From Giardia muris (Eukaryota > Fornicata > Diplomonadida > Hexamitidae): DNA of 64,000 nucleotides. Made by a program: the position numbers and the translations under genes. Shown one piece after another: positions 1-64,000 of this stretch (positions within the stretch are counted from its first letter, which is position 1; each line of letters begins with the position of its first letter). Location of the stretch: assembly GCA_006247105.1 (NCBI GenBank), contig CM016929.1:868001-932000 (forward strand), in the 5' to 3' direction. The notes beneath the pieces are model-generated. The model did no database searches. It was not told where the DNA came from and saw nothing but the letters and a program-made list of their open reading frames with translations.

Positions 1-276
1 GGTAGCCCGGGCTGAGCGCCCGCAGCTGAGGGGTCTCAGATACGGAGTACGAGACTGGGGAGATGTCTGCCATGTTTTTCGTCTCAGCCTCATACCGGTG
101 CGGGCGAGCCAGGAATCTGTGTGGAGCTGCGCACGCCCTCTCCAGGATTCGGGGTGGTAGAAAGGCCGTCGGGCTTTCTGGCACCGCTTCTGACTTCTGG
201 ACCTGGATCCCAGCTCACATGGAGCTGGGACGAGACTGCAGAGTATCACCTTCACTATAGATTGTATGGATCGGAG
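1..276. other. Left edge, no gene recognised
   Basis: No reading frame here has recognisable protein character; the short open frames lack cysteine motifs or other family signs. The stretch is mostly the 3' flank of the minus-strand high-cysteine membrane protein that ends at 277. On that strand, AGTGAA (plus-strand 251-256) lies about 20 bp past the stop codon and fits the Giardia AGTRAA poly(A) signal. Nothing else is seen. Confidence 0.4.
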
Positions 277-3200
277 CTAGACGAGAGAGGCGGTCGATGC
301 ACAGAACGACGATACTCCGTCGAAGCTCCTGTGGTCGTCGAGGACTATCGAACTCACGAGGACCTCGTGGAAGGGGCTGCTCTCCTCCGCCCGCATGCTG
401 TAGCGCCAGAGATAAATTCCGATGATCAGGGCCGAGGTCGTCGCGACCCAGAGAGCGAGCCCAACCTCCGTCCGGGCACTAGTATTCTTCGTGTGGTAGA
501 GGACACACATAGGCGTGTTACCGCTCAACGTGCACTCTGCGCAGTCCTGGATGGTATCGCCGCAAGGAGTACAAACAGAGCCGTCCTTGTAGTAACCTGC
601 ATCGCAGACATCGCAGGAGCCACTATTATTTTTGTACTTCGCACAGCCTGTCCTATTATTGTTAAAAGTGCCATCAGAGTCAAGGCGGAGACCAGGATAG
701 CCATAGAACGCGCCAGCAGACGTACCATCCTTACAGTTCCCAGTCTCGTTGACTCCTGCACAGAGGAACAGAGCAGGTGCGTGGTTCTTCGGGTAGCAGC
801 CCCCCTCGATCAGCACGAAACCATTGTTGCACCCGGTGCATGCCCCTGCACCCCCAAGTATGCAGACCCCATCGGAAGTAGTATCGCTAGCGAGCGAAGT
901 GGCTGCGATTCTTCGAGTGAGGCTCGTGGTTGCTCCGACGCAGAGCCCGCCGAACGAGTAGTATCCGCTGTGGCAGCTTTTGCAGTAGAGCGTCCCCGCG
1001 ATCAGAGTGTAGTTCCGGCAGTGGGGGTCGTAGCCCATGGAGACGCACGCCGTCCCGTTGAGGGCGTAACCCTGGTCGCACTCCAGGCAGGAAGGCTGCC
1101 CATCGATCACCTGGCATTGCCTGCAGTTAGCCGGGCATCGGACGTCACAGGTCGTCTCGTAGATCGCGCGTCCGGCTGGGCAGCGCGTGCACACCTCCCG
1201 CCCGGCGTGCCAGGTGCAGCGGGTGCAGCCCGAAATCTGACAGCGCGTGCACTGGATCTGGATACCAGAATTCGGAGGCTGCACATAGCGAGTGTAGAAT
1301 CCTGTCGGGCAGTACTGCGCAATCGATAGGCCCGGAGTGTTGTAAATACCACCAGGCGAGCTCCCCCCAGGCTCCGTGCAGTTAAGTTCGGTGCCTATCA
1401 CGTAACCGTAGTCGCAAAGGCAGACTCCATTGATCGGAGCCGAGTTCTTACCGCAGGAGGGGACGCACTGAGCTCCGTCGGGGCTAATGGCCATCAGACT
1501 ATGGGCGCATCCGGTGCAAACCGAGAAGTCCCCTGGGGCTTCTGTCGTATTGGAGCTACGCCCCTGCACACAGAGGTCACAGCCATAGTGGGATCCGATG
1601 TGCGTCGAGCAATCGATGCACCTGCCATCCATGAGCATGTATCCGTCGTCACAGGCGGTGCACGTGACCCCAACGTCTACCGGTTCGCAGGAAGCACAGT
1701 TGGGGTCCGCCCCCGGGTTCGTCAGCAGCTTCTCCCGGCAGCTGCGGCAATCTCCGCAGGGCGAGAGCACGTGGCCTGACAGGCAGCGGAGACACCGCCC
1801 GGCCTCATCAACGAGGATGCAGCTCGTCGTCCCGGAGTTGAGAAGCGCGATCCCGCGCCGGCAGGTGCCCTTCGAGCAATACATAGTTTTCTCGCAGTCC
1901 TCGTTGGACGTGCAGGGCGCCGGATCGCACGTCTCCGTCGCGTGGTTGTGGACGTAGCCCGGCTTGCAGACGTCGCAGTGCACAGTCACCCCGTTCGGGC
2001 TGCTGCACTGGAGGCAGTTGACGTCTCCTCCGCGCTCCGTGCACAGCAAACACGTGCCCTGCTGTGTGAGAGCGAAGCCGGGCCTGCACTTGAGGCAGCG
2101 CGGATCGCCACTGACCGCCCCTCCCACGCACTCCATGCAGCCGAACGTCTCGTTACAAAACTTAATCTGTGTGCCACTGAGATACACGAAGTTCGCAGAT
2201 GCCGCGAGCACGGTGCAACTTCCGGATTTATTGACCTCTGAGCAGATAAAACTTCCCGGGACCGTCTTGTTTTCGAAACAACTGTTCTGGAATGTAAAAT
2301 TATTATCGCCGCTGCAGGGAAGAGTTGGAGGAGTTGAAGAAGACGACGTGCAGGATCCGTTTAAAAGAATGAGGTCAGGCGGAGTACTGGTCAGCTTACC
2401 ACATCCGCTGCAAAGCGTCGCGGCCCAGCCGGGGATCGTGTACTGATTGGCTTTGGGGCAAATGTACACGCCGACGGACGACGCGTTGTAGCAGCCGCCA
2501 TCGAAGAGAAGAAAGCCGGACGAGCACGTGGTGGGCGCACCCTGGGTGAAAGCAGTACTTCTACCGCGCGATCTGGTAGACCCAGGGGGATACGCCCCGG
2601 CCAGTTTCGCCTGCTCGCTGGTGTTCGAGACGCAGATCCCATCGACGGAGACGAGACCGGCACTGCACGTGGTGCAGAAGGTCAGAGGCGGTGTTCCAGA
2701 GAGTTGCTTACTTTCCTTGCAGATCTCATCAATCTTAGAATAGCCGGAGTCGTAGCATCCGTTGTTGTACGTGACGAAGGAGCCGACGCACCTGCTGCAG
2801 CCCGTGGCAGAGGGGTCGTTGGCGGCCTCGGGGCAGGCGCTCAGCACGATGTCCAGAGTGGTGGGGACGCAGTTTGCATTAATCGGAACAGAACCACTCG
2901 CGCACGAGGCGCACCATATGGAGTCGGAATCCTTCTTCGCGCAAGACGTGCAGGCTGGAATCTTCTGATTGCAGGCCTCGATAGTGGCAGGATTAGAATT
3001 TTTATCAGAAGAGATGTAGAAGCCAGGGGCGGCGACGGAGCAGCCGGTCTCATTGCCTGCTGTGGCGCAAAGGAGGCTTCCTGGTGCCTTGTCCGCAGTG
3101 TAGCAGCCGCCCTCGAAGAGGAAGTAGGGCGCAGCGCAGGATGCGCACTTGCCAGAAGAAGCAGGTTCGCATCCGGTTGCCTTTTCGGGAGTCACACAGA

Positions 3201-4500
3201 CGCCGTTGATTGGTGCCTCAGTTTCATTGCTACAGACCTTGCAGACGACAGTATCCGTGTTCAGGGCGAAAGACTCATTGCAGCCCTGATAGGCTGTCTC
3301 TTCGCAGACCTCGCCGTCCACCCCGAGGAAGAGACTGAAACCGCTCTTGCACTTGGTGCAGACGATGCGGGACGTCTTGTAGCACTCGTCGCAATTAGAA
3401 ATGCCTCCAGCTAAGACGTCACCGCAGGGAAGCGTCACTGCGCTGCCTCCATTGCGCATCGTGTAGAAGGCTGATTTGGGGAGGACGCAGATCCCATCGC
3501 TGACAGAGAACGCGTCGGTAGTGCAAATCATGGGACCAGGGTCTGTTCTGGCACTGGATCTCCTCGTGAGTGATACGGAATAGCAGCCTCCGCGGTAGAG
3601 GAAGTAGGCGGACTGTTGTTGTGGTGAAGTAGAAATACAGCTCGTGAAAGAGCCATCTTTTAGTGTGGAAGTGCCTTGAGGTAGACCCGGATTCGAACAA
3701 GTCCCATTAATGGGCCCATAACCTGGACCGTAACAGCGGTAACAAACCTTGTCTTCGCCTACGAGCCCGCATTCCATGCATGCACCATCAGCTGGAAGGT
3801 CAGTCTGTGATCCCCCTTTGGAATCAACCCCATTGCAAGGCATGAGAGTCCTGTTCGTCTCGATGTAGGCACCGGGCTTGGGGAGGGTGCAGTTGTTCCC
3901 AGTCACCTGGTAGCACAGTTTGCTCCCGAGCTCGCTCGAGACGTGATAGCAGCCGCCCTCAAAGAGGAAGTAGCCGAAGCCGCTACAGGAACTGCAGACG
4001 GTATTTGAGGAAGAACTAGTCACAGCCTGACAGACCTGAGCGGCGGTGCTGCTTTTAGCGACGCACTTTCCGTCGATGGGGGCGGAATCTTTGCCACACT
4101 CGACGCAGTACTTGAAACCGTTTTCTGCCGTGCCGAAGAAACTGACGTTTGCCTTTGAACAAACAGTGGTACCGCCACTAACATCGACAATCTTAGAGGC
4201 TGTGGAAGCGAGGCGAGTGGAAGAGACAATGGGCTTGGAAGCCGTCGAGTCTGGACGGTAGCAGCCGGCCTCGAAGAGGCGATAGCCGTGGGCGCACCGC
4301 AGACAGACGCCGTGTGTGGGGTCCGGGACCAGGCAAGCGTGATGGGACTGGACCACGGGGAGGCAGGCACCATCCACCGGGACCTGGTCCGGAGGGCACC
4401 GCGCGCAGTTCCCAAGGCTGCCGAGGTCCACGCAGGCCCGGGGAGGGGCCAGGGAGGCCAGGAGTAGGGGGAGGAGGTGGACCAGGGTGAGCCGGGCCAT
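277..4500 (-). CDS. High-cysteine membrane protein (HCMP, non-VSP)
   Basis: A 1,407-residue type I membrane protein. It opens with a signal peptide (MARLTLVHLLPLLLASLAPP, then RACVD) and continues as an almost unbroken series of CxxC pairs. VSP-like motifs recur: FLFEGGCY-type blocks (FLFEGGCY, LLFDGGCY, VLIEGGCY) and PIDGKCV/PINGVCV-type blocks. One membrane span lies at about 1345-1365 (EVGLALWVATTSALIIGIYLW). The 42-residue cytoplasmic tail that follows ends in ASTASLV, not CRGK. That tail separates it from true VSPs and places it among Giardia high-cysteine membrane proteins, whose surface or secretory role is family knowledge. The ATG at 4500 is chosen because the codon before it is GTG. 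It begins 7 bp after the TFIIA-like stop codon, so its promoter must lie inside that gene. Confidence 0.9.
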   Translation of the reverse strand: MARLTLVHLLPLLLASLAPPRACVDLGSLGNCARCPPDQVPVDGACLPVVQSHHACLVPDPTHGVCLRCAHGYRLFEAGCYRPDSTASKPIVSSTRLASTASKIVDVSGGTTVCSKANVSFFGTAENGFKYCVECGKDSAPIDGKCVAKSSTAAQVCQAVTSSSSNTVCSSCSGFGYFLFEGGCYHVSSELGSKLCYQVTGNNCTLPKPGAYIETNRTLMPCNGVDSKGGSQTDLPADGACMECGLVGEDKVCYRCYGPGYGPINGTCSNPGLPQGTSTLKDGSFTSCISTSPQQQSAYFLYRGGCYSVSLTRRSSARTDPGPMICTTDAFSVSDGICVLPKSAFYTMRNGGSAVTLPCGDVLAGGISNCDECYKTSRIVCTKCKSGFSLFLGVDGEVCEETAYQGCNESFALNTDTVVCKVCSNETEAPINGVCVTPEKATGCEPASSGKCASCAAPYFLFEGGCYTADKAPGSLLCATAGNETGCSVAAPGFYISSDKNSNPATIEACNQKIPACTSCAKKDSDSIWCASCASGSVPINANCVPTTLDIVLSACPEAANDPSATGCSRCVGSFVTYNNGCYDSGYSKIDEICKESKQLSGTPPLTFCTTCSAGLVSVDGICVSNTSEQAKLAGAYPPGSTRSRGRSTAFTQGAPTTCSSGFLLFDGGCYNASSVGVYICPKANQYTIPGWAATLCSGCGKLTSTPPDLILLNGSCTSSSSTPPTLPCSGDNNFTFQNSCFENKTVPGSFICSEVNKSGSCTVLAASANFVYLSGTQIKFCNETFGCMECVGGAVSGDPRCLKCRPGFALTQQGTCLLCTERGGDVNCLQCSSPNGVTVHCDVCKPGYVHNHATETCDPAPCTSNEDCEKTMYCSKGTCRRGIALLNSGTTSCILVDEAGRCLRCLSGHVLSPCGDCRSCREKLLTNPGADPNCASCEPVDVGVTCTACDDGYMLMDGRCIDCSTHIGSHYGCDLCVQGRSSNTTEAPGDFSVCTGCAHSLMAISPDGAQCVPSCGKNSAPINGVCLCDYGYVIGTELNCTEPGGSSPGGIYNTPGLSIAQYCPTGFYTRYVQPPNSGIQIQCTRCQISGCTRCTWHAGREVCTRCPAGRAIYETTCDVRCPANCRQCQVIDGQPSCLECDQGYALNGTACVSMGYDPHCRNYTLIAGTLYCKSCHSGYYSFGGLCVGATTSLTRRIAATSLASDTTSDGVCILGGAGACTGCNNGFVLIEGGCYPKNHAPALFLCAGVNETGNCKDGTSAGAFYGYPGLRLDSDGTFNNNRTGCAKYKNNSGSCDVCDAGYYKDGSVCTPCGDTIQDCAECTLSGNTPMCVLYHTKNTSARTEVGLALWVATTSALIIGIYLWRYSMRAEESSPFHEVLVSSIVLDDHRSFDGVSSFCASTASLV

Positions 4501-4507
4501 CACGATT

Positions 4508-5176
4508 TCACTTCTTTCGGTCTGGAGAGGGCGGGGCGTCCTCCTCCGGGTGCACGGAGATGTGGGAGAGGAAGCAGTGGGTGAAGTAGGTGGTCCGGCC
4601 GTCGACGGAGCAGAAGCCGCAGCGGAGGAGGTAGGGGGCGTCGGCCTTCCTCTCGGGGTCCTTGAGGGCTCTGAGAGACTCGAAGCGCTCCGTCGTCCGG
4701 ACGTGGAGGCGGCCGGCGAGCATGTTCCTCGAGGCGCCCAGGGCCCTCTCGACGAGGAAGACGTCCTCCCCGTCCCCGTCTCCTACGCCCTCTCCGGAAC
4801 CGCCATCCAAGGCCCTCCCGCGGCTCTTTCTGGCCGGCTCCCTCTTCGGTTCCGGGCTGGCCGTCTGGGGGCGGATGGAGAGCCGCGGGATCGCCGAGTC
4901 CAGGGCTGGGTTTGCTGGGTCGAAGGCCTGGCAAGAGGACTGGGCGGCGTCCAGCGCCTTGGTGATGTCGTTGATCCTCTCCGCCAGGGCGTCGGCGTGC
5001 GTTCGAACCTGGCCACGCAGGGCCAGCTGGTGCATCCAAACCGTCCGGAGGCCCTCCAGGTACGGCTCGAGGAGCGCCTGGCAATCCGCCCCGAGCTCCC
5101 CACGGACCGCGTCGATGACGGCGTGGATCACCGCCTCGTTGACCTGCTGGGTGAAGAGGCCTCGGTCGCTCTGCAT
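4508..5176 (-). CDS. Probable TFIIA large subunit (alpha/beta, Toa1-like)
   Basis: A 222-residue protein with TFIIA-alpha/beta layout. Residues about 8-52 read like the N-terminal helical-bundle segment: VNEAVIHAVIDAVR, then a leucine-rich helix ending TVWMHQL, comparable to the family pattern VIxxVIxxVR...LxxLWxxKL. A variable linker carries an acidic run near 126-138 (GEGVGDGDGED). The C-terminal block at about 182-207 (LLRCGFCSVDGRTTYFTH) resembles the last beta-barrel strands of TFIIA (FxLKDGxMNxxGRDYxF). TFIIA joins TBP on promoter DNA in the nucleus. The ATG at 5176 is the only one consistent with homology; the open frame further upstream is antisense to the RRM gene. The TGA sits in AAGTGAAA, so stop and poly(A)-like signal coincide. 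The linker and a sequence between the acidic run and the C-terminal block are unusual, so the call is tentative. Confidence 0.5.
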   Translation of the reverse strand: MQSDRGLFTQQVNEAVIHAVIDAVRGELGADCQALLEPYLEGLRTVWMHQLALRGQVRTHADALAERINDITKALDAAQSSCQAFDPANPALDSAIPRLSIRPQTASPEPKREPARKSRGRALDGGSGEGVGDGDGEDVFLVERALGASRNMLAGRLHVRTTERFESLRALKDPERKADAPYLLRCGFCSVDGRTTYFTHCFLSHISVHPEEDAPPSPDRKK

Positions 5177-5212
5177 CGGGGTGGGGAGGGCGGGGAGAGG
5201 CAATTTCTGACG
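5177..5212. promoter_or_regulatory. 36-bp divergent spacer, TFIIA-like / SF3B4-like
   Basis: The two start codons lie back to back with only 36 bp between them, so both transcription starts must come from this spacer or from the coding ends. It holds a short AT-richer piece (GGCAATTTCTGACG) directly before the plus-strand ATG. No canonical promoter box is seen. Confidence 0.4.
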
Positions 5213-5725
5213 ATGGCGTCGGTCTTCGTCGGGAACCTGTCGGAGCGGGTGACGGGGGCGCTTCTGGACGAGCTTTTCAGCCACGTCGGGCGCGTGACGC
5301 GGGTGCACGTCCCCGTCGACCCGCTTTCGGGCGTCCCCCTCGGCTACGGCTTCGTGGACCTGCAGACCGACGAGATGGCCGAATACGCGATCAAGGTCCT
5401 CACAGGCGTCTCCCTGTACTCCCAGAAGCTGGTCCTTCGACGTGCGAACGCCCCAGAGGGGCTGAGCCCCTCCTTCTCCTCCTCGCCAGTCCTGCGTCTC
5501 AGGCCTGCGACCCAGACCTCGGAAGGCGCCCTGCGGGCCTGGAAGGATGGGGTTGTGCGCGCGTTGGGCCTCCTTGGAGAGGTCACCGGGAAGGTCGAGC
5601 TGGAAGAGGCCGGCTCCCCCGTCATCCTCGTCACGCACCGCACGACGGCGGGGCACCAGGAGGCCGCCAGGAGGCTCTCGCGCCAGTTCTTCGCGGGGGT
5701 CGAGACGCTGTGCGACGCCGTGTGA
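5213..5725 (+). CDS. RRM protein, SF3B4/SAP49-like
   Basis: A 170-residue protein that starts directly with an RNA recognition motif. RNP2 is VFVGNL (4-9) and RNP1 is GYGFVD (about 43-48). The first RRM follows SF3B4 closely ([17 protein letters not shown]). SF3B4 is the U2 snRNP SF3b subunit that binds pre-mRNA near the branch site. The second half (about 85-170) is shorter and may be a degenerate second RRM; no proline-rich tail is present. The ATG at 5213 is chosen because the RRM begins three residues later and the longer frame upstream runs antisense through TFIIA. A spliceosomal role fits Giardia, which keeps a handful of introns, but another RRM protein cannot be excluded. Confidence 0.7.
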
Positions 5726-5777
5726 AGCGAATCAAATTGGAATCCGGGGGCGGAATAGATGTGCGCCGGAGAGAAGG

Positions 5778-6236
5778 ATGACGGAACAGCAGACGGAGCG
5801 AGCGTTCCAGAGGCAGGCGACGGTCTTCCAGGGCCGCTTCCTCGCGGCCGCGGGGAAGACGCGCCACTTCAAGAACGTCGGGCTCGGCTTCGAGACGCCG
5901 CGGGAGGCGGTCGAGGGGACGTACGTCGACAGGAAGTGCCCGTTCACGGGGGGCATCTCGATTCGCGGGCGGATCCTCCGCGGGACCGTCAAGTCGACGA
6001 AGATGCAGCGCTCGGTCGTCATCCGCCGCGACTACCTCCACTACGTCGCGAAGTACAGGCGCTATGAGAGGCGCCACAAGAACCTGACGGCCCACGTCTC
6101 GCCCTGCTTCCGCGTCAAGGAGGGCGACACCGTCACGGTCGGGGAGTGCCGCCCCCTCTCGAAGACGATCAGGTTCAACGTCCTCAGGGTCGAGCCCGCG
6201 GGCGAGGGGGAGAAGAAGCGCTTCTCCGCGTTCTGA
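5778..6236 (+). CDS. 40S ribosomal protein S11 (uS17)
   Basis: A 152-residue protein recognisable throughout as eukaryotic S11/uS17. The N-terminal extension ([14 protein letters not shown]) is followed by [60 protein letters not shown] and [14 protein letters not shown], the OB-fold core that binds 18S rRNA. The first in-frame ATG that keeps the family N-terminus is at 5778. Codon use is strongly GC-ending, as expected for a highly expressed gene. The TGA stop overlaps an AGTAAA poly(A) signal, and the next gene starts 21 bp further on. Confidence 0.97.
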
Positions 6237-6241
6237 GTAAA
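6236..6241 (+). terminator. Poly(A) signal AGTAAA overlapping the uS17 stop
   Basis: The sequence TTCTGAGTAAAGG shares the A of the TGA stop with AGTAAA, the Giardia AGTRAA-type polyadenylation signal. Its distance from the stop (zero) is typical of this compact genome. Confidence 0.65.
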
Positions 6242-6257
6242 GGCGAGGCGGCAAAAA

Positions 6258-8114
6258 ATGCCGGTGGTGTACCGCGTGAAGGGCCCCGACGGGCCCGAGG
6301 AGCGCTTCATCACGCGGAACCGGGCGTGCCGGAAGCTGCAGCTGACCCTGAGCGATTTCAAGCGCGTCTGCATCCTGAAGGGCGTCTACCCCCAGGTCCC
6401 TTCGAGGCCGTACGCGGGGACGCGGACCGCCTACTACTTGCGGCAGGACATCACCTGCCTCGAGCGGGACCCGCTGCTGGCGCAGATACGCGCGCGGAGG
6501 ACGCAGGAGCGGAAGGCGCGGCGGAGGGAGGCGCGGGCGGAGCTCCTCGAGGCCCGGCTCATCCGGGCCCGGATGCCCGTCGTCACGCTCGACCACGTCA
6601 TCCTCGAGCGCTACCCGACGTTCGAGGCGGCCCTGAGCGACCTCGACGACGCGCTCAGCCTCGTCTGCTTCTACGCGGCGCTCTCAACGGGGGCGGCGGG
6701 CTCCGCCGAAGCCTCGGCCGTCTCCGCCGCGATGATCCGGAACTGCCAGCGGCTCGCGCGCGAGTGGGACGCGTTCGTCGCGGGGACCGGCGCCCTCGTC
6801 CGGGCGTTCGTCTCCACGCGCGGCTACTACTATCAGGCGGTCGTCCGGGGCGTCCGCATCACCTGGCTCGCCCCCCACGCGCTCCACGTCGAGCTCCCCG
6901 CCACCGTCGACGCAGGCGTCCTCCGCAGCTTCGCCGAGTTCCACCAGGCGCTCCTCGGCTTCGTCCTCTTCCGCCTCTACCGGACGCTCCTCGGCGGCTT
7001 CGACTACCCGCCCCACTTCGGCGCAGGCCCTGACGGCGAGGGCGCCGGCGACCACGTCCTCCCCGTCGTCCGCCACCTCCGCGCACACATCGCCGAGGCC
7101 CGCATCGACGTCGCCGAGGTCCTCGGCCGCATCCCGGACGAGCGGGCCGGTGACCCGCTCCGCACAAAGCCCTTCGCGGGGCAGCGCCACCTCGTCTCCC
7201 GCGAGGTCCCGCGCTCGCCCCTCGAGCTCGTTTTACTCAGCGGCGGGGCCGACGTCGTCCCCTTCGCGGAGAACGCGGCGTACAGCACGACAGCGGGCGC
7301 AGAGAGCGCGGGCGCCGCGGGGCCCGTCACGCACTGCATCGTCGACAGGCCGCCCCAGCACGTCCTCCGCATCCTCGGTGCCGTTCCGGGCCGCGTCTAT
7401 GTCCAGCCGCAGTGGTGCTTCGACTCGCTGAACTGGGCGACGCCCCTGCCGCCCGCCGAGTACGCGCCCGGCCAGCTGCTGCCCCCGCACGTCTCTCCGT
7501 TCGCCGCAGACACGGACATCGACGGCGGCTACGTCCCCGACCGCGTCACGGAGCTCGACGCCCTCGCGGGGAGAAACAGAGGCGAAGGCGGCGAAGGAGA
7601 AGAGAAAGAAGGAGGAGAGCGCGAGGAGAAGGAAGAACGTAGAGAGCGCGAGGCCGTCGCGGGCGCCGCCCTGAGCGCCGCGGGCGCCGCGTTGCGCGGA
7701 GAGTCCGCGGAGGGTGTCGCAGAAGCCCTGGCGAGCGCACTGCGGGCGGCGCGGACGGAGAGCATCCGGGCGGAGCTCGGGAAGGCGGCCCCGGAGAGCC
7801 CGTCCGAGTCCGAGTCATCGGACATCCACGAGCGTTTCCTCTACGCCGAGACGCCTGCGGAGAGAGCCGCCCGCCGCCTCTCAGACGCAGACCGCCTCCG
7901 CGCCTCCCTGCTGAGCCGGAAGAAGGCGCGCATCTACGAGCGCCTCGTCGAGGAGAACGCCGCGCTCGCCGCCCGCCGGACTGCCCTCGAAGCCCGCCGC
8001 GACGCCCTCCGCCAGCGCCTCGACGAGGAGCGCGCGAAGATCGCCTGCAACGTCGTCTTCGTGGCGACAGACACACCGGGCGCAGGTGTAGCAGACGCGG
8101 ACGCGGCTCACTGA
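6258..8114 (+). CDS. PES1: Pescadillo homologue (PES1/Nop7)
   Basis: A 618-residue nucleolar protein for 60S subunit biogenesis, a member of the PeBoW complex with BOP1 and WDR12 in other eukaryotes. The Pescadillo N-terminal domain is clear: FITRNRACRKLQLTLSDFKR, CILKGVYP, TAYYLRQDI, and LDHVILERYPTFEAALSDLD. A BRCT domain spans about 323-395, with LLSGGADVV, THCIVDRP and the conserved tryptophan in VQPQWCFDSLNW. An acidic lysine/glutamate stretch and a coiled C-terminus (about 500-600) follow. Length is close to the human protein. The start is preceded by GGCAAAAAATG, the A-run usual here. The 3' end overlaps the convergent membrane-protein gene by 7 bp. Confidence 0.95.
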   Translation: MPVVYRVKGPDGPEERFITRNRACRKLQLTLSDFKRVCILKGVYPQVPSRPYAGTRTAYYLRQDITCLERDPLLAQIRARRTQERKARRREARAELLEARLIRARMPVVTLDHVILERYPTFEAALSDLDDALSLVCFYAALSTGAAGSAEASAVSAAMIRNCQRLAREWDAFVAGTGALVRAFVSTRGYYYQAVVRGVRITWLAPHALHVELPATVDAGVLRSFAEFHQALLGFVLFRLYRTLLGGFDYPPHFGAGPDGEGAGDHVLPVVRHLRAHIAEARIDVAEVLGRIPDERAGDPLRTKPFAGQRHLVSREVPRSPLELVLLSGGADVVPFAENAAYSTTAGAESAGAAGPVTHCIVDRPPQHVLRILGAVPGRVYVQPQWCFDSLNWATPLPPAEYAPGQLLPPHVSPFAADTDIDGGYVPDRVTELDALAGRNRGEGGEGEEKEGGEREEKEERREREAVAGAALSAAGAALRGESAEGVAEALASALRAARTESIRAELGKAAPESPSESESSDIHERFLYAETPAERAARRLSDADRLRASLLSRKKARIYERLVEENAALAARRTALEARRDALRQRLDEERAKIACNVVFVATDTPGAGVADADAAH

Positions 8115-9067
8115 GCGACAAGGGGCGTCTGCGGGACCTCGGCGGCCTTTCGACGCAGGATTCCAAGCGGGCAACGGCCGCCACAGCAGCCGGGACGGCA
8201 CCCGCAGACGAAGAGTGCGAGGAGGCAGACGAGGGTGGCGAGGATGGCGGCTCCGACGCAGAAGACGACCGTGAAGAGGAGCCTCGGGCCCGGGCCCGCA
8301 TCCGCGTCGACGCTCTTGGCGACCCAGAGGAACGCCCCCGGTAGCTCGGCACGCATCCGATACGGCGTTGTCAGCGTCCCGACCGAGCTAAGCGACGCGG
8401 GCTTCGGGATGGCGCCGGAGACGATGGTGTCGTCGTACATCACCGCCGCACAGTTCTTCCCGGCGCCCGCCCCGACGAACTCGAAGTCCGCATGGGGCTC
8501 CTCGGAGACGTAAACCCCGAACGCCCAGCCGCTGCTCCCCGTCCCCGCGACGCTTCCCGTGCCCTGGAGCGCCACGGAGACGTTACAGAGGCGGCTGTCG
8601 TAGCCGGCCGCCGCAACGATCCCGACGCCGAGGAGCGTCGTGGAGGCTGTGGAGGCCGCAGTTTCCGCGTTCTCCGCCGCCGTGACCGTCCCCCCAGGGA
8701 GCCGCAAAACGACGTTGAGGTTCCGTAGGTGGCCATGGAAGTACTTGAAAAGGCCGGCGTAGTCGGCGTCGGGGGCGATCTGGACGACGATCGTGTGACG
8801 CGAGCCGGCGTCCTTGACGTCGCCCTCGAGGGCGCCACGGAACTCGAAGGGGGTGAACGATTGAAGGAGGAGGTCGTTTGTGACGAGGGCCTCGATGCGG
8901 CGGCCAGTGGGATCACCACGGGAGCCTTGGCGCGCCAGGGCGAGGAAGTCGTCCTCGGAGGCGACGGTGACGACCTTGCGGGGGGTGACGGGCTGTAAAA
9001 GGGCGAGGAGGGCGAGAAGGGGGAGGAGAGAGAAGAGGGAGGAGAAGACGAGGAGAACAGAGAACAT
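8108..9067 (-). CDS. Single-pass membrane protein, unknown function
   Basis: A 319-residue protein with a signal peptide (MFSVLLVFSSLFSLLPLLAL), an extracytoplasmic domain of about 235 residues without recognised motif, and one membrane span at about 263-287 (LLFTVVFCVGAAILATLV). Directly after the span comes a cysteine cluster, CGCRPGCCGGRC, and a short basic tail ending TPLVAQ. Cysteines just inside a membrane span are often palmitoylated (inference). A start at 9067 gives a proper signal peptide; the ATG at 9142 would place 25 mostly charged residues before it. Neither VSP CxxC repeats nor a CRGK tail is present. The ectodomain is rich in Val, Ala, Gly and Thr and looks beta-stranded. Confidence 0.75.
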   Translation of the reverse strand: MFSVLLVFSSLFSLLPLLALLALLQPVTPRKVVTVASEDDFLALARQGSRGDPTGRRIEALVTNDLLLQSFTPFEFRGALEGDVKDAGSRHTIVVQIAPDADYAGLFKYFHGHLRNLNVVLRLPGGTVTAAENAETAASTASTTLLGVGIVAAAGYDSRLCNVSVALQGTGSVAGTGSSGWAFGVYVSEEPHADFEFVGAGAGKNCAAVMYDDTIVSGAIPKPASLSSVGTLTTPYRMRAELPGAFLWVAKSVDADAGPGPRLLFTVVFCVGAAILATLVCLLALFVCGCRPGCCGGRCPLGILRRKAAEVPQTPLVAQ

Positions 9068-9160
9068 CGACGTCGGTCGAGGCGAGCAAAATCCGAATTT
9101 TGGGGCCCGCGATTTTTTATTTTTTGTCTCCTCTTTTTTCATTTCCTGGCGCCGGGAAAA
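9068..9160. promoter_or_regulatory. Divergent promoter region with T/A-rich tracts
   Basis: The 93-bp gap between two divergent genes is far more AT-rich than its surroundings. It contains GATTTTTTATTTTTTG, a second T-run (CTCTTTTTTCATT) and GGGAAAAATG immediately at the plus-strand start. Short A/T tracts of this kind are the known core promoter and initiator elements of Giardia genes. Confidence 0.55.
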
Positions 9161-9619
9161 ATGCCGACGCGGCGGGGGGGCGGCAAGGAGGAGGACGAGG
9201 GGCGCGGGCAGGACGGAGCGCGGGATGAGGACGGGCTGCGGGCGGACGTCGCGCTCCTGAAGAAGAACAACGACACGTTCATCCGGAACATCAAGAAGCA
9301 GAACCAGGTGATCGCGGAGCAGAACGAGGCGCTCGGGCGGCAGCGGGCGGAGCTCGAGCGGCTCGCGGGGCGCGTCGAGGCGCTGGAGCGGCTGCTGGAG
9401 CGGGGCGAGAAGGACGAGGGGCGGCGGCAGATCGCGTTCGCGGTCGACGAGGCGGCGGAGCAGGCGAAGGAGGACGCGGCGGCCTTCGACGCGCGCGTCT
9501 TCCGCGTCCTCCAGCGCGAGCTCGAAGGCTGCGCGTACATGAAGAGCGTCGTCGAGGCGATCCGGACGCTCGACGGGGAGATCGAGCAGATCCGCGAGTA
9601 CCTCAACACGTTCGCCTAG
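9161..9619 (+). CDS. Small coiled-coil protein, unknown function
   Basis: A 152-residue acidic-basic protein. The first 25 residues are charged and disordered (GGGKEEDEGRGQDG). Residues about 27-85 form a clear coiled coil (ALLKKNNDTFIRNIKKQNQ through RVEALERLLERGE). A second helical part with a compact end (RVLQRELEGCAYMKSVV, GEIEQIREYLNTFA) follows. No family was recognised; it could be a cytoskeletal or complex-scaffolding subunit. Strong GC-ending codon use and the GAAAAATG start context support a real gene. Confidence 0.7.
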   Translation: MPTRRGGGKEEDEGRGQDGARDEDGLRADVALLKKNNDTFIRNIKKQNQVIAEQNEALGRQRAELERLAGRVEALERLLERGEKDEGRRQIAFAVDEAAEQAKEDAAAFDARVFRVLQRELEGCAYMKSVVEAIRTLDGEIEQIREYLNTFA

Positions 9620-9787
9620 GCGGCGGGCGCGGGCGGACGGGCCCGGCTGGAAGGCGCGAAAGCTGTAAACGTGCGCGGGGGGCGCGCAGAGGACGCGAGG
9701 GGGAGGCGAAAGGAAGGCTCAAAGAGGGCGTGGAGGCGTGCGGGGGCGCGCCTCGCGTGGGCCGTCGCGGCCGGTGCGACCCAAAAA

Positions 9788-12700
9788 ATGGCGTACCGGC
9801 TGCCACAGCGACGACGGCCGCGGATGCCGGCGCCGCGGCCGGAGACGCCGCTGGGGGCGACGGGGCTGCAACAGAGCCGGCAGGGGCGCGGGGGATTGCA
9901 AAGCTCGGTCATCTACGTCGACGAGTCGCAGTGCGTCGAGCCCGCGCGCCGGCTCGGGCGCTCGCTGTTCCTCGAGGGCTACGAGATCGTCGGGACGCTT
10001 GGGAGCGGCTCGTCGGGCGTCATCTACCGCGTCCGGTGCCGGCGCTCGGGGCGGATCTACGCGATCAAGAAGACGACGATCACGTCGTCCGCAGCCTCCA
10101 CGTCCTCTCTCCAGGAGGCCCAGCTCCTCGCAGAGGTCGGAGACTGCCCGACCTGCCTCCCCTGCTACCGCTGCTGGGCGGAGAGCGATGCGACCTACAT
10201 GGTGACCGACGCCGCGGACGCGAACCTGGACTCCCTGGCGTGCCACTACCACGCCCTCCGCGAGGCCTTCCTCTGGGCCGTCCTCGCCGACGTCTCCCTC
10301 GCCCTCGAGCACACCCACGCCCACGCGATCGCCAACTGCGACGTGAAGCCCGAGAACATCCTCGTCAGCTACTACGGGCCGAAGCGCGGCGAGGCGGCGG
10401 GGGCGGCGGCAACGGGCGCGTCCGCGGCCGCGTCCCTCCTCGATACTCGCCGCCCGCGCTCCTCCCGCGTCCTCGAAGGCGGCGTCTTCGTCTCCCGCTC
10501 CGCCTCCTCTTCCGCCGCCTCCTCCGCTTCTTCCTCGCCCGCGTCCGCCTCGTCGCTCCTCGTCTCGGACCTCCGCGCCACCCGGCGGCCGTCGGTCGTC
10601 CAGGCGGACCCTCCGATCGGAAACCTGCGTGCCTCCGTCCCCGGCTTCGTCTCCGCGCGGAGGGACGACGGGGCCGCCTGTGCCCGGTCTCTGGGCGTCC
10701 GACTCTACTCGACGAGCCCGTTCTGGGCGGCGCGAACCGGCGGCCGCCTGCTCGGCGAGGACGCGGGCGGGAACGCGAGCGGGAGCGGGAACGGTGGAAA
10801 CGCAGGTGGAAACAGCGGCGGCAGAGGCATCTGCCGCTGGGTGCGCGTCGAGGACGAGCCGGCGACGGACGAGTGGACGCGTCTGGTCAGCGTCGATGCG
10901 GCGGTGGCGAAGGCGACAGCGGCCGCAAAGGCGGCGGCTCTGACGCGGAGCACGTTTCTCTCGCGGCCGACGTCGCCGCGGGAGAGTGGAAGCCGGAGCA
11001 GAAGCAGAAGCCGCAGTTGCAGCTGCAGCCGCAGCCACAGCGTCCAGCTGAACCCGATGACGCCGCGCAGCTACCATAACGGGAGCCTGAGCCGGGACAC
11101 AAACAGCCCGAGCGCGCTCGACGGGCTCGAGGCGCCGCTGCAGACGCCGCAGAGCGGGCGGATCCTGCAGTCCTGGCCGGCCGCGCCCTTCCGCTCGATG
11201 GGGATCTCGGACGGCGACGTCGCCGTCCTCCTCTCCCAGTACGGCTACTACCGCTACATGAAGGACGTCGCCCCCGGAAACCCCTCGCGCCCCGACGCCC
11301 CGCTCCGCCTCTGGCCCGCAGACGTCCTCGCCTTCACCCCCGACCGCGACCGCGACGAGGCGCTCGCAACCCCAGTGATGGCGACCGGGGCCTTCCAGCT
11401 CGAGCTCGCAACCCCGCATAGCGCGCGCCGTTGGGCTGTCGCCGCGACCCGCTCCGCCTATGCGCGAGCGGCGGCGGCAGCGGCGGGGCGAAAGGAGCCC
11501 GGAGACGCAGAGCTCGCCGGCGCTGGGGGCGTTGCAGACGCTGTGGACGCCACAGACGCCGCGGAGTTTGAGGAGAGGCTGTGCGAGGCCTGTGAGTCCT
11601 GCGACGTCTGTGACGACGGCGGCCCGCTCCTCCAGCACTTCGCGTTCACCCTGGCGGACTTCGGGCACGCGCAGCGGGGCCCCTTCAAGGACTCGGACAC
11701 GGGGGACAGCCGGTACATCTGCCCGCACTTCTTCCAGACGGGCGTCCCGTCGTGCGCGGCGGACGTCTACTCGTTCGGGCTGAGCGTCCTCGAGGTGATG
11801 ACGGACACGGAGCTGCCGAAGCAGGACCCGGAGTTCGGCTTCATCCGGGCGTCGAAGGCGAACATCCTGCAGATGCTCGACCCGCAGATCTTCGGCCGCT
11901 GCCTGCAGCAGTACGTCTTCGGGCACGCGCCCCACCCGTTCCCGCGGGAGCAGCGGGAGAAGGAGAGGGAGGAGAAGGAGCCCCCCGACGAGCCCTCGAC
12001 GCCCCTGCTCGAGCTCGCCTCGCCCCTCTTCAGCCAGATCGTCTACAGCCGCGAGCTCTGGGCCGCTGTCCTCGAGCTGATCGAGCCCGACCCGGCCCTG
12101 CGCCCGACGATCAAGGACTGGCGCCAGCGCTGGCGGCCCTGCCTCGAGCGCGTCGACCGCCGCCCGCTCTACGCGCAGATCCTCCGCCGCCGCCAGGCGC
12201 GCCTCTCGGCCCCGAAGGGTCCCTTCAATAGCGGCGCCTTCAACAGTGGAGCCTTCAACGGCAGCCGTTGCAACCGCCTCCTCGTCCGGAGGCCGCGGCG
12301 AATGACGACCGAGCGGCGGAGAAAGCGACCGATCGGCAGCCTTCGCGACTTCATCGCCCTCGCTGGCGTGCACCTGAGGCGCTCCCGCGTCGTTGAGCGG
12401 CTCGAGCGGCTCGGCCTTGGAACGGGCTCGGACCCCTCGTCCTTTTCTAGCCCGCTGCAGCCCTGCCTGTTTCCGCCCGCCCTTTGGGCCCACGACAGGC
12501 TCAGCGACTCGAATCCGATCTACCTGAGCGGGGACGTTGATGAGAGCGGGGAGAACGGGGAGAACGGCTGCACGACCCCGACGGCCAACGCCTTCGCCCG
12601 CGGCGCTCCCGACGACTGCCTTCGCCTCTCGGCCTCTCTCGACGGCGCCTCCTCCGCCGTCAGGGCGTCCTGCTCCCCCAGCGCCTCCGCCTTCGCCTTC

Positions 12701-14416
12701 GCCTCGAACCGGCCCCAGACGCCCCTCGACGCCTCCGCCCTCAGCTCGGCCGCCCGCGACCGCTCCTACGCGAAGGAGGTCTCGTTCCAGATCCGCCCGG
12801 ACCCCGTGGAAGGCGACGAGGAGGCGGGTCGCGAGGGGGGCACAGAGGGCACAGAAGGCGTCAAGTGCGGCCTGGGAGTGTTGGAGTGCGGCGACGAGGC
12901 CGTCATCGTCTTCCCGGACTCTCCCGAGGACTTCGACGCCCACGCAAAGGACGACGACGATGGCGTTGGCGACAATGATACCGAAGAGGCGCTCGGAGAA
13001 GAGGAGCGGGCGCGCTCGGGCAGCTTCCAGAGCGCCCAGAGCGTCCACAGCGTCTCTCTGATGGACGGAGACGCCCGTGGCGGCCACTACTCGGACGACA
13101 ACAATACCGTCATCAACTTCCACGGGAGCCCGCACGTGGCGTCCTCCTCGGGCGACTGGGAGCGCGCGGCGGCGCCCCAGCGCGTCCTCTTCCGCGAGGA
13201 GAGTGCGGAGTCGATCGCCCCCGTCGGGCGGCGAGCGGCTTCCGGTCCCCTCCTCCCGTCCGACCACTCCTGCGTCGAGCCTGGGAGCGCCCAGGTGTGT
13301 AGCGCCTGCCACTGCGAGGTGCCGATGCCGTTGGACTTCGTCGTGGACGTGGGCGGCCACCTGCGGCTTTCCTCGTCGACGGGGGAGCTGCAGGAGCTTC
13401 CGGGACTGGCGGGACTGGCGGATGCAGTGGAAGCGGCGTGTTCCCCGTCGTCGATCCGGCCGGGACCCTTCGCCCTCTCGGGGATCTCGGCGTCCTACCG
13501 CTCCCAGCCGACCGCCTGGGCGATCCTGTACAGCCGCGTCCAGTCGCTCGTCCTGACGTACACGGAACGGCTCGCCATCTCCGCGATGTCGACGCTGTCG
13601 ATCCAGTCCGGGCTGTACAACTCGATCCAGGTCCCCGGAGAGGCGCGCTCGACGCTCTACGAGCAGACCCCGACCGCCTTCACTCGGCACATCTTCCAGG
13701 GCCTCAAGTCCTTGTCGCGGGAGCTGAAGAGCAGGCGGGAGCGGCGGGAGGCATTGTCGATCTCCTCTCTCGAGCCCGTGGGCACGGACGGAGAGCACGA
13801 GAGCGGACCTGGCTTCGAGGAGAGCCCGTACGGGTTCCGGACGGACACGCACTCGGTCGTGGCGAGGCCGCACCTGAAGTCCGGGTCGATGCGGCATCTG
13901 ACGTACGAGGAGCTGCAACGGCTGGGCTACGTGACGCCGATCCAGAGCCGGTGCCAGCACGGGAGCGGGTGGAGCGTCACCGACATCGCAGAGGGGGCGC
14001 ATGAGCGGCGTCTCCGGGTGGGGCGATACGCCTTGACGGCGAGCGGAATCTTCTCGCTCTTCAGCCTCGGAAACGGACTCCTCTGCGGGCTCCTGCGGCT
14101 CGCGGGTGTCTCCCCGAGCCTCCTGAGGCTGCTCTCCTTGTTTGTCGCGATCGTCATGGCACGCGCCCTGCGCCTCCTCAACCTCTGTGAGCCCTTCGAG
14201 ACGTGCGAGGTCGCCTACGTCTACGTCGAGCGCCTCAACCTCTACATCCACTCGCTCCAGTTCCGCCTCTTCCTCGTTCATTACTTCGTCCCGCTCGCGA
14301 CCTTCTTGACGACGGCCGCCTGGCTCGCCGGGACGACCGCGAAGCGCCTCGTCGTCCTCGTTCTCCTCCTCGAGTGCCTCATCGTCGCCTCGCTCTCCTC
14401 CCGCCTCCTCCAATGA
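9788..14416 (+). CDS. Wee1/Myt1-like protein kinase with large insertion and hydrophobic C-terminus
   Basis: A 1,542-residue protein. The kinase N-lobe has YEIVGTLGSGSSG (65-77) and YAIKK with the ATP lysine at about 94. The catalytic loop NCDVKPEN has Asp185 but lacks HRD's His-Arg. The DFG motif (LADFGHAQ) is only at 624-626, so about 420 low-complexity Ser/Arg/Gly-rich residues are inserted between catalytic loop and DFG. GDSRYICP follows the DFG, then ADVYSFGLSVLEV and RPTIKDW; the GDSRY and short activation segment resemble Wee1/Myt1 kinases, which phosphorylate CDK1. A long disordered region precedes up to four hydrophobic segments (about 1415-1542), suggesting membrane attachment as in Myt1. 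The start is CCAAAAAATG at 9788. A longer antisense frame is an artefact of GC-rich codons. Confidence 0.75.
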   Translation: MAYRLPQRRRPRMPAPRPETPLGATGLQQSRQGRGGLQSSVIYVDESQCVEPARRLGRSLFLEGYEIVGTLGSGSSGVIYRVRCRRSGRIYAIKKTTITSSAASTSSLQEAQLLAEVGDCPTCLPCYRCWAESDATYMVTDAADANLDSLACHYHALREAFLWAVLADVSLALEHTHAHAIANCDVKPENILVSYYGPKRGEAAGAAATGASAAASLLDTRRPRSSRVLEGGVFVSRSASSSAASSASSSPASASSLLVSDLRATRRPSVVQADPPIGNLRASVPGFVSARRDDGAACARSLGVRLYSTSPFWAARTGGRLLGEDAGGNASGSGNGGNAGGNSGGRGICRWVRVEDEPATDEWTRLVSVDAAVAKATAAAKAAALTRSTFLSRPTSPRESGSRSRSRSRSCSCSRSHSVQLNPMTPRSYHNGSLSRDTNSPSALDGLEAPLQTPQSGRILQSWPAAPFRSMGISDGDVAVLLSQYGYYRYMKDVAPGNPSRPDAPLRLWPADVLAFTPDRDRDEALATPVMATGAFQLELATPHSARRWAVAATRSAYARAAAAAAGRKEPGDAELAGAGGVADAVDATDAAEFEERLCEACESCDVCDDGGPLLQHFAFTLADFGHAQRGPFKDSDTGDSRYICPHFFQTGVPSCAADVYSFGLSVLEVMTDTELPKQDPEFGFIRASKANILQMLDPQIFGRCLQQYVFGHAPHPFPREQREKEREEKEPPDEPSTPLLELASPLFSQIVYSRELWAAVLELIEPDPALRPTIKDWRQRWRPCLERVDRRPLYAQILRRRQARLSAPKGPFNSGAFNSGAFNGSRCNRLLVRRPRRMTTERRRKRPIGSLRDFIALAGVHLRRSRVVERLERLGLGTGSDPSSFSSPLQPCLFPPALWAHDRLSDSNPIYLSGDVDESGENGENGCTTPTANAFARGAPDDCLRLSASLDGASSAVRASCSPSASAFAFASNRPQTPLDASALSSAARDRSYAKEVSFQIRPDPVEGDEEAGREGGTEGTEGVKCGLGVLECGDEAVIVFPDSPEDFDAHAKDDDDGVGDNDTEEALGEEERARSGSFQSAQSVHSVSLMDGDARGGHYSDDNNTVINFHGSPHVASSSGDWERAAAPQRVLFREESAESIAPVGRRAASGPLLPSDHSCVEPGSAQVCSACHCEVPMPLDFVVDVGGHLRLSSSTGELQELPGLAGLADAVEAACSPSSIRPGPFALSGISASYRSQPTAWAILYSRVQSLVLTYTERLAISAMSTLSIQSGLYNSIQVPGEARSTLYEQTPTAFTRHIFQGLKSLSRELKSRRERREALSISSLEPVGTDGEHESGPGFEESPYGFRTDTHSVVARPHLKSGSMRHLTYEELQRLGYVTPIQSRCQHGSGWSVTDIAEGAHERRLRVGRYALTASGIFSLFSLGNGLLCGLLRLAGVSPSLLRLLSLFVAIVMARALRLLNLCEPFETCEVAYVYVERLNLYIHSLQFRLFLVHYFVPLATFLTTAAWLAGTTAKRLVVLVLLLECLIVASLSSRLLQ

Positions 14417-16200
14417 GTTGTACCCTACCCCCCTCAAATAAATCGCGTCTTTCGCCTTCCTTCGCCGTCCACATGCCCGTCTCGCCCCTTTGCGCCGACG
14501 CTGGCGCTACCGCTTTGCGCCCCACGTATGCCGCCGTTCATGGCACGTCAGACCCAATTCCGTTGACGTCACGTGATGACCGTTTTAGGCGTTCGAGTCG
14601 TTCCGCTCGCGCCAGAACCGTCTCGAAGTCGCCCGAGGAGCCCTTCAAAGACCCCTTTCGTCCTTCGCTTCGCGGTTACGTCTCCCCTTACTCCCAACGG
14701 GTTCTGAGTAGGGTTGGAAGAGACCAGAACGCCCCTCCTCGCCTCCAGATGCAGCTAGAGCTCCAAGCGGAGGCTCAGGAACGGCGCAGGCGCAGACTCG
14801 AACGCGAACGCGTCGAACGGGAATGGGAGGAGTTGAAGGAGTGCACCTTCAAGCCGGATCTAAGAGCCTCCTCGGCTCCGGGCCCCTGCAGACGCGCCCG
14901 TACCTGTCTACAACGGCTCTCGGAGCGCCCACAGCACGTTTCCGTGACGTACGAGTCGCAACAGCTACGTGGAGGCGTCTCGGGACCGTCTCGAGACACC
15001 CTTCTATACCCCGCCTACACCTCGCACCAGCACCAGCGCCTGAAGGAGTTGGCACGGGAGCGTCTGGACGCCCCCCGACGCCAGGAGGAACTCGCCCGGA
15101 AACGGGAGCGTGAAAGGCTCTCACGCCAGGTCCTCCGCAACATGTCGGCGCCCGCCCGCCTCTATTGCGCCCAGAACGTCTTCCAGCGGCTCCTCGACGG
15201 CTTCCCGTCCTCCGGCGCCGCGAGAGGCTCTTCGAGGCTGCGGAAACGCCGGCTGGAACGCCAGGCGGCCCTTCTGGCGCAAGCCAGGCGCGAGTTGCGG
15301 TCGAAGCTGGCCACGCGGCTTGGCATCCGTTACGAGGCGCCATGGCCGCCGAATGAGCCTTCGAAGGCATCCTCTCCGGCGTCTTTGGCCGTTGGAACCC
15401 GCGAGCAGCTCACAAGGCTCATACGGGACGACGTTTTGGCCCGTCTTTTGAGGTCTCCGCGTCCCCCATCACGTCCCACGTCACGTCCCCTGAAAGAGCG
15501 TCTACGCGATCAGTTGCGGGCCGAAAGACGCCGCTCCGTCGAAGTTCTCGAGGACGACGAGCGGCGAGCGCGCGTCACGTACTCCAACACGGTCCCGCTC
15601 CCGCCGTTACAGCCCTTTCGGCCGCTCACCTCTGACGCCCTCACGTATTCTGACCTTTTACCATCTTCATCGAAGCCTTTGAAGGCGGGAAACGCGTCGA
15701 GGAGCTACGGACACCCGCGGATCGTCGCATCCGACCTCGACGAGGTTGTGAGGGCCCCGTTGGCCGGCCAGGACTTCGTCCCGACGGAGACCGAGACGGA
15801 AGGGACGCCGGAGGTCTTCAGGACGGGTGAGGAAGGGGAGGAGGCGCTTGGGAGGACGTTGGAGAAGCAAGCGGAGGCGCGTCTGTTGGCAAAGAGGCGG
15901 CAGGGGGGCGAGAGTGGGGGCTCCCAACGGGAGGACTTCGTCGAGGCGTTCGAGAAGGGTCTGAGAAGGCGTAATCTGGTGAAAAGGGAGGTGCTGAGGA
16001 TGCTGAGAAGGGGTGAGGAGGGCTCACTGATGGAAAGGATTATGGCTGGGCAGGAGAAACCGACATTAGATGAGTGTGAGACGAAGACTCTCGAGACGAT
16101 GGCACAAAGGCAAAATACGGCGAGAATTTTATATTCGGGCCCAATCTTGGTCTCGGACGTTGCAGATACCGGGAAGCGGGAAGGTGGGTGGGATGATTAG
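14413..16200 (+). CDS. Basic coiled protein with CTFKP motif, unknown function
   Basis: A 595-residue, very basic protein. A disordered N-terminus leads into an arginine-rich helix (RRRRRLERERVEREWEELKE) that ends in the motif CTFKPDL (144-150). Motifs of the type CTFxPxL/I behind charged helices are common in protist cytoskeletal and flagellar proteins, so such a role is a reasonable guess, not shown. More charged helices follow (RQEELARKRERERLSRQVL) and an acidic C-terminal third. The ATG at 14413 overlaps the kinase stop as ATGA. A second ATG at 14473 lies behind the AT-rich CTCAAATAAATC and may be the true start (575 residues). Codon use is less GC-biased than in the kinase gene. Confidence 0.7.
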   Translation: MSCTLPPSNKSRLSPSFAVHMPVSPLCADAGATALRPTYAAVHGTSDPIPLTSRDDRFRRSSRSARARTVSKSPEEPFKDPFRPSLRGYVSPYSQRVLSRVGRDQNAPPRLQMQLELQAEAQERRRRRLERERVEREWEELKECTFKPDLRASSAPGPCRRARTCLQRLSERPQHVSVTYESQQLRGGVSGPSRDTLLYPAYTSHQHQRLKELARERLDAPRRQEELARKRERERLSRQVLRNMSAPARLYCAQNVFQRLLDGFPSSGAARGSSRLRKRRLERQAALLAQARRELRSKLATRLGIRYEAPWPPNEPSKASSPASLAVGTREQLTRLIRDDVLARLLRSPRPPSRPTSRPLKERLRDQLRAERRRSVEVLEDDERRARVTYSNTVPLPPLQPFRPLTSDALTYSDLLPSSSKPLKAGNASRSYGHPRIVASDLDEVVRAPLAGQDFVPTETETEGTPEVFRTGEEGEEALGRTLEKQAEARLLAKRRQGGESGGSQREDFVEAFEKGLRRRNLVKREVLRMLRRGEEGSLMERIMAGQEKPTLDECETKTLETMAQRQNTARILYSGPILVSDVADTGKREGGWDD

Positions 16201-16299
16201 CGGACGCGGGGTTGGGACGCTCGTGATTTTTCCCGGGCGCCGGACGAGGTCGAGTTTCCCGGCAGCGTTTGAGGCGGCCGTGGCTCGGAAAGAAAAAAT

Positions 16300-19152
16300 A
16301 TGCAGCTTCTGCTTTTACTGACAGCGCTGGCGATGAGCCACGCGAGTATAAGACGAGCGATGGGGTCCGACGAGGAAGGCGGGACGATCTTCCCGGACGC
16401 CGACGAGTTCGACCTGCTGCCAGACGGGCCGAACGAAGATGAGACCGAAAACGAGGACGCGCGCGCGTTCAGAGGCGGGGTTCGGGCCGGTTTCCACGAC
16501 AAGGGGCGAAGCACCCTGCCGAGCGCGTTCACGTACCGGAACCACAAGTGTCTGACGCTGATCGATCAGGGCTCGTGCGGGTGTTGCTTCGCGGCGTCGG
16601 CGACGATGCTGCTGTCGTTCCGGCGGTGCTTGATGTACAACGACACGAACGTCATCAGCCTCGAGGACGACATCAACTGCGACCGGGAGCAGTACTTGAA
16701 CGTGAAGAACAACGGGTGCCATGGCGGCAGCCCGCTGGGCGTCTTCAAGTACGGGAACACCGTGGGGAACGTCTACGAGAGCTGCCTGACGTACAAGAAG
16801 CGCTACTACCCGTACCCGACTGAGAAGTGCACGGAGAAGTGCGACGACGGGTCGACGAAGAAGCGCTTCACCAGCAACAAGGGGCCGTACCGCCTGTCGG
16901 GCGAGGAGAAGATCATGCGGGACATCTACGAGAACGGCCCGATCGCCGTCTCCTTCTACCTGGCGAACGACTTCCCGCCGAAGAAGGTCGGGGACGTCTA
17001 CCAGCAGTCGTCGTCGACGAAGCTCGGGGGCGGCCACTCCGCGATGATCATCGGCTGGGGCACCCAGAACGGCGTCCCCTATTGGGACTGCGCGAACACG
17101 TACGGCCCGAACTGGCACGATCACGGCTTCTTCCGGATCCGCCGCGGGAAGAACGACCTGTCGATCGAGCGGTACCCGTGCGCCGCCTTGCCGACCTCGA
17201 CCGGAATAGCGACTCCGACGACCTCCCCCGGGACCTTCAACGTCACGAAGGACACCGTCATCATCGCGGGTCATCCGATCACATTGAAGTACGAGAACAT
17301 CACGTACCCGACCGACCTCGTCTTGAAGGCTGATACCGGCTCGTCACAAGCGAAGGACGTTGTCCTTGGCCGCTTGACGACCAAGACCGGCTCGATCCAA
17401 GTCACGCTTCCGAAGACGACTGCCCCCGGCACCTACACGCTCTCGACGGCCGACGGGGCAACGCGCAGCGTTAGCTTCACCGTCTTCGAGCACTTCGCCC
17501 TCGCCTTCAACCCGGCGACGTACACGGTGAAGATGGGAGCGTCCGCGTCTGCATCCGCGCCCATCGTCAAGCTCAAGTTTGGCCAGGCGTACCCGATCTC
17601 CACCCGGCTCAGCCTCAACGATAAGTCGCTCGCCACCCTCTCGAAGAACACCGCCTCGTACGACCTCTCCGCCTCCGTCCTCAAGGCCGGCGACAACGCC
17701 CTGAAGCTCGTCACCGTCGGCGCCCTGCCCGAGCTCTCGGCGACCGCCACCGTCACCCTGATACAGGAGAAGGAGGAGGAGAAGAACACGACGCACAGCA
17801 TCAGCTTCCAGAAACCCACGAAGGACGACGTCGTCGCCCCTGGCGGGAAGCTATCCGTCCGCCTCGCCGTCGTCGGCGTCTCGAAGGTCATTTTGACGCT
17901 AATCAGCGACTGCAACGGCAAAGAGTTCGGGCTGAAGACGCTCGCGACGTCGAAGGACGCGACCTACGAGGATTCGGTCACGTTGCCGACCACCCTTCCG
18001 GAGTGCCTTTACACGCTCCGTGCGGCCAGCAGCGACGGGCTCGTCACTGCATATAGCGACAGCTTCAACGTCAAGGTGGAGAAGAAGGACGACAACACCG
18101 TCGAAGTCATAGAACCAAGCAAGAGTATCACCGTCAAGACATTGGTCGATACCGTCCGACTCCAGTATCGTTCGACACGACAGGCTCCAATGCTCGTTCA
18201 GGGCTATTGCGGGAAGCAGCTGCTCGGAATCCTGGCCGCAGGCTTGCCGAACACGGGCTCCGTCGACCTTCGCCTCCCTTCACAGTACCAGAGCTGTGAG
18301 AACTTCTTCTTCCGGGTCAGAACAGAGGCGATTCCTTTCAGCTATGGCGATAGCGTCAGCCTTCGTGTTCAAGCGCAGACCTACACGGTCGACTCCCTGC
18401 CGGCTCCTCTCGAAAAGCCCGTCAATGGTGACGACCCACTTCCCGAGCCCGTCCCGGACCCGACACCAGATGATAAGCCGGTCCAGCCACCTGAGCCCAT
18501 GCCAGAGCCGATTCCTGAGCCGCCCGTGCCAATTCAGCCCAACACGGAGCTACAAATAACGAGTCCGGACACGAAGAGCGTCTGGGTGCCTGGGACAAAG
18601 GTCACCATCAAGTGGGCGACGATCCTGCCACGAACCGAGACTATGACTCTTCTCTTGTACCAGAAGTCCGGGAAGTCGACCCAGCTACGCGCGACCTTCA
18701 GCCGTGAAGCGCCGAACACCGGGGAGTATCAGACGACGCTGCCTAATACCCTCCCGGCTGGGACTTACTTCTTGCGGGTCCGTAGCTCGAGCATGGTCTC
18801 GGTTGAGACTGGGGACTTCACCGTGCGGAGTACGAAGCTGAAGGCCAGCTTCGACGGGTTTGAGCCGAACACGAACGTCACCTTCGGTTCTCCTTTACAA
18901 TTTAACCTGCGGTTGAGGCTGACGGGAGGGCTGAGTCTTTTCCCCAAGCGACCACGCCTCATCTCCGCGATGCTTCTGGACGACGAGAGCGAAGCCATGG
19001 TGTGCCACCTGAAGTACCATACCGAAGGAGCAACGGTGACAGTGTACCCAACGGACTGCCCGGTCCGGATCGGTGCCACGTACCGCATCAGGCTCTGCAC
19101 CCCTCACGGCTGCGTCGACACGCCGAGCTTCCGCCTGACCGCGCCCCTCTGA
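16300..19152 (+). CDS. Secreted cathepsin-B-like cysteine protease with C-terminal beta-domains
   Basis: A 950-residue protein with a signal peptide (MQLLLLLTALAMSHA) and a short acidic propeptide. The papain-type catalytic domain (about 75-290) has the oxyanion glutamine and nucleophile in DQGSCGCCFAAS (Gln90, Cys96), His246 in GGGHSAMIIGWG, and Asn266 in DCANTYGPNW. The usual SCWAF is CCFAA here, and NSW is NTY, so the site is intact but divergent. A C-terminal extension of about 650 residues follows: beta-sandwich-like repeats, a Pro-rich hinge (about 704-748, PEPVPDPTP) and a segment at about 750-845 (ITSPDTKSVWVPG, TLPAGTYFLRVRSS) resembling the Kre9/KNH domain of fungal wall proteins. 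No membrane anchor is seen. Secretion or lysosome-like vesicle location is inferred. The start context is AAAAAATATG. Confidence 0.88.
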   Translation: MQLLLLLTALAMSHASIRRAMGSDEEGGTIFPDADEFDLLPDGPNEDETENEDARAFRGGVRAGFHDKGRSTLPSAFTYRNHKCLTLIDQGSCGCCFAASATMLLSFRRCLMYNDTNVISLEDDINCDREQYLNVKNNGCHGGSPLGVFKYGNTVGNVYESCLTYKKRYYPYPTEKCTEKCDDGSTKKRFTSNKGPYRLSGEEKIMRDIYENGPIAVSFYLANDFPPKKVGDVYQQSSSTKLGGGHSAMIIGWGTQNGVPYWDCANTYGPNWHDHGFFRIRRGKNDLSIERYPCAALPTSTGIATPTTSPGTFNVTKDTVIIAGHPITLKYENITYPTDLVLKADTGSSQAKDVVLGRLTTKTGSIQVTLPKTTAPGTYTLSTADGATRSVSFTVFEHFALAFNPATYTVKMGASASASAPIVKLKFGQAYPISTRLSLNDKSLATLSKNTASYDLSASVLKAGDNALKLVTVGALPELSATATVTLIQEKEEEKNTTHSISFQKPTKDDVVAPGGKLSVRLAVVGVSKVILTLISDCNGKEFGLKTLATSKDATYEDSVTLPTTLPECLYTLRAASSDGLVTAYSDSFNVKVEKKDDNTVEVIEPSKSITVKTLVDTVRLQYRSTRQAPMLVQGYCGKQLLGILAAGLPNTGSVDLRLPSQYQSCENFFFRVRTEAIPFSYGDSVSLRVQAQTYTVDSLPAPLEKPVNGDDPLPEPVPDPTPDDKPVQPPEPMPEPIPEPPVPIQPNTELQITSPDTKSVWVPGTKVTIKWATILPRTETMTLLLYQKSGKSTQLRATFSREAPNTGEYQTTLPNTLPAGTYFLRVRSSSMVSVETGDFTVRSTKLKASFDGFEPNTNVTFGSPLQFNLRLRLTGGLSLFPKRPRLISAMLLDDESEAMVCHLKYHTEGATVTVYPTDCPVRIGATYRIRLCTPHGCVDTPSFRLTAPL

Positions 19153-19205
19153 GCCTCCTGTGAGGCCTCATCTGAGCCTCGTCCATATGCCCATATGCTG
19201 TAAAC

Positions 19206-21026
19206 TCACTCCTGTCGGTAGCGCCGCCTCTCGCCGAGCTGCCGGATGTGTTTTGAGCACTCGTAGGCGTCGAGGAGCGGAAGGAGGGAGGAGCCGCCTT
19301 CCTCCTCGCCCTCCCCTTCTCCGCCCTCCTCATCCTCCTCGCCCGACCTCTCGAACTCAGCATCGTCCTCGTCGGAGTAGAAGCCGTTGCGCTGGCGGAT
19401 GTGGACGTCCCGGACCAGGGCGCGGTAGGCGTCGTTGTCGGTGAGGGCGGAGTCGAAGTCGTGGAGCTTCCAGAGAGTGCAAAGAACGTGGGCGGAGCGG
19501 GGGGCCTTCTCGAGCCTCTCAAGGGACTCCGAGGGGAAGTCGGTCCCCAGGAGGACGTGGTTGAAGAGCCGCTGGGCATCCTGGCGGCGCCTCGCGCGGA
19601 GGAGGACGTACGCGAACTCAAACGCGATGTTGCGAAGCCTCGCCATGTGGTGCGAGACGGGGGCCGGCTTCATCGGAGACGCCATCGTCTTGAAGTACTC
19701 GGTGGCCGCGAAGCCCATCGGCTTCGACGTGAAGATGTCCACCAGGAAGCGGGTCAGGTCCGTCAACAGTTGTTGACCCTCCTCGGAGGACCAGCCCGCG
19801 GGGGCCGTCGGGAAGCTCGACTGGTGCAAGCAGCCGCCGATCCCCGCGTACGCGGTCGGGCCCGTCGGGCACAAGGAGAGCAGCGGGTTCGATGAGGAGG
19901 CGGAGGACGAGAAGGAGCCTCCCTCGTCCCGCTCGAAGATGAACGTGTTGTACCCCCAACGTTGAGCCTGGGATAACGAGGACGAGGGGCTCTCGGGGAA
20001 GAGGAGGACCTGCCGCGCGTATGTCAGAAGCGTCACGAAGTAGCAAAGGACGTGCAGGACAGAAAGGCCGTCGAGCCCGCTTCCGGGGCCATCCTCACCA
20101 TCGTTGAGACCCTCCTCGAAGGCGTCCTCGAAGACTTTCCAGAACTCGTGGAGGATGGCTGCGGAGCGTCTGAAGAGGGCGAAGGAGAGTAGGACGCAGA
20201 ACAGGGCGTAGACGGCGTCGAGGACGCCCTTCTGGAGCGACCGCACGTCGGCGCGTCTACGGCAATCGGCGACGACGAAGAGCAGCAGCTCCCGCACCCG
20301 CAGCAGCCGCAGGAAGCCTGCGGGGTCCGTGGCGGCGTAGCCCGGGTACAGGTTGCGCACAAGCGTCAGGAACACATCGAGAAGCCCATCGATCCGCATG
20401 TAGGCGACGGGGTCAATGCGCTCCTCCTCTTCCGCTCTCAGACCGGCCAGGATGCGGTTCAGCTCGGCACAGAGGTGCTCATGGAGGAGGCGGCGGAGGA
20501 GCGCGAGCTGCCGCTCCCCGGGCGGGACGGCCTCGACACAGAGCTGCAGGACGTAGACGGCCTTCGAGGCGTACGCGCTCCGGAGCAGGGCGTCCAGGAA
20601 TGCGGGGCTCCCGTCGCACAGGGGCGCCAGCAGCCCGCGCTGGTGCTGCGCGAGCGAGCACAGCGGCGTCAGCAGGCGGGAGGCGGTGCAGTGCAGGCGC
20701 CGCCCCGAGCCCCCCCGCGCCGCCAGCTCCTCCAGTCTCTCGAGATACCAGGCGAGCCCGAAGTGCCCCGCGTCCGCGTCGCAGAAGGCCGCCGCGAACC
20801 CCGGGCTGTCGAAGCAGCCCGCAACGAAGCCGTACAGCGGGTTGAACGCCGCCCGCCCGCCCGGGGACCCCAGCTCCTGGTCGAGCTCGTCCTGAAGCAG
20901 CCGCCGCAAGCTCCCCAGCAGCCGCCCCGGTCCTAGCCCCGCCACGTCCAGCCGCCGCTCCCCCCGGTCTGCCTGCTGCCACCGGAAGACCCCGCCGAGG
21001 TCGACGTCCTCGTCCTGTACGCTCAT
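19206..21026 (-). CDS. Helical protein, unknown function
   Basis: A 606-residue protein not recognised. It is mostly leucine- and alanine-rich helix, of the kind found in alpha-solenoids (LVRNLYPGYAATD, VYALFCVLLSFALFRR, FAYVLLRARRRQDAQ). A very acidic low-complexity segment near the end (about 555-580, GEEDEEGGEGEGEEEGG) is followed by a basic tip (ERRRYRQE). No signal peptide or clear membrane span is present. It is divergent from topoisomerase II across a 146-bp T-rich spacer. Codon use is strongly GC-ending, which supports coding on this strand. Confidence 0.7.
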   Translation of the reverse strand: MSVQDEDVDLGGVFRWQQADRGERRLDVAGLGPGRLLGSLRRLLQDELDQELGSPGGRAAFNPLYGFVAGCFDSPGFAAAFCDADAGHFGLAWYLERLEELAARGGSGRRLHCTASRLLTPLCSLAQHQRGLLAPLCDGSPAFLDALLRSAYASKAVYVLQLCVEAVPPGERQLALLRRLLHEHLCAELNRILAGLRAEEEERIDPVAYMRIDGLLDVFLTLVRNLYPGYAATDPAGFLRLLRVRELLLFVVADCRRRADVRSLQKGVLDAVYALFCVLLSFALFRRSAAILHEFWKVFEDAFEEGLNDGEDGPGSGLDGLSVLHVLCYFVTLLTYARQVLLFPESPSSSLSQAQRWGYNTFIFERDEGGSFSSSASSSNPLLSLCPTGPTAYAGIGGCLHQSSFPTAPAGWSSEEGQQLLTDLTRFLVDIFTSKPMGFAATEYFKTMASPMKPAPVSHHMARLRNIAFEFAYVLLRARRRQDAQRLFNHVLLGTDFPSESLERLEKAPRSAHVLCTLWKLHDFDSALTDNDAYRALVRDVHIRQRNGFYSDEDDAEFERSGEEDEEGGEGEGEEEGGSSLLPLLDAYECSKHIRQLGERRRYRQE

Positions 21027-21172
21027 CGCCCCCTTTTTTGCTCCCGAAGGCGTTCAAAAAACTGAGAACCAAAAAAACAAAAAAACGACACCTTTTTTGA
21101 AACTTTTTTGGTTTTTTGATTTTCTGTTTTTTTGGGGTCTTTTTTTGGGCCGGAAAAAGAAAGGAGCCGAGG
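21027..21172. promoter_or_regulatory. Divergent promoter with serial A- and T-tracts
   Basis: This 146-bp spacer lies between the start codons of the orphan and topoisomerase II. It carries A-tracts at about 21056-21061, 21071-21077 and 21079-21085, and T-tracts at about 21034-21039, 21093-21098, 21104-21109, 21112-21117, 21127-21133 and 21141-21146. This is a sharp AT island inside GC-rich DNA, and poly(dA:dT) tracts are typical Giardia core promoters. Confidence 0.6.
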
Positions 21173-24100
21173 ATGGCGCAGCCAAAGCTGACGCGTGTCG
21201 AGGCGCGGGAGCACGTTCTCCTCCGCCCCGACATGTACATCGGGTCGCTCGCGCCCGCGGAGGCGGACCTCTGGCTCTATGCCCCGGGGCGGGGCGTCTA
21301 CCGGGCGCGGGCGCGGGTCTCGGCGGGGCTCTGCAAGATCTTCGACGAGATCGTCGTCAACGCGTCGGACCAGCGGCAGCGGGCGGGGCGGCGGATGAGC
21401 GCGATCGAGTGCACGGTCGACCGGGAGACGGGACGGCTGACGGTCCGGAACGACGGGCTCGAGCACTTCCTGTACTACGATGAGAAGGAACGGATGTACG
21501 CCCCGACGCTGGCCTTCGGGGTACTGATGACGTCGACGAACTACGACGATACGGAGAAGCGGGTGACCGGCGGGCGGAACGGCTACGGGGCGAAGTTGAC
21601 GAACATCTACAGCCGAGAGTTCACGGTCGTCGTCGAGGAGGGCGGGCAGCGCTTCTCCCAGACCTGGCGGGACAACATGTCGCGAGCGGAGGAGCCGACG
21701 CTCGTCTCCGTGGCGGGCGCCCGGGCCAAGAAGTCCTTTATCGAGGTCTCCTTCGTCCCGGACTACGCGCGCTTTGGGCTCGAGGACGGGCTTGATGAGT
21801 CCCACGCCGCCTTCCTCATGCGCCGAGTCCTCGATGTTGCGGGCTGCAACACGGACCTGACGGTCAAGCTCAACGGCCAGACGCTCCCCGTTAGGAACTT
21901 CGAGGACTACGCCCGCTGCGTCTACCGGGCGATCAACCCGACGATCGCAGCGTTCTACGAGGGCGCGGCGGCGAAGGGTGGCGTGAACGACGAGGCGGAC
22001 AACGATCCCGCAGACGACTCGGAATCCGAGCCCGAGCTTCCGAAGGCCGCAAAAGGTGCGAAAGGGGTGAAAGGAGCGAAGGCTGCAAAGGGGGCGAAGG
22101 GCGGCGCAAAGGGGGGCGCGAAAGGGGCGAAGGGGGTGAACGATCTGGCGGCCCTCGTCCCCGTCGACCAGCTTCGGAACCCGAAGGACTGGACGGCGGA
22201 CTACCTCTCCGTCGTCAGCGTCAACCCGTACTGGGACATCGGGGTGGGCTACTCGGGACAGGGCGAGCTCGTCCAGGTCTCGTTCGTCAACAGCATCGCG
22301 ACGTCCGAGGGCGGGACCCACGTCGAGCTTCTCCTCGACCTCCTCGTTAAGCCGCTGAACGAGGCGATCATCCGCTCGTTCCAGCCGGACGCGAAGAACG
22401 CGCGCCAGCTGACCCGGGCGCAGATCAAAAGCTGCCTCGCGCTCTTCATCCGCTGCCTCGTCGAGAACCCGTCTTTCGACTCGCAGACGAAGACCTGCCT
22501 GAAGACCGAGAAGGCGGCGCTCAACCGGTCGTTGGGGACGGCGGGAACGAAGGGGGGCGCGGCGAAACCCTTCGATGTCGGCGTCCTCGTCAAGAGGATC
22601 GTAGAGCTCCGGCCGCTCTTTAACGCCCTGCGCAACCTGTCGTGCAGCCAGGCGTCGAGACTGCTGACGCGGACCGACGGGACGAAGACGAGCCAACTGC
22701 TCGGGATCCCGAAGCTGGACGACGCGGCGGCGGCGGGGACGAAGGACTCGCACCTCTGCACGCTGATCTTGACGGAGGGCGACTCGGCGAAGGCGCTCGC
22801 GGTCGAGGGAATCACCAGCCTCGGGCCAATCGGGCGAGAGCGCTTCGGCGTCTTCCCGCTCCGCGGGAAGGTGATCAACGTCCGGAACGAGACGCTCCTG
22901 AAGGTCAGCGCGAACGCGGAGGTGACGAACCTCAAGAAGATCCTCGGGCTCAAGCAGAACGCGGACTACGCCAGTGCGGAGGCGCGCCGCACCCTGCGCT
23001 ACGGCCGGGTCATGCTGATGACGGACCAGGACGTTGACGGCTCCCACATCAAGGGGCTCCTGATCAACCTCTTCGACACGTACTGGCATGCCCTCGCGCG
23101 CAGCGGGGACTTCCTGGAGACGTTCATCACCCCGATCGTCCGCTGCACATCCGGGAGGGAGGTTCGGACCTTCTACACGATTCCTGAGTACCAGGCCTGG
23201 CTCTTGGGGGAAGAGGGCGCCGGTGCTCAGTCCCGCGCCTGGACCATCAACTACTACAAGGGGCTCGGCTCCAGCAACACGGCGGATGCGAAGGAGTACT
23301 TCCAGAACCTGGCCAGCAACCGAAAACGCTTCAAGTACCAGGCGGATACGCCCGCCAAGCTCAAACTCGCCTTCGATAAGCGCCTGGCGGACGAGCGGAA
23401 GACCTGGATTACTCAGACGGACCCCGGGACGTTCCTCGACCTGCGGCCCTCGACGATCTCGATCTCGGACTTTGTCGACCGCGAGCTAGTCCTTTATGAC
23501 ATCTCCTCGAACCAGCGCGCGATCCCCTCGTTGATGGACGGGCTCAAGCCTGGGCAGCGGAAGGTCCTGTACGCCTGCTTCAAGCGTCGCCTCAGGCAGA
23601 AGCTCAAAGTCTCACAGCTTTCGGGGTATGTCGCCGACAAGGCCGCCTATCACCATGGAGACGCCTCCTTGAACGGGACGATCGTTGGGATGGCACAATC
23701 CTTCACTGGAAGCAATAACATCGCTCTCCTCTATCCTGCGGGGATGTTCGGTTCCAGACCGCGTGGTGGGAAGGACAGTTCCGCCCCACGGTACATCGCG
23801 ACGTACCTCGACCCTCTGACCCGCTTCCTCTTCCCAGAGGCCGACGACCCGATCCTCGAGAACCTGGAGGAGGACGGGAAGGTCATCGAGCCCGCCTTCT
23901 ACGCCCCGATCCTCCCGATGATCCTCGTCAACGGCGCGGATGGGATCGGGACTGGCTTCAGCACGTCCGTCCCTCAGTTCTCCCCCCACGACATCCTCCG
24001 CCTCATCCGCCTCCACGTCTACGGAAAGACGACGCGTCCTATGCGCCACATGCTCCCGTTCTCCCGCGGCTGGACCGGGGAGCTGCTGGAGGAGTTCAAC

Positions 24101-25666
24101 GCCCAGGGTAAGTTTGTCCGCTGGAGGATGCGCGGCCGCTTCGAAGTTCTCCCCGATGGGCAGACGGTTGTTATCACCGAGCTCCCCATCGGCGTCTGGA
24201 CCGAGCCGTACAAGGAGGAGCTCGAGGGCTGGATCAAGGGCCAGGAGGGGGCAGCGGGAGGAGGAACCGGGGCCGGGACTGGTGGCGGGACCAAGCGTGG
24301 GGGCGGGGGTGGGAGCGGAGGCGGCACAAAGGCGGGCGATAAGCCCGTCTACGATCCTGTTACCGGGTTCTACAACGGCCAGCACCCCGCACTCCTAAGA
24401 GTCGTCGACAAGAGCGGAAACAACAATGTCGAGATTCATGCCGTCCTTACGCCCGAGTGCGCCGCCTATCTGATCGGGAAGCGCGACGGAGACGCCGCTG
24501 CGGCCGCCGACCCTGGGTCGGACCGCTATGCCGCCATCATCAAGGCCTTCAAGCTCGAGGGCTCAATTCGGCCCTCGAATATGTGGCTCTACAACACAGA
24601 GGGAAAACTCGAGCTCTTTCGGACGCCCTTCGCGATCGCGAGCGCGTTCTACCGCGAGCGTCTCAAGATCTACGCCAGGAGGCGCGAGCACCTGATCCGT
24701 GAGGCGGCCGAGCAGGCCCTCATCCTCAGTGAGAAGGCCCGCTTCATCCAGCTGATCATCGCGGGGACACTCACCATCTCGAACGTGAAGCGGGACCCGC
24801 TGACGAAGGCGATGTGGGAAATTCACCACTTCCACCCCCCGCGTGACCTGCGGCTTATGCTTCTCAAGAACCTATCGGTTCTGGGCACGGGGAAAGGCGA
24901 AGGGGATGGCGATGAGCTCCTAGAGGAGGGTGAGGGCGGTGCGGATGGCGATGAGGCCGAGGACGCGAATGCGCGGCTCGTCCGGAAGGCGCTCTTGGAG
25001 AGCGTCGAGGACCGGACCGGAGACGCCTTCTTCGAGCGCGTCGCGCTCCCCGACGTCGGCTCGCGCGTCCGCTGCTACGACTATCTTCTGCGGATGCCCG
25101 TCTACAGCCTGACGCTTGAGCGCTCCCAGAAGCTCTGCGCGGAGCGGGATGAGACGGAGGCGCGGCTCCGGGCGCTCCGGGAGCAGCGCCCCGAGGACAT
25201 GTGGCTCTGGGATCTGGCGCGCTTCGAGGCCGCTTACGAGCGCGACCAGAAGATGGGTGTCACGGACTCCTCGAAGAGCCGCGTCATCGCCGTCGCCGAG
25301 CGGGACGTCGAGCGCTGCAAGCGCGCTGCCGATGACGAGTTCGGCCGCCTCCCGGACGTGACGGGCCTGTCCGACGACGAGATCGAATACCTCGCAACGA
25401 AGGACGAGGCGGGGCTCAAGCTGAAGGCCCCCCCGAAGGCGAAGGAGCCCGCAAAGGCACCAGCAAAGAAGGATACGGCCCCGAATGCCAAGAAGACATC
25501 AAGAGAGCCGCCGGCGAAGAAGGCGGCCCGCCGGGATGAGTCCGAGGAGGAGACCGAGGAGAGCGTCATGGACGTGGCGAGCACGACTGAAGAGGAAGAA
25601 GAGGATTACGAGTACTCCTACGACGAAGATGAGGAGGGCGACGGTGACGGTGACGACGACATCTGA
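21173..25666 (+). CDS. TOP2: DNA topoisomerase II
   Basis: A 1,497-residue nuclear type IIA topoisomerase. The GHKL ATPase domain has RPDMYIGS, FDEIVVNASD and the ATP-lid motif GRNGYGAKLTNIYS. The TOPRIM domain has EGDSAKALA (Glu535) and DQDVDGSHIKGL. The breakage-reunion domain has the catalytic tyrosine at residue 874 (APRYIATYL), and PLTRFLFPEADD and VNGADGIGTGFST are present. Two low-complexity inserts are notable: a Lys/Gly/Ala run near 290-322 within the ATPase/transducer part, and a Gly/Thr run near 1025-1053. The C-terminus is Lys-rich, then very acidic (DEDEEGDGDGDDD). The ATG at 21173 is chosen because an upstream alternative adds only hydrophobic residues encoded by the promoter T-tracts. 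The next gene starts 21 bp after the stop. Confidence 0.97.
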   Translation: MAQPKLTRVEAREHVLLRPDMYIGSLAPAEADLWLYAPGRGVYRARARVSAGLCKIFDEIVVNASDQRQRAGRRMSAIECTVDRETGRLTVRNDGLEHFLYYDEKERMYAPTLAFGVLMTSTNYDDTEKRVTGGRNGYGAKLTNIYSREFTVVVEEGGQRFSQTWRDNMSRAEEPTLVSVAGARAKKSFIEVSFVPDYARFGLEDGLDESHAAFLMRRVLDVAGCNTDLTVKLNGQTLPVRNFEDYARCVYRAINPTIAAFYEGAAAKGGVNDEADNDPADDSESEPELPKAAKGAKGVKGAKAAKGAKGGAKGGAKGAKGVNDLAALVPVDQLRNPKDWTADYLSVVSVNPYWDIGVGYSGQGELVQVSFVNSIATSEGGTHVELLLDLLVKPLNEAIIRSFQPDAKNARQLTRAQIKSCLALFIRCLVENPSFDSQTKTCLKTEKAALNRSLGTAGTKGGAAKPFDVGVLVKRIVELRPLFNALRNLSCSQASRLLTRTDGTKTSQLLGIPKLDDAAAAGTKDSHLCTLILTEGDSAKALAVEGITSLGPIGRERFGVFPLRGKVINVRNETLLKVSANAEVTNLKKILGLKQNADYASAEARRTLRYGRVMLMTDQDVDGSHIKGLLINLFDTYWHALARSGDFLETFITPIVRCTSGREVRTFYTIPEYQAWLLGEEGAGAQSRAWTINYYKGLGSSNTADAKEYFQNLASNRKRFKYQADTPAKLKLAFDKRLADERKTWITQTDPGTFLDLRPSTISISDFVDRELVLYDISSNQRAIPSLMDGLKPGQRKVLYACFKRRLRQKLKVSQLSGYVADKAAYHHGDASLNGTIVGMAQSFTGSNNIALLYPAGMFGSRPRGGKDSSAPRYIATYLDPLTRFLFPEADDPILENLEEDGKVIEPAFYAPILPMILVNGADGIGTGFSTSVPQFSPHDILRLIRLHVYGKTTRPMRHMLPFSRGWTGELLEEFNAQGKFVRWRMRGRFEVLPDGQTVVITELPIGVWTEPYKEELEGWIKGQEGAAGGGTGAGTGGGTKRGGGGGSGGGTKAGDKPVYDPVTGFYNGQHPALLRVVDKSGNNNVEIHAVLTPECAAYLIGKRDGDAAAAADPGSDRYAAIIKAFKLEGSIRPSNMWLYNTEGKLELFRTPFAIASAFYRERLKIYARRREHLIREAAEQALILSEKARFIQLIIAGTLTISNVKRDPLTKAMWEIHHFHPPRDLRLMLLKNLSVLGTGKGEGDGDELLEEGEGGADGDEAEDANARLVRKALLESVEDRTGDAFFERVALPDVGSRVRCYDYLLRMPVYSLTLERSQKLCAERDETEARLRALREQRPEDMWLWDLARFEAAYERDQKMGVTDSSKSRVIAVAERDVERCKRAADDEFGRLPDVTGLSDDEIEYLATKDEAGLKLKAPPKAKEPAKAPAKKDTAPNAKKTSREPPAKKAARRDESEEETEESVMDVASTTEEEEEDYEYSYDEDEEGDGDGDDDI

Positions 25667-25687
25667 GTGCTGGTAAACGGAAATCGA

Positions 25688-28600
25688 ATGAGCGACCCGT
25701 CCGTCGCTGCCGACCCCCACTCGATCCGTCCGCCCCCGCCGGGGGCAGCCACGCATGCGACGGGGCGGGGCCGGCGTCGCGGTCGCCAGGCGGGAGCCGC
25801 CGCCACTGCCGCCCCCGCAGAGGAGACGACTCCGAGCTCCGTCTCGCCAGAGGCAATCCTCGTGCTCCCCGTGCTCAGTGGCCATCGTGGCGGCGAAGCG
25901 CTCTCAGGACTCGCGCTTCAGATCCAAAGCGTAGAGAGTACCACAACTTCTTCGTCCTCGTCTCACCACGACGTTTCCTCGGAATCTGAGGCCCGAAACG
26001 ACGCTGATGCCTTCCCGGTCTCCGCCCCTTCCTTCGAGCGCGTCTCAAGCTTCACAGAACCAGCCCCACCCTGCACCCTCGTCTCCGAACCCCAGGCGGT
26101 TCCTTTGGCGACTTCGGGCGAACAGGGTGGGATTCTGCGAACCCTCTTTGACCAACAGCAGCACCAGCACCAACAGAACCAACAGGAGCTTCCCACCTCG
26201 AGCTCCCGTCATAGTCTTCGCGAGCAGAGCGAGATCGATGCCGTCAGTGACGCCGGAAATCCGCACCTGAGTCGTCAGACCGCACGTGTCGGGTCGCCGG
26301 AGCCGAGTAATGACGCATCCGGGCTTAGTGGAGTTCCGGACGAAGAGCAAGTAGCAGGAGCCCACCGGGAAATCGTCGCCCACCTCTCCACCGAAAGCCT
26401 CGCCCTCCGTGTCGAATCCGGCCTTGCTGCCACACGTCCACGCTCAGAACTCCCAACCGTCTCGGAACCTGGCGAACCCGAGCTCACAGAGGCTACAGGC
26501 TACGACCCAAGCCAGGTTTCCGGGCCCGCATATGGCCCACCCATCGAATTCTTCGTCCCAGAGACTGGAATTGCGTCCTCTCCTTCCCCGAATCCACGCG
26601 GACATGGGAAAGGAACCGCTCCTCGCCTTGACGAGCCCGCACCCCTCTCGTCACGGCGTCAGTCCTCCTTCAGGTACATCCCAACGTCACAGACGGAAGG
26701 GACTAGTGGTCCCACGGGATCTACAGGCTGCAGCTCCTCCCCAAGCTCGCGACGGGATTGTGCGGCCAACAATATCTCCTCTTCGTCCTCTTTGCCTCAT
26801 AGGCCTAGCGCTTATGGCACAGCCTATTCTGACGACCCGGGCCTCTTCCCTCTTGGTCCATCGACGCCAGCGTCCCGAATTTTGGCCTTTCTCGACACCC
26901 TTCTGGCCGATGAGTTGGCCGCAATGAATTTAAAGGCCTCTGAGAACGTGGCAGGTGCCGTGCTGCTCCCCTCGTACAAACGCTTACTTCTCCTGGCGAT
27001 CAGGCACCGTCTTATCGTCGTCTGCCCGGAGTTACGCGGTTCCTCGCTCGACTCTGACGTGGTGGCCGCCGGACTTCAACCGCTCGTACGAGAACTTACA
27101 CTCGGTATGGAGTCTTCCACCTCTCGGATCAGTGGGAGGACTTGTGCAGTGCTTGGAGATCTCGCATCCCGTCCCACTGAGGCGACCGTAGCGGACTTGC
27201 AGGGTCTCTTGGCTGATAAGAAGCTGGAGGACGCAACGACGTTGTGCGTGGAGCATGGACTTTTCGACCACGCACTCTTCCTCGCCTTGGGTCTGAGGAA
27301 CGCGCGCCTGCTGGCCCGAGTGCTGTACGAGTTCGAGGCTCATGTTCGGGCGACAACGATGGGCTCAAAACTCGCCACGCAGTACGAAATGATCGATATT
27401 GACTGGGCGATAGCTGACTTGAAGGGGAAGGGTACTGGGGGAGACTCTGGATTACTCGTCGCCCTCAGAGAATCAACAGCAGACTCAGTTCTGAGGCGAG
27501 CATACGCAGATCTTGGTCAGGAGGACGTAATCAAGCGGATCGTGTCCATCCTCACCTCAGGACTGAATGCTGACGTGTCTGGACCTCCCCTGTCAAAGCA
27601 CCGTCGTGCAGACCTTCTCCTGGCCCTCCTAGAGTTCTCAGGAGGCGCAAGGGAGAGCGAACCGTTGGCACTTCTTCTCCAGGTCCTTCTGGGACTCCCA
27701 CCCGTGTTTACATCTTCCGGTGAGCTGATAATTCGACCGCTCTTCCAAACGACGAGCGTTGTGGGTGGTAGCGGACACGACGTCGGTCAGCTGCTCGGGA
27801 AGCTCTTCACCAAAGGGATCGCAACCCCAGATCTATTCGACTTCCGCCTCCAGGAGATCGCCGAATACGTCCATTGTCGTGCGTTTGAGGCACCTGCAGC
27901 TCTGTTTTACCATCCCATTCGACCTGTGACGTGGGTCTACCATGGCTACGATCTACGACACCCTTTCCTTCCTCATCTCTTGCCCTATCGTCTCACATAC
28001 GCTGGGTATGCTCGTAAAGCCGGAAAACGGGACGAAGGGGTCGCCCGAAAGGGTCTGGCTTATTGTCACCTCTGTCTAGAGCAATTGAGAACGTTGACTC
28101 GCATGTGCGTCCTGAACAAGCCTGAAATGTCAGAAATACGACCAGAGACAAATGGGATCAAGTACCCGCTTGGGATGTCGCACGATGCGCTGAAATACCC
28201 GCTGTGTAATCTCAACGCCCTCGAAAGCGCCCTCTCGCTCGCCGAGAACTTTTTCGGGGAGTTGCAGAGATTAGCAGGCGTCGCCCCACAGCATCTCCAG
28301 GCGCGCCTGTTGCTCCCCACCGAAGCGTTGGATGCATTGGAAGCACTGCGTCGACGAGCACTCAGCGTCGCCGAGACCGTTGGAGACGGTTCTCTTCGGG
28401 CGCAGATACAAGCGATTCGCGTTGCGAGTGCGAGCCACGACGCCCTGAAGGAGGAGCCAGAACCGGAACCGGATTTCTGCCTTCTTCCATACATTTCTCT
28501 TCTCGGGCCTACACAGGTATGCGAGCAGGAGGACTCCATGTCCTCGAGTGACTCGTCAATCGACCTCAGCATCCATCCAGACTTCAAGGTTGACCGTCGG

Positions 28601-29125
28601 GAGCCGACTCCATCGCCACCGCCACTACCGCAGGTTCCAGTACCCATGCCGCAGTTGGTGCCACAGCCGGTGCCATCATCGAGCTCCGAGGAGATCTCCT
28701 TCTCGACTTCGGCTCTTGATGGCTCGTTCGCCCCGGGGGTTGGCCCGAGCATAGAGGCTCCACCGGTCCTCCAACCGGAGGTCCCCACGCCCCAGAGCCC
28801 GACGCCAGTACACGCAGAGCAGGTACAGGGGGAGCAGCCACAACAGGCCAGACGTTGGTTCACAGGTCGGAAGATGAGCACGGATGAGGGCGTCGTTGTC
28901 GACCTGGCCGCGAACGATACGGGGCGCATGGTGTACTCGGAGACATATGGCTGTTGGGTCTGTCTGGATGATGAGGGGAAGGAGGTCCCACCGGTACGAA
29001 CGGAGATACCGTCTCCCCCGCCGGTTGGGGAGCCTCGGGTGGACTCAGGGGCTCGGCGAGGGCGGAAAAGACAGCGGGCGGGAGCGAAGTATCTGAGTGC
29101 TGCCCGAGAGCCCGAATTGGAGTGA
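25688..29125 (+). CDS. Probable Sec16 (COPII/ER exit site scaffold)
   Basis: A 1,145-residue protein. The first 390 residues are Ser/Pro/Gln-rich and disordered. The middle (about 395-940) is a helical domain with a Sec16-type ACE1 signature: LQGLLADKKLEDATTL, EHGLFDHALFLALGL, then RVLYEFEAHV, comparable to the family pattern in which short helices end in LWxHALLLAS. A Pro-rich linker follows. Near the C-terminus lies RRWFTGRKMS and then MVYSETYGCWVCLDDEG, matching the Sec16 pattern of a WF...R block followed by YYDxxxxRWV. Sec16 organises ER exit sites and binds Sec23/Sec13 in other eukaryotes. Start at ATG 25688, 21 bp after the topoisomerase stop. The assignment rests on two separate local matches in the right order and needs profile support. 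Confidence 0.65.
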   Translation: MSDPSVAADPHSIRPPPPGAATHATGRGRRRGRQAGAAATAAPAEETTPSSVSPEAILVLPVLSGHRGGEALSGLALQIQSVESTTTSSSSSHHDVSSESEARNDADAFPVSAPSFERVSSFTEPAPPCTLVSEPQAVPLATSGEQGGILRTLFDQQQHQHQQNQQELPTSSSRHSLREQSEIDAVSDAGNPHLSRQTARVGSPEPSNDASGLSGVPDEEQVAGAHREIVAHLSTESLALRVESGLAATRPRSELPTVSEPGEPELTEATGYDPSQVSGPAYGPPIEFFVPETGIASSPSPNPRGHGKGTAPRLDEPAPLSSRRQSSFRYIPTSQTEGTSGPTGSTGCSSSPSSRRDCAANNISSSSSLPHRPSAYGTAYSDDPGLFPLGPSTPASRILAFLDTLLADELAAMNLKASENVAGAVLLPSYKRLLLLAIRHRLIVVCPELRGSSLDSDVVAAGLQPLVRELTLGMESSTSRISGRTCAVLGDLASRPTEATVADLQGLLADKKLEDATTLCVEHGLFDHALFLALGLRNARLLARVLYEFEAHVRATTMGSKLATQYEMIDIDWAIADLKGKGTGGDSGLLVALRESTADSVLRRAYADLGQEDVIKRIVSILTSGLNADVSGPPLSKHRRADLLLALLEFSGGARESEPLALLLQVLLGLPPVFTSSGELIIRPLFQTTSVVGGSGHDVGQLLGKLFTKGIATPDLFDFRLQEIAEYVHCRAFEAPAALFYHPIRPVTWVYHGYDLRHPFLPHLLPYRLTYAGYARKAGKRDEGVARKGLAYCHLCLEQLRTLTRMCVLNKPEMSEIRPETNGIKYPLGMSHDALKYPLCNLNALESALSLAENFFGELQRLAGVAPQHLQARLLLPTEALDALEALRRRALSVAETVGDGSLRAQIQAIRVASASHDALKEEPEPEPDFCLLPYISLLGPTQVCEQEDSMSSSDSSIDLSIHPDFKVDRREPTPSPPPLPQVPVPMPQLVPQPVPSSSSEEISFSTSALDGSFAPGVGPSIEAPPVLQPEVPTPQSPTPVHAEQVQGEQPQQARRWFTGRKMSTDEGVVVDLAANDTGRMVYSETYGCWVCLDDEGKEVPPVRTEIPSPPPVGEPRVDSGARRGRKRQRAGAKYLSAAREPELE

Positions 29126-29141
29126 GTGACAAAGAACGGAA

Positions 29142-29804
29142 ATGGAGTTACGGTTTGATGGGCGTCGAGATGCCGAGTTCCGTCCCCCCACGGTCGAGCC
29201 TGGACACGTCCCGGGCGCGAAGGGGTCCGTCTTCTATGAAGTAGGAGATACCGTCGTCATCGCCGCGGTGCACCTCGACCCAAGGGCGGACTCGAAGACG
29301 GAGTCTCCAGCCATCGTGCTAACTCTCAGCCCCGTGGTCGAGCGGCCTTTTGCTTTCGAGAGCCCTCTTCGGTCGTTACTCCAGGCCCTCGCCGCCTGTG
29401 CATTGGATTCAAGGGTGAAGCCGACAACTCTGGTCTTATCAGTGCACGTCCTCCTTGGTGACGGTTCTGTTGCCCCGGCAGTCCTAAATGCCGCCCTGCT
29501 GGCCCTCATGGACGCCGGAATCCCACTCCGGACGCTCCCGATCTCCTTGGAACTGGCTTTGTGCAGGACTGCAAGGCCTGATACGATCTGTGTGGATCCC
29601 ACATTACAAGAAGAGGCGTCCGGGCCAACCGCCCTGATCCTTCTTACGATGGATGCGCTCGAGCCGGATCGCGTGCATGGTCTGCTGACACAACAGGCGA
29701 TACATCCGACGGAGCTATCCGAGGCGTTGGAGCTATCGAAGACGATCGTAGCAGAGCAGCTCCGACGGTTCAGAGCGCGTCTCTGCGGCGAGGAGACTCG
29801 GTAG
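29142..29804 (+). CDS. Exosome core subunit, RNase PH-like (Rrp41/Rrp46/Mtr3 group)
   Basis: A 220-residue protein with RNase PH fold marks: MELRFDGRRDAEFRP, AKGSVFYEVGDTVVIAAV, and VHVLLGDGSVAPAVLNAALLALMDAGIPLR, the helix-turn segment seen in all members. The RxDGRR start favours the Rrp41 side of the family, but the middle is too divergent to choose among Rrp41, Rrp46 and Mtr3. In eukaryotes these subunits form an inactive six-member ring that feeds RNA to RRP44, encoded at 46766 in this window. The ATG follows the Sec16-like stop by 16 bp (AACGGAAATG). AGTGAA directly after the stop (29806-29811) is the likely poly(A) signal. Confidence 0.85.
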   Translation: MELRFDGRRDAEFRPPTVEPGHVPGAKGSVFYEVGDTVVIAAVHLDPRADSKTESPAIVLTLSPVVERPFAFESPLRSLLQALAACALDSRVKPTTLVLSVHVLLGDGSVAPAVLNAALLALMDAGIPLRTLPISLELALCRTARPDTICVDPTLQEEASGPTALILLTMDALEPDRVHGLLTQQAIHPTELSEALELSKTIVAEQLRRFRARLCGEETR

Positions 29805-29898
29805 AAGTGAAGAAAGGTAAGGCAAGGCGAGTTTACCGTACGATGAGCCACGAGGCAGAGCACGCACGCAGGCCTGGTCATCCGGATCGCCTCACTCC

Positions 29899-30459
29899 CT
29901 ACTCCTGGAGCCCACGCGAGGAGACGTAGCAGCCGTCGAGGAACTTGCGCAGGTCCTTGCCGCCAGGGACGCGGAGGCTCCTGTGGATGGTGGCGGCGGT
30001 GCGGGAGACGTCCTCGATGTCGATCCCGGTCAGGATGATCTCGTCCTTGACGGCGGTCGAAAGGGCGACCCGGACGCCGGGTGGGCACTCGATGCGGCGA
30101 GTGCGGGTCTCATGCATGAAGTTGCGGAGCTCAAGGACGGTGTTATCGGAGACGACCGTCGCGGAGATCGGAAAGTGGGCGTACGCGAGACGCATCTTGT
30201 ACTCGTACCCTTTGGTGACCCCGTTGACCATGTTCGCCACGTGGCTACAAATCGTCTGGGGGAGAGCCCGGAGACGCCCGCGAGGGAACCAGACGGTCAC
30301 CGTGAAGACCCCGTCGTCGGTCCGAGAGAGGTCGACGGGTGCGTGGGAGAAGTCACGGACAAGCTTCCCCTTCGGACCCGCCACGGTGACCTTGCGCCCG
30401 TCGACCGTGCACTCGACCCCTGCCGGGACCTTGGTCGTCATGCTCGCACTCAACGCCAT
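29899..30459 (-). CDS. 60S ribosomal protein L9 (uL6)
   Basis: A 186-residue protein with both uL6 domains: VECTVDGRKVTVAGPKGKLVRDF, HVANMVNGVTKGYEYKMRLAYAHFP, and the conserved VELRNF-type segment (LELRNFMHETRTRR), ending in VSRTAATIHRSL and RKFLDGCYVS. It sits at the factor-binding side of the large subunit. Length matches eukaryotic L9. The start at 30459 is preceded by an AT-rich piece (TTTGAATTGAAATCTC). A second ATG at 30441 could also serve. The plus-strand exosome gene converges on it with a 94-bp gap. Confidence 0.96.
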   Translation of the reverse strand: MALSASMTTKVPAGVECTVDGRKVTVAGPKGKLVRDFSHAPVDLSRTDDGVFTVTVWFPRGRLRALPQTICSHVANMVNGVTKGYEYKMRLAYAHFPISATVVSDNTVLELRNFMHETRTRRIECPPGVRVALSTAVKDEIILTGIDIEDVSRTAATIHRSLRVPGGKDLRKFLDGCYVSSRGLQE

Positions 30460-30508
30460 CGCTTCTCTTCGCCTCCCTCTTTTCCGTGAGATTTCAATTC
30501 AAAGCGCT

Positions 30509-31840
30509 TTACACGAGAACGACAGTCGCCTTGAAATCGCGCAGCCGCTCAAGCAAGGCTTTCGCGCGTGTCGTATGGGCGGGCTCCTCCGGCTCCTCCT
30601 CAGCCTCGACCTTCGGCTCGGTCGTCGGGCTGTCTTGCTCTGGTTCTTCCTCTTTCTCCTGTAGAGTCTCGATAAGCCCTCGGACGGCCCCCTCATCCGC
30701 GACCGACGAGCTCGGAATCCCAAGGGAGTCGAGAAGGAAGATTAGGCGCTCGTCGATAGCGACGACACGCTTCTTTCCGTGTGGGACTAGTCGTGCAGTC
30801 CCATACTCCCCCTTCTCAAGAGCTTGCTCACACCAAGCCAGAAGCTCGCTACGGTGCCTATCTCGACTCATCTTCTCAGCAGCGGCCGGGTCGAAAGTTT
30901 GAATCTGAGGTTGTTCGCGAACAACCGGCTTCAATGACTCCTCGATGACACGAAAGACACCGGACTCATCACCCTCCTCGGTGACGACAACCCCGAGTCT
31001 TTCGAGGTCACGGACGATCCCGGCCCATTTCCCACGCAAGAATGCACGGTGATCGGACAAGGCCTTGCGAGTCCGCTCCGCACGCGTGTATTCGTGCATC
31101 TCCGCCCGGTATTCGCAGTAGATCCGACTGCGAGTCCGTTCCAGCTCCGCAATTGCAGCACGCAACTCTCCCCGCTCAGCCTGTGCTCGGTTGATCTCCT
31201 CGAAGACTTGGGCGCGACTCAGTCCATCCGGGTTCAGAGCGGCCTGTAAAGAATCGGCCTCAGCCTGCAAAGGTTCTAGGGCGGTGCGAGCCTCATCAAG
31301 CGCCTTCTTCGCCTCCGCTTGCTCTGCCTCCAGCGCCTTGATCTTTTCGAGCTTCGAGCGCTGCCCTGCTAGGCGTCCAAGCTCTGCTCGACGCTCTCGT
31401 TCTTCCGAGTGACTCATTGACGTATGGTCGAGCTCGTACTCAAGAGCCTCGAGACGTTCCTCGAAACGCTCAGCCGAGATCCGACGACCATCAATGACGA
31501 GCCCTTTGCTCAGCTCTCCAAGATTCTCTTTGATCTCCCCGAGTCGCTTTCGTAGGTCACGCTGCACGTCCAAGAGCCGTCGCAACTCCTGACGCTTCTC
31601 GGTGGGAAGGGTCTCCAGTCGTAGCGCGTCACTCAACTGCCGGAAGTGCTCGAGACGGTCCAAGACGGAGGCTAGTTCGCTCCTCTTCGCCTCAAGCTCC
31701 TTCTCCACCTCCGCCCGCGCCGCCTCCATTGCCCCGTAGTCCGGCCGCGGGGGCAGCTCCGGGAGAACCGCAGGGTACGGCCCACGCTCGCGTCGCGGGG
31801 GAGCCGGAGCCTGGGCGTTCGGGACGATAATGAGGTCCAT
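30509..31840 (-). CDS. Coiled-coil protein, Bfr1-like
   Basis: A 443-residue, almost wholly helical protein. After a Pro-rich start (APAPPRRERGPYPAVLPELPPRPDY) a long coiled coil covers about 35-290, with EKRQELRRLLDVQRDLRKRLG and the glycine-containing break SKGLVIDGRRIS. The order of short helices and the R...L..L..L..QRxLR pattern resemble Bfr1-type nuclear-segregation proteins, which bind ribosomes and RNA at the ER in yeast. This is a pattern match only. The C-terminus holds an acidic stretch and ends RLRDFKATVVLV. The ATG at 31840 is preferred over 31864 because it follows the A-run GGAAAAAAAGAAGG. It is expressed in the same direction as uL6, 49 bp upstream of it. Confidence 0.6.
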   Translation of the reverse strand: MDLIIVPNAQAPAPPRRERGPYPAVLPELPPRPDYGAMEAARAEVEKELEAKRSELASVLDRLEHFRQLSDALRLETLPTEKRQELRRLLDVQRDLRKRLGEIKENLGELSKGLVIDGRRISAERFEERLEALEYELDHTSMSHSEERERRAELGRLAGQRSKLEKIKALEAEQAEAKKALDEARTALEPLQAEADSLQAALNPDGLSRAQVFEEINRAQAERGELRAAIAELERTRSRIYCEYRAEMHEYTRAERTRKALSDHRAFLRGKWAGIVRDLERLGVVVTEEGDESGVFRVIEESLKPVVREQPQIQTFDPAAAEKMSRDRHRSELLAWCEQALEKGEYGTARLVPHGKKRVVAIDERLIFLLDSLGIPSSSVADEGAVRGLIETLQEKEEEPEQDSPTTEPKVEAEEEPEEPAHTTRAKALLERLRDFKATVVLV

Positions 31841-31977
31841 CCTTCTTTTTTTCCAGTTCGTCATATCTCATCGTGGCCCAGAGGGAATAGACTGTTGACC
31901 TGGACTTGGGCTGCTTCTCGAACTCCAGGGCAGTAGTCCTATTGTCTCCTATCGTCTCTGAGGATGAGGATGAATGC

Positions 31978-32229
31978 TTGAGTGAAGGGAAGTTGATTGG
32001 AGGCTGTCTGCGTCGTTGGCAGGAGTCGTCAGACGGCCCCCTTCCTAGACGGGCGCAGGCCGTGCGCGAGGCACGATCCGGTCTCGGCCGTCGTGGCAGG
32101 CGCATCCAATGAACGGTGCGCCAGTGGCTCGGGCCTTGCTTTTGATCTCTGCCCAAAACTCCTCTCGGCCCAAATGCGATTCGAAACGATAGCGAGCAGA
32201 GGAGGGAAAACCGTTTCGAATCCACTTTG
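31978..32229 (-). ncRNA. Candidate structured ncRNA with Giardia 3'-processing motif
   Basis: The 427-bp spacer 31841-32267 is unusually long for this window and has no convincing gene. On the minus strand, CCCTTCACTCAA (31989-31978) matches the Giardia ncRNA/trans-intron processing motif TCCTTYACTCAA at 11 of 12 positions. Upstream of it on that strand are several perfect helices: an 11-bp stem (32178-32222), TTTTG/CAAAA around a loop with GCAGAGA, GGGCC/GGCCC enclosing it, GGCGCA/TGCGCC, and CACGA/TCGTG. The segment GCAGAGATCAAAAGCAAGGCCC (32152 to 32131) mirrors the U6 core ACAGAGA-N5-AGC-A-N-GGCCC in spacing. However, the motif lies about 140 nt past it, too far for a normal U6. Boundaries are estimates. 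Confidence 0.4.
32178..32222. repeat. Perfect 11-bp inverted repeat (hairpin)
   Basis: GATTCGAAACG (32178-32188) and CGTTTCGAATC (32212-32222) are exact reverse complements around a 23-base loop. CAAA (32171-32174) can pair with TTTG (32226-32229) across a small symmetric internal loop. It lies inside the candidate ncRNA and 46 bp before the uL10 start. Confidence 0.8.
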
Positions 32230-32267
32230 CCGCCCGCAATTTAGTCTCCGTCGAGTCTAAGGGTTAA

Positions 32268-33227
32268 ATGTCGAAGGCCGAACGTAGACAGGCATACGTT
32301 GCCAAGTTGGAGCGCTGTTTCCGCACGTACAAACGGATCCTGCTCGTCGACGTGGACAACGTTCGCTCCCTCCAGGTTGCGCAGATCCGCCGCCTCCTTC
32401 GTGGGAAGGCCGAGCTCGTCGCGGGGAAGAACACGATCATCCGCCGCGTCATCAACGCTTCTCCTGATGAGCGCCTTCGCGCCCTGCTTCCCTACATCAA
32501 GCTCAACGTCGCGTTCGTCTTCACGAATGGAGATACTGGGTGCATCCTCCAGGCCTTCCGCAAGACCCAGCGCAAGGCCGCGGCGCGTGCGGGGATCATC
32601 GCCCCCTCGGATGTCGTTATCGAGCCGATGCTCACCCAGTCCGGGCCGGACCAGCACGCGTTCTACGCTGCCCTCGGGATCGACACGAAGATCAACAAGG
32701 GGAAGATCGAGATCGTCAACCCGGTCAACCTCATCCGTCGTGGAGAGCTCGTCACCCCGTCCCATGCAACCCTCCTTCAACGCCTCGAGATCGAACCCTT
32801 CTACTACTCGATGAAGGCCACGCTCTTCTATGATGATGGCGCCATCTATGACGCCCGCGTCCTTGAGATCGGCGAGGAGGAGATGGCTGCAAAGTGGTCG
32901 GCCGGACTCGAGCGCTTCACGGCTCTTGCGCTTGGGGCTCACTATCCTTGCCTCCCTGCCATCCCCCACATCTTCCTCAGCGCGGCCCGCGAGATTCTCG
33001 GTGCGGCCGTCGAGACGGACTTGTCGGAGCTTCCTCTCGTCTCCCGTGTCAAGGAAATCCTTGCAGATCCAAGCAAGTTCTGCGCTCCCGCCTCTGGCGC
33101 CGCAGGCGCTACTGCCGCTGCGGCCGAGCCGGCCAAGAAGGAAGAGTCGTCTGACGACGAGATCATTGGCGCTGGTGGCATGTTCGGAGACGATTCGTCT
33201 TCGGAGGAGGAGTCCTCGTCCGACTGA
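32268..33227 (+). CDS. 60S acidic ribosomal protein P0 (uL10)
   Basis: A 319-residue stalk base protein. The rRNA-binding domain has KRILLVDVDNVRSLQVAQIR, LRGKAELVAGKNTIIRRVI and LNVAFVFTNGD. The archaeal/eukaryotic insertion domain has TKINKGKIEIVNPVNLIRRGE and EPFYYSMK. The C-terminal helices for P1/P2 are followed by an Ala-rich hinge and an acidic tail. The tail ends in SSDDEIIGAGGMFGDD plus a Ser/Glu run, without the GFGLFD end common in other eukaryotes. The start is GGGTTAAATG at 32268. AGTAAA at 33243-33248, 15 bp past the stop, is the poly(A) signal. Confidence 0.96.
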   Translation: MSKAERRQAYVAKLERCFRTYKRILLVDVDNVRSLQVAQIRRLLRGKAELVAGKNTIIRRVINASPDERLRALLPYIKLNVAFVFTNGDTGCILQAFRKTQRKAAARAGIIAPSDVVIEPMLTQSGPDQHAFYAALGIDTKINKGKIEIVNPVNLIRRGELVTPSHATLLQRLEIEPFYYSMKATLFYDDGAIYDARVLEIGEEEMAAKWSAGLERFTALALGAHYPCLPAIPHIFLSAAREILGAAVETDLSELPLVSRVKEILADPSKFCAPASGAAGATAAAAEPAKKEESSDDEIIGAGGMFGDDSSSEEESSSD

Positions 33228-33323
33228 GCAACTACCTGCCTGAGTAAAGCCCGAGACGTGAGGAGAAGAGAAGAGGAAGGGAGAGTTAACTCGTGACACT
33301 GCCGTCCTGAATGCTGGCTTGTT

Positions 33324-34967
33324 TCAATCCGGAGTGTCGAAAGTATCTTGAATCGTCGTGAGTTGAATCTGCGTCTGGACCTGAGGCTTCCCACAAGCTT
33401 CTTTGTGACCACGTTTCCAATCTGTTACTTGACATTTCCGCGAGCAATACCAAGCCTCCTTGCAGCGGCTACAGCGGTTCTGAGCAACTCGATTACAGAC
33501 GGCACAGACCGGGAGGACGCGATCATATTGCTCTAGATACTGCTCGATGTCACCAGAAAGCTCCTCAATGGTCAAATTTGTCAAACGTGAAAGGAAATGC
33601 GTTGCTACATGCTTGTAAAGAGCTTGTTTGGTGGCATCCGCAACCTCTGCAAAGGAGGTCACCTGGAGCCCATGGGTCACCTCTTCTGACTCAATTGTAG
33701 TGATGAACGTGTCGGTAGCCTTGGAACGGGAACTATTGGCCCAGAACTGTAGACTTTCCAGAAGCTCAGACTCATACCAATTGGCCGTCTGAACGAGAAC
33801 CACACCTGTTGGAAGGGTCGATGTGGAGAAACCGTACTCATCTTGAATCCGCTGTTGATGTGCTGCTAAAGCACTACCATCCCCGCCCTTGGCACCCTCC
33901 AGGACCAATAGCTCCAAGTATTCGCGATACTCCTTGAGGAAGGGGTATTGCATCATGAGTGACTCGTTGAGGCGGCCCTTGATCCCCGCGAAGACCTCGA
34001 TCTCGGATGGGTCGTATGCATCTCCTCCAATCAGAGCCTTAATTTCGTATAACGAAAGCCAGACTTGAGCCTCTTGCTTCGTCAGACGGACGGCGGCCTC
34101 TTCGGCCGTCACGTACGTATGCCATTGCGCATCCTCCCAGTATTCAAGAATATTAGCTTTCTCCGTCTTGGTTTGCTGCTGCTTCTGTCGCTGCCAAGGA
34201 TAGAGGTTCCCATAGTGCTGCTTTGTCAGCCCTCCCAGAACCATGGCGCAAAGAGGCGCGATCCGTAAGGATCTGACCTTGTGTTGCGCCCCGATATCCA
34301 AGTGATGGGATAACAAGCCGCGTAGAAGAGTCAGGCATGTCAGACTCGCCGAATAGCTTAGTGTCGACTCGTGTTCCCTCAGTTGTCGCCGCAACTCATC
34401 TCCGGCATCAGCACCGGCACCAATGTCGGTGGATGTGATACATCCGACATATCGAGGATCGATCGTTGGCCCTGCCGTCGCGTTGAAGGAGCCACGAATC
34501 AAGACCTCCAGACGATGCCTACACCAGTCCAGAAGGTCGTCCAGATGCTCGCAAGGCGGGAGATCATCTAGAAGGACCGCGGCGAATAACTCGGCCAGGA
34601 CGACCTCATGATGAAGCAGATTGTAGAGTAAAAGCGCAGCCGCCGCACCCTTCTGCTCCTGCTGCCGCATCAAACCAACCGTCTCTTCAACGACGAAGGG
34701 ATAGATCCGCGTGGCAAACAAGTGGCTGGCGATGAGGCTTCGGATCAAGACGTCCCACTTCTTGGCCGCGGTAAGTGCCTCGACGACGGCACCCCCACCC
34801 TCCTCCCGACGGAGCTGAAAGGCCTGCTCTTGGTGCACTTGTAAGCTGAGCGCCTCAATGCGCCGGTGCTGCTCCAGCCACGCCTGGGAGCCGAGCTCCT
34901 GAAGGTCAAAGGTCCGTAACCCTCTCGCGTACTCCCGTGCCTGCTCTGGGCTCAGGATGGGCTTCAT
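33324..34967 (-). CDS. ZMYND10: ZMYND10 orthologue (axonemal dynein assembly factor)
   Basis: A 547-residue protein. The N-terminal half follows ZMYND10 along its length: GLRTFDLQELGSQAWLEQH, LIASHLFATRIYPFV, LLHHEVVLAELFAAVL and DLLDWCRHRLEVLI. The C-terminal MYND zinc finger (488-525) keeps its ligands: CAVC, CSRC, WYCSRKCQ, and HKEAC. ZMYND10 helps preassemble axonemal dynein arms in the cytoplasm of ciliated cells, in keeping with the flagellated trophozoite. A middle insertion (WQRQKQQQTKTEK region) makes it longer than the roughly 440-residue human protein. Upstream lies CCCTTTTTTGAACC before the ATG, in a 39-bp spacer shared with the divergent 35007 gene. Confidence 0.9.
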   Translation of the reverse strand: MKPILSPEQAREYARGLRTFDLQELGSQAWLEQHRRIEALSLQVHQEQAFQLRREEGGGAVVEALTAAKKWDVLIRSLIASHLFATRIYPFVVEETVGLMRQQEQKGAAAALLLYNLLHHEVVLAELFAAVLLDDLPPCEHLDDLLDWCRHRLEVLIRGSFNATAGPTIDPRYVGCITSTDIGAGADAGDELRRQLREHESTLSYSASLTCLTLLRGLLSHHLDIGAQHKVRSLRIAPLCAMVLGGLTKQHYGNLYPWQRQKQQQTKTEKANILEYWEDAQWHTYVTAEEAAVRLTKQEAQVWLSLYEIKALIGGDAYDPSEIEVFAGIKGRLNESLMMQYPFLKEYREYLELLVLEGAKGGDGSALAAHQQRIQDEYGFSTSTLPTGVVLVQTANWYESELLESLQFWANSSRSKATDTFITTIESEEVTHGLQVTSFAEVADATKQALYKHVATHFLSRLTNLTIEELSGDIEQYLEQYDRVLPVCAVCNRVAQNRCSRCKEAWYCSRKCQVTDWKRGHKEACGKPQVQTQIQLTTIQDTFDTPD

Positions 34968-35006
34968 GGTTCAAAAAAGGGTCTTCTACCCCAAAAAAAC
35001 AGCTGA
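34968..35006. promoter_or_regulatory. 39-bp bidirectional promoter
   Basis: The spacer between ZMYND10 and the large orphan holds TTCAAAAAAGGG toward one start and CCCCAAAAAAACAGCTGA toward the other. Two A-tracts in 39 bp are all that is available to start both transcripts. Confidence 0.5.
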
Positions 35007-38000
35007 ATGCTCAAGCACCTTGGCTCCCGTACGCCTGGGGAGGCCGTCCTCCCGGGCATGGAGCTCTTCGAAGCCCTGCATGCCTATCCGGACATGGTCC
35101 GGAGCTTCTTCCGTGAGCTGTCGGGAGCCCTCGCCATCCGGGCCGGGTTGACTGGAGAGTTGCTTCTCCTGCACAGCCCCCTCGAGACGGCGCAGGCAGC
35201 TGGAGTGCTCCTACGGGGGGGTTCCGGCGGCCAGGAGTATTGCTCCTTCTTCACGGCTCTCGGGCGCGCGTTCCGGACTCCCTTGGCGAAGGCTTTCGTC
35301 CTGTGTAGTGGGCGGCGCGCCCTTGACGCGAATGCGTACCGCACTGCGGAGGCCGAGGCCCTGTACTTCCTCGGACAGGATGAGCTCTATCCACCGGTTT
35401 ACCTACGACTGGCTGGGCGCTTTAGAACCCTTCTGCGTCAGGACAATCAGATCACTCGAGAGTTCCTGGGTCTTTTGGACCGTCTGGAGGAGCGCATACT
35501 GGGTGTTGCGGGGTGGATGCGATATAACCCTGAAACCGATGGAGCTGAGCTTGAGGTGGATGTGGAGCTCGCTCGTAGAGTAGCAGAGACTACCCTGGTC
35601 GACGCCTTTGATAGGATTAAGTCTGGCTGCGTCCAGGAACTCAGCGGACCCGCTAACGGTTTACTCCAGACACCTTATGGTCAACTCTCCGAGCTCACCG
35701 CGGGATATCTTGTCGGACACAGTGCTGGGTACATGCACTCGATGTTGCGCACCGTCTACACGTCAGTAGACGAGGCCTGCACCTTGGATCTAGCCGAGGC
35801 ATTGGAACAGAGGTCACATGATCCTCTCGATCCCGAGTATACGCCTGCAGGCTTCTCGACGCTTGCGGCGCCCTGCGATGAAAATGACGAGCGATTGAAA
35901 GGGTGCGTTGAGGCCCTCGGACAGGCAGACATCTTTTACTTCCTGCTGTGTCCCGAATTACGCCTCCCTTCGGTCTCTCTGAGCTTGGGCGCCAGCGTCC
36001 AGACTTCTCTGACCGTCCCCATCCTTCCGATACGCCCCGATGCCGGGCCGGAGATCATCGCGTCAATTCTTTATACATTCTGTGTCCATGAGGAGCGCGT
36101 GAGCGCCCTTACCATTGCATGCTCCTTGCTCCCCCACCTCGCTCGTGCACGCTTCAGTGTTGTGCGCTACCTTCAATGGCATGCACAACAGAAGTATTAT
36201 GATGCGTCGATTACGTACCCCTGCGAGAGCTTCCTTCTTCCAGCGGGTGAAGGAGATTCCACAGGCGTCGAAGAACCCTCGGGAGCCTCTGGACCCTTAG
36301 GGCTCAAGGGAAATGCGAGACACATCGCTATTGCCTTTCTCTTCCTCGAGTATTTGGCCTCACAGGGGTTACTCAACCCAGACTTTGTGGCAGGCTTGGA
36401 CAAGTCTCATATCGAGGCTTTTCGTCTCCATTCTCCTGTCATCTTGGACTATGCTATACCTCTTTGTGCCTCAGTGCTTCAAGATCAACCCGAGGCGGTG
36501 ATCAAAGACATAGGCCTCGTTCGAGGCTGTCCGTTGGTACGTGGATACCAACAGGCCGTGGATCCTTCTACGGCGGTTCCCCTAGCCTTGCTTGCGGAGC
36601 TTCTGAAGACCGGGCTGAGCGATAATACTCTAGCTGCGCGTTCCGATGTCCATCACCTCTTCAGTCTTGCGGTCTGCCGGCCTTTGACAAGTGCGGATAT
36701 GACAACCGCCGCCATCTTCGTTGGAAATACCCTACTTAACGAGCTTGTTTGTAGTGGTTATCTCTGCGCTTACGAGACGCTCTGCGCCCTCTTTTACACC
36801 GAGTCGCAGGACTCGGGGCTCGTCCCGGCCGACCTGTTCGCTCTTCAGAGCGTGGATTTGCTCTCCTTTTTCCTCGATGAGTGTACGGCCCGACAGCTTC
36901 TTGACGTCACCTTTACCCTACGGACCTCTCTGAACGTCCCATATATTCTTGTCTATCGCACACTCCGGGAGGGCCCAACCTTCTCCACTGACTTTCTGCG
37001 CGCCCTCATCGCCGAGCTCGAGACGTGGGACCTGCCGAAGGAGGCTCGCCTCCCTTACGAGCTCCTTGTGGCAATCTACGAGGCGCTTGGGAGCATGCCT
37101 TGGACAGGCCGTCGAGAGTTCCGCGAGACCGTATTTCAACAGGTGGAGTTCCCCATGCTCTCAGAGAATCGAGAGGTCGTGGATAAGTATCGCGATCTCC
37201 TTATGCGTTTCTTCGGACCGGCAACAGATGTCGCCGTCCATCGTTTCTCCGACATGCTCATCCAGGACGATTTCCTCTCCGCCCCGTATTATGCTCGGCT
37301 AAGTGACAGCTTTCTCAGCTGTGCGCTGACGAAGGATATCGACCCCTCGTTCCTGATCTCTCTTCTCGCATGTAGTTGTACCCCAGGAGAGCTGAAGTCG
37401 ACAAAACTGGCAGACTACGAGTCCTGTTTTACGAATCGAGAGGGGCATGCGACGAGCGACTCGAGCGAGATGGAAGATCCCGCCCCGGTTCCAGGCCCTG
37501 AGAAGGGCTTGGCCGCGGTGGCGGAGATGGCTAGTGCGATGGGGCCTTCCTCCGCTATTATGGAGCGGGTTCGGCCATACTCGTACCATGCGAATTACCT
37601 CGTCCTCCACCGTGTCACCTTTTCGATGCTGAGAATGCTTGGGTCGGATGAGAACCTCGCGCATTACAAGACCATCTTCGCCTGTCTGTCGTACCTCATC
37701 AAGGACCTGCAAATCCTCCTCTCCCCGACTCCGCACATGGCCGGCTTGTGCTTGACGGGCGGGACGGTTGACGTGAGTATCGGACCCCTCACCATCGGAT
37801 ACCTCTACCTTGCGATAGCACACCTCGAGCGGGTGCTAGCGGCTCGAATCCCACAGCTGGAGGCGGAGACTCGGGCCTACTACGCAGAGATGGTCGCCAT
37901 CCAGGAGGAGCTGGTCGCGGCCGAGCTCCCCGTGACCCCTCTGACAGTGGACGTCGGTGATCCCCAGTTCCTACAGGCCGTTCAGGCCGTCGTCGAGCAA

Positions 38001-40397
38001 CAGATTGTGCACTTGACGACTGCCAATCTCTCCCTCCCTGGAAACCCCTTCGCCGCACGTTTCGACGCGAGTATCTTCTCCTGGGCGGACCAAATGCTCG
38101 AGATTAACGTCTATAAGAGTGCCACAGTTGCGGAGCTGAACGCCGCGGCGCAGGAGTGCTCGAAATTCCAGAACATCGTCCGCACGCAAGGTGTCACCAG
38201 CTCCGAGCTCGTCCGACAGCACGACTTGGCAACCGTGCGCTACAACCAGGTCGCAATGACCCTCCAAGGGATCGTTGCCACGGAGACGAACCTTCAGAGC
38301 ATTTGCACTGGGAACAAGGAGCTCCATCATAGGATTTATCTCATCCATCACGCGAAGATGAAGACCCAACGGCTCCAGTTCCTTTTGGAGCGCCTCAAGG
38401 CGGGCGACCTCGAACGCCGTGGACTCGAGTACAATCGATCTGTCGTCGCGCTCTTCGCAACTGACGATACGCATCTCTTCGGAAGTCCTTTCACCCGGAA
38501 CCTTCATTGGTTACGCTTGCACCTCTCTAACCTCCACGATGGGGGGAGCGCGTCCATAGACTATGATCTACTCTCACAGACGGCTGCCAAGTGTCTAGCT
38601 GACGCGCGAGACGAGGGACTTCGCGAACGCGCTGCCATTCATCGACGTCGCAGTAGCATTTATGCGGCCCTGGTCTTTAAGTCACCCTCGAGGCAGGGGC
38701 GGGTGCTCCTAGAAGCCGAGAGCCTTCTGCGGGGCGTCTGCACGGAGCTTCAGATGTATCGGGGCGTAGGTGGTGGGAGCCTCCAGCCCCGTTCGGTCTT
38801 CTCCGTCCTCGATCGCGAGCTGCAGACCTTTTCTCTATGTATTCGCCACTTCACCCCGCCTCCTAGTGCCTCAAAGGCGTATGTGCGTTACATGAACCTC
38901 TTCTCGCCGGAGACGGCGTACGCAAAGGGCGTGGAGCTAGCAGAACTGGCGGGCCACATGCTGGACCCGCTCTGGGTTGTACTCCAGACAACTATCGACA
39001 TCCTAGCGACTCGTGAGCAGACATCCGAGATGGGGGGCGTTGTCCACTTCCTCGGAGGCTATCTCTCTCGTCTCTCGTGCATATTTAGTGCTCCTACTAC
39101 GGCCTTTGCTCGGCTCGTCTCAGAGGCGATGAAGTACGCCACAGCCACCTCGGACCATGCCATCTTCAACGCTCTGCGCTACTATTCGACGTCCTCCTCC
39201 TTTGCCATGTACCGACAAGCGTTCAGCCATGGAAACCCCGCCATGGTGTTCACAGGACCCTTCGCCGAACTGGCAAACTCTCTGGCTGGAGTTGGGCCTG
39301 GGAAGATCCAAACGGTCTCGCGCCTCACTGATAGCCAGGTTGCACGGTATGTGGTGAATACGACGCTCACCCCGCTGATCAGGTGCCTCTATCCGCGATA
39401 CCTTCTTATCTACGTTGCAGTTCTGCAATACCTCGCGAACAAAGGAAGTCCACACATTGTTCGCATCCCTGTCCTACTGATGTCTCCAGGGTCTCTGCCC
39501 TCGGACACCCAGCTGCGTGTCATGGACGTCGATACGCCTCCATTCTTCGGAGAGGGCTCGTTACTAGGTGTGGCCTTTCGTTCATACTCTCTGGGCTCGT
39601 TTGCAGGTCTCATCTTCTCCCACTACCCACCTCCTCGCACCCTCTTTGACGGAGAGCTGCTCTTCTCCTTCGCATTCAAGGCAGTCGGGGGATTGACACT
39701 TCTTCCGATCGCAACATTTCTTGTCTCCCTAACTCGAACGGTCGAGAGTCTCATGGCGGAGGCTGGGGCCAATGCGGAGACCCCTGCGAGAAGCTTCGGA
39801 GAGGGACTTAAGAATAGCTGGCGACTCGCGGACTACGTTTTTCGCCATGATGCGCAACATTACGCAACGCTGAGCCGCAACATGCTGAGCCGGCTGAAGG
39901 GTCTGCTCGGGACGTTGTCTGCGGGCCACGATGAACGGGAGCCCATTCTGACGCCATTGGCGGCCGTCTCCTTCGAGAGCGTGATCCAAGGCCCGTTGAG
40001 GGTCCAGTTCCAAGGACTCGTCGACCAGGCGACCGCAGAGCTGCAACGGATCCTTATCGACGTGTATGGAGGATGCCTTACAGACCTTCACATCATGGCC
40101 TCTCCAGCGCAGCTCTTCCACCTCACCCCAATGCCTCGATATGTTCACCTCACGACGCTGGATCAACTACAAAGCATTACCGACGAGGTTACTGCTGCGT
40201 GCACGCAGACGATACGCCTCCTTGGGCGGCCAGACCTCCAGGGGACCGTCACTAAAACGTTCAGGGCCGCTGCGATTTCGTACGTCCAGCGCCTCCACCG
40301 CACATACCACATCGACCGCGCCCAGAACTACGCCTTCATTGCAAACGCGCTTTGCGACCTGCCACTGGGGCGCGGTGCTGACACTGGCAGTGAATAA
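35007..40397 (+). CDS. Large helical orphan protein (1,796 residues)
   Basis: No family was recognised. The protein is cytosolic in character, with no signal peptide or clear membrane span. It is built from many leucine/alanine-rich helices over its whole length, as in large alpha-solenoid scaffolds of the nuclear pore, vesicle coats or dynein-associated complexes. Examples are AVQAVVEQQIVHLTTANLSL, KTQRLQFLLERLKAGDLERR and LVDQATAELQRILIDVYGG. A short acidic low-complexity segment lies near 815-835. There are no cysteine repeats, ankyrin repeats or kinase motifs. It shares a 39-bp promoter with ZMYND10, and its stop overlaps AGTGAAT (40389-40395), an exact AGTRAAY poly(A) signal. The reading frame is unbroken and codon-biased, so it is surely a gene. 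Confidence 0.85.
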   Translation: MLKHLGSRTPGEAVLPGMELFEALHAYPDMVRSFFRELSGALAIRAGLTGELLLLHSPLETAQAAGVLLRGGSGGQEYCSFFTALGRAFRTPLAKAFVLCSGRRALDANAYRTAEAEALYFLGQDELYPPVYLRLAGRFRTLLRQDNQITREFLGLLDRLEERILGVAGWMRYNPETDGAELEVDVELARRVAETTLVDAFDRIKSGCVQELSGPANGLLQTPYGQLSELTAGYLVGHSAGYMHSMLRTVYTSVDEACTLDLAEALEQRSHDPLDPEYTPAGFSTLAAPCDENDERLKGCVEALGQADIFYFLLCPELRLPSVSLSLGASVQTSLTVPILPIRPDAGPEIIASILYTFCVHEERVSALTIACSLLPHLARARFSVVRYLQWHAQQKYYDASITYPCESFLLPAGEGDSTGVEEPSGASGPLGLKGNARHIAIAFLFLEYLASQGLLNPDFVAGLDKSHIEAFRLHSPVILDYAIPLCASVLQDQPEAVIKDIGLVRGCPLVRGYQQAVDPSTAVPLALLAELLKTGLSDNTLAARSDVHHLFSLAVCRPLTSADMTTAAIFVGNTLLNELVCSGYLCAYETLCALFYTESQDSGLVPADLFALQSVDLLSFFLDECTARQLLDVTFTLRTSLNVPYILVYRTLREGPTFSTDFLRALIAELETWDLPKEARLPYELLVAIYEALGSMPWTGRREFRETVFQQVEFPMLSENREVVDKYRDLLMRFFGPATDVAVHRFSDMLIQDDFLSAPYYARLSDSFLSCALTKDIDPSFLISLLACSCTPGELKSTKLADYESCFTNREGHATSDSSEMEDPAPVPGPEKGLAAVAEMASAMGPSSAIMERVRPYSYHANYLVLHRVTFSMLRMLGSDENLAHYKTIFACLSYLIKDLQILLSPTPHMAGLCLTGGTVDVSIGPLTIGYLYLAIAHLERVLAARIPQLEAETRAYYAEMVAIQEELVAAELPVTPLTVDVGDPQFLQAVQAVVEQQIVHLTTANLSLPGNPFAARFDASIFSWADQMLEINVYKSATVAELNAAAQECSKFQNIVRTQGVTSSELVRQHDLATVRYNQVAMTLQGIVATETNLQSICTGNKELHHRIYLIHHAKMKTQRLQFLLERLKAGDLERRGLEYNRSVVALFATDDTHLFGSPFTRNLHWLRLHLSNLHDGGSASIDYDLLSQTAAKCLADARDEGLRERAAIHRRRSSIYAALVFKSPSRQGRVLLEAESLLRGVCTELQMYRGVGGGSLQPRSVFSVLDRELQTFSLCIRHFTPPPSASKAYVRYMNLFSPETAYAKGVELAELAGHMLDPLWVVLQTTIDILATREQTSEMGGVVHFLGGYLSRLSCIFSAPTTAFARLVSEAMKYATATSDHAIFNALRYYSTSSSFAMYRQAFSHGNPAMVFTGPFAELANSLAGVGPGKIQTVSRLTDSQVARYVVNTTLTPLIRCLYPRYLLIYVAVLQYLANKGSPHIVRIPVLLMSPGSLPSDTQLRVMDVDTPPFFGEGSLLGVAFRSYSLGSFAGLIFSHYPPPRTLFDGELLFSFAFKAVGGLTLLPIATFLVSLTRTVESLMAEAGANAETPARSFGEGLKNSWRLADYVFRHDAQHYATLSRNMLSRLKGLLGTLSAGHDEREPILTPLAAVSFESVIQGPLRVQFQGLVDQATAELQRILIDVYGGCLTDLHIMASPAQLFHLTPMPRYVHLTTLDQLQSITDEVTAACTQTIRLLGRPDLQGTVTKTFRAAAISYVQRLHRTYHIDRAQNYAFIANALCDLPLGRGADTGSE
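40389..40395 (+). terminator. Poly(A) signal AGTGAAT overlapping the stop
   Basis: GGCAGTGAATAACGG contains a perfect AGTRAAY whose last T is the first base of the TAA stop of the large orphan gene. Confidence 0.65.
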
Positions 40398-40433
40398 CGG
40401 GCCAGATACCCAGTAACGAGGGCTTTCAAAAAA

Positions 40434-42404
40434 ATGCCTGCTCCCGGTCTCACAAGGGCAGCAAAAAGGGGGGATCTCGATGGTATAAGGAAGCATTTAG
40501 CCTATGCGAGGTCTAGAGATTCCGAAGGACAGACAGCTCTGATGAAAGCAGTTGAGGTAGGGAGCTCTATCTGTATTGATTTGCTCCTGCCATTAGAGGG
40601 TGGAATGCAGGATAACAAAGGATGGACGGCGCTGATGAGAGCGGCCGATATAGGCAGCTCGTACATCGCCGAGAAGCTTCTGTCTGAGGCGGGGCGCCGA
40701 ACCTGGAAGAAAAAAGGTGTATTTCCACCTGGCACAACCGCGCTCATGATTGCTACTTATAGGGGTGCCACTCGAGTGATTGAGCTTTTGAGTCCGTACG
40801 AAAAAAACTTCACGGACTCCATGGGTCATCCGGCCTCGTGGTATGCTCGTGCAACTCGCCCAATCACGCTCTCCTATTCCTCTCCAAGCATGTTTATGCC
40901 TAGGAGTCAGTCCTATAGCAGCTCTTCATTCGGTTATGGCACAACCGGGCGTTCTCCCATCACTCCGAAGATGAGTCTGATCACTGACTCGTCTAGGGGC
41001 CCAACCACCACTTTCACAGGTGCTTTCCAATGGCTGGACGGATCCGTTCACACTTCCGATGACGATGAGCAGCAAAACTTCCAAAGAGCCTTGGAGGGGG
41101 ACATCGCCGCACAAAGATCCACGCAATCTCACACCAATGGCCACCCTGATGCAAAAACGCATATGTCCGAGTCTTCACAGGTCAGTCAGCTTCCCAACGG
41201 CACCAACGCTTCCCCCCGTAGTAATATTGAGGTGGAGCTGCAGTGCACAAATGAACATGAGGGACATCCCGCTCGGACCTCCGGAGTGCCCGTGAACGCA
41301 GGCCCCGGGCCCTTATCTCCTCTTATCATCGCGGCGGCAAGAGGGGACACAGACGAGGTTCGGAAGTGCATATCCAGTGCGGGAAGGTGCGACGCAGATG
41401 GGAGGACCGCTCTGATGTACGCCGCTGTGTATGGCCACACAGATACCGTCCGATTAATTGTAGAGCTGGAAGCTCGGACTCGAGACAGGTTTGGACGGAC
41501 GGCCTTGATGTATGCCGCACACGAGGGCTGGATAGAGTGCGTTCAGCTTCTTTTGGACGAGGCTGATATCAAGGATGCAGAGGGTATGACGGCCATCGAC
41601 TTTGCAGAGACGGTGACGGAGCCGCAGGATCGCGTCGTGCAGTGCACTTGGTGCGTCTGCATCATCCGGCGGCATCTGCATTTGCGCGGGGGCGTCGCTA
41701 CCAGGACCCTCGTCAACATGCTTGCGGAGACGCGTGTGGTGTTCAATGCGTTGAACGGATCGCTGGCAGACGAGGAGAAGGGCTTTGTTGGGAGCACGCT
41801 GATGACGGTTTTCGAGGGCGCCCTCGCACTTAAAAAGCTTGCCGAGCAGAAGGAGGGGAATAGCGTATCCAACCCCGATATCGATATGGTGGAGGAGCAA
41901 TTGGACGCAGATGAGGCTTCGGAGGTATTAGCGGCAAAACAGGCCCTTCAGAATGAGTGTAACAATCTTGCAGAGCGCCTGAAGAATGCGGAGGAAGAAG
42001 TCCAAGCGCAGAGGCAGAAACTTCTGGATTGGGAGACGTGGTCTGAGGAGCTCAGAGCCTACTGCGACGGTATCGTTGCCGAACGGGATGAGGCACGGAA
42101 GAGACTTGAGGCTCTGGAAGAAGAGTCCCGTTTTCCCAAGAGAATCCAGTCCTGTACCGGATACTCCCTTGAAGAATTGGACCAACTCAAGGATATTCTA
42201 ACGAGCTCTCTACAAGCCGTTACAGCCGCGCAGGGTGCTTTTCAGGCAACATCTTGTATCATTTGTCTCTCCGCCCCGAAGAACACCCTACTACAGCCGT
42301 GCATGCACGTATGCGCCTGCTCTGAGTGTTCCAAAGAGCTCAGGGGGAAGCGGTGTCCGGTCTGTCGTTCTTGGGTCGAGCGCGTCGATACCATCTTCAT
42401 ATGA
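40434..42404 (+). CDS. Ankyrin-repeat protein with C-terminal RING finger (protein 21.1 type)
   Basis: A 656-residue protein. Ankyrin repeats fill about 1-135 (EGQTALMKAVEVGSS, GWTALMRAADIGSS, GTTALMIATYRGA) and resume at about 300-390 (GRTALMYAAVYGHTDTV, GRTALMYAAHEGWIECV). A Ser-rich disordered linker lies between them. A coiled coil (about 505-560) precedes a RING finger at 608-649: CIIC, CMHVC, CSEC, CPVC. C3HC4 RINGs of this class are usually ubiquitin E3 ligases, and ankyrins choose partners; that role is inferred. It is a paralogue of the gene at 49949, sharing the block GYSLEELDQLKDIL before the RING and the end VERVDTIFI. The start context is TTCAAAAAAATG. Confidence 0.88.
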   Translation: MPAPGLTRAAKRGDLDGIRKHLAYARSRDSEGQTALMKAVEVGSSICIDLLLPLEGGMQDNKGWTALMRAADIGSSYIAEKLLSEAGRRTWKKKGVFPPGTTALMIATYRGATRVIELLSPYEKNFTDSMGHPASWYARATRPITLSYSSPSMFMPRSQSYSSSSFGYGTTGRSPITPKMSLITDSSRGPTTTFTGAFQWLDGSVHTSDDDEQQNFQRALEGDIAAQRSTQSHTNGHPDAKTHMSESSQVSQLPNGTNASPRSNIEVELQCTNEHEGHPARTSGVPVNAGPGPLSPLIIAAARGDTDEVRKCISSAGRCDADGRTALMYAAVYGHTDTVRLIVELEARTRDRFGRTALMYAAHEGWIECVQLLLDEADIKDAEGMTAIDFAETVTEPQDRVVQCTWCVCIIRRHLHLRGGVATRTLVNMLAETRVVFNALNGSLADEEKGFVGSTLMTVFEGALALKKLAEQKEGNSVSNPDIDMVEEQLDADEASEVLAAKQALQNECNNLAERLKNAEEEVQAQRQKLLDWETWSEELRAYCDGIVAERDEARKRLEALEEESRFPKRIQSCTGYSLEELDQLKDILTSSLQAVTAAQGAFQATSCIICLSAPKNTLLQPCMHVCACSECSKELRGKRCPVCRSWVERVDTIFI

Positions 42405-42497
42405 GTGTAGGATTGCGATTATGTTTCCTGATCGGTGTCTTGTGCGAGAGGTTCCCGCCCATGCGGCCGACGGTGGTGGCCGCACCCTTGTCGATCG

Positions 42498-42504
42498 GTT
42501 CACT
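42498..42504 (-). terminator. Poly(A) signal AGTGAAC one base after the stop
   Basis: On the minus strand TAACAGTGAACCG places a perfect AGTRAAY one base behind the TAA stop of the SR-like gene. Confidence 0.65.
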
Positions 42505-42505
42505 G

Positions 42506-43213
42506 TTAGTCGTCGCGAGCTTCTGGGGCATCGTCGTACATGTCGGAACGAGAGCGACGAGGCTCGTCACGGCCAAGACTGCGGACGTTGTTCGGGCCAC
42601 CGCGGCAGACGAAGATTGGCATCACCGTCCCCTCGTACTCGAGGGAGAGAGGGCGGCTCGCGTCAAGGTCTGGCGAATCGTACCCAAAGTAGCCGACGTC
42701 CGAGTTGGGGCAAATGAGGGTGTAGGTCGTGGCCCCGATCTTCTCGGAAATGAACTTCTTGAACTCGGCCACGGTACAAAGGGACGGATGCAGATTGCGG
42801 ATTACGTAGTTGAAGGCCGTCCTCGGGTAATCGTACACGACCGCCGGCTGCGCCTGGCCGCGGCGATCTGGGTAGTCGTCCATGCGGCCAGGTCGTTTCA
42901 TCGAAAAGCGGTCCGGGCGCTCCGAGCGGTAACGATCATTGTAATCGCGCCCTCCGGGCCCCCGCGCCCCGAGGTCGCGCGACTCCTTCTTTGCCCTCGC
43001 CTTCTCAATCCCGTATTCATGCCCGTCAATGGTGATCGTGCTACTGGTGGCGAGGGCGAGGTCCGTCTCGCTCCCGAGTGTCAGGAAGCAGAACCCGCGC
43101 TCGCTATTCAGGTACATCTCCTTCATGCCCCCGAGCTTCGTCCAAGCGTCGCGGACCTGGTCCTCCGTAACGGTGGCCGGAAGGCCTCGTACAACAACAC
43201 GGTACTCATCCAT
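42506..43213 (-). CDS. RRM protein, SR-like splicing or mRNA-binding factor
   Basis: A 235-residue protein. The N-terminal RRM has RNP2 VVVRGL (6-11) and RNP1-like RGFCFLTL (about 39-46). A short Arg/Asp/Gly-rich linker follows (GPGGRDYNDRYRSERPDRF). A second globular part (about 130-205) has YVIRNLHPSL, which reads like the RNP2 strand of a second, divergent RRM. The C-terminus is RS-like and acidic (RRSRSDMYDDAPEARDD). Two RRMs plus a charged tail suggest an SR/hnRNP-type protein. The ATG follows TGATCAAAAAAA: the A-run starts 2 bp after the stop of the upstream ankyrin-kinase gene, so the two genes are only 9 bp apart. Confidence 0.72.
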   Translation of the reverse strand: MDEYRVVVRGLPATVTEDQVRDAWTKLGGMKEMYLNSERGFCFLTLGSETDLALATSSTITIDGHEYGIEKARAKKESRDLGARGPGGRDYNDRYRSERPDRFSMKRPGRMDDYPDRRGQAQPAVVYDYPRTAFNYVIRNLHPSLCTVAEFKKFISEKIGATTYTLICPNSDVGYFGYDSPDLDASRPLSLEYEGTVMPIFVCRGGPNNVRSLGRDEPRRSRSDMYDDAPEARDD

Positions 43214-43222
43214 TTTTTTTGA

Positions 43223-46200
43223 TCAGCACTCCGAGCCCGCCGTCTCAGCCCCCTCCCGGATGCGGAAGTACTCCCGGACGATCGCAACGCAGAGGAGGCG
43301 GCGCTCGCGCGGGACGCTTGGCCAAGGTTCGGCCGCTGAGCGGAGGACACTGAAGCCCCGCCGCTGGGACTCTTGGATCTCCGCATCCAGGAGGGCGACG
43401 ACACTATTGGGCCAGCCATTATGCGCCGCCTCGAGCAAGGCGGTCCAGCCGACTCCCCGAGGATGTTGGGAGTTGGTTACACATCCCGCCTCCTTGAAGG
43501 CAAGAAGCCGCACCACGTCTGTCTGATTCTTCTGGACGGCACGGAAAAGGGCCGTGCACCCGATGTCATCTTGAAGGCGCGCCTCGTAAGGGATGAGAGC
43601 CTCGACGATCTCAGCATGCCCAGCACGAGCCGCTAACATCAAAGCTGTCCACCCTCCTTCCGCTCGCAACCCACTCTCAGCGGTAGCCAGATGACGAGCG
43701 ACCTCAACGTACCCGCGTTCCGCTGCGTACATCAACGCGGTCATCCCGGTCGTCGTTTGCGCCCGCATCTCCTTCTGGGAGAGCACACGCACGAGCGAAG
43801 CGTTATTGGTGAGGGCGGCCATCATGAGGGCCGTATAACCCTCTACTGACCGAGTCCCCACCTCGGCCATTCGCTCCTTAGCAATATGCGGGTTCCGCAG
43901 CAGGATGCAGCGCATCAGGCGCGAGAACCCGAGATGGGATAAAAGGTGGATCTCGCGCTCGAGGAGGACTCGCATCAGTTGCCGTGGAGGGTCCGAGAAG
44001 ATCGCATAGTAGAGGGCGCAATGGCCACGATAATCCTGCATCCCCACCTCACTCTCCAGTAGGTACTGGGCGGCCGCGAAGTTCCCATTCTCGACGGCCG
44101 CCATTAGGGCAGTCTTCCCATATGCGTCTCGTAGCTGGGATTGATATCCAAGGCTCTGCACGTCGCCCAGAGTGTTGCGTAGTGCCGCGATGATGAGGGG
44201 TGTGAGACCCTCCTCGAGACGTTCAAAGGTTTCGAGCTGCTCCAAGTCCTGTGCGAGGCTTTCGTGCCCGTTTTTCCTTGCCAAGTCCGTCGCCGTCTCC
44301 CCATTCTCCGTCCGGTAGCCTGCCTCAAGCCGAATAAGAAGGAGGGCGGCCGGAACCCACCCCATCTCGGCGGCGTACATTGAGGCAGTCACCCCCGTCT
44401 TGCTTCGAATACCTGCCTCTCGTTTCGCCAGGATCGGAATAACGTTCATTTGCCTGTTCTTAACCGCGAGCATCAGGGCTGTATCTCCTGCACGACTGAC
44501 GATGCAACTCTCGTCTCTCAACAAGGAACTCACAAGCGCCTCATCTCCCTTCTCCGCGGCTCGCATAAGGGTCGTTCGGAACTGTAAGTCATGTGCCCCA
44601 CCCTCCTTTCGGACCAAAGACATTGCAATGCTCCCCATCCCCATCTCTGCCGCATACATGAGAGCCGTACACCCGTCAGCAGACTGAAGACCCATCTCTT
44701 TATCCAATAGCGTGGCCGCGACTTGTGAGTGCCCGGAGCGGATCGCAAACATCAACGCCGTTAGTCTCGTATGGGACGCCTGGAGCCGTGTCTCGTAGAA
44801 ACTGAGGAGGACTGCCACCTCACGCGAGTCCATATGAGCAGCGATCATAAGAGCGGTCCAGCCCTCGTTCGAGAACTGCCCGACCGAGGCTCTTCCAGAT
44901 ACCATGCGCATGATTTGCATGGCGGCCGAGAGGTCATTCGCGGCGGCCGATAGCATGAGAGGCGTGTACGTAATCAGAAGTACCTCTCGTTCGAGAGGAA
45001 GGAGTAGTCGGAAGATGTCTGCGGCCCCATCTCGTAATGCATATGCAGATGCTGGTCTATCACGCAAATCGCATAAACCGGCCTCGTAGTCTGCCAGGAG
45101 ACGACACATCTCTAAGTTCCCCTTTTCAACGGCAAGCATGAGAAGGGTCTTGTCTTCCTCGTAACGGATCTCACTCTCTAATGGGAGTAACCGTTGAGCG
45201 AGTTCTAGACACCGTTCTTGATCCTCCTGGTTAGAACTTGCCTCAAGGCAAAGGCGTAGTGCCGTGATTCCTTCAGTTGATATAGCCCCGGCCTCCCAAT
45301 TGGCAAGTGTTAGGGCTGCGTCGTAGGCCCGGCTGGTGATAGCGTGCATGAGGGCCGTCCAGCCGTTACCATCAACGTATCGGCTTTGTGCTGGGGCGAG
45401 TTGTTGAACGAGGTCGACATCACCATCCATGGCGGCGCGCATGATGTCTGTGCAATTATCGTCGTCGGCACCAAGACGCTCACGTACCTCGTCATTGATG
45501 CAAGCCAGAGGTTCGATGTCCGAAAGGTCTGTAAGAGTCAATCGCTCTTCCGGATCCAGGTAAAGACAAGCCTCGATAGTGGCAAGGAGGTCGGGGCTAT
45601 ATATGGCGTGATTAGCGTAGATCAAAGGTTTGGAGATAGGGAGCGCACCTCGACTGAAATACCACGCTCGCGACCGATTTGCCAGGCTCAACAGGCGTAC
45701 ATACCCATCATTCTCACATATGGGATCAACACCATCCAAGTCATCTGTTAGGACGTCAAAAACCAGGTCGAGATGGGGTAGGAACCTAGGCGATGTACAC
45801 GTGGCTAATAGGGCTGTATAGACGTTGAGCCTAGGAGCGAGCCGTGTTTCAGAGCTCACACCACGTCGCTGGAAGAATCGTGTCCAACGCTCATACCCTT
45901 GAAGAAACTCAATATCCTTGAACGAGTTGGTCTTCCTCTCCTCGGGAAGCTCATGATAGATGGTACAAAAGCGAGTGCGCAGCCGATCGGATGGACTCAA
46001 GTCCAGACTGAGGAAAAGGAGCTCGAGCATCACGGCTCCGGCAGAGTACACGACACTGGAAAAGGCGGTGCTATCAGCATCTATGGAAAAGAGCTCCGGG
46101 GCCACGTACTCCCCTGGGTCTGTGTAGAGAGTATCCAACGCCCGCTCGTCAGAGCTTGCCGCTAACTTCTGGGCAAGCCGATCTGTCTCCGGGAGGAAGT

Positions 46201-46663
46201 CATAAATGACGGAGGGGACTAAGTCGAGCATCAGGTTTCCTTTATCCGAGAAGAAGAGGGTGCTCGGATTAATCAGGGGGGCGACCCGCAGGGACATGCG
46301 GCTAGTAAACTGGTGCACGTAGCTGCAGATATACATCAGATGAGTGAAGATCATCCAGCACTCGTCCTCAGAAAAGGAGTTCTGAGTCATCATGAACTCA
46401 ACGATCTGGTCGCGTAAAGAGCCGCCAGGGGCATATTCGGTCTTGATGATCACTGTTTCACCCTTGCATTCCGCCCCAAGAAGACGCAGTATGTGAGGGC
46501 TAATTGCATAACGTAACTTGCGTAAGGTATGGACCAGCTGGGCACGATCCTCCTCGCTGAGCTCATGCGCATCGACCGTGGTGATGACAACACGACGTCC
46601 CGTATGCTCGTCGTGCGAGATGTGCCGTCGTGAGCTTGAAGAGATCGATGTCTCCACATGCAT
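43223..46663 (-). CDS. NEK-like pseudokinase with ankyrin repeats
   Basis: A 1,146-residue protein. Residues about 1-380 have kinase layout with a recognisable hinge (IIKTEYAPGGSLRDQ), an APE-like motif (GEYVAPELF) and a C-lobe (YSPDLLATIEACLYLDPEERL). The Gly-rich loop and the ATP lysine are missing (RRVVITTVDA), the catalytic loop reads SLRVAPLINPSTLFF instead of HRDLKxxN, and DFG is MLDLVPS; catalysis is therefore not expected. From about 410 to the end run some twenty ankyrin repeats (GWTALMHAITSRAYDAAL, GCTALMYAAEMGMGSIAM, GWTALMLAARAGHAEIV). Giardia has a very large NEK family in which many members are pseudokinases with ankyrins. The ATG at 46663 is preferred because CTTTAAAA lies directly before it; 46696 is an alternative. 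Confidence 0.88.
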   Translation of the reverse strand: MHVETSISSSSRRHISHDEHTGRRVVITTVDAHELSEEDRAQLVHTLRKLRYAISPHILRLLGAECKGETVIIKTEYAPGGSLRDQIVEFMMTQNSFSEDECWMIFTHLMYICSYVHQFTSRMSLRVAPLINPSTLFFSDKGNLMLDLVPSVIYDFLPETDRLAQKLAASSDERALDTLYTDPGEYVAPELFSIDADSTAFSSVVYSAGAVMLELLFLSLDLSPSDRLRTRFCTIYHELPEERKTNSFKDIEFLQGYERWTRFFQRRGVSSETRLAPRLNVYTALLATCTSPRFLPHLDLVFDVLTDDLDGVDPICENDGYVRLLSLANRSRAWYFSRGALPISKPLIYANHAIYSPDLLATIEACLYLDPEERLTLTDLSDIEPLACINDEVRERLGADDDNCTDIMRAAMDGDVDLVQQLAPAQSRYVDGNGWTALMHAITSRAYDAALTLANWEAGAISTEGITALRLCLEASSNQEDQERCLELAQRLLPLESEIRYEEDKTLLMLAVEKGNLEMCRLLADYEAGLCDLRDRPASAYALRDGAADIFRLLLPLEREVLLITYTPLMLSAAANDLSAAMQIMRMVSGRASVGQFSNEGWTALMIAAHMDSREVAVLLSFYETRLQASHTRLTALMFAIRSGHSQVAATLLDKEMGLQSADGCTALMYAAEMGMGSIAMSLVRKEGGAHDLQFRTTLMRAAEKGDEALVSSLLRDESCIVSRAGDTALMLAVKNRQMNVIPILAKREAGIRSKTGVTASMYAAEMGWVPAALLLIRLEAGYRTENGETATDLARKNGHESLAQDLEQLETFERLEEGLTPLIIAALRNTLGDVQSLGYQSQLRDAYGKTALMAAVENGNFAAAQYLLESEVGMQDYRGHCALYYAIFSDPPRQLMRVLLEREIHLLSHLGFSRLMRCILLRNPHIAKERMAEVGTRSVEGYTALMMAALTNNASLVRVLSQKEMRAQTTTGMTALMYAAERGYVEVARHLATAESGLRAEGGWTALMLAARAGHAEIVEALIPYEARLQDDIGCTALFRAVQKNQTDVVRLLAFKEAGCVTNSQHPRGVGWTALLEAAHNGWPNSVVALLDAEIQESQRRGFSVLRSAAEPWPSVPRERRLLCVAIVREYFRIREGAETAGSEC

Positions 46664-46765
46664 TTTTAAAGAGAACGCACCCTTCTCATATACCATTGAG
46701 TAACCCCATTAATCTCCAACGTCCTGGATACCTCATCTGAGACCTGAAATGCATGATGCCGAAAA

Positions 46766-49700
46766 ATGCCTATTCCAAAGGTCACCACCCCGAAGAAGAC
46801 CAGGTATGTCAAGGCCGGACCCACCAGCCGCGCCCTTGTCGTCCGTACTGACATCCCATGCGGCCTTGAAGGGTGCACGGCCTGTGGGGGGCCAGGACTC
46901 AAGGCTGGTGGGAGAGTGATTATCCTGCCTGATTCTCGTTTCTGTCTTGAATATCCAGCGGCCTTCGATGCCCTTCTGAAGGCGGACGTCATCCTCATCC
47001 TTTGTGACTCAGTCCTGGACGTCCTTTCGTCGCTGAGCGCGACTAGGGCAAAGTATGTCCGATCAACGATAACTTCGGCTGCTAAGAGCATTCTTTTCCG
47101 AGATAAATCTTGCTCAGAGACTACGGGCGGGTATGCAGTCTGCAGCACGTCGGAACAGCTTGCTGACGCCCTCAGAGCGAGTGCTCTATTCTATGCCAAG
47201 CATGCCTCCACGATACATGAGTACGACGTCCTCATCCTTGCAGCAGATGAGGCGATCCAGAGGACCATCAGCGACGCACTGGAACATCACATTTTCTCCT
47301 ATCGGCCAGAGCAACTATTCACCGTAGACCAATACCGGAAGCATGGACTCGAAAGCATTGGCATGAAAGCCGAGGACTGGGAAGCCCTGGCACTGACCTG
47401 TAGTACTTTTGGGGAGAGTGCAGACCCCTTTTCATATCCTCCGCACTTCGCCCAGCAACGAATTGAGGAGCTTCTTAAGGAAGGAAAGATATGCAGGGGA
47501 AGACTAGTGTCATTGGGACGTGGGCGTGGCGGGGAAGTGCGACAGGGGAATATCATCATCAAGCTATCGTCGCCGTTTTACATGAATCGTGGACTTTCCA
47601 AAGATATAGTGGCAGTAGCCATACTTAAAGAGCAGTGGTGGTCTGAAGCACAGAGAGGTCTTCCGATTCCATACACCGATCCTTGCCTCATTCTGGAAAA
47701 GGATGAGTTAGACGCTTTTCTACTACGACCAGTGGAGAGAGAGGAGGGGAGGAAGGTTGCATACGGGATTGTCGTTGGGATCGTGTCTCGTGCTACTCTT
47801 GAGTTCTGTGGGACTCTCAAGGTTCCCTTTCCACTGGTTAGCATTGGAGAGACCGAGGAGGAAGGGGTGACGCCAATGATAGGGAATACGTCTCTATTGC
47901 GGCCATATGATCGCTTATTGCCAGACTTCTTCATCACCTCGCCGTCAACGTTGCAGTATGCTGTCGGGAAGCGTCTCGTCGTGGTCCTTGCCTCCTGGGA
48001 GAGCGATGAGAGGTCTCCTAGAGCGTTTGTCAAGACCGTCCTAGGAGATGTTGGGAATCGTGACGTTGAGGCATCGGTCTTGATGAAGGAGTATGGGATT
48101 CGGCATAATGATGTCTATCTCGAGGATGACGTCCTCAAAGAGCTAGCCGCCGTCGGGTTTTCTAATGGGGAGTACTCTATTCCACCAAATATCTATCTCA
48201 ATAGTGTCGGACCATCTACCCCTCTCCCCGACACAGAGTACAAGGATCTTCTTTCTCGAAACCTACGATTAGCCAAGAAGTACTCTGGACTGCGCTTGGA
48301 CCTGACCGAGGAGTACGTTGTCTCCGTCGATCCATACACCTGCAAAGACATTGACGACGCCTTACATCTGAAGCGCTTGGCGAACAATATCTTCGAGGTC
48401 GGCGTGCACATCGCTGATGTCGCCCATTACGTCCATCCAGATGCCCAGATCGACTTGGAGGCTCGGCAACGAGGAACCACGGTCTACTTCCCCGATCGGC
48501 GCATCGATATGCTTCCCCACGTCCTTACAGAGGAAGTCTGCTCCCTACGCTGCTGGACCGACAGGTTGGCCATGTCCGTCATCTATGAACTCGAGGTCTA
48601 CGAGTCTGATGAAGGACAGGAGGTGGATGGCGTTGACTTTGGGCTCCTAGCAGGCCTGACAGGCGTGGAGGCCTCCTTACGAGTCCGTGTTATTGACTCC
48701 CACTTCACTAAGACTATTATTCGTTCTCGCGGGTCCTTGGCATATGCCGAGGCCCAATGGCTCTGTGAGATGGATGTACCTAGCGTAGACGTGATGTATG
48801 AGGGTGGGGCTTATATGGAGATGAGTGCTGCGATTCGTCCACATCTGAACGAAGGCTTTGCTGCAAATCAGATCAAAGTCACACGCATCCAACAGAGTCT
48901 CAAGGCTCTTCTCTTCCTCAGCCGGTTGTTAAAGGCTGAAAGGTTACGTAAGGGGGCGTTGATCCTTGAAAGTCCCGGGGTTGACTTCCAATTGGATCCT
49001 GAGACGAAGATGCCGATCCGCTTACAGGAGCACAAGCACCTCTCGACGATGTCAATGGTGGAGGAGTTCATGCTCTTGGCCAACCATTCGGCAGCCACGC
49101 GCATCCTCGAGGCGTATCCCTCGTTTGCAATCCTTCGGCGGCATCCAAAGCCAACCGACGCGATGTTCTCCACGTTACGAGTTCAGGTGAGGAAGATGTT
49201 CGGTTTCGAGCTCAATACCGAGAGCAACTTGTCTCTCTCATGCTCAGTCCATAAGGCATATGCAGAAGGTGTTTTAACCGACTCACAACTCTCAACAGTG
49301 CGGCAATTACTCATCCGATGCATGGCGCTGGCAAAGTACTTTTCCGCCTCTGAGTTCACGCAGGACGAGTATGCCCATTATGGCCTCGCCCTAGATGTTT
49401 ACACGCATTTCACCTCTCCAATTCGCCGCTATAGCGATATCCTTGTCCACCGTCTGCTTGCCGCGGCCGAGCACTTTGACGTCTTGCCTCCATCGCACGC
49501 AGTGACGGATATCATGGAACGCGTCTGCCAGGCTCTGAACGAGCGCAAGGAGGCCGCAGACCGCGCCTCAACTGAGGCCTCTCGCATCTTCAGTACTCTT
49601 TACGTCCTAGGCCGCTGGAAGGCCCTCCATGGCGATATGCGCCCCCTCACCACCCATGCAAACGTCCTTCGCCTCTGTTCCGAATGCATCACCGTGGTGT

Positions 49701-49903
49701 TGCATGAGCTCGGGACGGAGGGGCTCGTCCGTTGCAAGGACCAGACGGTTCAGATTGACGACCTAGGCCTTTGGATCGACCTTCGGGAACCTGACGGTTC
49801 CGTTCGCCGGGTCTCTGTCTTTGATGAAGTCCTGGTCGAGGTCTCCTTTGATTTCTCACGAATTTACGCCTTCGAGCTTCGAGTTACTCTACTACGCCCC
49901 TGA
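46766..49903 (+). CDS. RRP44: Exosome nuclease RRP44/Dis3
   Basis: A 1,045-residue exosome-associated 3'-5' exoribonuclease. The N-terminus has the Rrp44 signature VVRTDIPCGLEGC and a PIN-like domain (about 30-200, VIILPDSRFCLEY). Cold-shock/OB domains follow. The RNB domain has EEYVVSVDPYTCKDIDDALH: Asp522, Asp528, Asp530 and Asp531 keep the spacing of the yeast metal-binding acids, so the exonuclease should be active. Further family marks are VGVHIADVAHYV, GTTVYFPDRRIDMLP, VEEFMLLAN and YAHYGLALDVYTHFTSPIRRY, then a C-terminal S1 domain. PIN endonuclease residues are harder to match and may be partly lost. Start context CCGAAAAATG. The gene shares a divergent spacer of about 100 bp with the pseudokinase. 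Confidence 0.95.
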   Translation: MPIPKVTTPKKTRYVKAGPTSRALVVRTDIPCGLEGCTACGGPGLKAGGRVIILPDSRFCLEYPAAFDALLKADVILILCDSVLDVLSSLSATRAKYVRSTITSAAKSILFRDKSCSETTGGYAVCSTSEQLADALRASALFYAKHASTIHEYDVLILAADEAIQRTISDALEHHIFSYRPEQLFTVDQYRKHGLESIGMKAEDWEALALTCSTFGESADPFSYPPHFAQQRIEELLKEGKICRGRLVSLGRGRGGEVRQGNIIIKLSSPFYMNRGLSKDIVAVAILKEQWWSEAQRGLPIPYTDPCLILEKDELDAFLLRPVEREEGRKVAYGIVVGIVSRATLEFCGTLKVPFPLVSIGETEEEGVTPMIGNTSLLRPYDRLLPDFFITSPSTLQYAVGKRLVVVLASWESDERSPRAFVKTVLGDVGNRDVEASVLMKEYGIRHNDVYLEDDVLKELAAVGFSNGEYSIPPNIYLNSVGPSTPLPDTEYKDLLSRNLRLAKKYSGLRLDLTEEYVVSVDPYTCKDIDDALHLKRLANNIFEVGVHIADVAHYVHPDAQIDLEARQRGTTVYFPDRRIDMLPHVLTEEVCSLRCWTDRLAMSVIYELEVYESDEGQEVDGVDFGLLAGLTGVEASLRVRVIDSHFTKTIIRSRGSLAYAEAQWLCEMDVPSVDVMYEGGAYMEMSAAIRPHLNEGFAANQIKVTRIQQSLKALLFLSRLLKAERLRKGALILESPGVDFQLDPETKMPIRLQEHKHLSTMSMVEEFMLLANHSAATRILEAYPSFAILRRHPKPTDAMFSTLRVQVRKMFGFELNTESNLSLSCSVHKAYAEGVLTDSQLSTVRQLLIRCMALAKYFSASEFTQDEYAHYGLALDVYTHFTSPIRRYSDILVHRLLAAAEHFDVLPPSHAVTDIMERVCQALNERKEAADRASTEASRIFSTLYVLGRWKALHGDMRPLTTHANVLRLCSECITVVLHELGTEGLVRCKDQTVQIDDLGLWIDLREPDGSVRRVSVFDEVLVEVSFDFSRIYAFELRVTLLRP

Positions 49904-49948
49904 AAACAATGAAACGACAGAATAAACGCCACCCTTCTAGAAATTGAT

Positions 49949-52900
49949 ATGAGCAACCTCATTCAAGCTGTATCCTCAGGAAACATTGATGAGATACAAA
50001 TGAACATCAGCGAGGCCGGCCGCCATGACCAGAAGGGCCGTACCGCCCTCATCATCGCGGCTCAGAAGGGAAACGCCGAGGCAATCTATCTTCTTCTTGA
50101 CAAGGAGGGGGGGATGCAAGACAATGCGGGCTGGACGGCCCTGTTGCACGCCGTCCACAACGGGAAACTGGAGTGTGCCCGCCTTCTCATCTGCGAGGCC
50201 GGCATACGCTCGTCGGGCGAGGCCGAAGGGTATCCATCTGGCATCACGGCCCTCATGGTCGCCGCAGCCAATGGATATGTGGACACAGTCACTGAGCTGT
50301 GCCAGTATGAGCATGGCCTTGAGGATTATAGCGGGAACACCGCCCTCTGGTATGCGCAGAAGAGTTCCCACGTTGATGTTGTTAAGAAGCTGAAGGAGAA
50401 GATGCCCGTGCGTAAGCAGCCACCCCCGAAGACCAGCTACGCCCTCATCGCAGCCGCGACCCTTGGAGACCTATGGGGTGTTAAGTCCAATGTTGCGCAA
50501 GCGGGACAGCAGGACTTGAAGGGGCAGACGGCCTTGATGCGCGCCTCTCGGGCTGGACACGTTGAGATCGTTCGCTTCTTACAGGAGAAGGAGCAAAGAA
50601 TTCGAGACGAGAAGGGGCATACGGCTTGCTTCCATGCGGTGATGCGGAAACAAGAGGACTGCGTCAAACTTCTTCTCATGGAGGGAGACATGCAAGATAA
50701 TAGCGGGCAGACGATTTTCGAGGCATTCGTCGATGATGATCACATCGATATCCTGAGTCACGCCTTCGAGACACTTTACGAGACCAAAGACCACTTCAAC
50801 GTTGCCTTGGAGCATGGCTTCAGGAAATACGCGATAGGAATTATCATTCATCAGGCGGGGAAGCAGATCCCGGAAGGGTGCACTCTCTTGATGGCTGGAG
50901 CCATTACAGGGCGTGTGGATCTTGTTAGCGATAATATCCTTGAGCTTAAGAAGCAGGACACCTTTGGACGTACCGCTCTTTATCATGCGATCAGTAATGA
51001 CCAGAAAGCCTGCGCCAAACTACTTCTTGATGAGGCATCTATCAGGGACAAGAATGGGACAACGGCCTTTGCGGCATTGATTGAGAATTATCGGGCTCTT
51101 GTCCTGGATCTTTTGCGGACTATGCGAGACGAAAATCGTTGCCATCTTCTTACAGAAGCCCGGGCAGGGAACGACAACTATGTTGCACACCTTTTGGCCA
51201 GAATTCATGGTGTGGATCTCTCGAGTCAACCGACGGTACTGATGCACGCCGCCATAGCTGGGTATGATAACCTCATCTACCATTACAGGGCGCAGTTTGG
51301 CAAGACGGATCAACAGGGGCGAACAGCTCTGATGTATGCCGCAGAGTACGGGCACCTAGAGTGCGCTAGAAGACTCCTCTGCGAGGCTAGGGTTGTTGTT
51401 TCAAACTGCAATCAAACACTATATTTTCCTGTTTCTAGCTATAATGTATATTACAAAATCAATACAGCTTCTCTCTTTGCTGCAAAGGGGAACTATGAAA
51501 AGATTCTACACCTCCTTTGGCCTTATGAGTATGATCTGCCTTCAAGTGGTTCATCAAGCAGTAATTCTTATACTTGTTCCAAGCTTATTGCACAAAAGCT
51601 TCAGAAGAAGTTCACTACTCCTCTCCCCCCGCCTCCGAAACAGACCTGGAAGCTATTAGAGGCCGTATGCGCAGGTGCTTACGCTGACATTGAGGAGAGT
51701 CTAGACGAGGCTGGGACTTGCGCATCGGATGGCCGTACTTCGTTGATGGTTGCTGTTTGTTACGGTGACATTGCCGCCGTCAAGCTTCTCCTGAGTGAGG
51801 TGGGGGCTCAAACTACTTGTCCCCTTCAATGCCTTCCAGCAGGGATGACGGCACTCATGTTTGCGGCCTTGATGGGAAACCTTGAAATGGTCGAATTGCT
51901 CCTACCTTATGAGCGTGGCCTCACCAATTCGAAGGGCGAGACCGCATACACCATGGCACAGAACACGGATCAACCTGATAGTCAGCTGCTCAATGCGTTG
52001 GAATCCGAAGCCTCCAGACTGCACCTAGGGCGTCTTCGTCCACCTCCGATCAAGCCGACCCATCTTATCCTGGCCTGTCTTGCTAACGACATAGATACCG
52101 CACAGAAACACCTTGATGAGGCTCGGAAAAGCGACTTCTTGGGAGTCACGGCACTCATGCACGCCGCGATTTGTGGCCACGTCAAACTAGTCGCTCTTCT
52201 TAGGGATAAGGAGCTACACCTTCAGGATAGGCTGGGGCGCACAGCGTTGATGTATGCGATGCAGTATTGCACCATCGGGTGCGTGAAGCTTCTGCTTGAC
52301 GAGGCCGATATGGAGGACGAACAGGGTGAGACGGCCTTGGACCTCGCACTTACCCTGCCGGTGGAAACCGAGCTTTCACGGAAACGCGACCGATGTGTCC
52401 AGATTCTACAGGCCCACATTCAAGCCCGAAGCATCGGCCTCAGGGCATCCATGCAGGTCACTAACGCTGTGGATATCATCACTATGATACAGAAAAGCCT
52501 ACGAGTGGTACTTGTCGGCGAAGACGCCGGGAGAGCAGAGGCCTTGATATCATCCGTCGTCTCGGGTCTCGATTCCTTGAAGATACTCGCAGACCGAGCC
52601 GAGATCAATACCACGTCCTTGGGAACGGCGGCCATGTCGAGTGCAGTCCAGGAACGCTTAAAGACGGCGGAGGACGAGGTAGCGCGCCTATCCGCCGAGC
52701 TTGAAAGTGTGATAGCCGAAAAGGATGGGTTGCAAGTACAGCTTCAGACGGTCGCTGAACTAGAGGCAAAGCTCGTTGAGAAGACTAAAGAGATGGATGC
52801 ACTCGCAAGAGAGAACAGCGATCTCTCCACCCAGCTGACAAAGAAGAGTCTCGAACTCCAATCAGTAACTCGTGTCCCTCCTCCGATACTCAGCGGCGAC

Positions 52901-53146
52901 GGCTACACCCTCGACGAGCTGATGCAGCTGAAGGAGAACTTGACCATGTCACTAGGGGTGATCACATCGGCACAGGCAGTGCTTCAAACTACTTCGTGCG
53001 TGGTTTGCAAGGCCGCCCCGAAGAACGTCGTGCTCCATCCCTGTAACCACCTCTGCATTTGCGAAGATTGCTCCGTTGCTATGATGGGTCAGCCATGCCC
53101 GCTATGTAGAACGTCTGTCACGGAGGTGCATAAAATCTTTCTATAA
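49949..53146 (+). CDS. Long ankyrin-repeat protein with C-terminal RING finger (protein 21.1 type)
   Basis: A 1,065-residue protein and paralogue of the gene at 40434. Ankyrin repeats fill about 1-780 (GRTALIIAAQKGNAEAI, GQTALMRASRAGHVEIV, GRTALMYAAEYGHLECA). A serine-rich break lies near 535-550 (SSGSSSSNSY). A coiled coil covers about 890-980. The block GYTLDELMQLKENLTMSL precedes a RING at 1017-1058 (CVVC, CNHLC, CEDC, CPLC), and the protein ends VTEVHKIFL. The RING suggests ubiquitin ligase activity, with ankyrins as the targeting part (inference). It starts at ATG 49949 after AGAAATTGAT. Confidence 0.9.
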   Translation: MSNLIQAVSSGNIDEIQMNISEAGRHDQKGRTALIIAAQKGNAEAIYLLLDKEGGMQDNAGWTALLHAVHNGKLECARLLICEAGIRSSGEAEGYPSGITALMVAAANGYVDTVTELCQYEHGLEDYSGNTALWYAQKSSHVDVVKKLKEKMPVRKQPPPKTSYALIAAATLGDLWGVKSNVAQAGQQDLKGQTALMRASRAGHVEIVRFLQEKEQRIRDEKGHTACFHAVMRKQEDCVKLLLMEGDMQDNSGQTIFEAFVDDDHIDILSHAFETLYETKDHFNVALEHGFRKYAIGIIIHQAGKQIPEGCTLLMAGAITGRVDLVSDNILELKKQDTFGRTALYHAISNDQKACAKLLLDEASIRDKNGTTAFAALIENYRALVLDLLRTMRDENRCHLLTEARAGNDNYVAHLLARIHGVDLSSQPTVLMHAAIAGYDNLIYHYRAQFGKTDQQGRTALMYAAEYGHLECARRLLCEARVVVSNCNQTLYFPVSSYNVYYKINTASLFAAKGNYEKILHLLWPYEYDLPSSGSSSSNSYTCSKLIAQKLQKKFTTPLPPPPKQTWKLLEAVCAGAYADIEESLDEAGTCASDGRTSLMVAVCYGDIAAVKLLLSEVGAQTTCPLQCLPAGMTALMFAALMGNLEMVELLLPYERGLTNSKGETAYTMAQNTDQPDSQLLNALESEASRLHLGRLRPPPIKPTHLILACLANDIDTAQKHLDEARKSDFLGVTALMHAAICGHVKLVALLRDKELHLQDRLGRTALMYAMQYCTIGCVKLLLDEADMEDEQGETALDLALTLPVETELSRKRDRCVQILQAHIQARSIGLRASMQVTNAVDIITMIQKSLRVVLVGEDAGRAEALISSVVSGLDSLKILADRAEINTTSLGTAAMSSAVQERLKTAEDEVARLSAELESVIAEKDGLQVQLQTVAELEAKLVEKTKEMDALARENSDLSTQLTKKSLELQSVTRVPPPILSGDGYTLDELMQLKENLTMSLGVITSAQAVLQTTSCVVCKAAPKNVVLHPCNHLCICEDCSVAMMGQPCPLCRTSVTEVHKIFL

Positions 53147-53164
53147 GCGTCTAATAACAGGATA

Positions 53165-53571
53165 TCAACTGTGTTCCCCATTCGGTACCCCAAGAGTTCC
53201 TCGGGAAGGTCGGGGAGCTGGACCTTCCTTCTGAGGAGAGGCGTGATCCTCCTCCTCTCCCCGTCGGGAAGGCCGTTGGCGACGTCCTCTGCCGTCCTGC
53301 CCTCCCCGTCCTTCAGGTCCCTCTCCAGAAGGAGGAGGCCGACGCACTCCTCGTGTCCTCTCCCCACTGCATGCATCAGGGCCGTCCATCCCCTCCCGTC
53401 CTGGAGGCGGGCCTCGAGGGGCCGGAGGAGGCGGACGACCTCGGTCTGGCCTCGGGAGGCGGCGTGCATCAGGGCCGTCATGCCTGAGGGGTTCGGCTCG
53501 GTCGAGGAGTCTTTCAGCCATAGCCGGTGCAGTACTCGGGACGATCGACCGCTCCTCCGGGAGAGTAGCAC
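53165..53571 (-). pseudogene. Antisense remnant of an ankyrin-kinase gene
   Basis: This minus-strand frame contains ankyrin motifs (SGMTALMHAASRGQTEVV, GWTALMHAVGRGHEECV) and then LPDLPEELLGYRMGN, which resembles the linker that leads into the kinase of the gene at 56377 (LPDSLSGYHL). After that it runs out without a kinase. The part at 53294-53489 is identical to the inverted copy in that gene, and the flanks are similar but diverged. No start codon gives a sensible N-terminus and no kinase domain follows, so it reads as a truncated copy. It lies back to back with the VSP at 53598 and may have replaced that gene's 5' end. Confidence 0.7.
53294..53489 (-). repeat. 196-bp inverted duplicate, copy 1
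   Basis: Base-by-base comparison shows this segment, reverse-complemented, to be identical at all 196 positions to 57227-57422. It encodes two ankyrin repeats. The first mismatch on one side is at 53293 against 57423. Confidence 0.95.
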
Positions 53572-53597
53572 CGGAGATCGACGTCCTCGAGGGCTCG

Positions 53598-55535
53598 ATG
53601 GAGGTGAAGGCTCGAGCCGCTCCCGCTCCAGCTGCCTGCAGTCCTGCCATAGCGAACTGCGGAACGAACAAGTGCCTGAAGTTCGGGAGCACGCAGGTCT
53701 GCACGGAGTGCGCTGAAGGATACGTTCCTATCAATGGAAACTGCGCGTCAAAAGACGATTCCTCCGTGACCGCGGCGGGGTGCACGAATTCGGATGAATC
53801 CGCCCTCGATGACACATCCCAGACGTGCGAGAAGTGCGGAAACGCCTTCGTCCTCTTCCAGGGCGGCTGCTACGCCAAAGACCCCGCAACCTCCCTCATC
53901 TGTGCCACCTCCACGGAGAACGGGAAGTGCGCCTCGTGCAAGGATGGGCTGCTCGTGAACGCCGCCGGCTCCTGCGACCTCTGCGACCCGACCTGCAAGA
54001 CGTGCAGCGAGAAAGAGGACCCCGCGAAGTGCGAAACTTGCTATGAGGGGTACTACTTCGATAGCAATGCCAAGACTTGTACGGCCTGTCCGACCAACTG
54101 TGCGACCTGCACGAACGCCAACACCTGTCAGACTTGCAAGGCCGGATATCTCCTCGGAACCGGGAAGTGCGACGCCTGCGCTTCGGGCTACCTCCCAGAT
54201 GCGAACAACGCCAACTGCTACTCCTGTTCAGTCCCCAACTGCGTCCAGGCGAGTGCTGCCAACGCCTGCTCCAAGTGCGGTCCCGGCTTCATCATCGACA
54301 CCGATAAGTGCGTCTCCTGCTCCAACCCGACTACTGGATATACCGGGAACGTCCAGAACTGTGCTGTTTGCACCGTCTCCAATAAGGCCCTGACCTGCAC
54401 CAAGTGCAATGACGGCTTCAAGCTTGACGGCAGTCCTCAAACATGCACTGCCTGCACCGTCACTGGCTGCAAGACCTGCGACACCGACGTCGCCACATGC
54501 TCGGAGTGCCTCGAAGGATACTACCCCACTGGCACTCCTATCACCTGCACGAAGTGCTCCATCGACGGCTGCAGCACCTGCACCTCCACTTCCTGCACTG
54601 CCTGCAAGACCGGCCTCGCATCCCTCGGCACCCCCATCTCGGCCTGCCTCGACCTCCAGGACCCCGAGTGCCAGCAGGCCGAGAAGGTCGGGTCGAACGA
54701 CGTCTGCGTCCAGTGCTCCCAGACCCACGCCCCCGTCGACGGGAAGTGCGTCCCGATCTCCTCGGCTGTCTGCACCACCCCCTCCACCTGCACGTCCTGC
54801 AAGAACGGCTTTATGCTGTACTCCGGGGGCTGCTACTCGACCTGGAAGGCCGCGGACCTCGGGATCTGCGCCCGGAGCCGCCAGAGCCTCGTCGGGGATG
54901 CGCTCGTCTGTGGTGAGTGCTCTGCCGGGTTCGTCCCAATCGACGGGTCCTGCCGTCCTGTCTCGGGGTCTGTGAGGACGAACATCAACACGATCTGCTT
55001 CAATGACGCGACTGGGACGACGGCCGCCAACAAGGACTCGAGGAGCTGCAAGGCGTGCAGGAACGGGTATTTCCTCTTCAACGGAGGCTGCTACCCAACA
55101 ACCGGGAACTCTGTCGGGGCGTCCATCTGCACCAATGTCGACAACAACGGGAAGTGCACTGCCGCCCCGACCGGCGCCCCCCTCATCCTCAACAGCGACG
55201 GGACCTTCAGCCCCTGCCCCACCGGGTGCGGGATGTGCCAGAAGGACGCGACGAGCGGGGACGTCACCTGCTCCTCCTGCGGCCTGGGGTACTACAACTC
55301 GGCATCTAGTGGCATCACCTGCACGGCCTGCCCCAGTGGGTGCACCTCCTGCCCAGGTGGGAAGTGCGACCTCTGCTGGGACGGGTCATCCTTCAATGGG
55401 ACCTGCCCCCCTCCCCCCTCCAGTTCTTCCAGGCTCTCAGGGGGTGCCATTGCGGGGATCGTCATTGCCGTCCTGCTGGTGCTGGGAGGTCTCGGGGGCT
55501 TCCTCGGTTGGTGGTTCGGATGCAGGGGGAAGTGA
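53598..55535 (+). CDS. Variant-specific surface protein (VSP) lacking a signal peptide
   Basis: A 645-residue cysteine-rich protein with dozens of CxxC pairs and GGCY blocks (FVLFQGGCYAKD, FMLYSGGCYST, YFLFNGGCYPT). The C-terminus is the VSP hallmark: a membrane span (GAIAGIVIAVLLVLGGLGG) followed by FGCRGK and stop. VSPs are the antigenically varied surface coat, normally expressed one at a time. The first ATG (53598) gives MEVKARAAPAPAACSP, which is no signal peptide, and no in-frame ATG upstream helps. Just upstream the DNA is an antisense ankyrin remnant. It is therefore probably 5'-truncated and silent, or a donor for recombination (inference). The 3' end is intact, with AGTGAAT overlapping the stop. 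Confidence 0.88.
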   Translation: MEVKARAAPAPAACSPAIANCGTNKCLKFGSTQVCTECAEGYVPINGNCASKDDSSVTAAGCTNSDESALDDTSQTCEKCGNAFVLFQGGCYAKDPATSLICATSTENGKCASCKDGLLVNAAGSCDLCDPTCKTCSEKEDPAKCETCYEGYYFDSNAKTCTACPTNCATCTNANTCQTCKAGYLLGTGKCDACASGYLPDANNANCYSCSVPNCVQASAANACSKCGPGFIIDTDKCVSCSNPTTGYTGNVQNCAVCTVSNKALTCTKCNDGFKLDGSPQTCTACTVTGCKTCDTDVATCSECLEGYYPTGTPITCTKCSIDGCSTCTSTSCTACKTGLASLGTPISACLDLQDPECQQAEKVGSNDVCVQCSQTHAPVDGKCVPISSAVCTTPSTCTSCKNGFMLYSGGCYSTWKAADLGICARSRQSLVGDALVCGECSAGFVPIDGSCRPVSGSVRTNINTICFNDATGTTAANKDSRSCKACRNGYFLFNGGCYPTTGNSVGASICTNVDNNGKCTAAPTGAPLILNSDGTFSPCPTGCGMCQKDATSGDVTCSSCGLGYYNSASSGITCTACPSGCTSCPGGKCDLCWDGSSFNGTCPPPPSSSSRLSGGAIAGIVIAVLLVLGGLGGFLGWWFGCRGK

Positions 55536-55541
55536 GTGAAT
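55535..55541 (+). terminator. Poly(A) signal AGTGAAT at the VSP stop
   Basis: AAGTGAGTGAATGG holds a perfect AGTRAAY beginning on the last base of the TGA stop, the arrangement known for VSP 3' ends. Confidence 0.7.
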
Positions 55542-55576
55542 GGTGAAGGGGAGGGAAGAACGCGAGGGACCTCTCG

Positions 55577-56203
55577 TGTACGGAAGGAGCCGGGACGGGG
55601 GAGTGCACAAGAGCGAGGACGACGTGCAATGTACAGAACTGCCAGGCATGCGTCAGTGGTGAGACCAACAAGTGCGAGACCTGCAACGACGGCTACCTCA
55701 AGGACTCGGACGGCTCCAACTGCTACTCCTGCGCCTCCTGCAACCCCGGCTTCACCCTCTCAGATGACAGGTCGAACTGTGTGGCCTCGACTCCGGCTCC
55801 AACTCCTCCCTCTGCGTGCACCGTCCCCAACTGCCAAACATGCGTCAATGGGAAGGACAACGAGTGCCAGACCTGCAATGCGGGATACTTCGTCAGCACG
55901 ACCGACAAGTCCTGCTCCGCCTGCCCCGCTGGGTGCGATCAGTGCGACACTGACCATACTAAGTGCGATGCCAACCAGTGCTCTGAAGGGTTCTTCTACA
56001 CTTCAGGCGGAACCTGCACACCCTGCTCGACCGGCTGCAAGACGTGCACGGATGCCACCGTCACCACATGCACAGAGTGCCTCGACGGCCACCACTCTTC
56101 CTCCTCTTCTCCCGTCGTCTGTACGAAGTGCGTCCTCCCCAACTGTGGATCCTGCCCAGATAGCAAGGACGTCTGCACGACCTGCCTCAACGGCTTCCAG
56201 GGG
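55577..56203 (+). pseudogene. VSP fragment, truncated at both ends
   Basis: One frame encodes VSP-type sequence: CNVQNCQACVSGETNKC, CNDGYLKDSDGSNCYSC, CTVPNCQTCVNGKDNEC and CVLPNCGSCPDSKDVC, ending at CTTCLNGFQ near 56203. After that the frame stays open but loses all cysteine pattern (GLWMRSGWLVGARR). No ATG with signal peptide precedes it, and no membrane span or CRGK tail follows. About 210 codons of VSP ectodomain are left. It begins about 40 bp after the preceding VSP's stop and is followed by the NEK kinase gene. Confidence 0.8.
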
Positions 56204-56376
56204 TTATGGATGCGATCGGGCTGGCTTGTGGGGGCGAGGAGGCCTCAACGAGCACCCCGAGGAGAGCTGTGGGCCTCCCGTCCTCGGGGCAGGCCGTTGG
56301 TAGCGGTTGGATGCCCAGAGTGTCAGATGGGAGCATCAGTGGAAGGCTGGTGAAGGTGGATGTTTGATGTTCAAAA
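56204..56376. other. Spacer between VSP fragment and NEK kinase
   Basis: 173 bp without recognisable coding similarity. The end, GATGTTTGATGTTCAAAAATG, supplies the AT-rich element and A-run for the kinase start. Confidence 0.4.
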
Positions 56377-58260
56377 ATGTCTGATACGGCTTTGATGGAG
56401 GCAGCCGAGAGAGGAAACCTTGAGGGCGTGAAAAGGAACCTCAATGAAGTGGGGAAGAGGGACGAAGATGGTTGGACGGCCCTGATGTTTGCCGCAATTA
56501 ATGGTCACGCCAATTGCATTCCCCTCCTTGAGAAGGAGATCGGGATGCAGAACAACTGGGGATGGACTGCATTGATGTGGGCTGCTTACTATGGTAAGAC
56601 GGACTGTGCCAGGCTCCTCCTTTCTGAGACGGGGAAGCAAATGATGAACAAATCATCTAGATTCTTCTCCGGAACAACCGCTCTCATGATGGCAGCCCAC
56701 CGAAACCGCCCCGAAGTCGTCAAACTCCTCCTCCCCTATGAACAAGGACTGACCGATTCCAAAGGGAACACAGCTCAATGGCATGCAAATAACAGCTCAT
56801 GGTATGGAGACTTCACCCGTGTCCGTCAGCTCCTTGAGAGCGAAGGCACGGAACGACTTCCTCCACCGGATCCTGAACTACTCAGACTACGAAGATGCAT
56901 CAACGAACTCACCACTGAGAACGACTCCCTCAAGAAAGACCTTTCCTCTTCCAAGAATACCCTAGAGGAGACAAAGAAGGAACTATCCCAACTGAATCGG
57001 GAAGTCTCCTCACTCAAACAACAACTCCAGAAGGCCAACAGAGATCCATCTCGTGCCCACACCGACTCCGAGGACCTCAAGAGAGAACTCGCAGACCAGA
57101 AGGCCCGAATCCTCGCTCTCGAGAGGGAGAACGCCCGACTGAGAGAGGAGTCTCTCATCTCATCTGCCATCCGAGGAGACATCGAAGGTATCCGAAGACG
57201 CCTCAGTCAGGTGAAGTGGCATGATGCCTCAGGCATGACGGCCCTGATGCACGCCGCCTCCCGAGGCCAGACCGAGGTCGTCCGCCTCCTCCGGCCCCTC
57301 GAGGCCCGCCTCCAGGACGGGAGGGGATGGACGGCCCTGATGCATGCAGTGGGGAGAGGACACGAGGAGTGCGTCGGCCTCCTCCTTCTGGAGAGGGACC
57401 TGAAGGACGGGGAGGGCAGGACAGCAGCCGAGCACGCAGAAGGCGAGAAGATGCGACGGGTGCTTCTGAATCAACCCACGCTTCTGAGGCTTCCAGACAG
57501 CCTCTCGGGGTACCACCTGACCGCCGTGCTCGGAGAAGGGGGATTCGGGATTGTCTATGCGGCCCACAAGAGCGGCCGGAACGTGGCGGTCAAGGTCGTC
57601 AGTCTTAGAAGACATAGCGAGGAGACCCGGGAGAAGATTCGCAAAGAGGCTCGGACGCTCCTCTCCCTCAACCATCCGAACATCATCCGGTGCATCAGGG
57701 GAGAAGAGAACGACCTCGACAGCACCTACGTTCTCGTTATGGACCTCTGTTGTGGAGACCTTCGTGAGGAGATGAACAGAAGGAAGAAGGCAAATTCCTC
57801 ATATAGCGATCAAGAGGTCTGGAGGGTGATCCGGGAAGTAGCGGCCGCCCTCGCATACCTCCACGAGAAGAGGCATGTTCACAGGGACCTGAAGCCTGCG
57901 AATATCCTTGTCGCTTTGGACGGTCGGTGTGTCCTTGGGGACTTCGGGTTTGCAAAGGTGCTCGAGGACTCGTCTCGGATGAGTACATACGCGGGGACAC
58001 CTGTATACATGGCCCCTGAGATCCACCGGGAGGAGGACTACGACAAGTCCGTCGACATCTGGGCCCTGGGAGTACTGGGATATGAGTTGTGCACTGGGAG
58101 GCTTCCTTTCCTCAGGGTAACTGCCATCACCGAGGAAGAGCCCCCAGCCATCGAGGGAAGGGGTGAGCTTGGTCCCCTCATCTCCCGGATGCTCTCGAAG
58201 GATCCCAAAGACCGTCCGGCAGCACGGGAGGTCCTCGAGGAGGCGGAGAGGCACCAGTGA
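56377..58260 (+). CDS. Ankyrin-coiled-coil-ankyrin-NEK-type protein kinase
   Basis: A 627-residue protein. Ankyrin repeats occupy about 1-130 (GWTALMFAAINGHANCI, GTTALMMAAHRNRPEVV), a coiled coil about 165-265, and two further repeats about 280-350. A complete kinase domain runs from 379 to the end. It has GEGGFG, Lys406 in VAVKVV, HRDLKPANI with Asp504, GDFGFAK with Asp522, GTPVYMAPEI and RPAAREVLEEAE, so it should be active. The closest type is NEK. Giardia NEKs usually have the kinase first and ankyrins after it; here the order is reversed. The DNA for repeats in the second ankyrin block is identical to 53294-53489. Start context TTCAAAAATG. No exact poly(A) signal is seen, but CAGTGACG overlaps the stop. 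Confidence 0.92.
   Translation: MSDTALMEAAERGNLEGVKRNLNEVGKRDEDGWTALMFAAINGHANCIPLLEKEIGMQNNWGWTALMWAAYYGKTDCARLLLSETGKQMMNKSSRFFSGTTALMMAAHRNRPEVVKLLLPYEQGLTDSKGNTAQWHANNSSWYGDFTRVRQLLESEGTERLPPPDPELLRLRRCINELTTENDSLKKDLSSSKNTLEETKKELSQLNREVSSLKQQLQKANRDPSRAHTDSEDLKRELADQKARILALERENARLREESLISSAIRGDIEGIRRRLSQVKWHDASGMTALMHAASRGQTEVVRLLRPLEARLQDGRGWTALMHAVGRGHEECVGLLLLERDLKDGEGRTAAEHAEGEKMRRVLLNQPTLLRLPDSLSGYHLTAVLGEGGFGIVYAAHKSGRNVAVKVVSLRRHSEETREKIRKEARTLLSLNHPNIIRCIRGEENDLDSTYVLVMDLCCGDLREEMNRRKKANSSYSDQEVWRVIREVAAALAYLHEKRHVHRDLKPANILVALDGRCVLGDFGFAKVLEDSSRMSTYAGTPVYMAPEIHREEDYDKSVDIWALGVLGYELCTGRLPFLRVTAITEEEPPAIEGRGELGPLISRMLSKDPKDRPAAREVLEEAERHQ
57227..57422 (+). repeat. 196-bp inverted duplicate, copy 2
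   Basis: Identical in reverse complement to 53294-53489. It covers the two central ankyrin repeats of the NEK gene, so gene conversion or a recent inverted duplication links both sites. Confidence 0.95.
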
Positions 58261-59076
58261 CGAGTCCTGGGGATCGTGCTCCACCAGGACGGACGAAGGA
58301 CATGTGAATAGCTGGGGAGGAGCACCCTCGTCCCATGCCTCCACTGGGAGAGGGAAGGGTTATTGGCGTCCAGTCCTCTGGGGAAGAGTCCTCAGGGAGT
58401 CCGGGAGGCTTCCCCTGGGGGTCGATCACACCTCCCGCTTGACGGCCGGCTCTGGGAGGGAGCCAGCAGACAGGATCCCCGCTCCTTGGTTCGGTGGGGG
58501 GCGTCCCAGCCAGAGAGGTGGCGGGAGATGCCTCCAGTCGACCGGGGGCTGGAGGCTCTTTCGACGGGGAGGCCGATGTGCTTGGAGCCCTTCGGTCCTC
58601 CTCCTCAGAGAAGGGAGAGGGGAAGAACCTGGAACGGTTACATCAAGCCGAGATCAGGAGGCCAGTCCAAGAGGGGAGACCTCGCCGTCTTCCGCCTCAT
58701 CACCATTAATGCTGTGAAAGACAGGATGGACAACACTCATCTCTCCCCCATCGGCCGGATGACCTCTTCCCACATTCCTGAGAGGGATGCTTCCGAGTCC
58801 TAATCAATAACGGAATCAGAGGATTCAGGCCTCTCTCCACGTCCCGGAACGGTTCGAGTTTAGAGCGAACGGAGGTGAGCACGGCTGGACAAGTCTTCTT
58901 GGTTTTGTGAAGATAGGCCTCAATTGCCAATATCATCGAACCCAGTGCTCGCAGAATGAACTGAAGACTTGCTTCTACACGCTTATTGTATAGGAGAAGA
59001 CCTATCTAGCCCCCAACGGCCTGACGAAGTCCTCAGAGCAGGACGCTACGAAGAGGCAGAGACAAAAGTTATTGAT
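58261..59076. other. 816-bp region without a recognised gene
   Basis: This is the longest apparently non-coding stretch of the window. The first 450 bp is GC- and purine-rich with only short open frames of unnatural composition. On the minus strand, 58706-58936 has an ATG frame of 76 codons whose first part looks protein-like (MILAIEAYLHKTKK, RSKLEPFRDVERGLNPLIPL) and stays open upstream (LLYNKRVEASLQFILRALGS). It could be the relic of a gene or a small gene. The last bases (AGACAAAAGTTATTGAT) are the promoter-like element of the gene at 59077. No tRNA-like box or processing motif was found. Confidence 0.45.
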
Positions 59077-60078
59077 ATGGACTCCGACCCGATCACGGAC
59101 AGCGAGTTTCGCCAACGCCTTACAGACTCGCGACAGAGCATCTCAATGGATAAGGTCATTTCGGAGTCCCTCGACAAGCTCTACAACATCAGGGGAGCGG
59201 GGTCTGGCGAGGGGGACACCCGTCACCCACTGGAGCACGTCTCGGACGAGGCGGTCCTTCTACAGAAACGAAAGCAGCTCACAGACTTCCAGGCGCGGTT
59301 GACAGAGCGACGTCTGCTCTACACGGAGGAGACCCGGGCACTCCAGGAGCGAGAGGCGGTTCTTGGGGCACAGCGGAAGGAGCTCGACGCCGCGAAGGCG
59401 CGCTTTGTGAAGTTTGTCCAGGCAAACAACGAGAAGAAGGAGCAGGCGCTCCAGCGGATGCACGACGAATACGCCAACGAGGAGCAGCTTCGGGCCTTGC
59501 AGGCGGAGCTGCTACATGCTCAAGAGGGTCTTGGAGCCCGCTTGCGACAACTTCGTCGCGAACTCGAGAATATGTCTGCGTATGAGGAGTTTCTGCGGTC
59601 GGTGACGCAGCACTCCGAGGAGTTCGCATCTGCAGATCAGATTCTCCATCGCTATGCCAGTTTGAAGGCTACGCATGCGAGTCTAATGGCGCAGATCGCC
59701 GACGAGCAGGTCCAGACCGAGGAAGCAAGGAGACGGGAGCGACAGACCCGAAAGGCACAGGCGGCACGCGTCCATGACATTACAAGCGAGACGGCAGCCA
59801 CGATGCAGGTACTAGAGACGCAAGAACAGGACACGACCGGGTTAGCGGCACTCATCGAGAAGCAACGCGCCGCAACGGAGCGTGTGATGACGAACATTGG
59901 AATGATGATACTAGGGATTGATAACCTCTACCTGCGGTGCCTTGCGGCCTCAAAGATCGGGCGCGAATTCGACGCGAAGCTCTCTCTTCTCGAGAAGCTC
60001 CAGGTCATTGGGGAGATCGTGGGGGACTTGGAGGGGCTTGTAGAACACGCGATGGCCGATGGCCTACTAACGGAGTGA
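59077..60078 (+). CDS. CFAP73/CCDC42-like flagellar coiled-coil protein
   Basis: A 333-residue protein, nearly all coiled coil. Residues about 60-165 match the DUF4200 pattern of the CFAP73/CCDC42 family: LLQKRKQLTDFQARLTERR, LQEREAVLGAQRKELDAAKA, then RFVKFVQANNEKKEQALQR, the family's FxKFLxENDxKRxRA segment. These proteins belong to the MIA complex or related structures that regulate inner dynein arms in axonemes, or to sperm-tail and basal-body parts. Which subfamily this is cannot be decided by eye. The ATG at 59077 gives the natural N-terminus after an AT-rich element. The stop TGA lies within AGTGAAC. Confidence 0.78.
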   Translation: MDSDPITDSEFRQRLTDSRQSISMDKVISESLDKLYNIRGAGSGEGDTRHPLEHVSDEAVLLQKRKQLTDFQARLTERRLLYTEETRALQEREAVLGAQRKELDAAKARFVKFVQANNEKKEQALQRMHDEYANEEQLRALQAELLHAQEGLGARLRQLRRELENMSAYEEFLRSVTQHSEEFASADQILHRYASLKATHASLMAQIADEQVQTEEARRRERQTRKAQAARVHDITSETAATMQVLETQEQDTTGLAALIEKQRAATERVMTNIGMMILGIDNLYLRCLAASKIGREFDAKLSLLEKLQVIGEIVGDLEGLVEHAMADGLLTE

Positions 60079-60080
60079 AC
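60074..60080 (+). terminator. Poly(A) signal AGTGAAC containing the stop codon
   Basis: CGGAGTGAACCCC is a perfect AGTRAAY that fully contains the TGA stop (60076-60078) of the CFAP73-like gene. Confidence 0.7.
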
Positions 60081-60139
60081 CCCAGCCTAGTCTTAGCCTT
60101 ATGATCAAAAGGGCTGAATAACGAAGATAATCAGCGGAT

Positions 60140-61486
60140 ATGAGTCCTGAGACTACTTCTTCAACAATCCCGACGTTCTCGGAGCTAGGAATCTGTCCAG
60201 AGCTACAGCGTGCTGTGCACGCTCTTGGGTGGAAGAGACCGACGGCCATTCAAGAGGAGACCCTTCAAGTCTTCAAGAATCAGCCTCGAGTCGACCTCAT
60301 TGGGCTTTCGGAGACTGGAAGTGGAAAGACGGGAGCTTTTGTGCTCCCTGTGCTTGGAGACCTTCTCACCCACGAGGCGATGCCCCACACCGTCGTCCTT
60401 TCGCCCACTCGCGAGTTAGTCGTTCAAACGTCCGTAGTCTTCCGCACTCTTGGGCGTGACCTAGGCGTTCGTGTCTGTCAATTGATCGGAGGAGTGGATA
60501 TGAATGCGCAACAAGTAGATCTGGCTCGCCAACCCCATATCTTAGTGTGTACTCCTGGCCGTCTTCTAGACCATCTCAACCATACCCCCGGCTTTACTTT
60601 GCAGAGTGTAAGGACTGTAGTCATCGATGAGGCCGACAAGATGCTTGACCAGAATGAGGGTCGAATACTCGAGGAAATTATCCACCATTGCCCCTCAACG
60701 CGTCAGACCCTTCTCTTCTCAGCGACTCTGACGCCTCGGATCAACGAGCTGAAGCGCCTTTGCGCCCATCCGACTGGGATCGTTCAAGTCCAAGCGGGTG
60801 TGCTGGATGACAGTCCAACAATCACGGGCGTTGATCTTGAGCGCTTAACGCACAGGATGGTCACCTTTGCCGAGACCGACAAGGCCCTTGGCCTCATCAT
60901 CCTTCTACGCGCCCATGCGTCAACGACCTCCATTGTCTTTGCAAACAAAGTCTCAGTCGTCATGAAGCTTTCTCTCTTGCTTCAAGAGCTCGGCTTCGAC
61001 GTTGGGGCGATCCATGGCCAAATGAGTCAGAATAACCGTCTCGAGGCCCTTGAACGATTCCGAACTCAACGGACTGCAATCCTTGTCGCCTCCGATGTTG
61101 CATGTCGTGGGTTGGACATTCCGAACGTGGACCTGGTCATCAATTACGATCTGCCCATCATCCCTCGGGATTATGTACACCGGGTTGGACGTACCGCCCG
61201 TGCTGGGAGGACTGGTGCGGCCCTAACGATTGTAACCCAATATGACGTCACCAACTTCCAGCGTCTTGAGTCCCTGCTTGGGATACACATGGATCGTTTC
61301 ATCCCCGACACCCTTGGGATCAATCAACTCCGTCTTCAAGTCGAGGAGGCTCTTCGTCATGCTGAACGTACAATTCGTCAATCTGGATCTTCGAGGCCTC
61401 GGAGATCCGACGAAGGACATGGCCGTCGTCAGGACCTGTTAGCAGTAATGCCGCACCGATCGAAACAACGAAGGTCGCATAGGTAG
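60140..61486 (+). CDS. DEAD-box RNA helicase DDX47/Rrp3
   Basis: A 448-residue nucleolar helicase for 18S rRNA processing. Motifs in order: the Q motif FSELGICPEL...WKRPTAIQ, Walker A SETGSGKTGAF, Ia PTREL, GG, Ib TPGRLLDHL, DEAD in VIDEADKML, SAT in LFSATLTPRI, then in the second RecA domain IVFANK, DVACRGLDIPNVDLVINYD and HRVGRTARAG. The sequence around these (HTPGFTLQSVRTVVIDEAD, FKNQPRVDLIGLSETGSGKT) is closest to DDX47/Rrp3. A short basic tail ends RSKQRRSHR. The ATG at 60140 follows AGATAATCAGCGGAT. It converges on the PP2A subunit gene with a 76-bp gap. Confidence 0.93.
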   Translation: MSPETTSSTIPTFSELGICPELQRAVHALGWKRPTAIQEETLQVFKNQPRVDLIGLSETGSGKTGAFVLPVLGDLLTHEAMPHTVVLSPTRELVVQTSVVFRTLGRDLGVRVCQLIGGVDMNAQQVDLARQPHILVCTPGRLLDHLNHTPGFTLQSVRTVVIDEADKMLDQNEGRILEEIIHHCPSTRQTLLFSATLTPRINELKRLCAHPTGIVQVQAGVLDDSPTITGVDLERLTHRMVTFAETDKALGLIILLRAHASTTSIVFANKVSVVMKLSLLLQELGFDVGAIHGQMSQNNRLEALERFRTQRTAILVASDVACRGLDIPNVDLVINYDLPIIPRDYVHRVGRTARAGRTGAALTIVTQYDVTNFQRLESLLGIHMDRFIPDTLGINQLRLQVEEALRHAERTIRQSGSSRPRRSDEGHGRRQDLLAVMPHRSKQRRSHR

Positions 61487-61562
61487 GTAATGGAATAGTG
61501 GAATATCCTTTACTCTCTCGAGGGTAAGGTCATGTCCTTCTAGGATCATCCTCAGCACCTGG

Positions 61563-63875
61563 CTACTCATACCCTCCTCCGTTGTTGACGAAGAGGTCAT
61601 ATTGGGTCTTGCAGAACCGATCCCAAGGCGTCTTCTCCTGCGCCGTCGGGTTCCAGACCGTGAGGTACGGGTCTCGGCTCTCAAAGGCCAGAAGCTTTCG
61701 AGAGTTGACCATCACGTCAAATATATTTCCTCGGACCTTGCTAGTCTTGAGTTCTCGTAGCGAGACACCCTGGGGCGCCGACTCCTCATCCCGCCGCCTA
61801 TCCGGGTACCCGATGTCCTCGAGCCCCTGATCCGCATCGGTCAAGTAAACGGCCGCCGTCGCCGACTTGACTTGGTCTACTAGCTGGCAGAAGATGTCCT
61901 GAGGGTCGGGGGCGTCCAACCCTGCCAGCTCCACCGCCTCCCGCTGCTCCGCATAAAAATACTCGAAGTCTCCAAAGGTGATCAGACCGTCGGCATCGAC
62001 ATCACAGACTTCGAACCAGAACTGAAGTGAGGAGTCAAGATCGCGATTCTCCTCCGCCAAAATGAAACAGACGAAGTCATAATACGTGATGTATTGGTCC
62101 GAGCCCTTCTTGCGCTTCTGCTGCTTCGCATGGGCGTGCCCTTTCGTCGTTTGGCCAGTGTTACTAACACGATTCCCACTTGCGGAGTCAATACCTCCAG
62201 GGTCTGCTCCGGAGGCCGAGGCTGTCGTCAGGAAGCGGCTGTTACACTTCCTTCTGGCGATGAGGAGGTTGAACGCCCTCTGCGCTGCGAGGCGATTAAG
62301 ACAACCACCCCCGTACCGGTAAAACTCGTCCAGAGAGATCCGCTGGTCGTGGTTGCCGTCGAGCTCCCAGAAGCGGCAGTAGATGACGTAGAAGTGCTCG
62401 TAACTGAAGTACTTGAGGATGCGGTTGATATCGGCCTCGAACTGGGAGAGCCAAAGGGCCTCGAGGAGCATCCCATAGCCTTGCTTGACGACAACGGTCC
62501 CGATATTGCCGGAGTGTATCTTCGAAAGGTCCGAGAGCAGAAGAACGCCGCGCCCCGCCGCGTCGAGCTCAAAGAGGATGCGGGCGGCGACAGTCTCTGC
62601 GTATTTCGTCTGGAACTGGGGTGTCTCCGCAAGGAATGACAGGCCGGGGTGCAGGCGCAGGAGGATCCACGCCACACGCTCGAGGTCCTCAAGTGTAATG
62701 TATTCGTTCTCTGGAAGTTTCAGAACCTGGAAGAGGCGCTCGTGAACGCTCCGGCCGGCCATCTCCTCACGAAACCAATTGCGGAGGGTGACCGGGTTGA
62801 GGCGGTAGCGCTCACCTATACCTGTCTCGGGAGAATAAACCTCGTTGATGAAGGGGCCATACTCGAGCATCTCCTTTGAGGCCTGGGAGGGAGTCGGGAT
62901 ATTCGTTCGCATGTAAGTGAAGTTTTTCGCCCCAGGCCCACGGCCCTGGCGCCGCCGGTCGTCCTTCTCTACATTGGCGAAGTGAGCGAGAAGGATTGGG
63001 ACGGCACTCCAGACAAGGAAGCCTGGGAGCCCCAGGACGCTCTCAAAGATCACGTCAGATATAATTCGGACATCATCGTTCGCCTCAGGTTGGGCACGCC
63101 CATATTTCCGTGTCAGCTCGAGTCCCGCAGACATGCACGGGTACTTGCCAGACGTGTGGAGGGTGATTCCAGCTGGGTAGAGTTCGACGATCGCGTCGAT
63201 TACCTCCGCCTCGTGCGGGTCGGGCTCTTTGTCCTGTCGTCTCCGATTGATCCTGTCGATGATCGCCGCCCGTTCCCGTGTGCATTCGTCGTCCGCCACG
63301 TCCGTGGAACCGGGGGAGGTGACATCACGTAAAACACTGCTTCCAGACTCTCCGGACTGCCGTCCGCCGTCACTTCCAGGCGGGGCAACTAGGGGAGATG
63401 CGGTCACGTCACCCTCGCCACGCAACCCCACATCAAACGTCTTCTTCGAGGTTCGGAGTGAAGGGGTAAGGGGGACACTCCCAGTTCCGGCGCCACTGTT
63501 CTCAAAGGCTTGGGAGGCCCCAGATGCTTGGCGCGCTCGTGGAGACATCATCGTCAGGGCCCCGGCGACGGAGTCTGGGGTCGTGAAGTTCAGGGCTGCG
63601 GCCGAGTTCCGCAACGAGGGGGAGGGAGGAGGGATGGTGCTCGTGTCCGTCACGACAAGCGTCGCGGGGTCGTTGATGTCGCCCACGAAGAGTGCGGAGC
63701 TGAAGAAGGCCACCCCATAGTTCTGGAGGTGGGCCGCGAAGCGGGTCAAGGCAAGCTCGCCGGCACGCTGAGCGACCTCGGCCCCGAGGAGGGCACAGAC
63801 CGCCTCCTGGTCCGCGAGCGACGGGGCGAGGCTCGCGTGCGTGTCGATCGAGAGGGATAGCTTCCGTGGGGGCAT
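61563..63875 (-). CDS. PP2A regulatory subunit B'' (PPP2R3/PR72 family, EF-hand)
   Basis: A 770-residue protein. The N-terminal 230 residues are family-variable and Ser/Thr-rich. From about 330 on it follows PR72/PR70: LHPGLSFLAETPQFQTKYAE, RILFELDAAGRG, YFSYEHFYVIYCRFWELD. Two calcium-binding EF-hands can be read: DGNHDQRISLDEF and DVDADGLITFGDFEYFY. A basic, Gly-containing insert (about 555-590, HAKQQKRKKGS) interrupts the region between them. The end (TPWDRFCKTQYDLF) matches the family's DWDRFxxxEYxxL. It should bind the PP2A A/C core and set its substrate choice in a calcium-responsive way. The ATG at 63875 lies behind AAAAAAAGGG-type A-runs when read on the minus strand. Confidence 0.93.
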   Translation of the reverse strand: MPPRKLSLSIDTHASLAPSLADQEAVCALLGAEVAQRAGELALTRFAAHLQNYGVAFFSSALFVGDINDPATLVVTDTSTIPPPSPSLRNSAAALNFTTPDSVAGALTMMSPRARQASGASQAFENSGAGTGSVPLTPSLRTSKKTFDVGLRGEGDVTASPLVAPPGSDGGRQSGESGSSVLRDVTSPGSTDVADDECTRERAAIIDRINRRRQDKEPDPHEAEVIDAIVELYPAGITLHTSGKYPCMSAGLELTRKYGRAQPEANDDVRIISDVIFESVLGLPGFLVWSAVPILLAHFANVEKDDRRRQGRGPGAKNFTYMRTNIPTPSQASKEMLEYGPFINEVYSPETGIGERYRLNPVTLRNWFREEMAGRSVHERLFQVLKLPENEYITLEDLERVAWILLRLHPGLSFLAETPQFQTKYAETVAARILFELDAAGRGVLLLSDLSKIHSGNIGTVVVKQGYGMLLEALWLSQFEADINRILKYFSYEHFYVIYCRFWELDGNHDQRISLDEFYRYGGGCLNRLAAQRAFNLLIARRKCNSRFLTTASASGADPGGIDSASGNRVSNTGQTTKGHAHAKQQKRKKGSDQYITYYDFVCFILAEENRDLDSSLQFWFEVCDVDADGLITFGDFEYFYAEQREAVELAGLDAPDPQDIFCQLVDQVKSATAAVYLTDADQGLEDIGYPDRRRDEESAPQGVSLRELKTSKVRGNIFDVMVNSRKLLAFESRDPYLTVWNPTAQEKTPWDRFCKTQYDLFVNNGGGYE

Positions 63876-64000
63876 CCGAGCGGGTCAAAAAAAGGGATCT
63901 GTTCGGCCTCAAAAAAAGGTGCATCGCCCGATACGTCATTTACACGTGACGGTTCAATCGGAGCCCTCAGCTAACAGCTTAGCGCAAACGGAGCCGGCGG
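63876..64000. promoter_or_regulatory. Upstream region of the PP2A B'' gene, right edge
   Basis: Two A-runs on the plus strand (GGTCAAAAAAAGGG and CCTCAAAAAAAGG) are T-runs for the minus-strand gene, typical of Giardia promoters. No further gene is seen to the window end. Confidence 0.4.

Follow-up and report, generated by a model that had tools for sequence, protein, structure and literature searches.

A spacer beside the uL10 gene of Giardia muris very probably contains a noncoding RNA (ncRNA) gene on the minus strand. As far as can be judged from its sequence, the candidate is likely to be a box H/ACA guide RNA directed at both of the large-subunit (LSU) rRNA sites served by snR34 in yeast. 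The spacer is single-copy in a genome of 9,737,486 bases and 52 contigs, and lies within a stretch of 64,000 nt that was analysed as a whole (the window; G000:C5:868001-932000). Its divergent neighbor is the uL10 (P0) gene (32268..33227, plus strand; Pfam Ribosomal_L10, E 2.9e-19). On the other side is a minus-strand ORF (30509..31864) for which no Pfam family was found, and which starts at ATG 31864 or ATG 31840. The spacer length of 427 bp given in a preliminary description of this DNA agrees with the ATG at 31840; the length is 403 bp if the ATG at 31864 is used. The proposed gene occupies 32002..32144, as delimited by promoter spacing, hairpins, rRNA pairing, and a 3′ motif. The start is predicted at 32144-32141, and the 3′ end is placed between 32002 and 31978.

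How would such a gene work? In the mechanism that we infer, transcription would begin near 32144-32141, set by an element about 40 nt upstream; this element and its partner form a divergent pair common to the candidate and uL10. Cleavage, either at the Giardia ncRNA processing motif or upstream of it, would then generate the 3′ end, so that this single-copy gene would yield a two-hairpin RNA of roughly 140-155 nt. With Cbf5, Gar1, Nop10, and Nhp2 bound to it in an H/ACA particle, the RNA would guide pseudouridylation of LSU rRNA, at U2254 through hairpin 1 and at U2308 through hairpin 2.

The 3′ motif is CCCTTCACTCAA at 31989-31978 on the minus strand, and as the preliminary description stated, it has one mismatch to TCCTTYACTCAA. 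The published degenerate consensus, [TAC]C[CA]TT[TC][ATC][CTA]T[CTA]AA, permits C at position 1, so the motif is a 12/12 match to a consensus that comes from another species, Giardia lamblia (excerpted from PMC3510501). Only two places in the 64-kb window fit this consensus, one of them being the candidate's motif (31978..31989); a looser test allowing up to two mismatches gave six matches in the window, equal to chance. The motif was calibrated on seven known RNAs of the same genome. These are RNase P (C4:240111-240347, 49.7 bits); RNase MRP (C4:901507-901690, 114.6 bits with the Giardia model); U6 (G000:C1:2319991-2320075, 79.3 bits and E 2.7e-16 with the Giardia model Gl_U6, RF02494), U2 (C4:888386-888521, 86.7 bits), U4 (C2:1729889-1729986, 54.1 bits), and SRP RNA (C2:2290099-2290351, 63 bits), all four of which fall under the Rfam gathering scores with E values from 1.9e-19 to 8.6e-10; and a U3-like gene (G000:C2:1376257-1376093, minus strand; loci L011 and L043), with a Rfam score of 15 bits and E 1.95. 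The U3-like gene lies immediately before CCCTTTACTCAA and contains CGGGATCATTTCT, CGATGAA, and CTGA, which we take to be box A-, C-, and D-like. The motif at the 3′ ends of U2, U4, SRP, and the U3-like gene scores 12/12, that of MRP 11/12, and those of U6 and RNase P 10/12. Random zones reach scores of 12, 11, and 10 in 0.035%, 0.32%, and 3.5% of cases, respectively; because 10/12 is reached so often, the motifs of RNase P and U6 alone prove little.

Across the genome, YCCTTYACTCAA occurs 34 times, versus 9 times for the reversed control, with 17 of the 34 loci on large contigs (L001-L017) and 17 on small ones. The large-contig loci include the candidate (L017) and the U3-like gene (L011), as well as two loci with a shared exon (L005 and L006) and a Hsp90-like locus (L014) that, on a reading of their sequences, resemble 5′ halves of trans-spliced introns; several others lie in ORF-like sequence. 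A further large-contig locus (L010, near 1440-1512, plus strand) has a box C/D-like RNA (ATGATGA ... CTGA) with its CTGA immediately before CCCTTCACTCAA. Among the small-contig loci, the three of 17 that were inspected (L018-L020) have one common repeat, and contig C11 (L020) also has rDNA; one large-contig locus (L015) carries the repeat that is also found on small contigs. Many small contigs have a repeat in which TCCTTCACTCAA recurs, and on C11 this repeat lies ~4.3 kb beyond the LSU gene (L036, near 7568). The TCCTTCACTCAA repeat on small contigs may be rDNA spacer.

The evidence for a promoter comes from what the known ncRNA genes share. An EM search of the 120 nt upstream of eight ncRNA genes, which made no use of position, returned TTGATTCGAATT for six of the eight (width 12), in which it begins 40-51 nt upstream of the 5′ end; an equally likely solution, and a width of 10, put U2 at −49 and MRP at −120. 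The element is strong at U2, U4, U6, and U3, where, as at some ribosomal-protein genes, it lies 40-46 nt upstream. The matches at RNase P and MRP, which do not fit the four-gene matrix, are weak, and neither SRP nor the L010 C/D-like gene has an element at the expected place. Across the genome, the pattern TTGAWTYGRATT occurs five times, versus three for a control. Two are 42 nt before U6 and 41 nt before U4; the others are 41, 43, and 40 nt before ORFs identified with Pfam as S25 (eS25), L26 (uL24), and an RRM protein, the last of which has an additional earlier in-frame ATG at 16 nt. Sites of the element, and of a close variant that precedes uL6, are seen at 30491-30502 of the window (minus strand) and near 1501-1512 of loci L044, L045, L046, L047, and L048. 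It is possible that ribosomal-protein genes and snRNA genes have TTGAWTYGRATT in common as a core promoter. An element score survey covered the window and 36 of 48 loci, with 12 excluded as rDNA, repeats, overlaps, or large stretches. Twenty sites score 12 or more, and each of the top eight (15.4 or more) lies upstream of a gene, the genes being U2, U4, U6, U3, S25, L26, RRM, and uL6; no such pattern is seen for sites scoring below 14. Four of these eight sites had gone into the matrix, and the pattern itself had retrieved three, which leaves uL6 as the sole independent case. Among 30 window ORFs, a strong copy is present only at uL6 (−43), and uL10 has a weak copy (−52). In G. lamblia, a start-site survey found no upstream consensus beyond the initiator, and cites older promoter proposals such as CAATTT (PMC3792122).

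The candidate RNA has its own copy of the −40 element, TCGAATCGCATT (32173..32184, minus strand), with a score of 11.9, near noise when set against the 15.4 or more of the clear cases. Scored with the U6/U2/U4(/U3) matrix it ranks sixth in the window, and with a six-gene matrix 30th; an element as good is found in 0.9% of 3000 random 230-nt stretches. A weaker copy (32216..32227, plus strand; score 8.4) faces uL10, 52 nt before its ATG. A merged pattern built from the candidate and U4 elements matches only the candidate and was set aside as not independent. Among 17 loci with the exact motif, an upstream element with a score above 8.2 is present at only two, namely the candidate and the U3-like gene, the latter having been used to train the matrix. 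If the spacing is 40-43 nt, the RNA should start within CAAAAGC, at 32144-32141. A larger design, in which uL10 mRNA and an LSU-modifying guide RNA form a divergent unit driven by a −40 code shared by ribosomal-protein, snRNA, and snoRNA genes, is possible, though somewhat less likely than not.

There is good support for the claim of the preliminary description that a processed RNA lies here, as a minus-strand gene with a motif-set 3′ end. The spacer could instead be nothing more than the uL10 promoter together with sequence flanking the downstream ORF on its 5′ side, with the motif and the rRNA pairing arising by chance and any RNA being sterile bidirectional transcription. We think this very unlikely. 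It is true that the element copies could serve uL10 alone, and excerpts of the Giardia literature describe bidirectional transcription as common (PMC12209930, PMC3792122) and the motif alone as not always signifying cleavage (PMC3510501). However, the spacer is ~400 bp long, compared to the median intergenic size of 37 bp given in the accessible part of the G. muris genome paper (PMC7641422), the motif scores 12/12 and has the strand and the distance that an RNA gene would require, and the rRNA pairing controls described below also argue against it. The longest gap between called ORFs in the compact window is elsewhere (58261-59076; 816 bp); neither the consensus processing motif nor a tRNA was found in it.

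What class of RNA might this be? The preliminary description had pointed to a U6-like core, and a string with that spacing, GCAGAGA-N5-AGCANGGCCC, with GCAGAGA, AGC, and GGCCC, is indeed present at 32152-32131 on the minus strand, once in the window, as judged by a search pattern derived from the find itself; the shorter core CAGAGA-N5-AGC is expected ~0.5 times per window. This short string and its similar spacing are the extent of the likeness to Giardia U6 (Gl_U6, RF02494). The spacer is almost certainly not a U6 gene, because U6 sits elsewhere, on contig C1 with 79.3 bits to the Giardia model, because the U6 models gave no match in the spacer at E values up to 10, and because the spacer is single-copy. 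In addition, the string (32131..32152) overlaps the predicted RNA start and is distant from the 3′ motif. The AGAGA core, just upstream of that start, is probably not transcribed, since promoter spacing places the start near 32144-32141. The covariance-model check of the spacer that the preliminary description proposed gave just two Rfam matches at E values up to 10, both at chance level (E 2.5 and 2.7).

Several other classes were considered and rejected. RNase P and MRP, suggested by size, and SRP RNA have models that match elsewhere in the genome and nothing in the spacer. For U3, suggested by a box-A-like string, there is no TGATG, and a U3-like gene is located elsewhere; a box C/D RNA likewise lacks TGATG, the sole CTGA starting 43 nt before the motif. 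As to telomerase RNA with a template for TAGGG repeats, no stretch of CCCTA repeat exceeds 4 nt. ACATAC, which would suggest U1, is absent from the candidate; the Gl_U1 model has no match anywhere in the genome, although the U2, U4, and U6 models do. U1 of G. muris may be very divergent. A 14-nt LSU antisense match (32156-32143) is mostly upstream of the predicted start, is followed by no D box, and is of a kind estimated to occur about once by chance. Comparison with a plasmid collection gave no match.

The helices described earlier are present in the spacer; its folding energy is ordinary, with a z-score of −1.23 and 21 of 200 shuffles as good. Folding energy was discarded as a test of structure, since it does not mark known RNAs of this genome either (RNase P −0.9, U2 −0.08, SRP −1.05), except for MRP (−3.41). 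The longest helix, with 18-nt arms at 32171-32188 and 32212-32229 that are 83% complementary, looks more like two copies of the promoter element in DNA, the uL10-facing copy being its second arm. A closing stem read by eye, AAGTgGATT/AATCaACTT, for an RNA of 250 nt was abandoned when the promoter element moved the start inward.

The earlier suggestion that the RNA could belong to a class other than U6 was right, and box H/ACA fits best. H/ACA RNAs have ~14 nt between the upper stem of each hairpin and the box that follows it, and both hairpins of the candidate have this distance with the stem limits given here. Hairpin 1 (32086..32135, minus strand) has a lower stem GGCC (32135-32132/32089-32086), an upper stem at 32122-32099, and pockets CGAGCCACT and TGCCACGAC, with LSU U2254 as the proposed target. 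Upper stem 1 ends 14 nt before the hinge box AGACCG (32079..32084, minus strand). The hinge, 27 nt in length, contains no full ANANNA H box, AGACCG having two of the three A residues; the sole ANANNA is at 32142, outside the hinge. Hairpin 2 (32008..32058, minus strand) has a lower stem CTGCG/CGCAG, an upper stem at 32040-32022, and two pockets, one ending in TAGGAA and the other beginning with TGCCAACGA; its proposed target is LSU U2308, or LSU U1878 with other stem limits. In H/ACA RNAs, the ACA is located three nt from the mature 3′ end. Box ACA of the candidate (32005..32007, minus strand) lies 14 nt after upper stem 2 and 15 nt before the 3′ motif, compared to the few nt reported for G. 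lamblia in excerpts of PMC3510501. A two-hairpin layout rule, composed after the candidate had been inspected, also finds both hairpins in five of 200 dinucleotide shuffles. The minimum-energy fold differs from the H/ACA fold, whose stems, when imposed, raise the energy by 5 to 21 kcal/mol.

The pockets were compared with G. muris rRNA, whose genes were located by cmscan. With several pocket limits, the best sites were LSU 2246, LSU 2254, SSU 550, SSU 858, and LSU 2043, with 21, 5, 24, 5, and 6 of 60 shuffles as good, respectively. In a strict search, U2254 was the site for hairpin 1, a result equalled by 18 of 200 shuffled pockets, and U1878 was the only site for hairpin 2, a result equalled by 9 of 200. 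From its GGGAUAAC context, we take LSU U2254 to correspond to E. coli position 2457. In the literature excerpted, snR34 guides yeast Psi2826 (Psi2457 in E. coli), a universally conserved modification, and a strain that lacks snR34 together with two C/D guides no longer has Psi2880 (PMC11121408). Because hairpin 1 gave U2254, hairpin 2 was tested against U2308, 54 nt downstream. Among 791 uridines, U2254 ranks first for hairpin 1, and U2308 ranks first for hairpin 2 with stem GGGG/CTCC and second with AGGGG/CTCCT; shuffled pockets are as good in 15 of 5000 cases for U2254, and in 1 and 57 of 5000 for U2308 with the two stem limits. We equate U2254 with yeast Psi2826 and U2308 with yeast Psi2880, each of them a site of snR34. 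This mapping uses yeast and E. coli sequence, with sites counted along the former; as a check, yeast m5C2870 maps to C2298 with the same offset. In the G. lamblia structure, m5C is at 2292 in that structure's own numbering (PMC8860606).

Pairing controls required a box distance of 13-16 nt and left stem limits free. Of 5000 shuffles, 23 are as good at U2254, and none at U2308 or at both sites; of 5000 stretches from the window, 29 are as good at U2254, one at U2308, and none at both. When boxes are ignored, U2254 and U2308 rank 9 and 14 of 762, none of 600 shuffles or 600 window stretches reaches both sites, and the summed score is reached by one of the shuffles and four of the window stretches. 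With box distances required and stem limits pooled, U1878 outscores U2308 (30.6 vs 26.8); when hairpins preceding an A.A box are considered, U2254 comes fifth among the 791 uridines. The choice of the snR34 pair was made post hoc, which we estimate to cost perhaps a factor of a few tens.

The RNA might also be a processed ncRNA of another or unassigned class, or an H/ACA RNA with other targets such as U1878, the snR34 match then being chance. The motif and promoter evidence is independent of class, there are irregularities in the H box, the hinge, and the distance from ACA to motif, two of the searches put U1878 first for hairpin 2, and GlsR28 of G. lamblia, described in part of PMC3510501 as structured yet unassigned, is a precedent. 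What makes such readings unlikely is that the two hairpins fit two sites reported for one yeast guide, and that with box distances required none of 5000 shuffles and none of 5000 window stretches matches both as well. We accordingly favor the snR34-like H/ACA guide, and infer orthology to snR34, whose human homologue we take to be U65/SNORA65. The likeness to yeast snR34 is that there are two hairpins with pockets that fit that guide's pair of LSU uridines, which are separated by 54 nt; in contrast to snR34, the candidate has no Rfam match, an imperfect H box, a 27-nt hinge, and a 3′ end that would be set by a Giardia-type motif. In excerpts of PMC3510501 and PMC3228867, the G. lamblia H/ACA snoRNAs (GlsR26, GlsR27, Gi/ACA) resemble the candidate in class, 3′ motif, and single-gene layout; compared by description, they differ in their named targets (LSU U1745 for GlsR27) and in the distance from ACA to motif, which is 15 nt in the candidate.

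No earlier report of the candidate gene was found in the open-licence literature, and the words ncRNA, snoRNA, and Rfam do not occur in the main text of the G. muris genome paper (PMC7641422). The kind of RNA is known; new are the candidate as a member of this kind, the divergent promoter that it would share with uL10, and the −40 element. What are the implications? First, if the reading is true, a conserved rRNA-modification guide would be added to the G. muris genome. Second, the candidate points to predicted pseudouridine positions at the peptidyl transferase center of the Giardia ribosome. Third, the −40 element would provide a concrete handle on the transcription of ncRNA and ribosomal-protein genes in Giardia.
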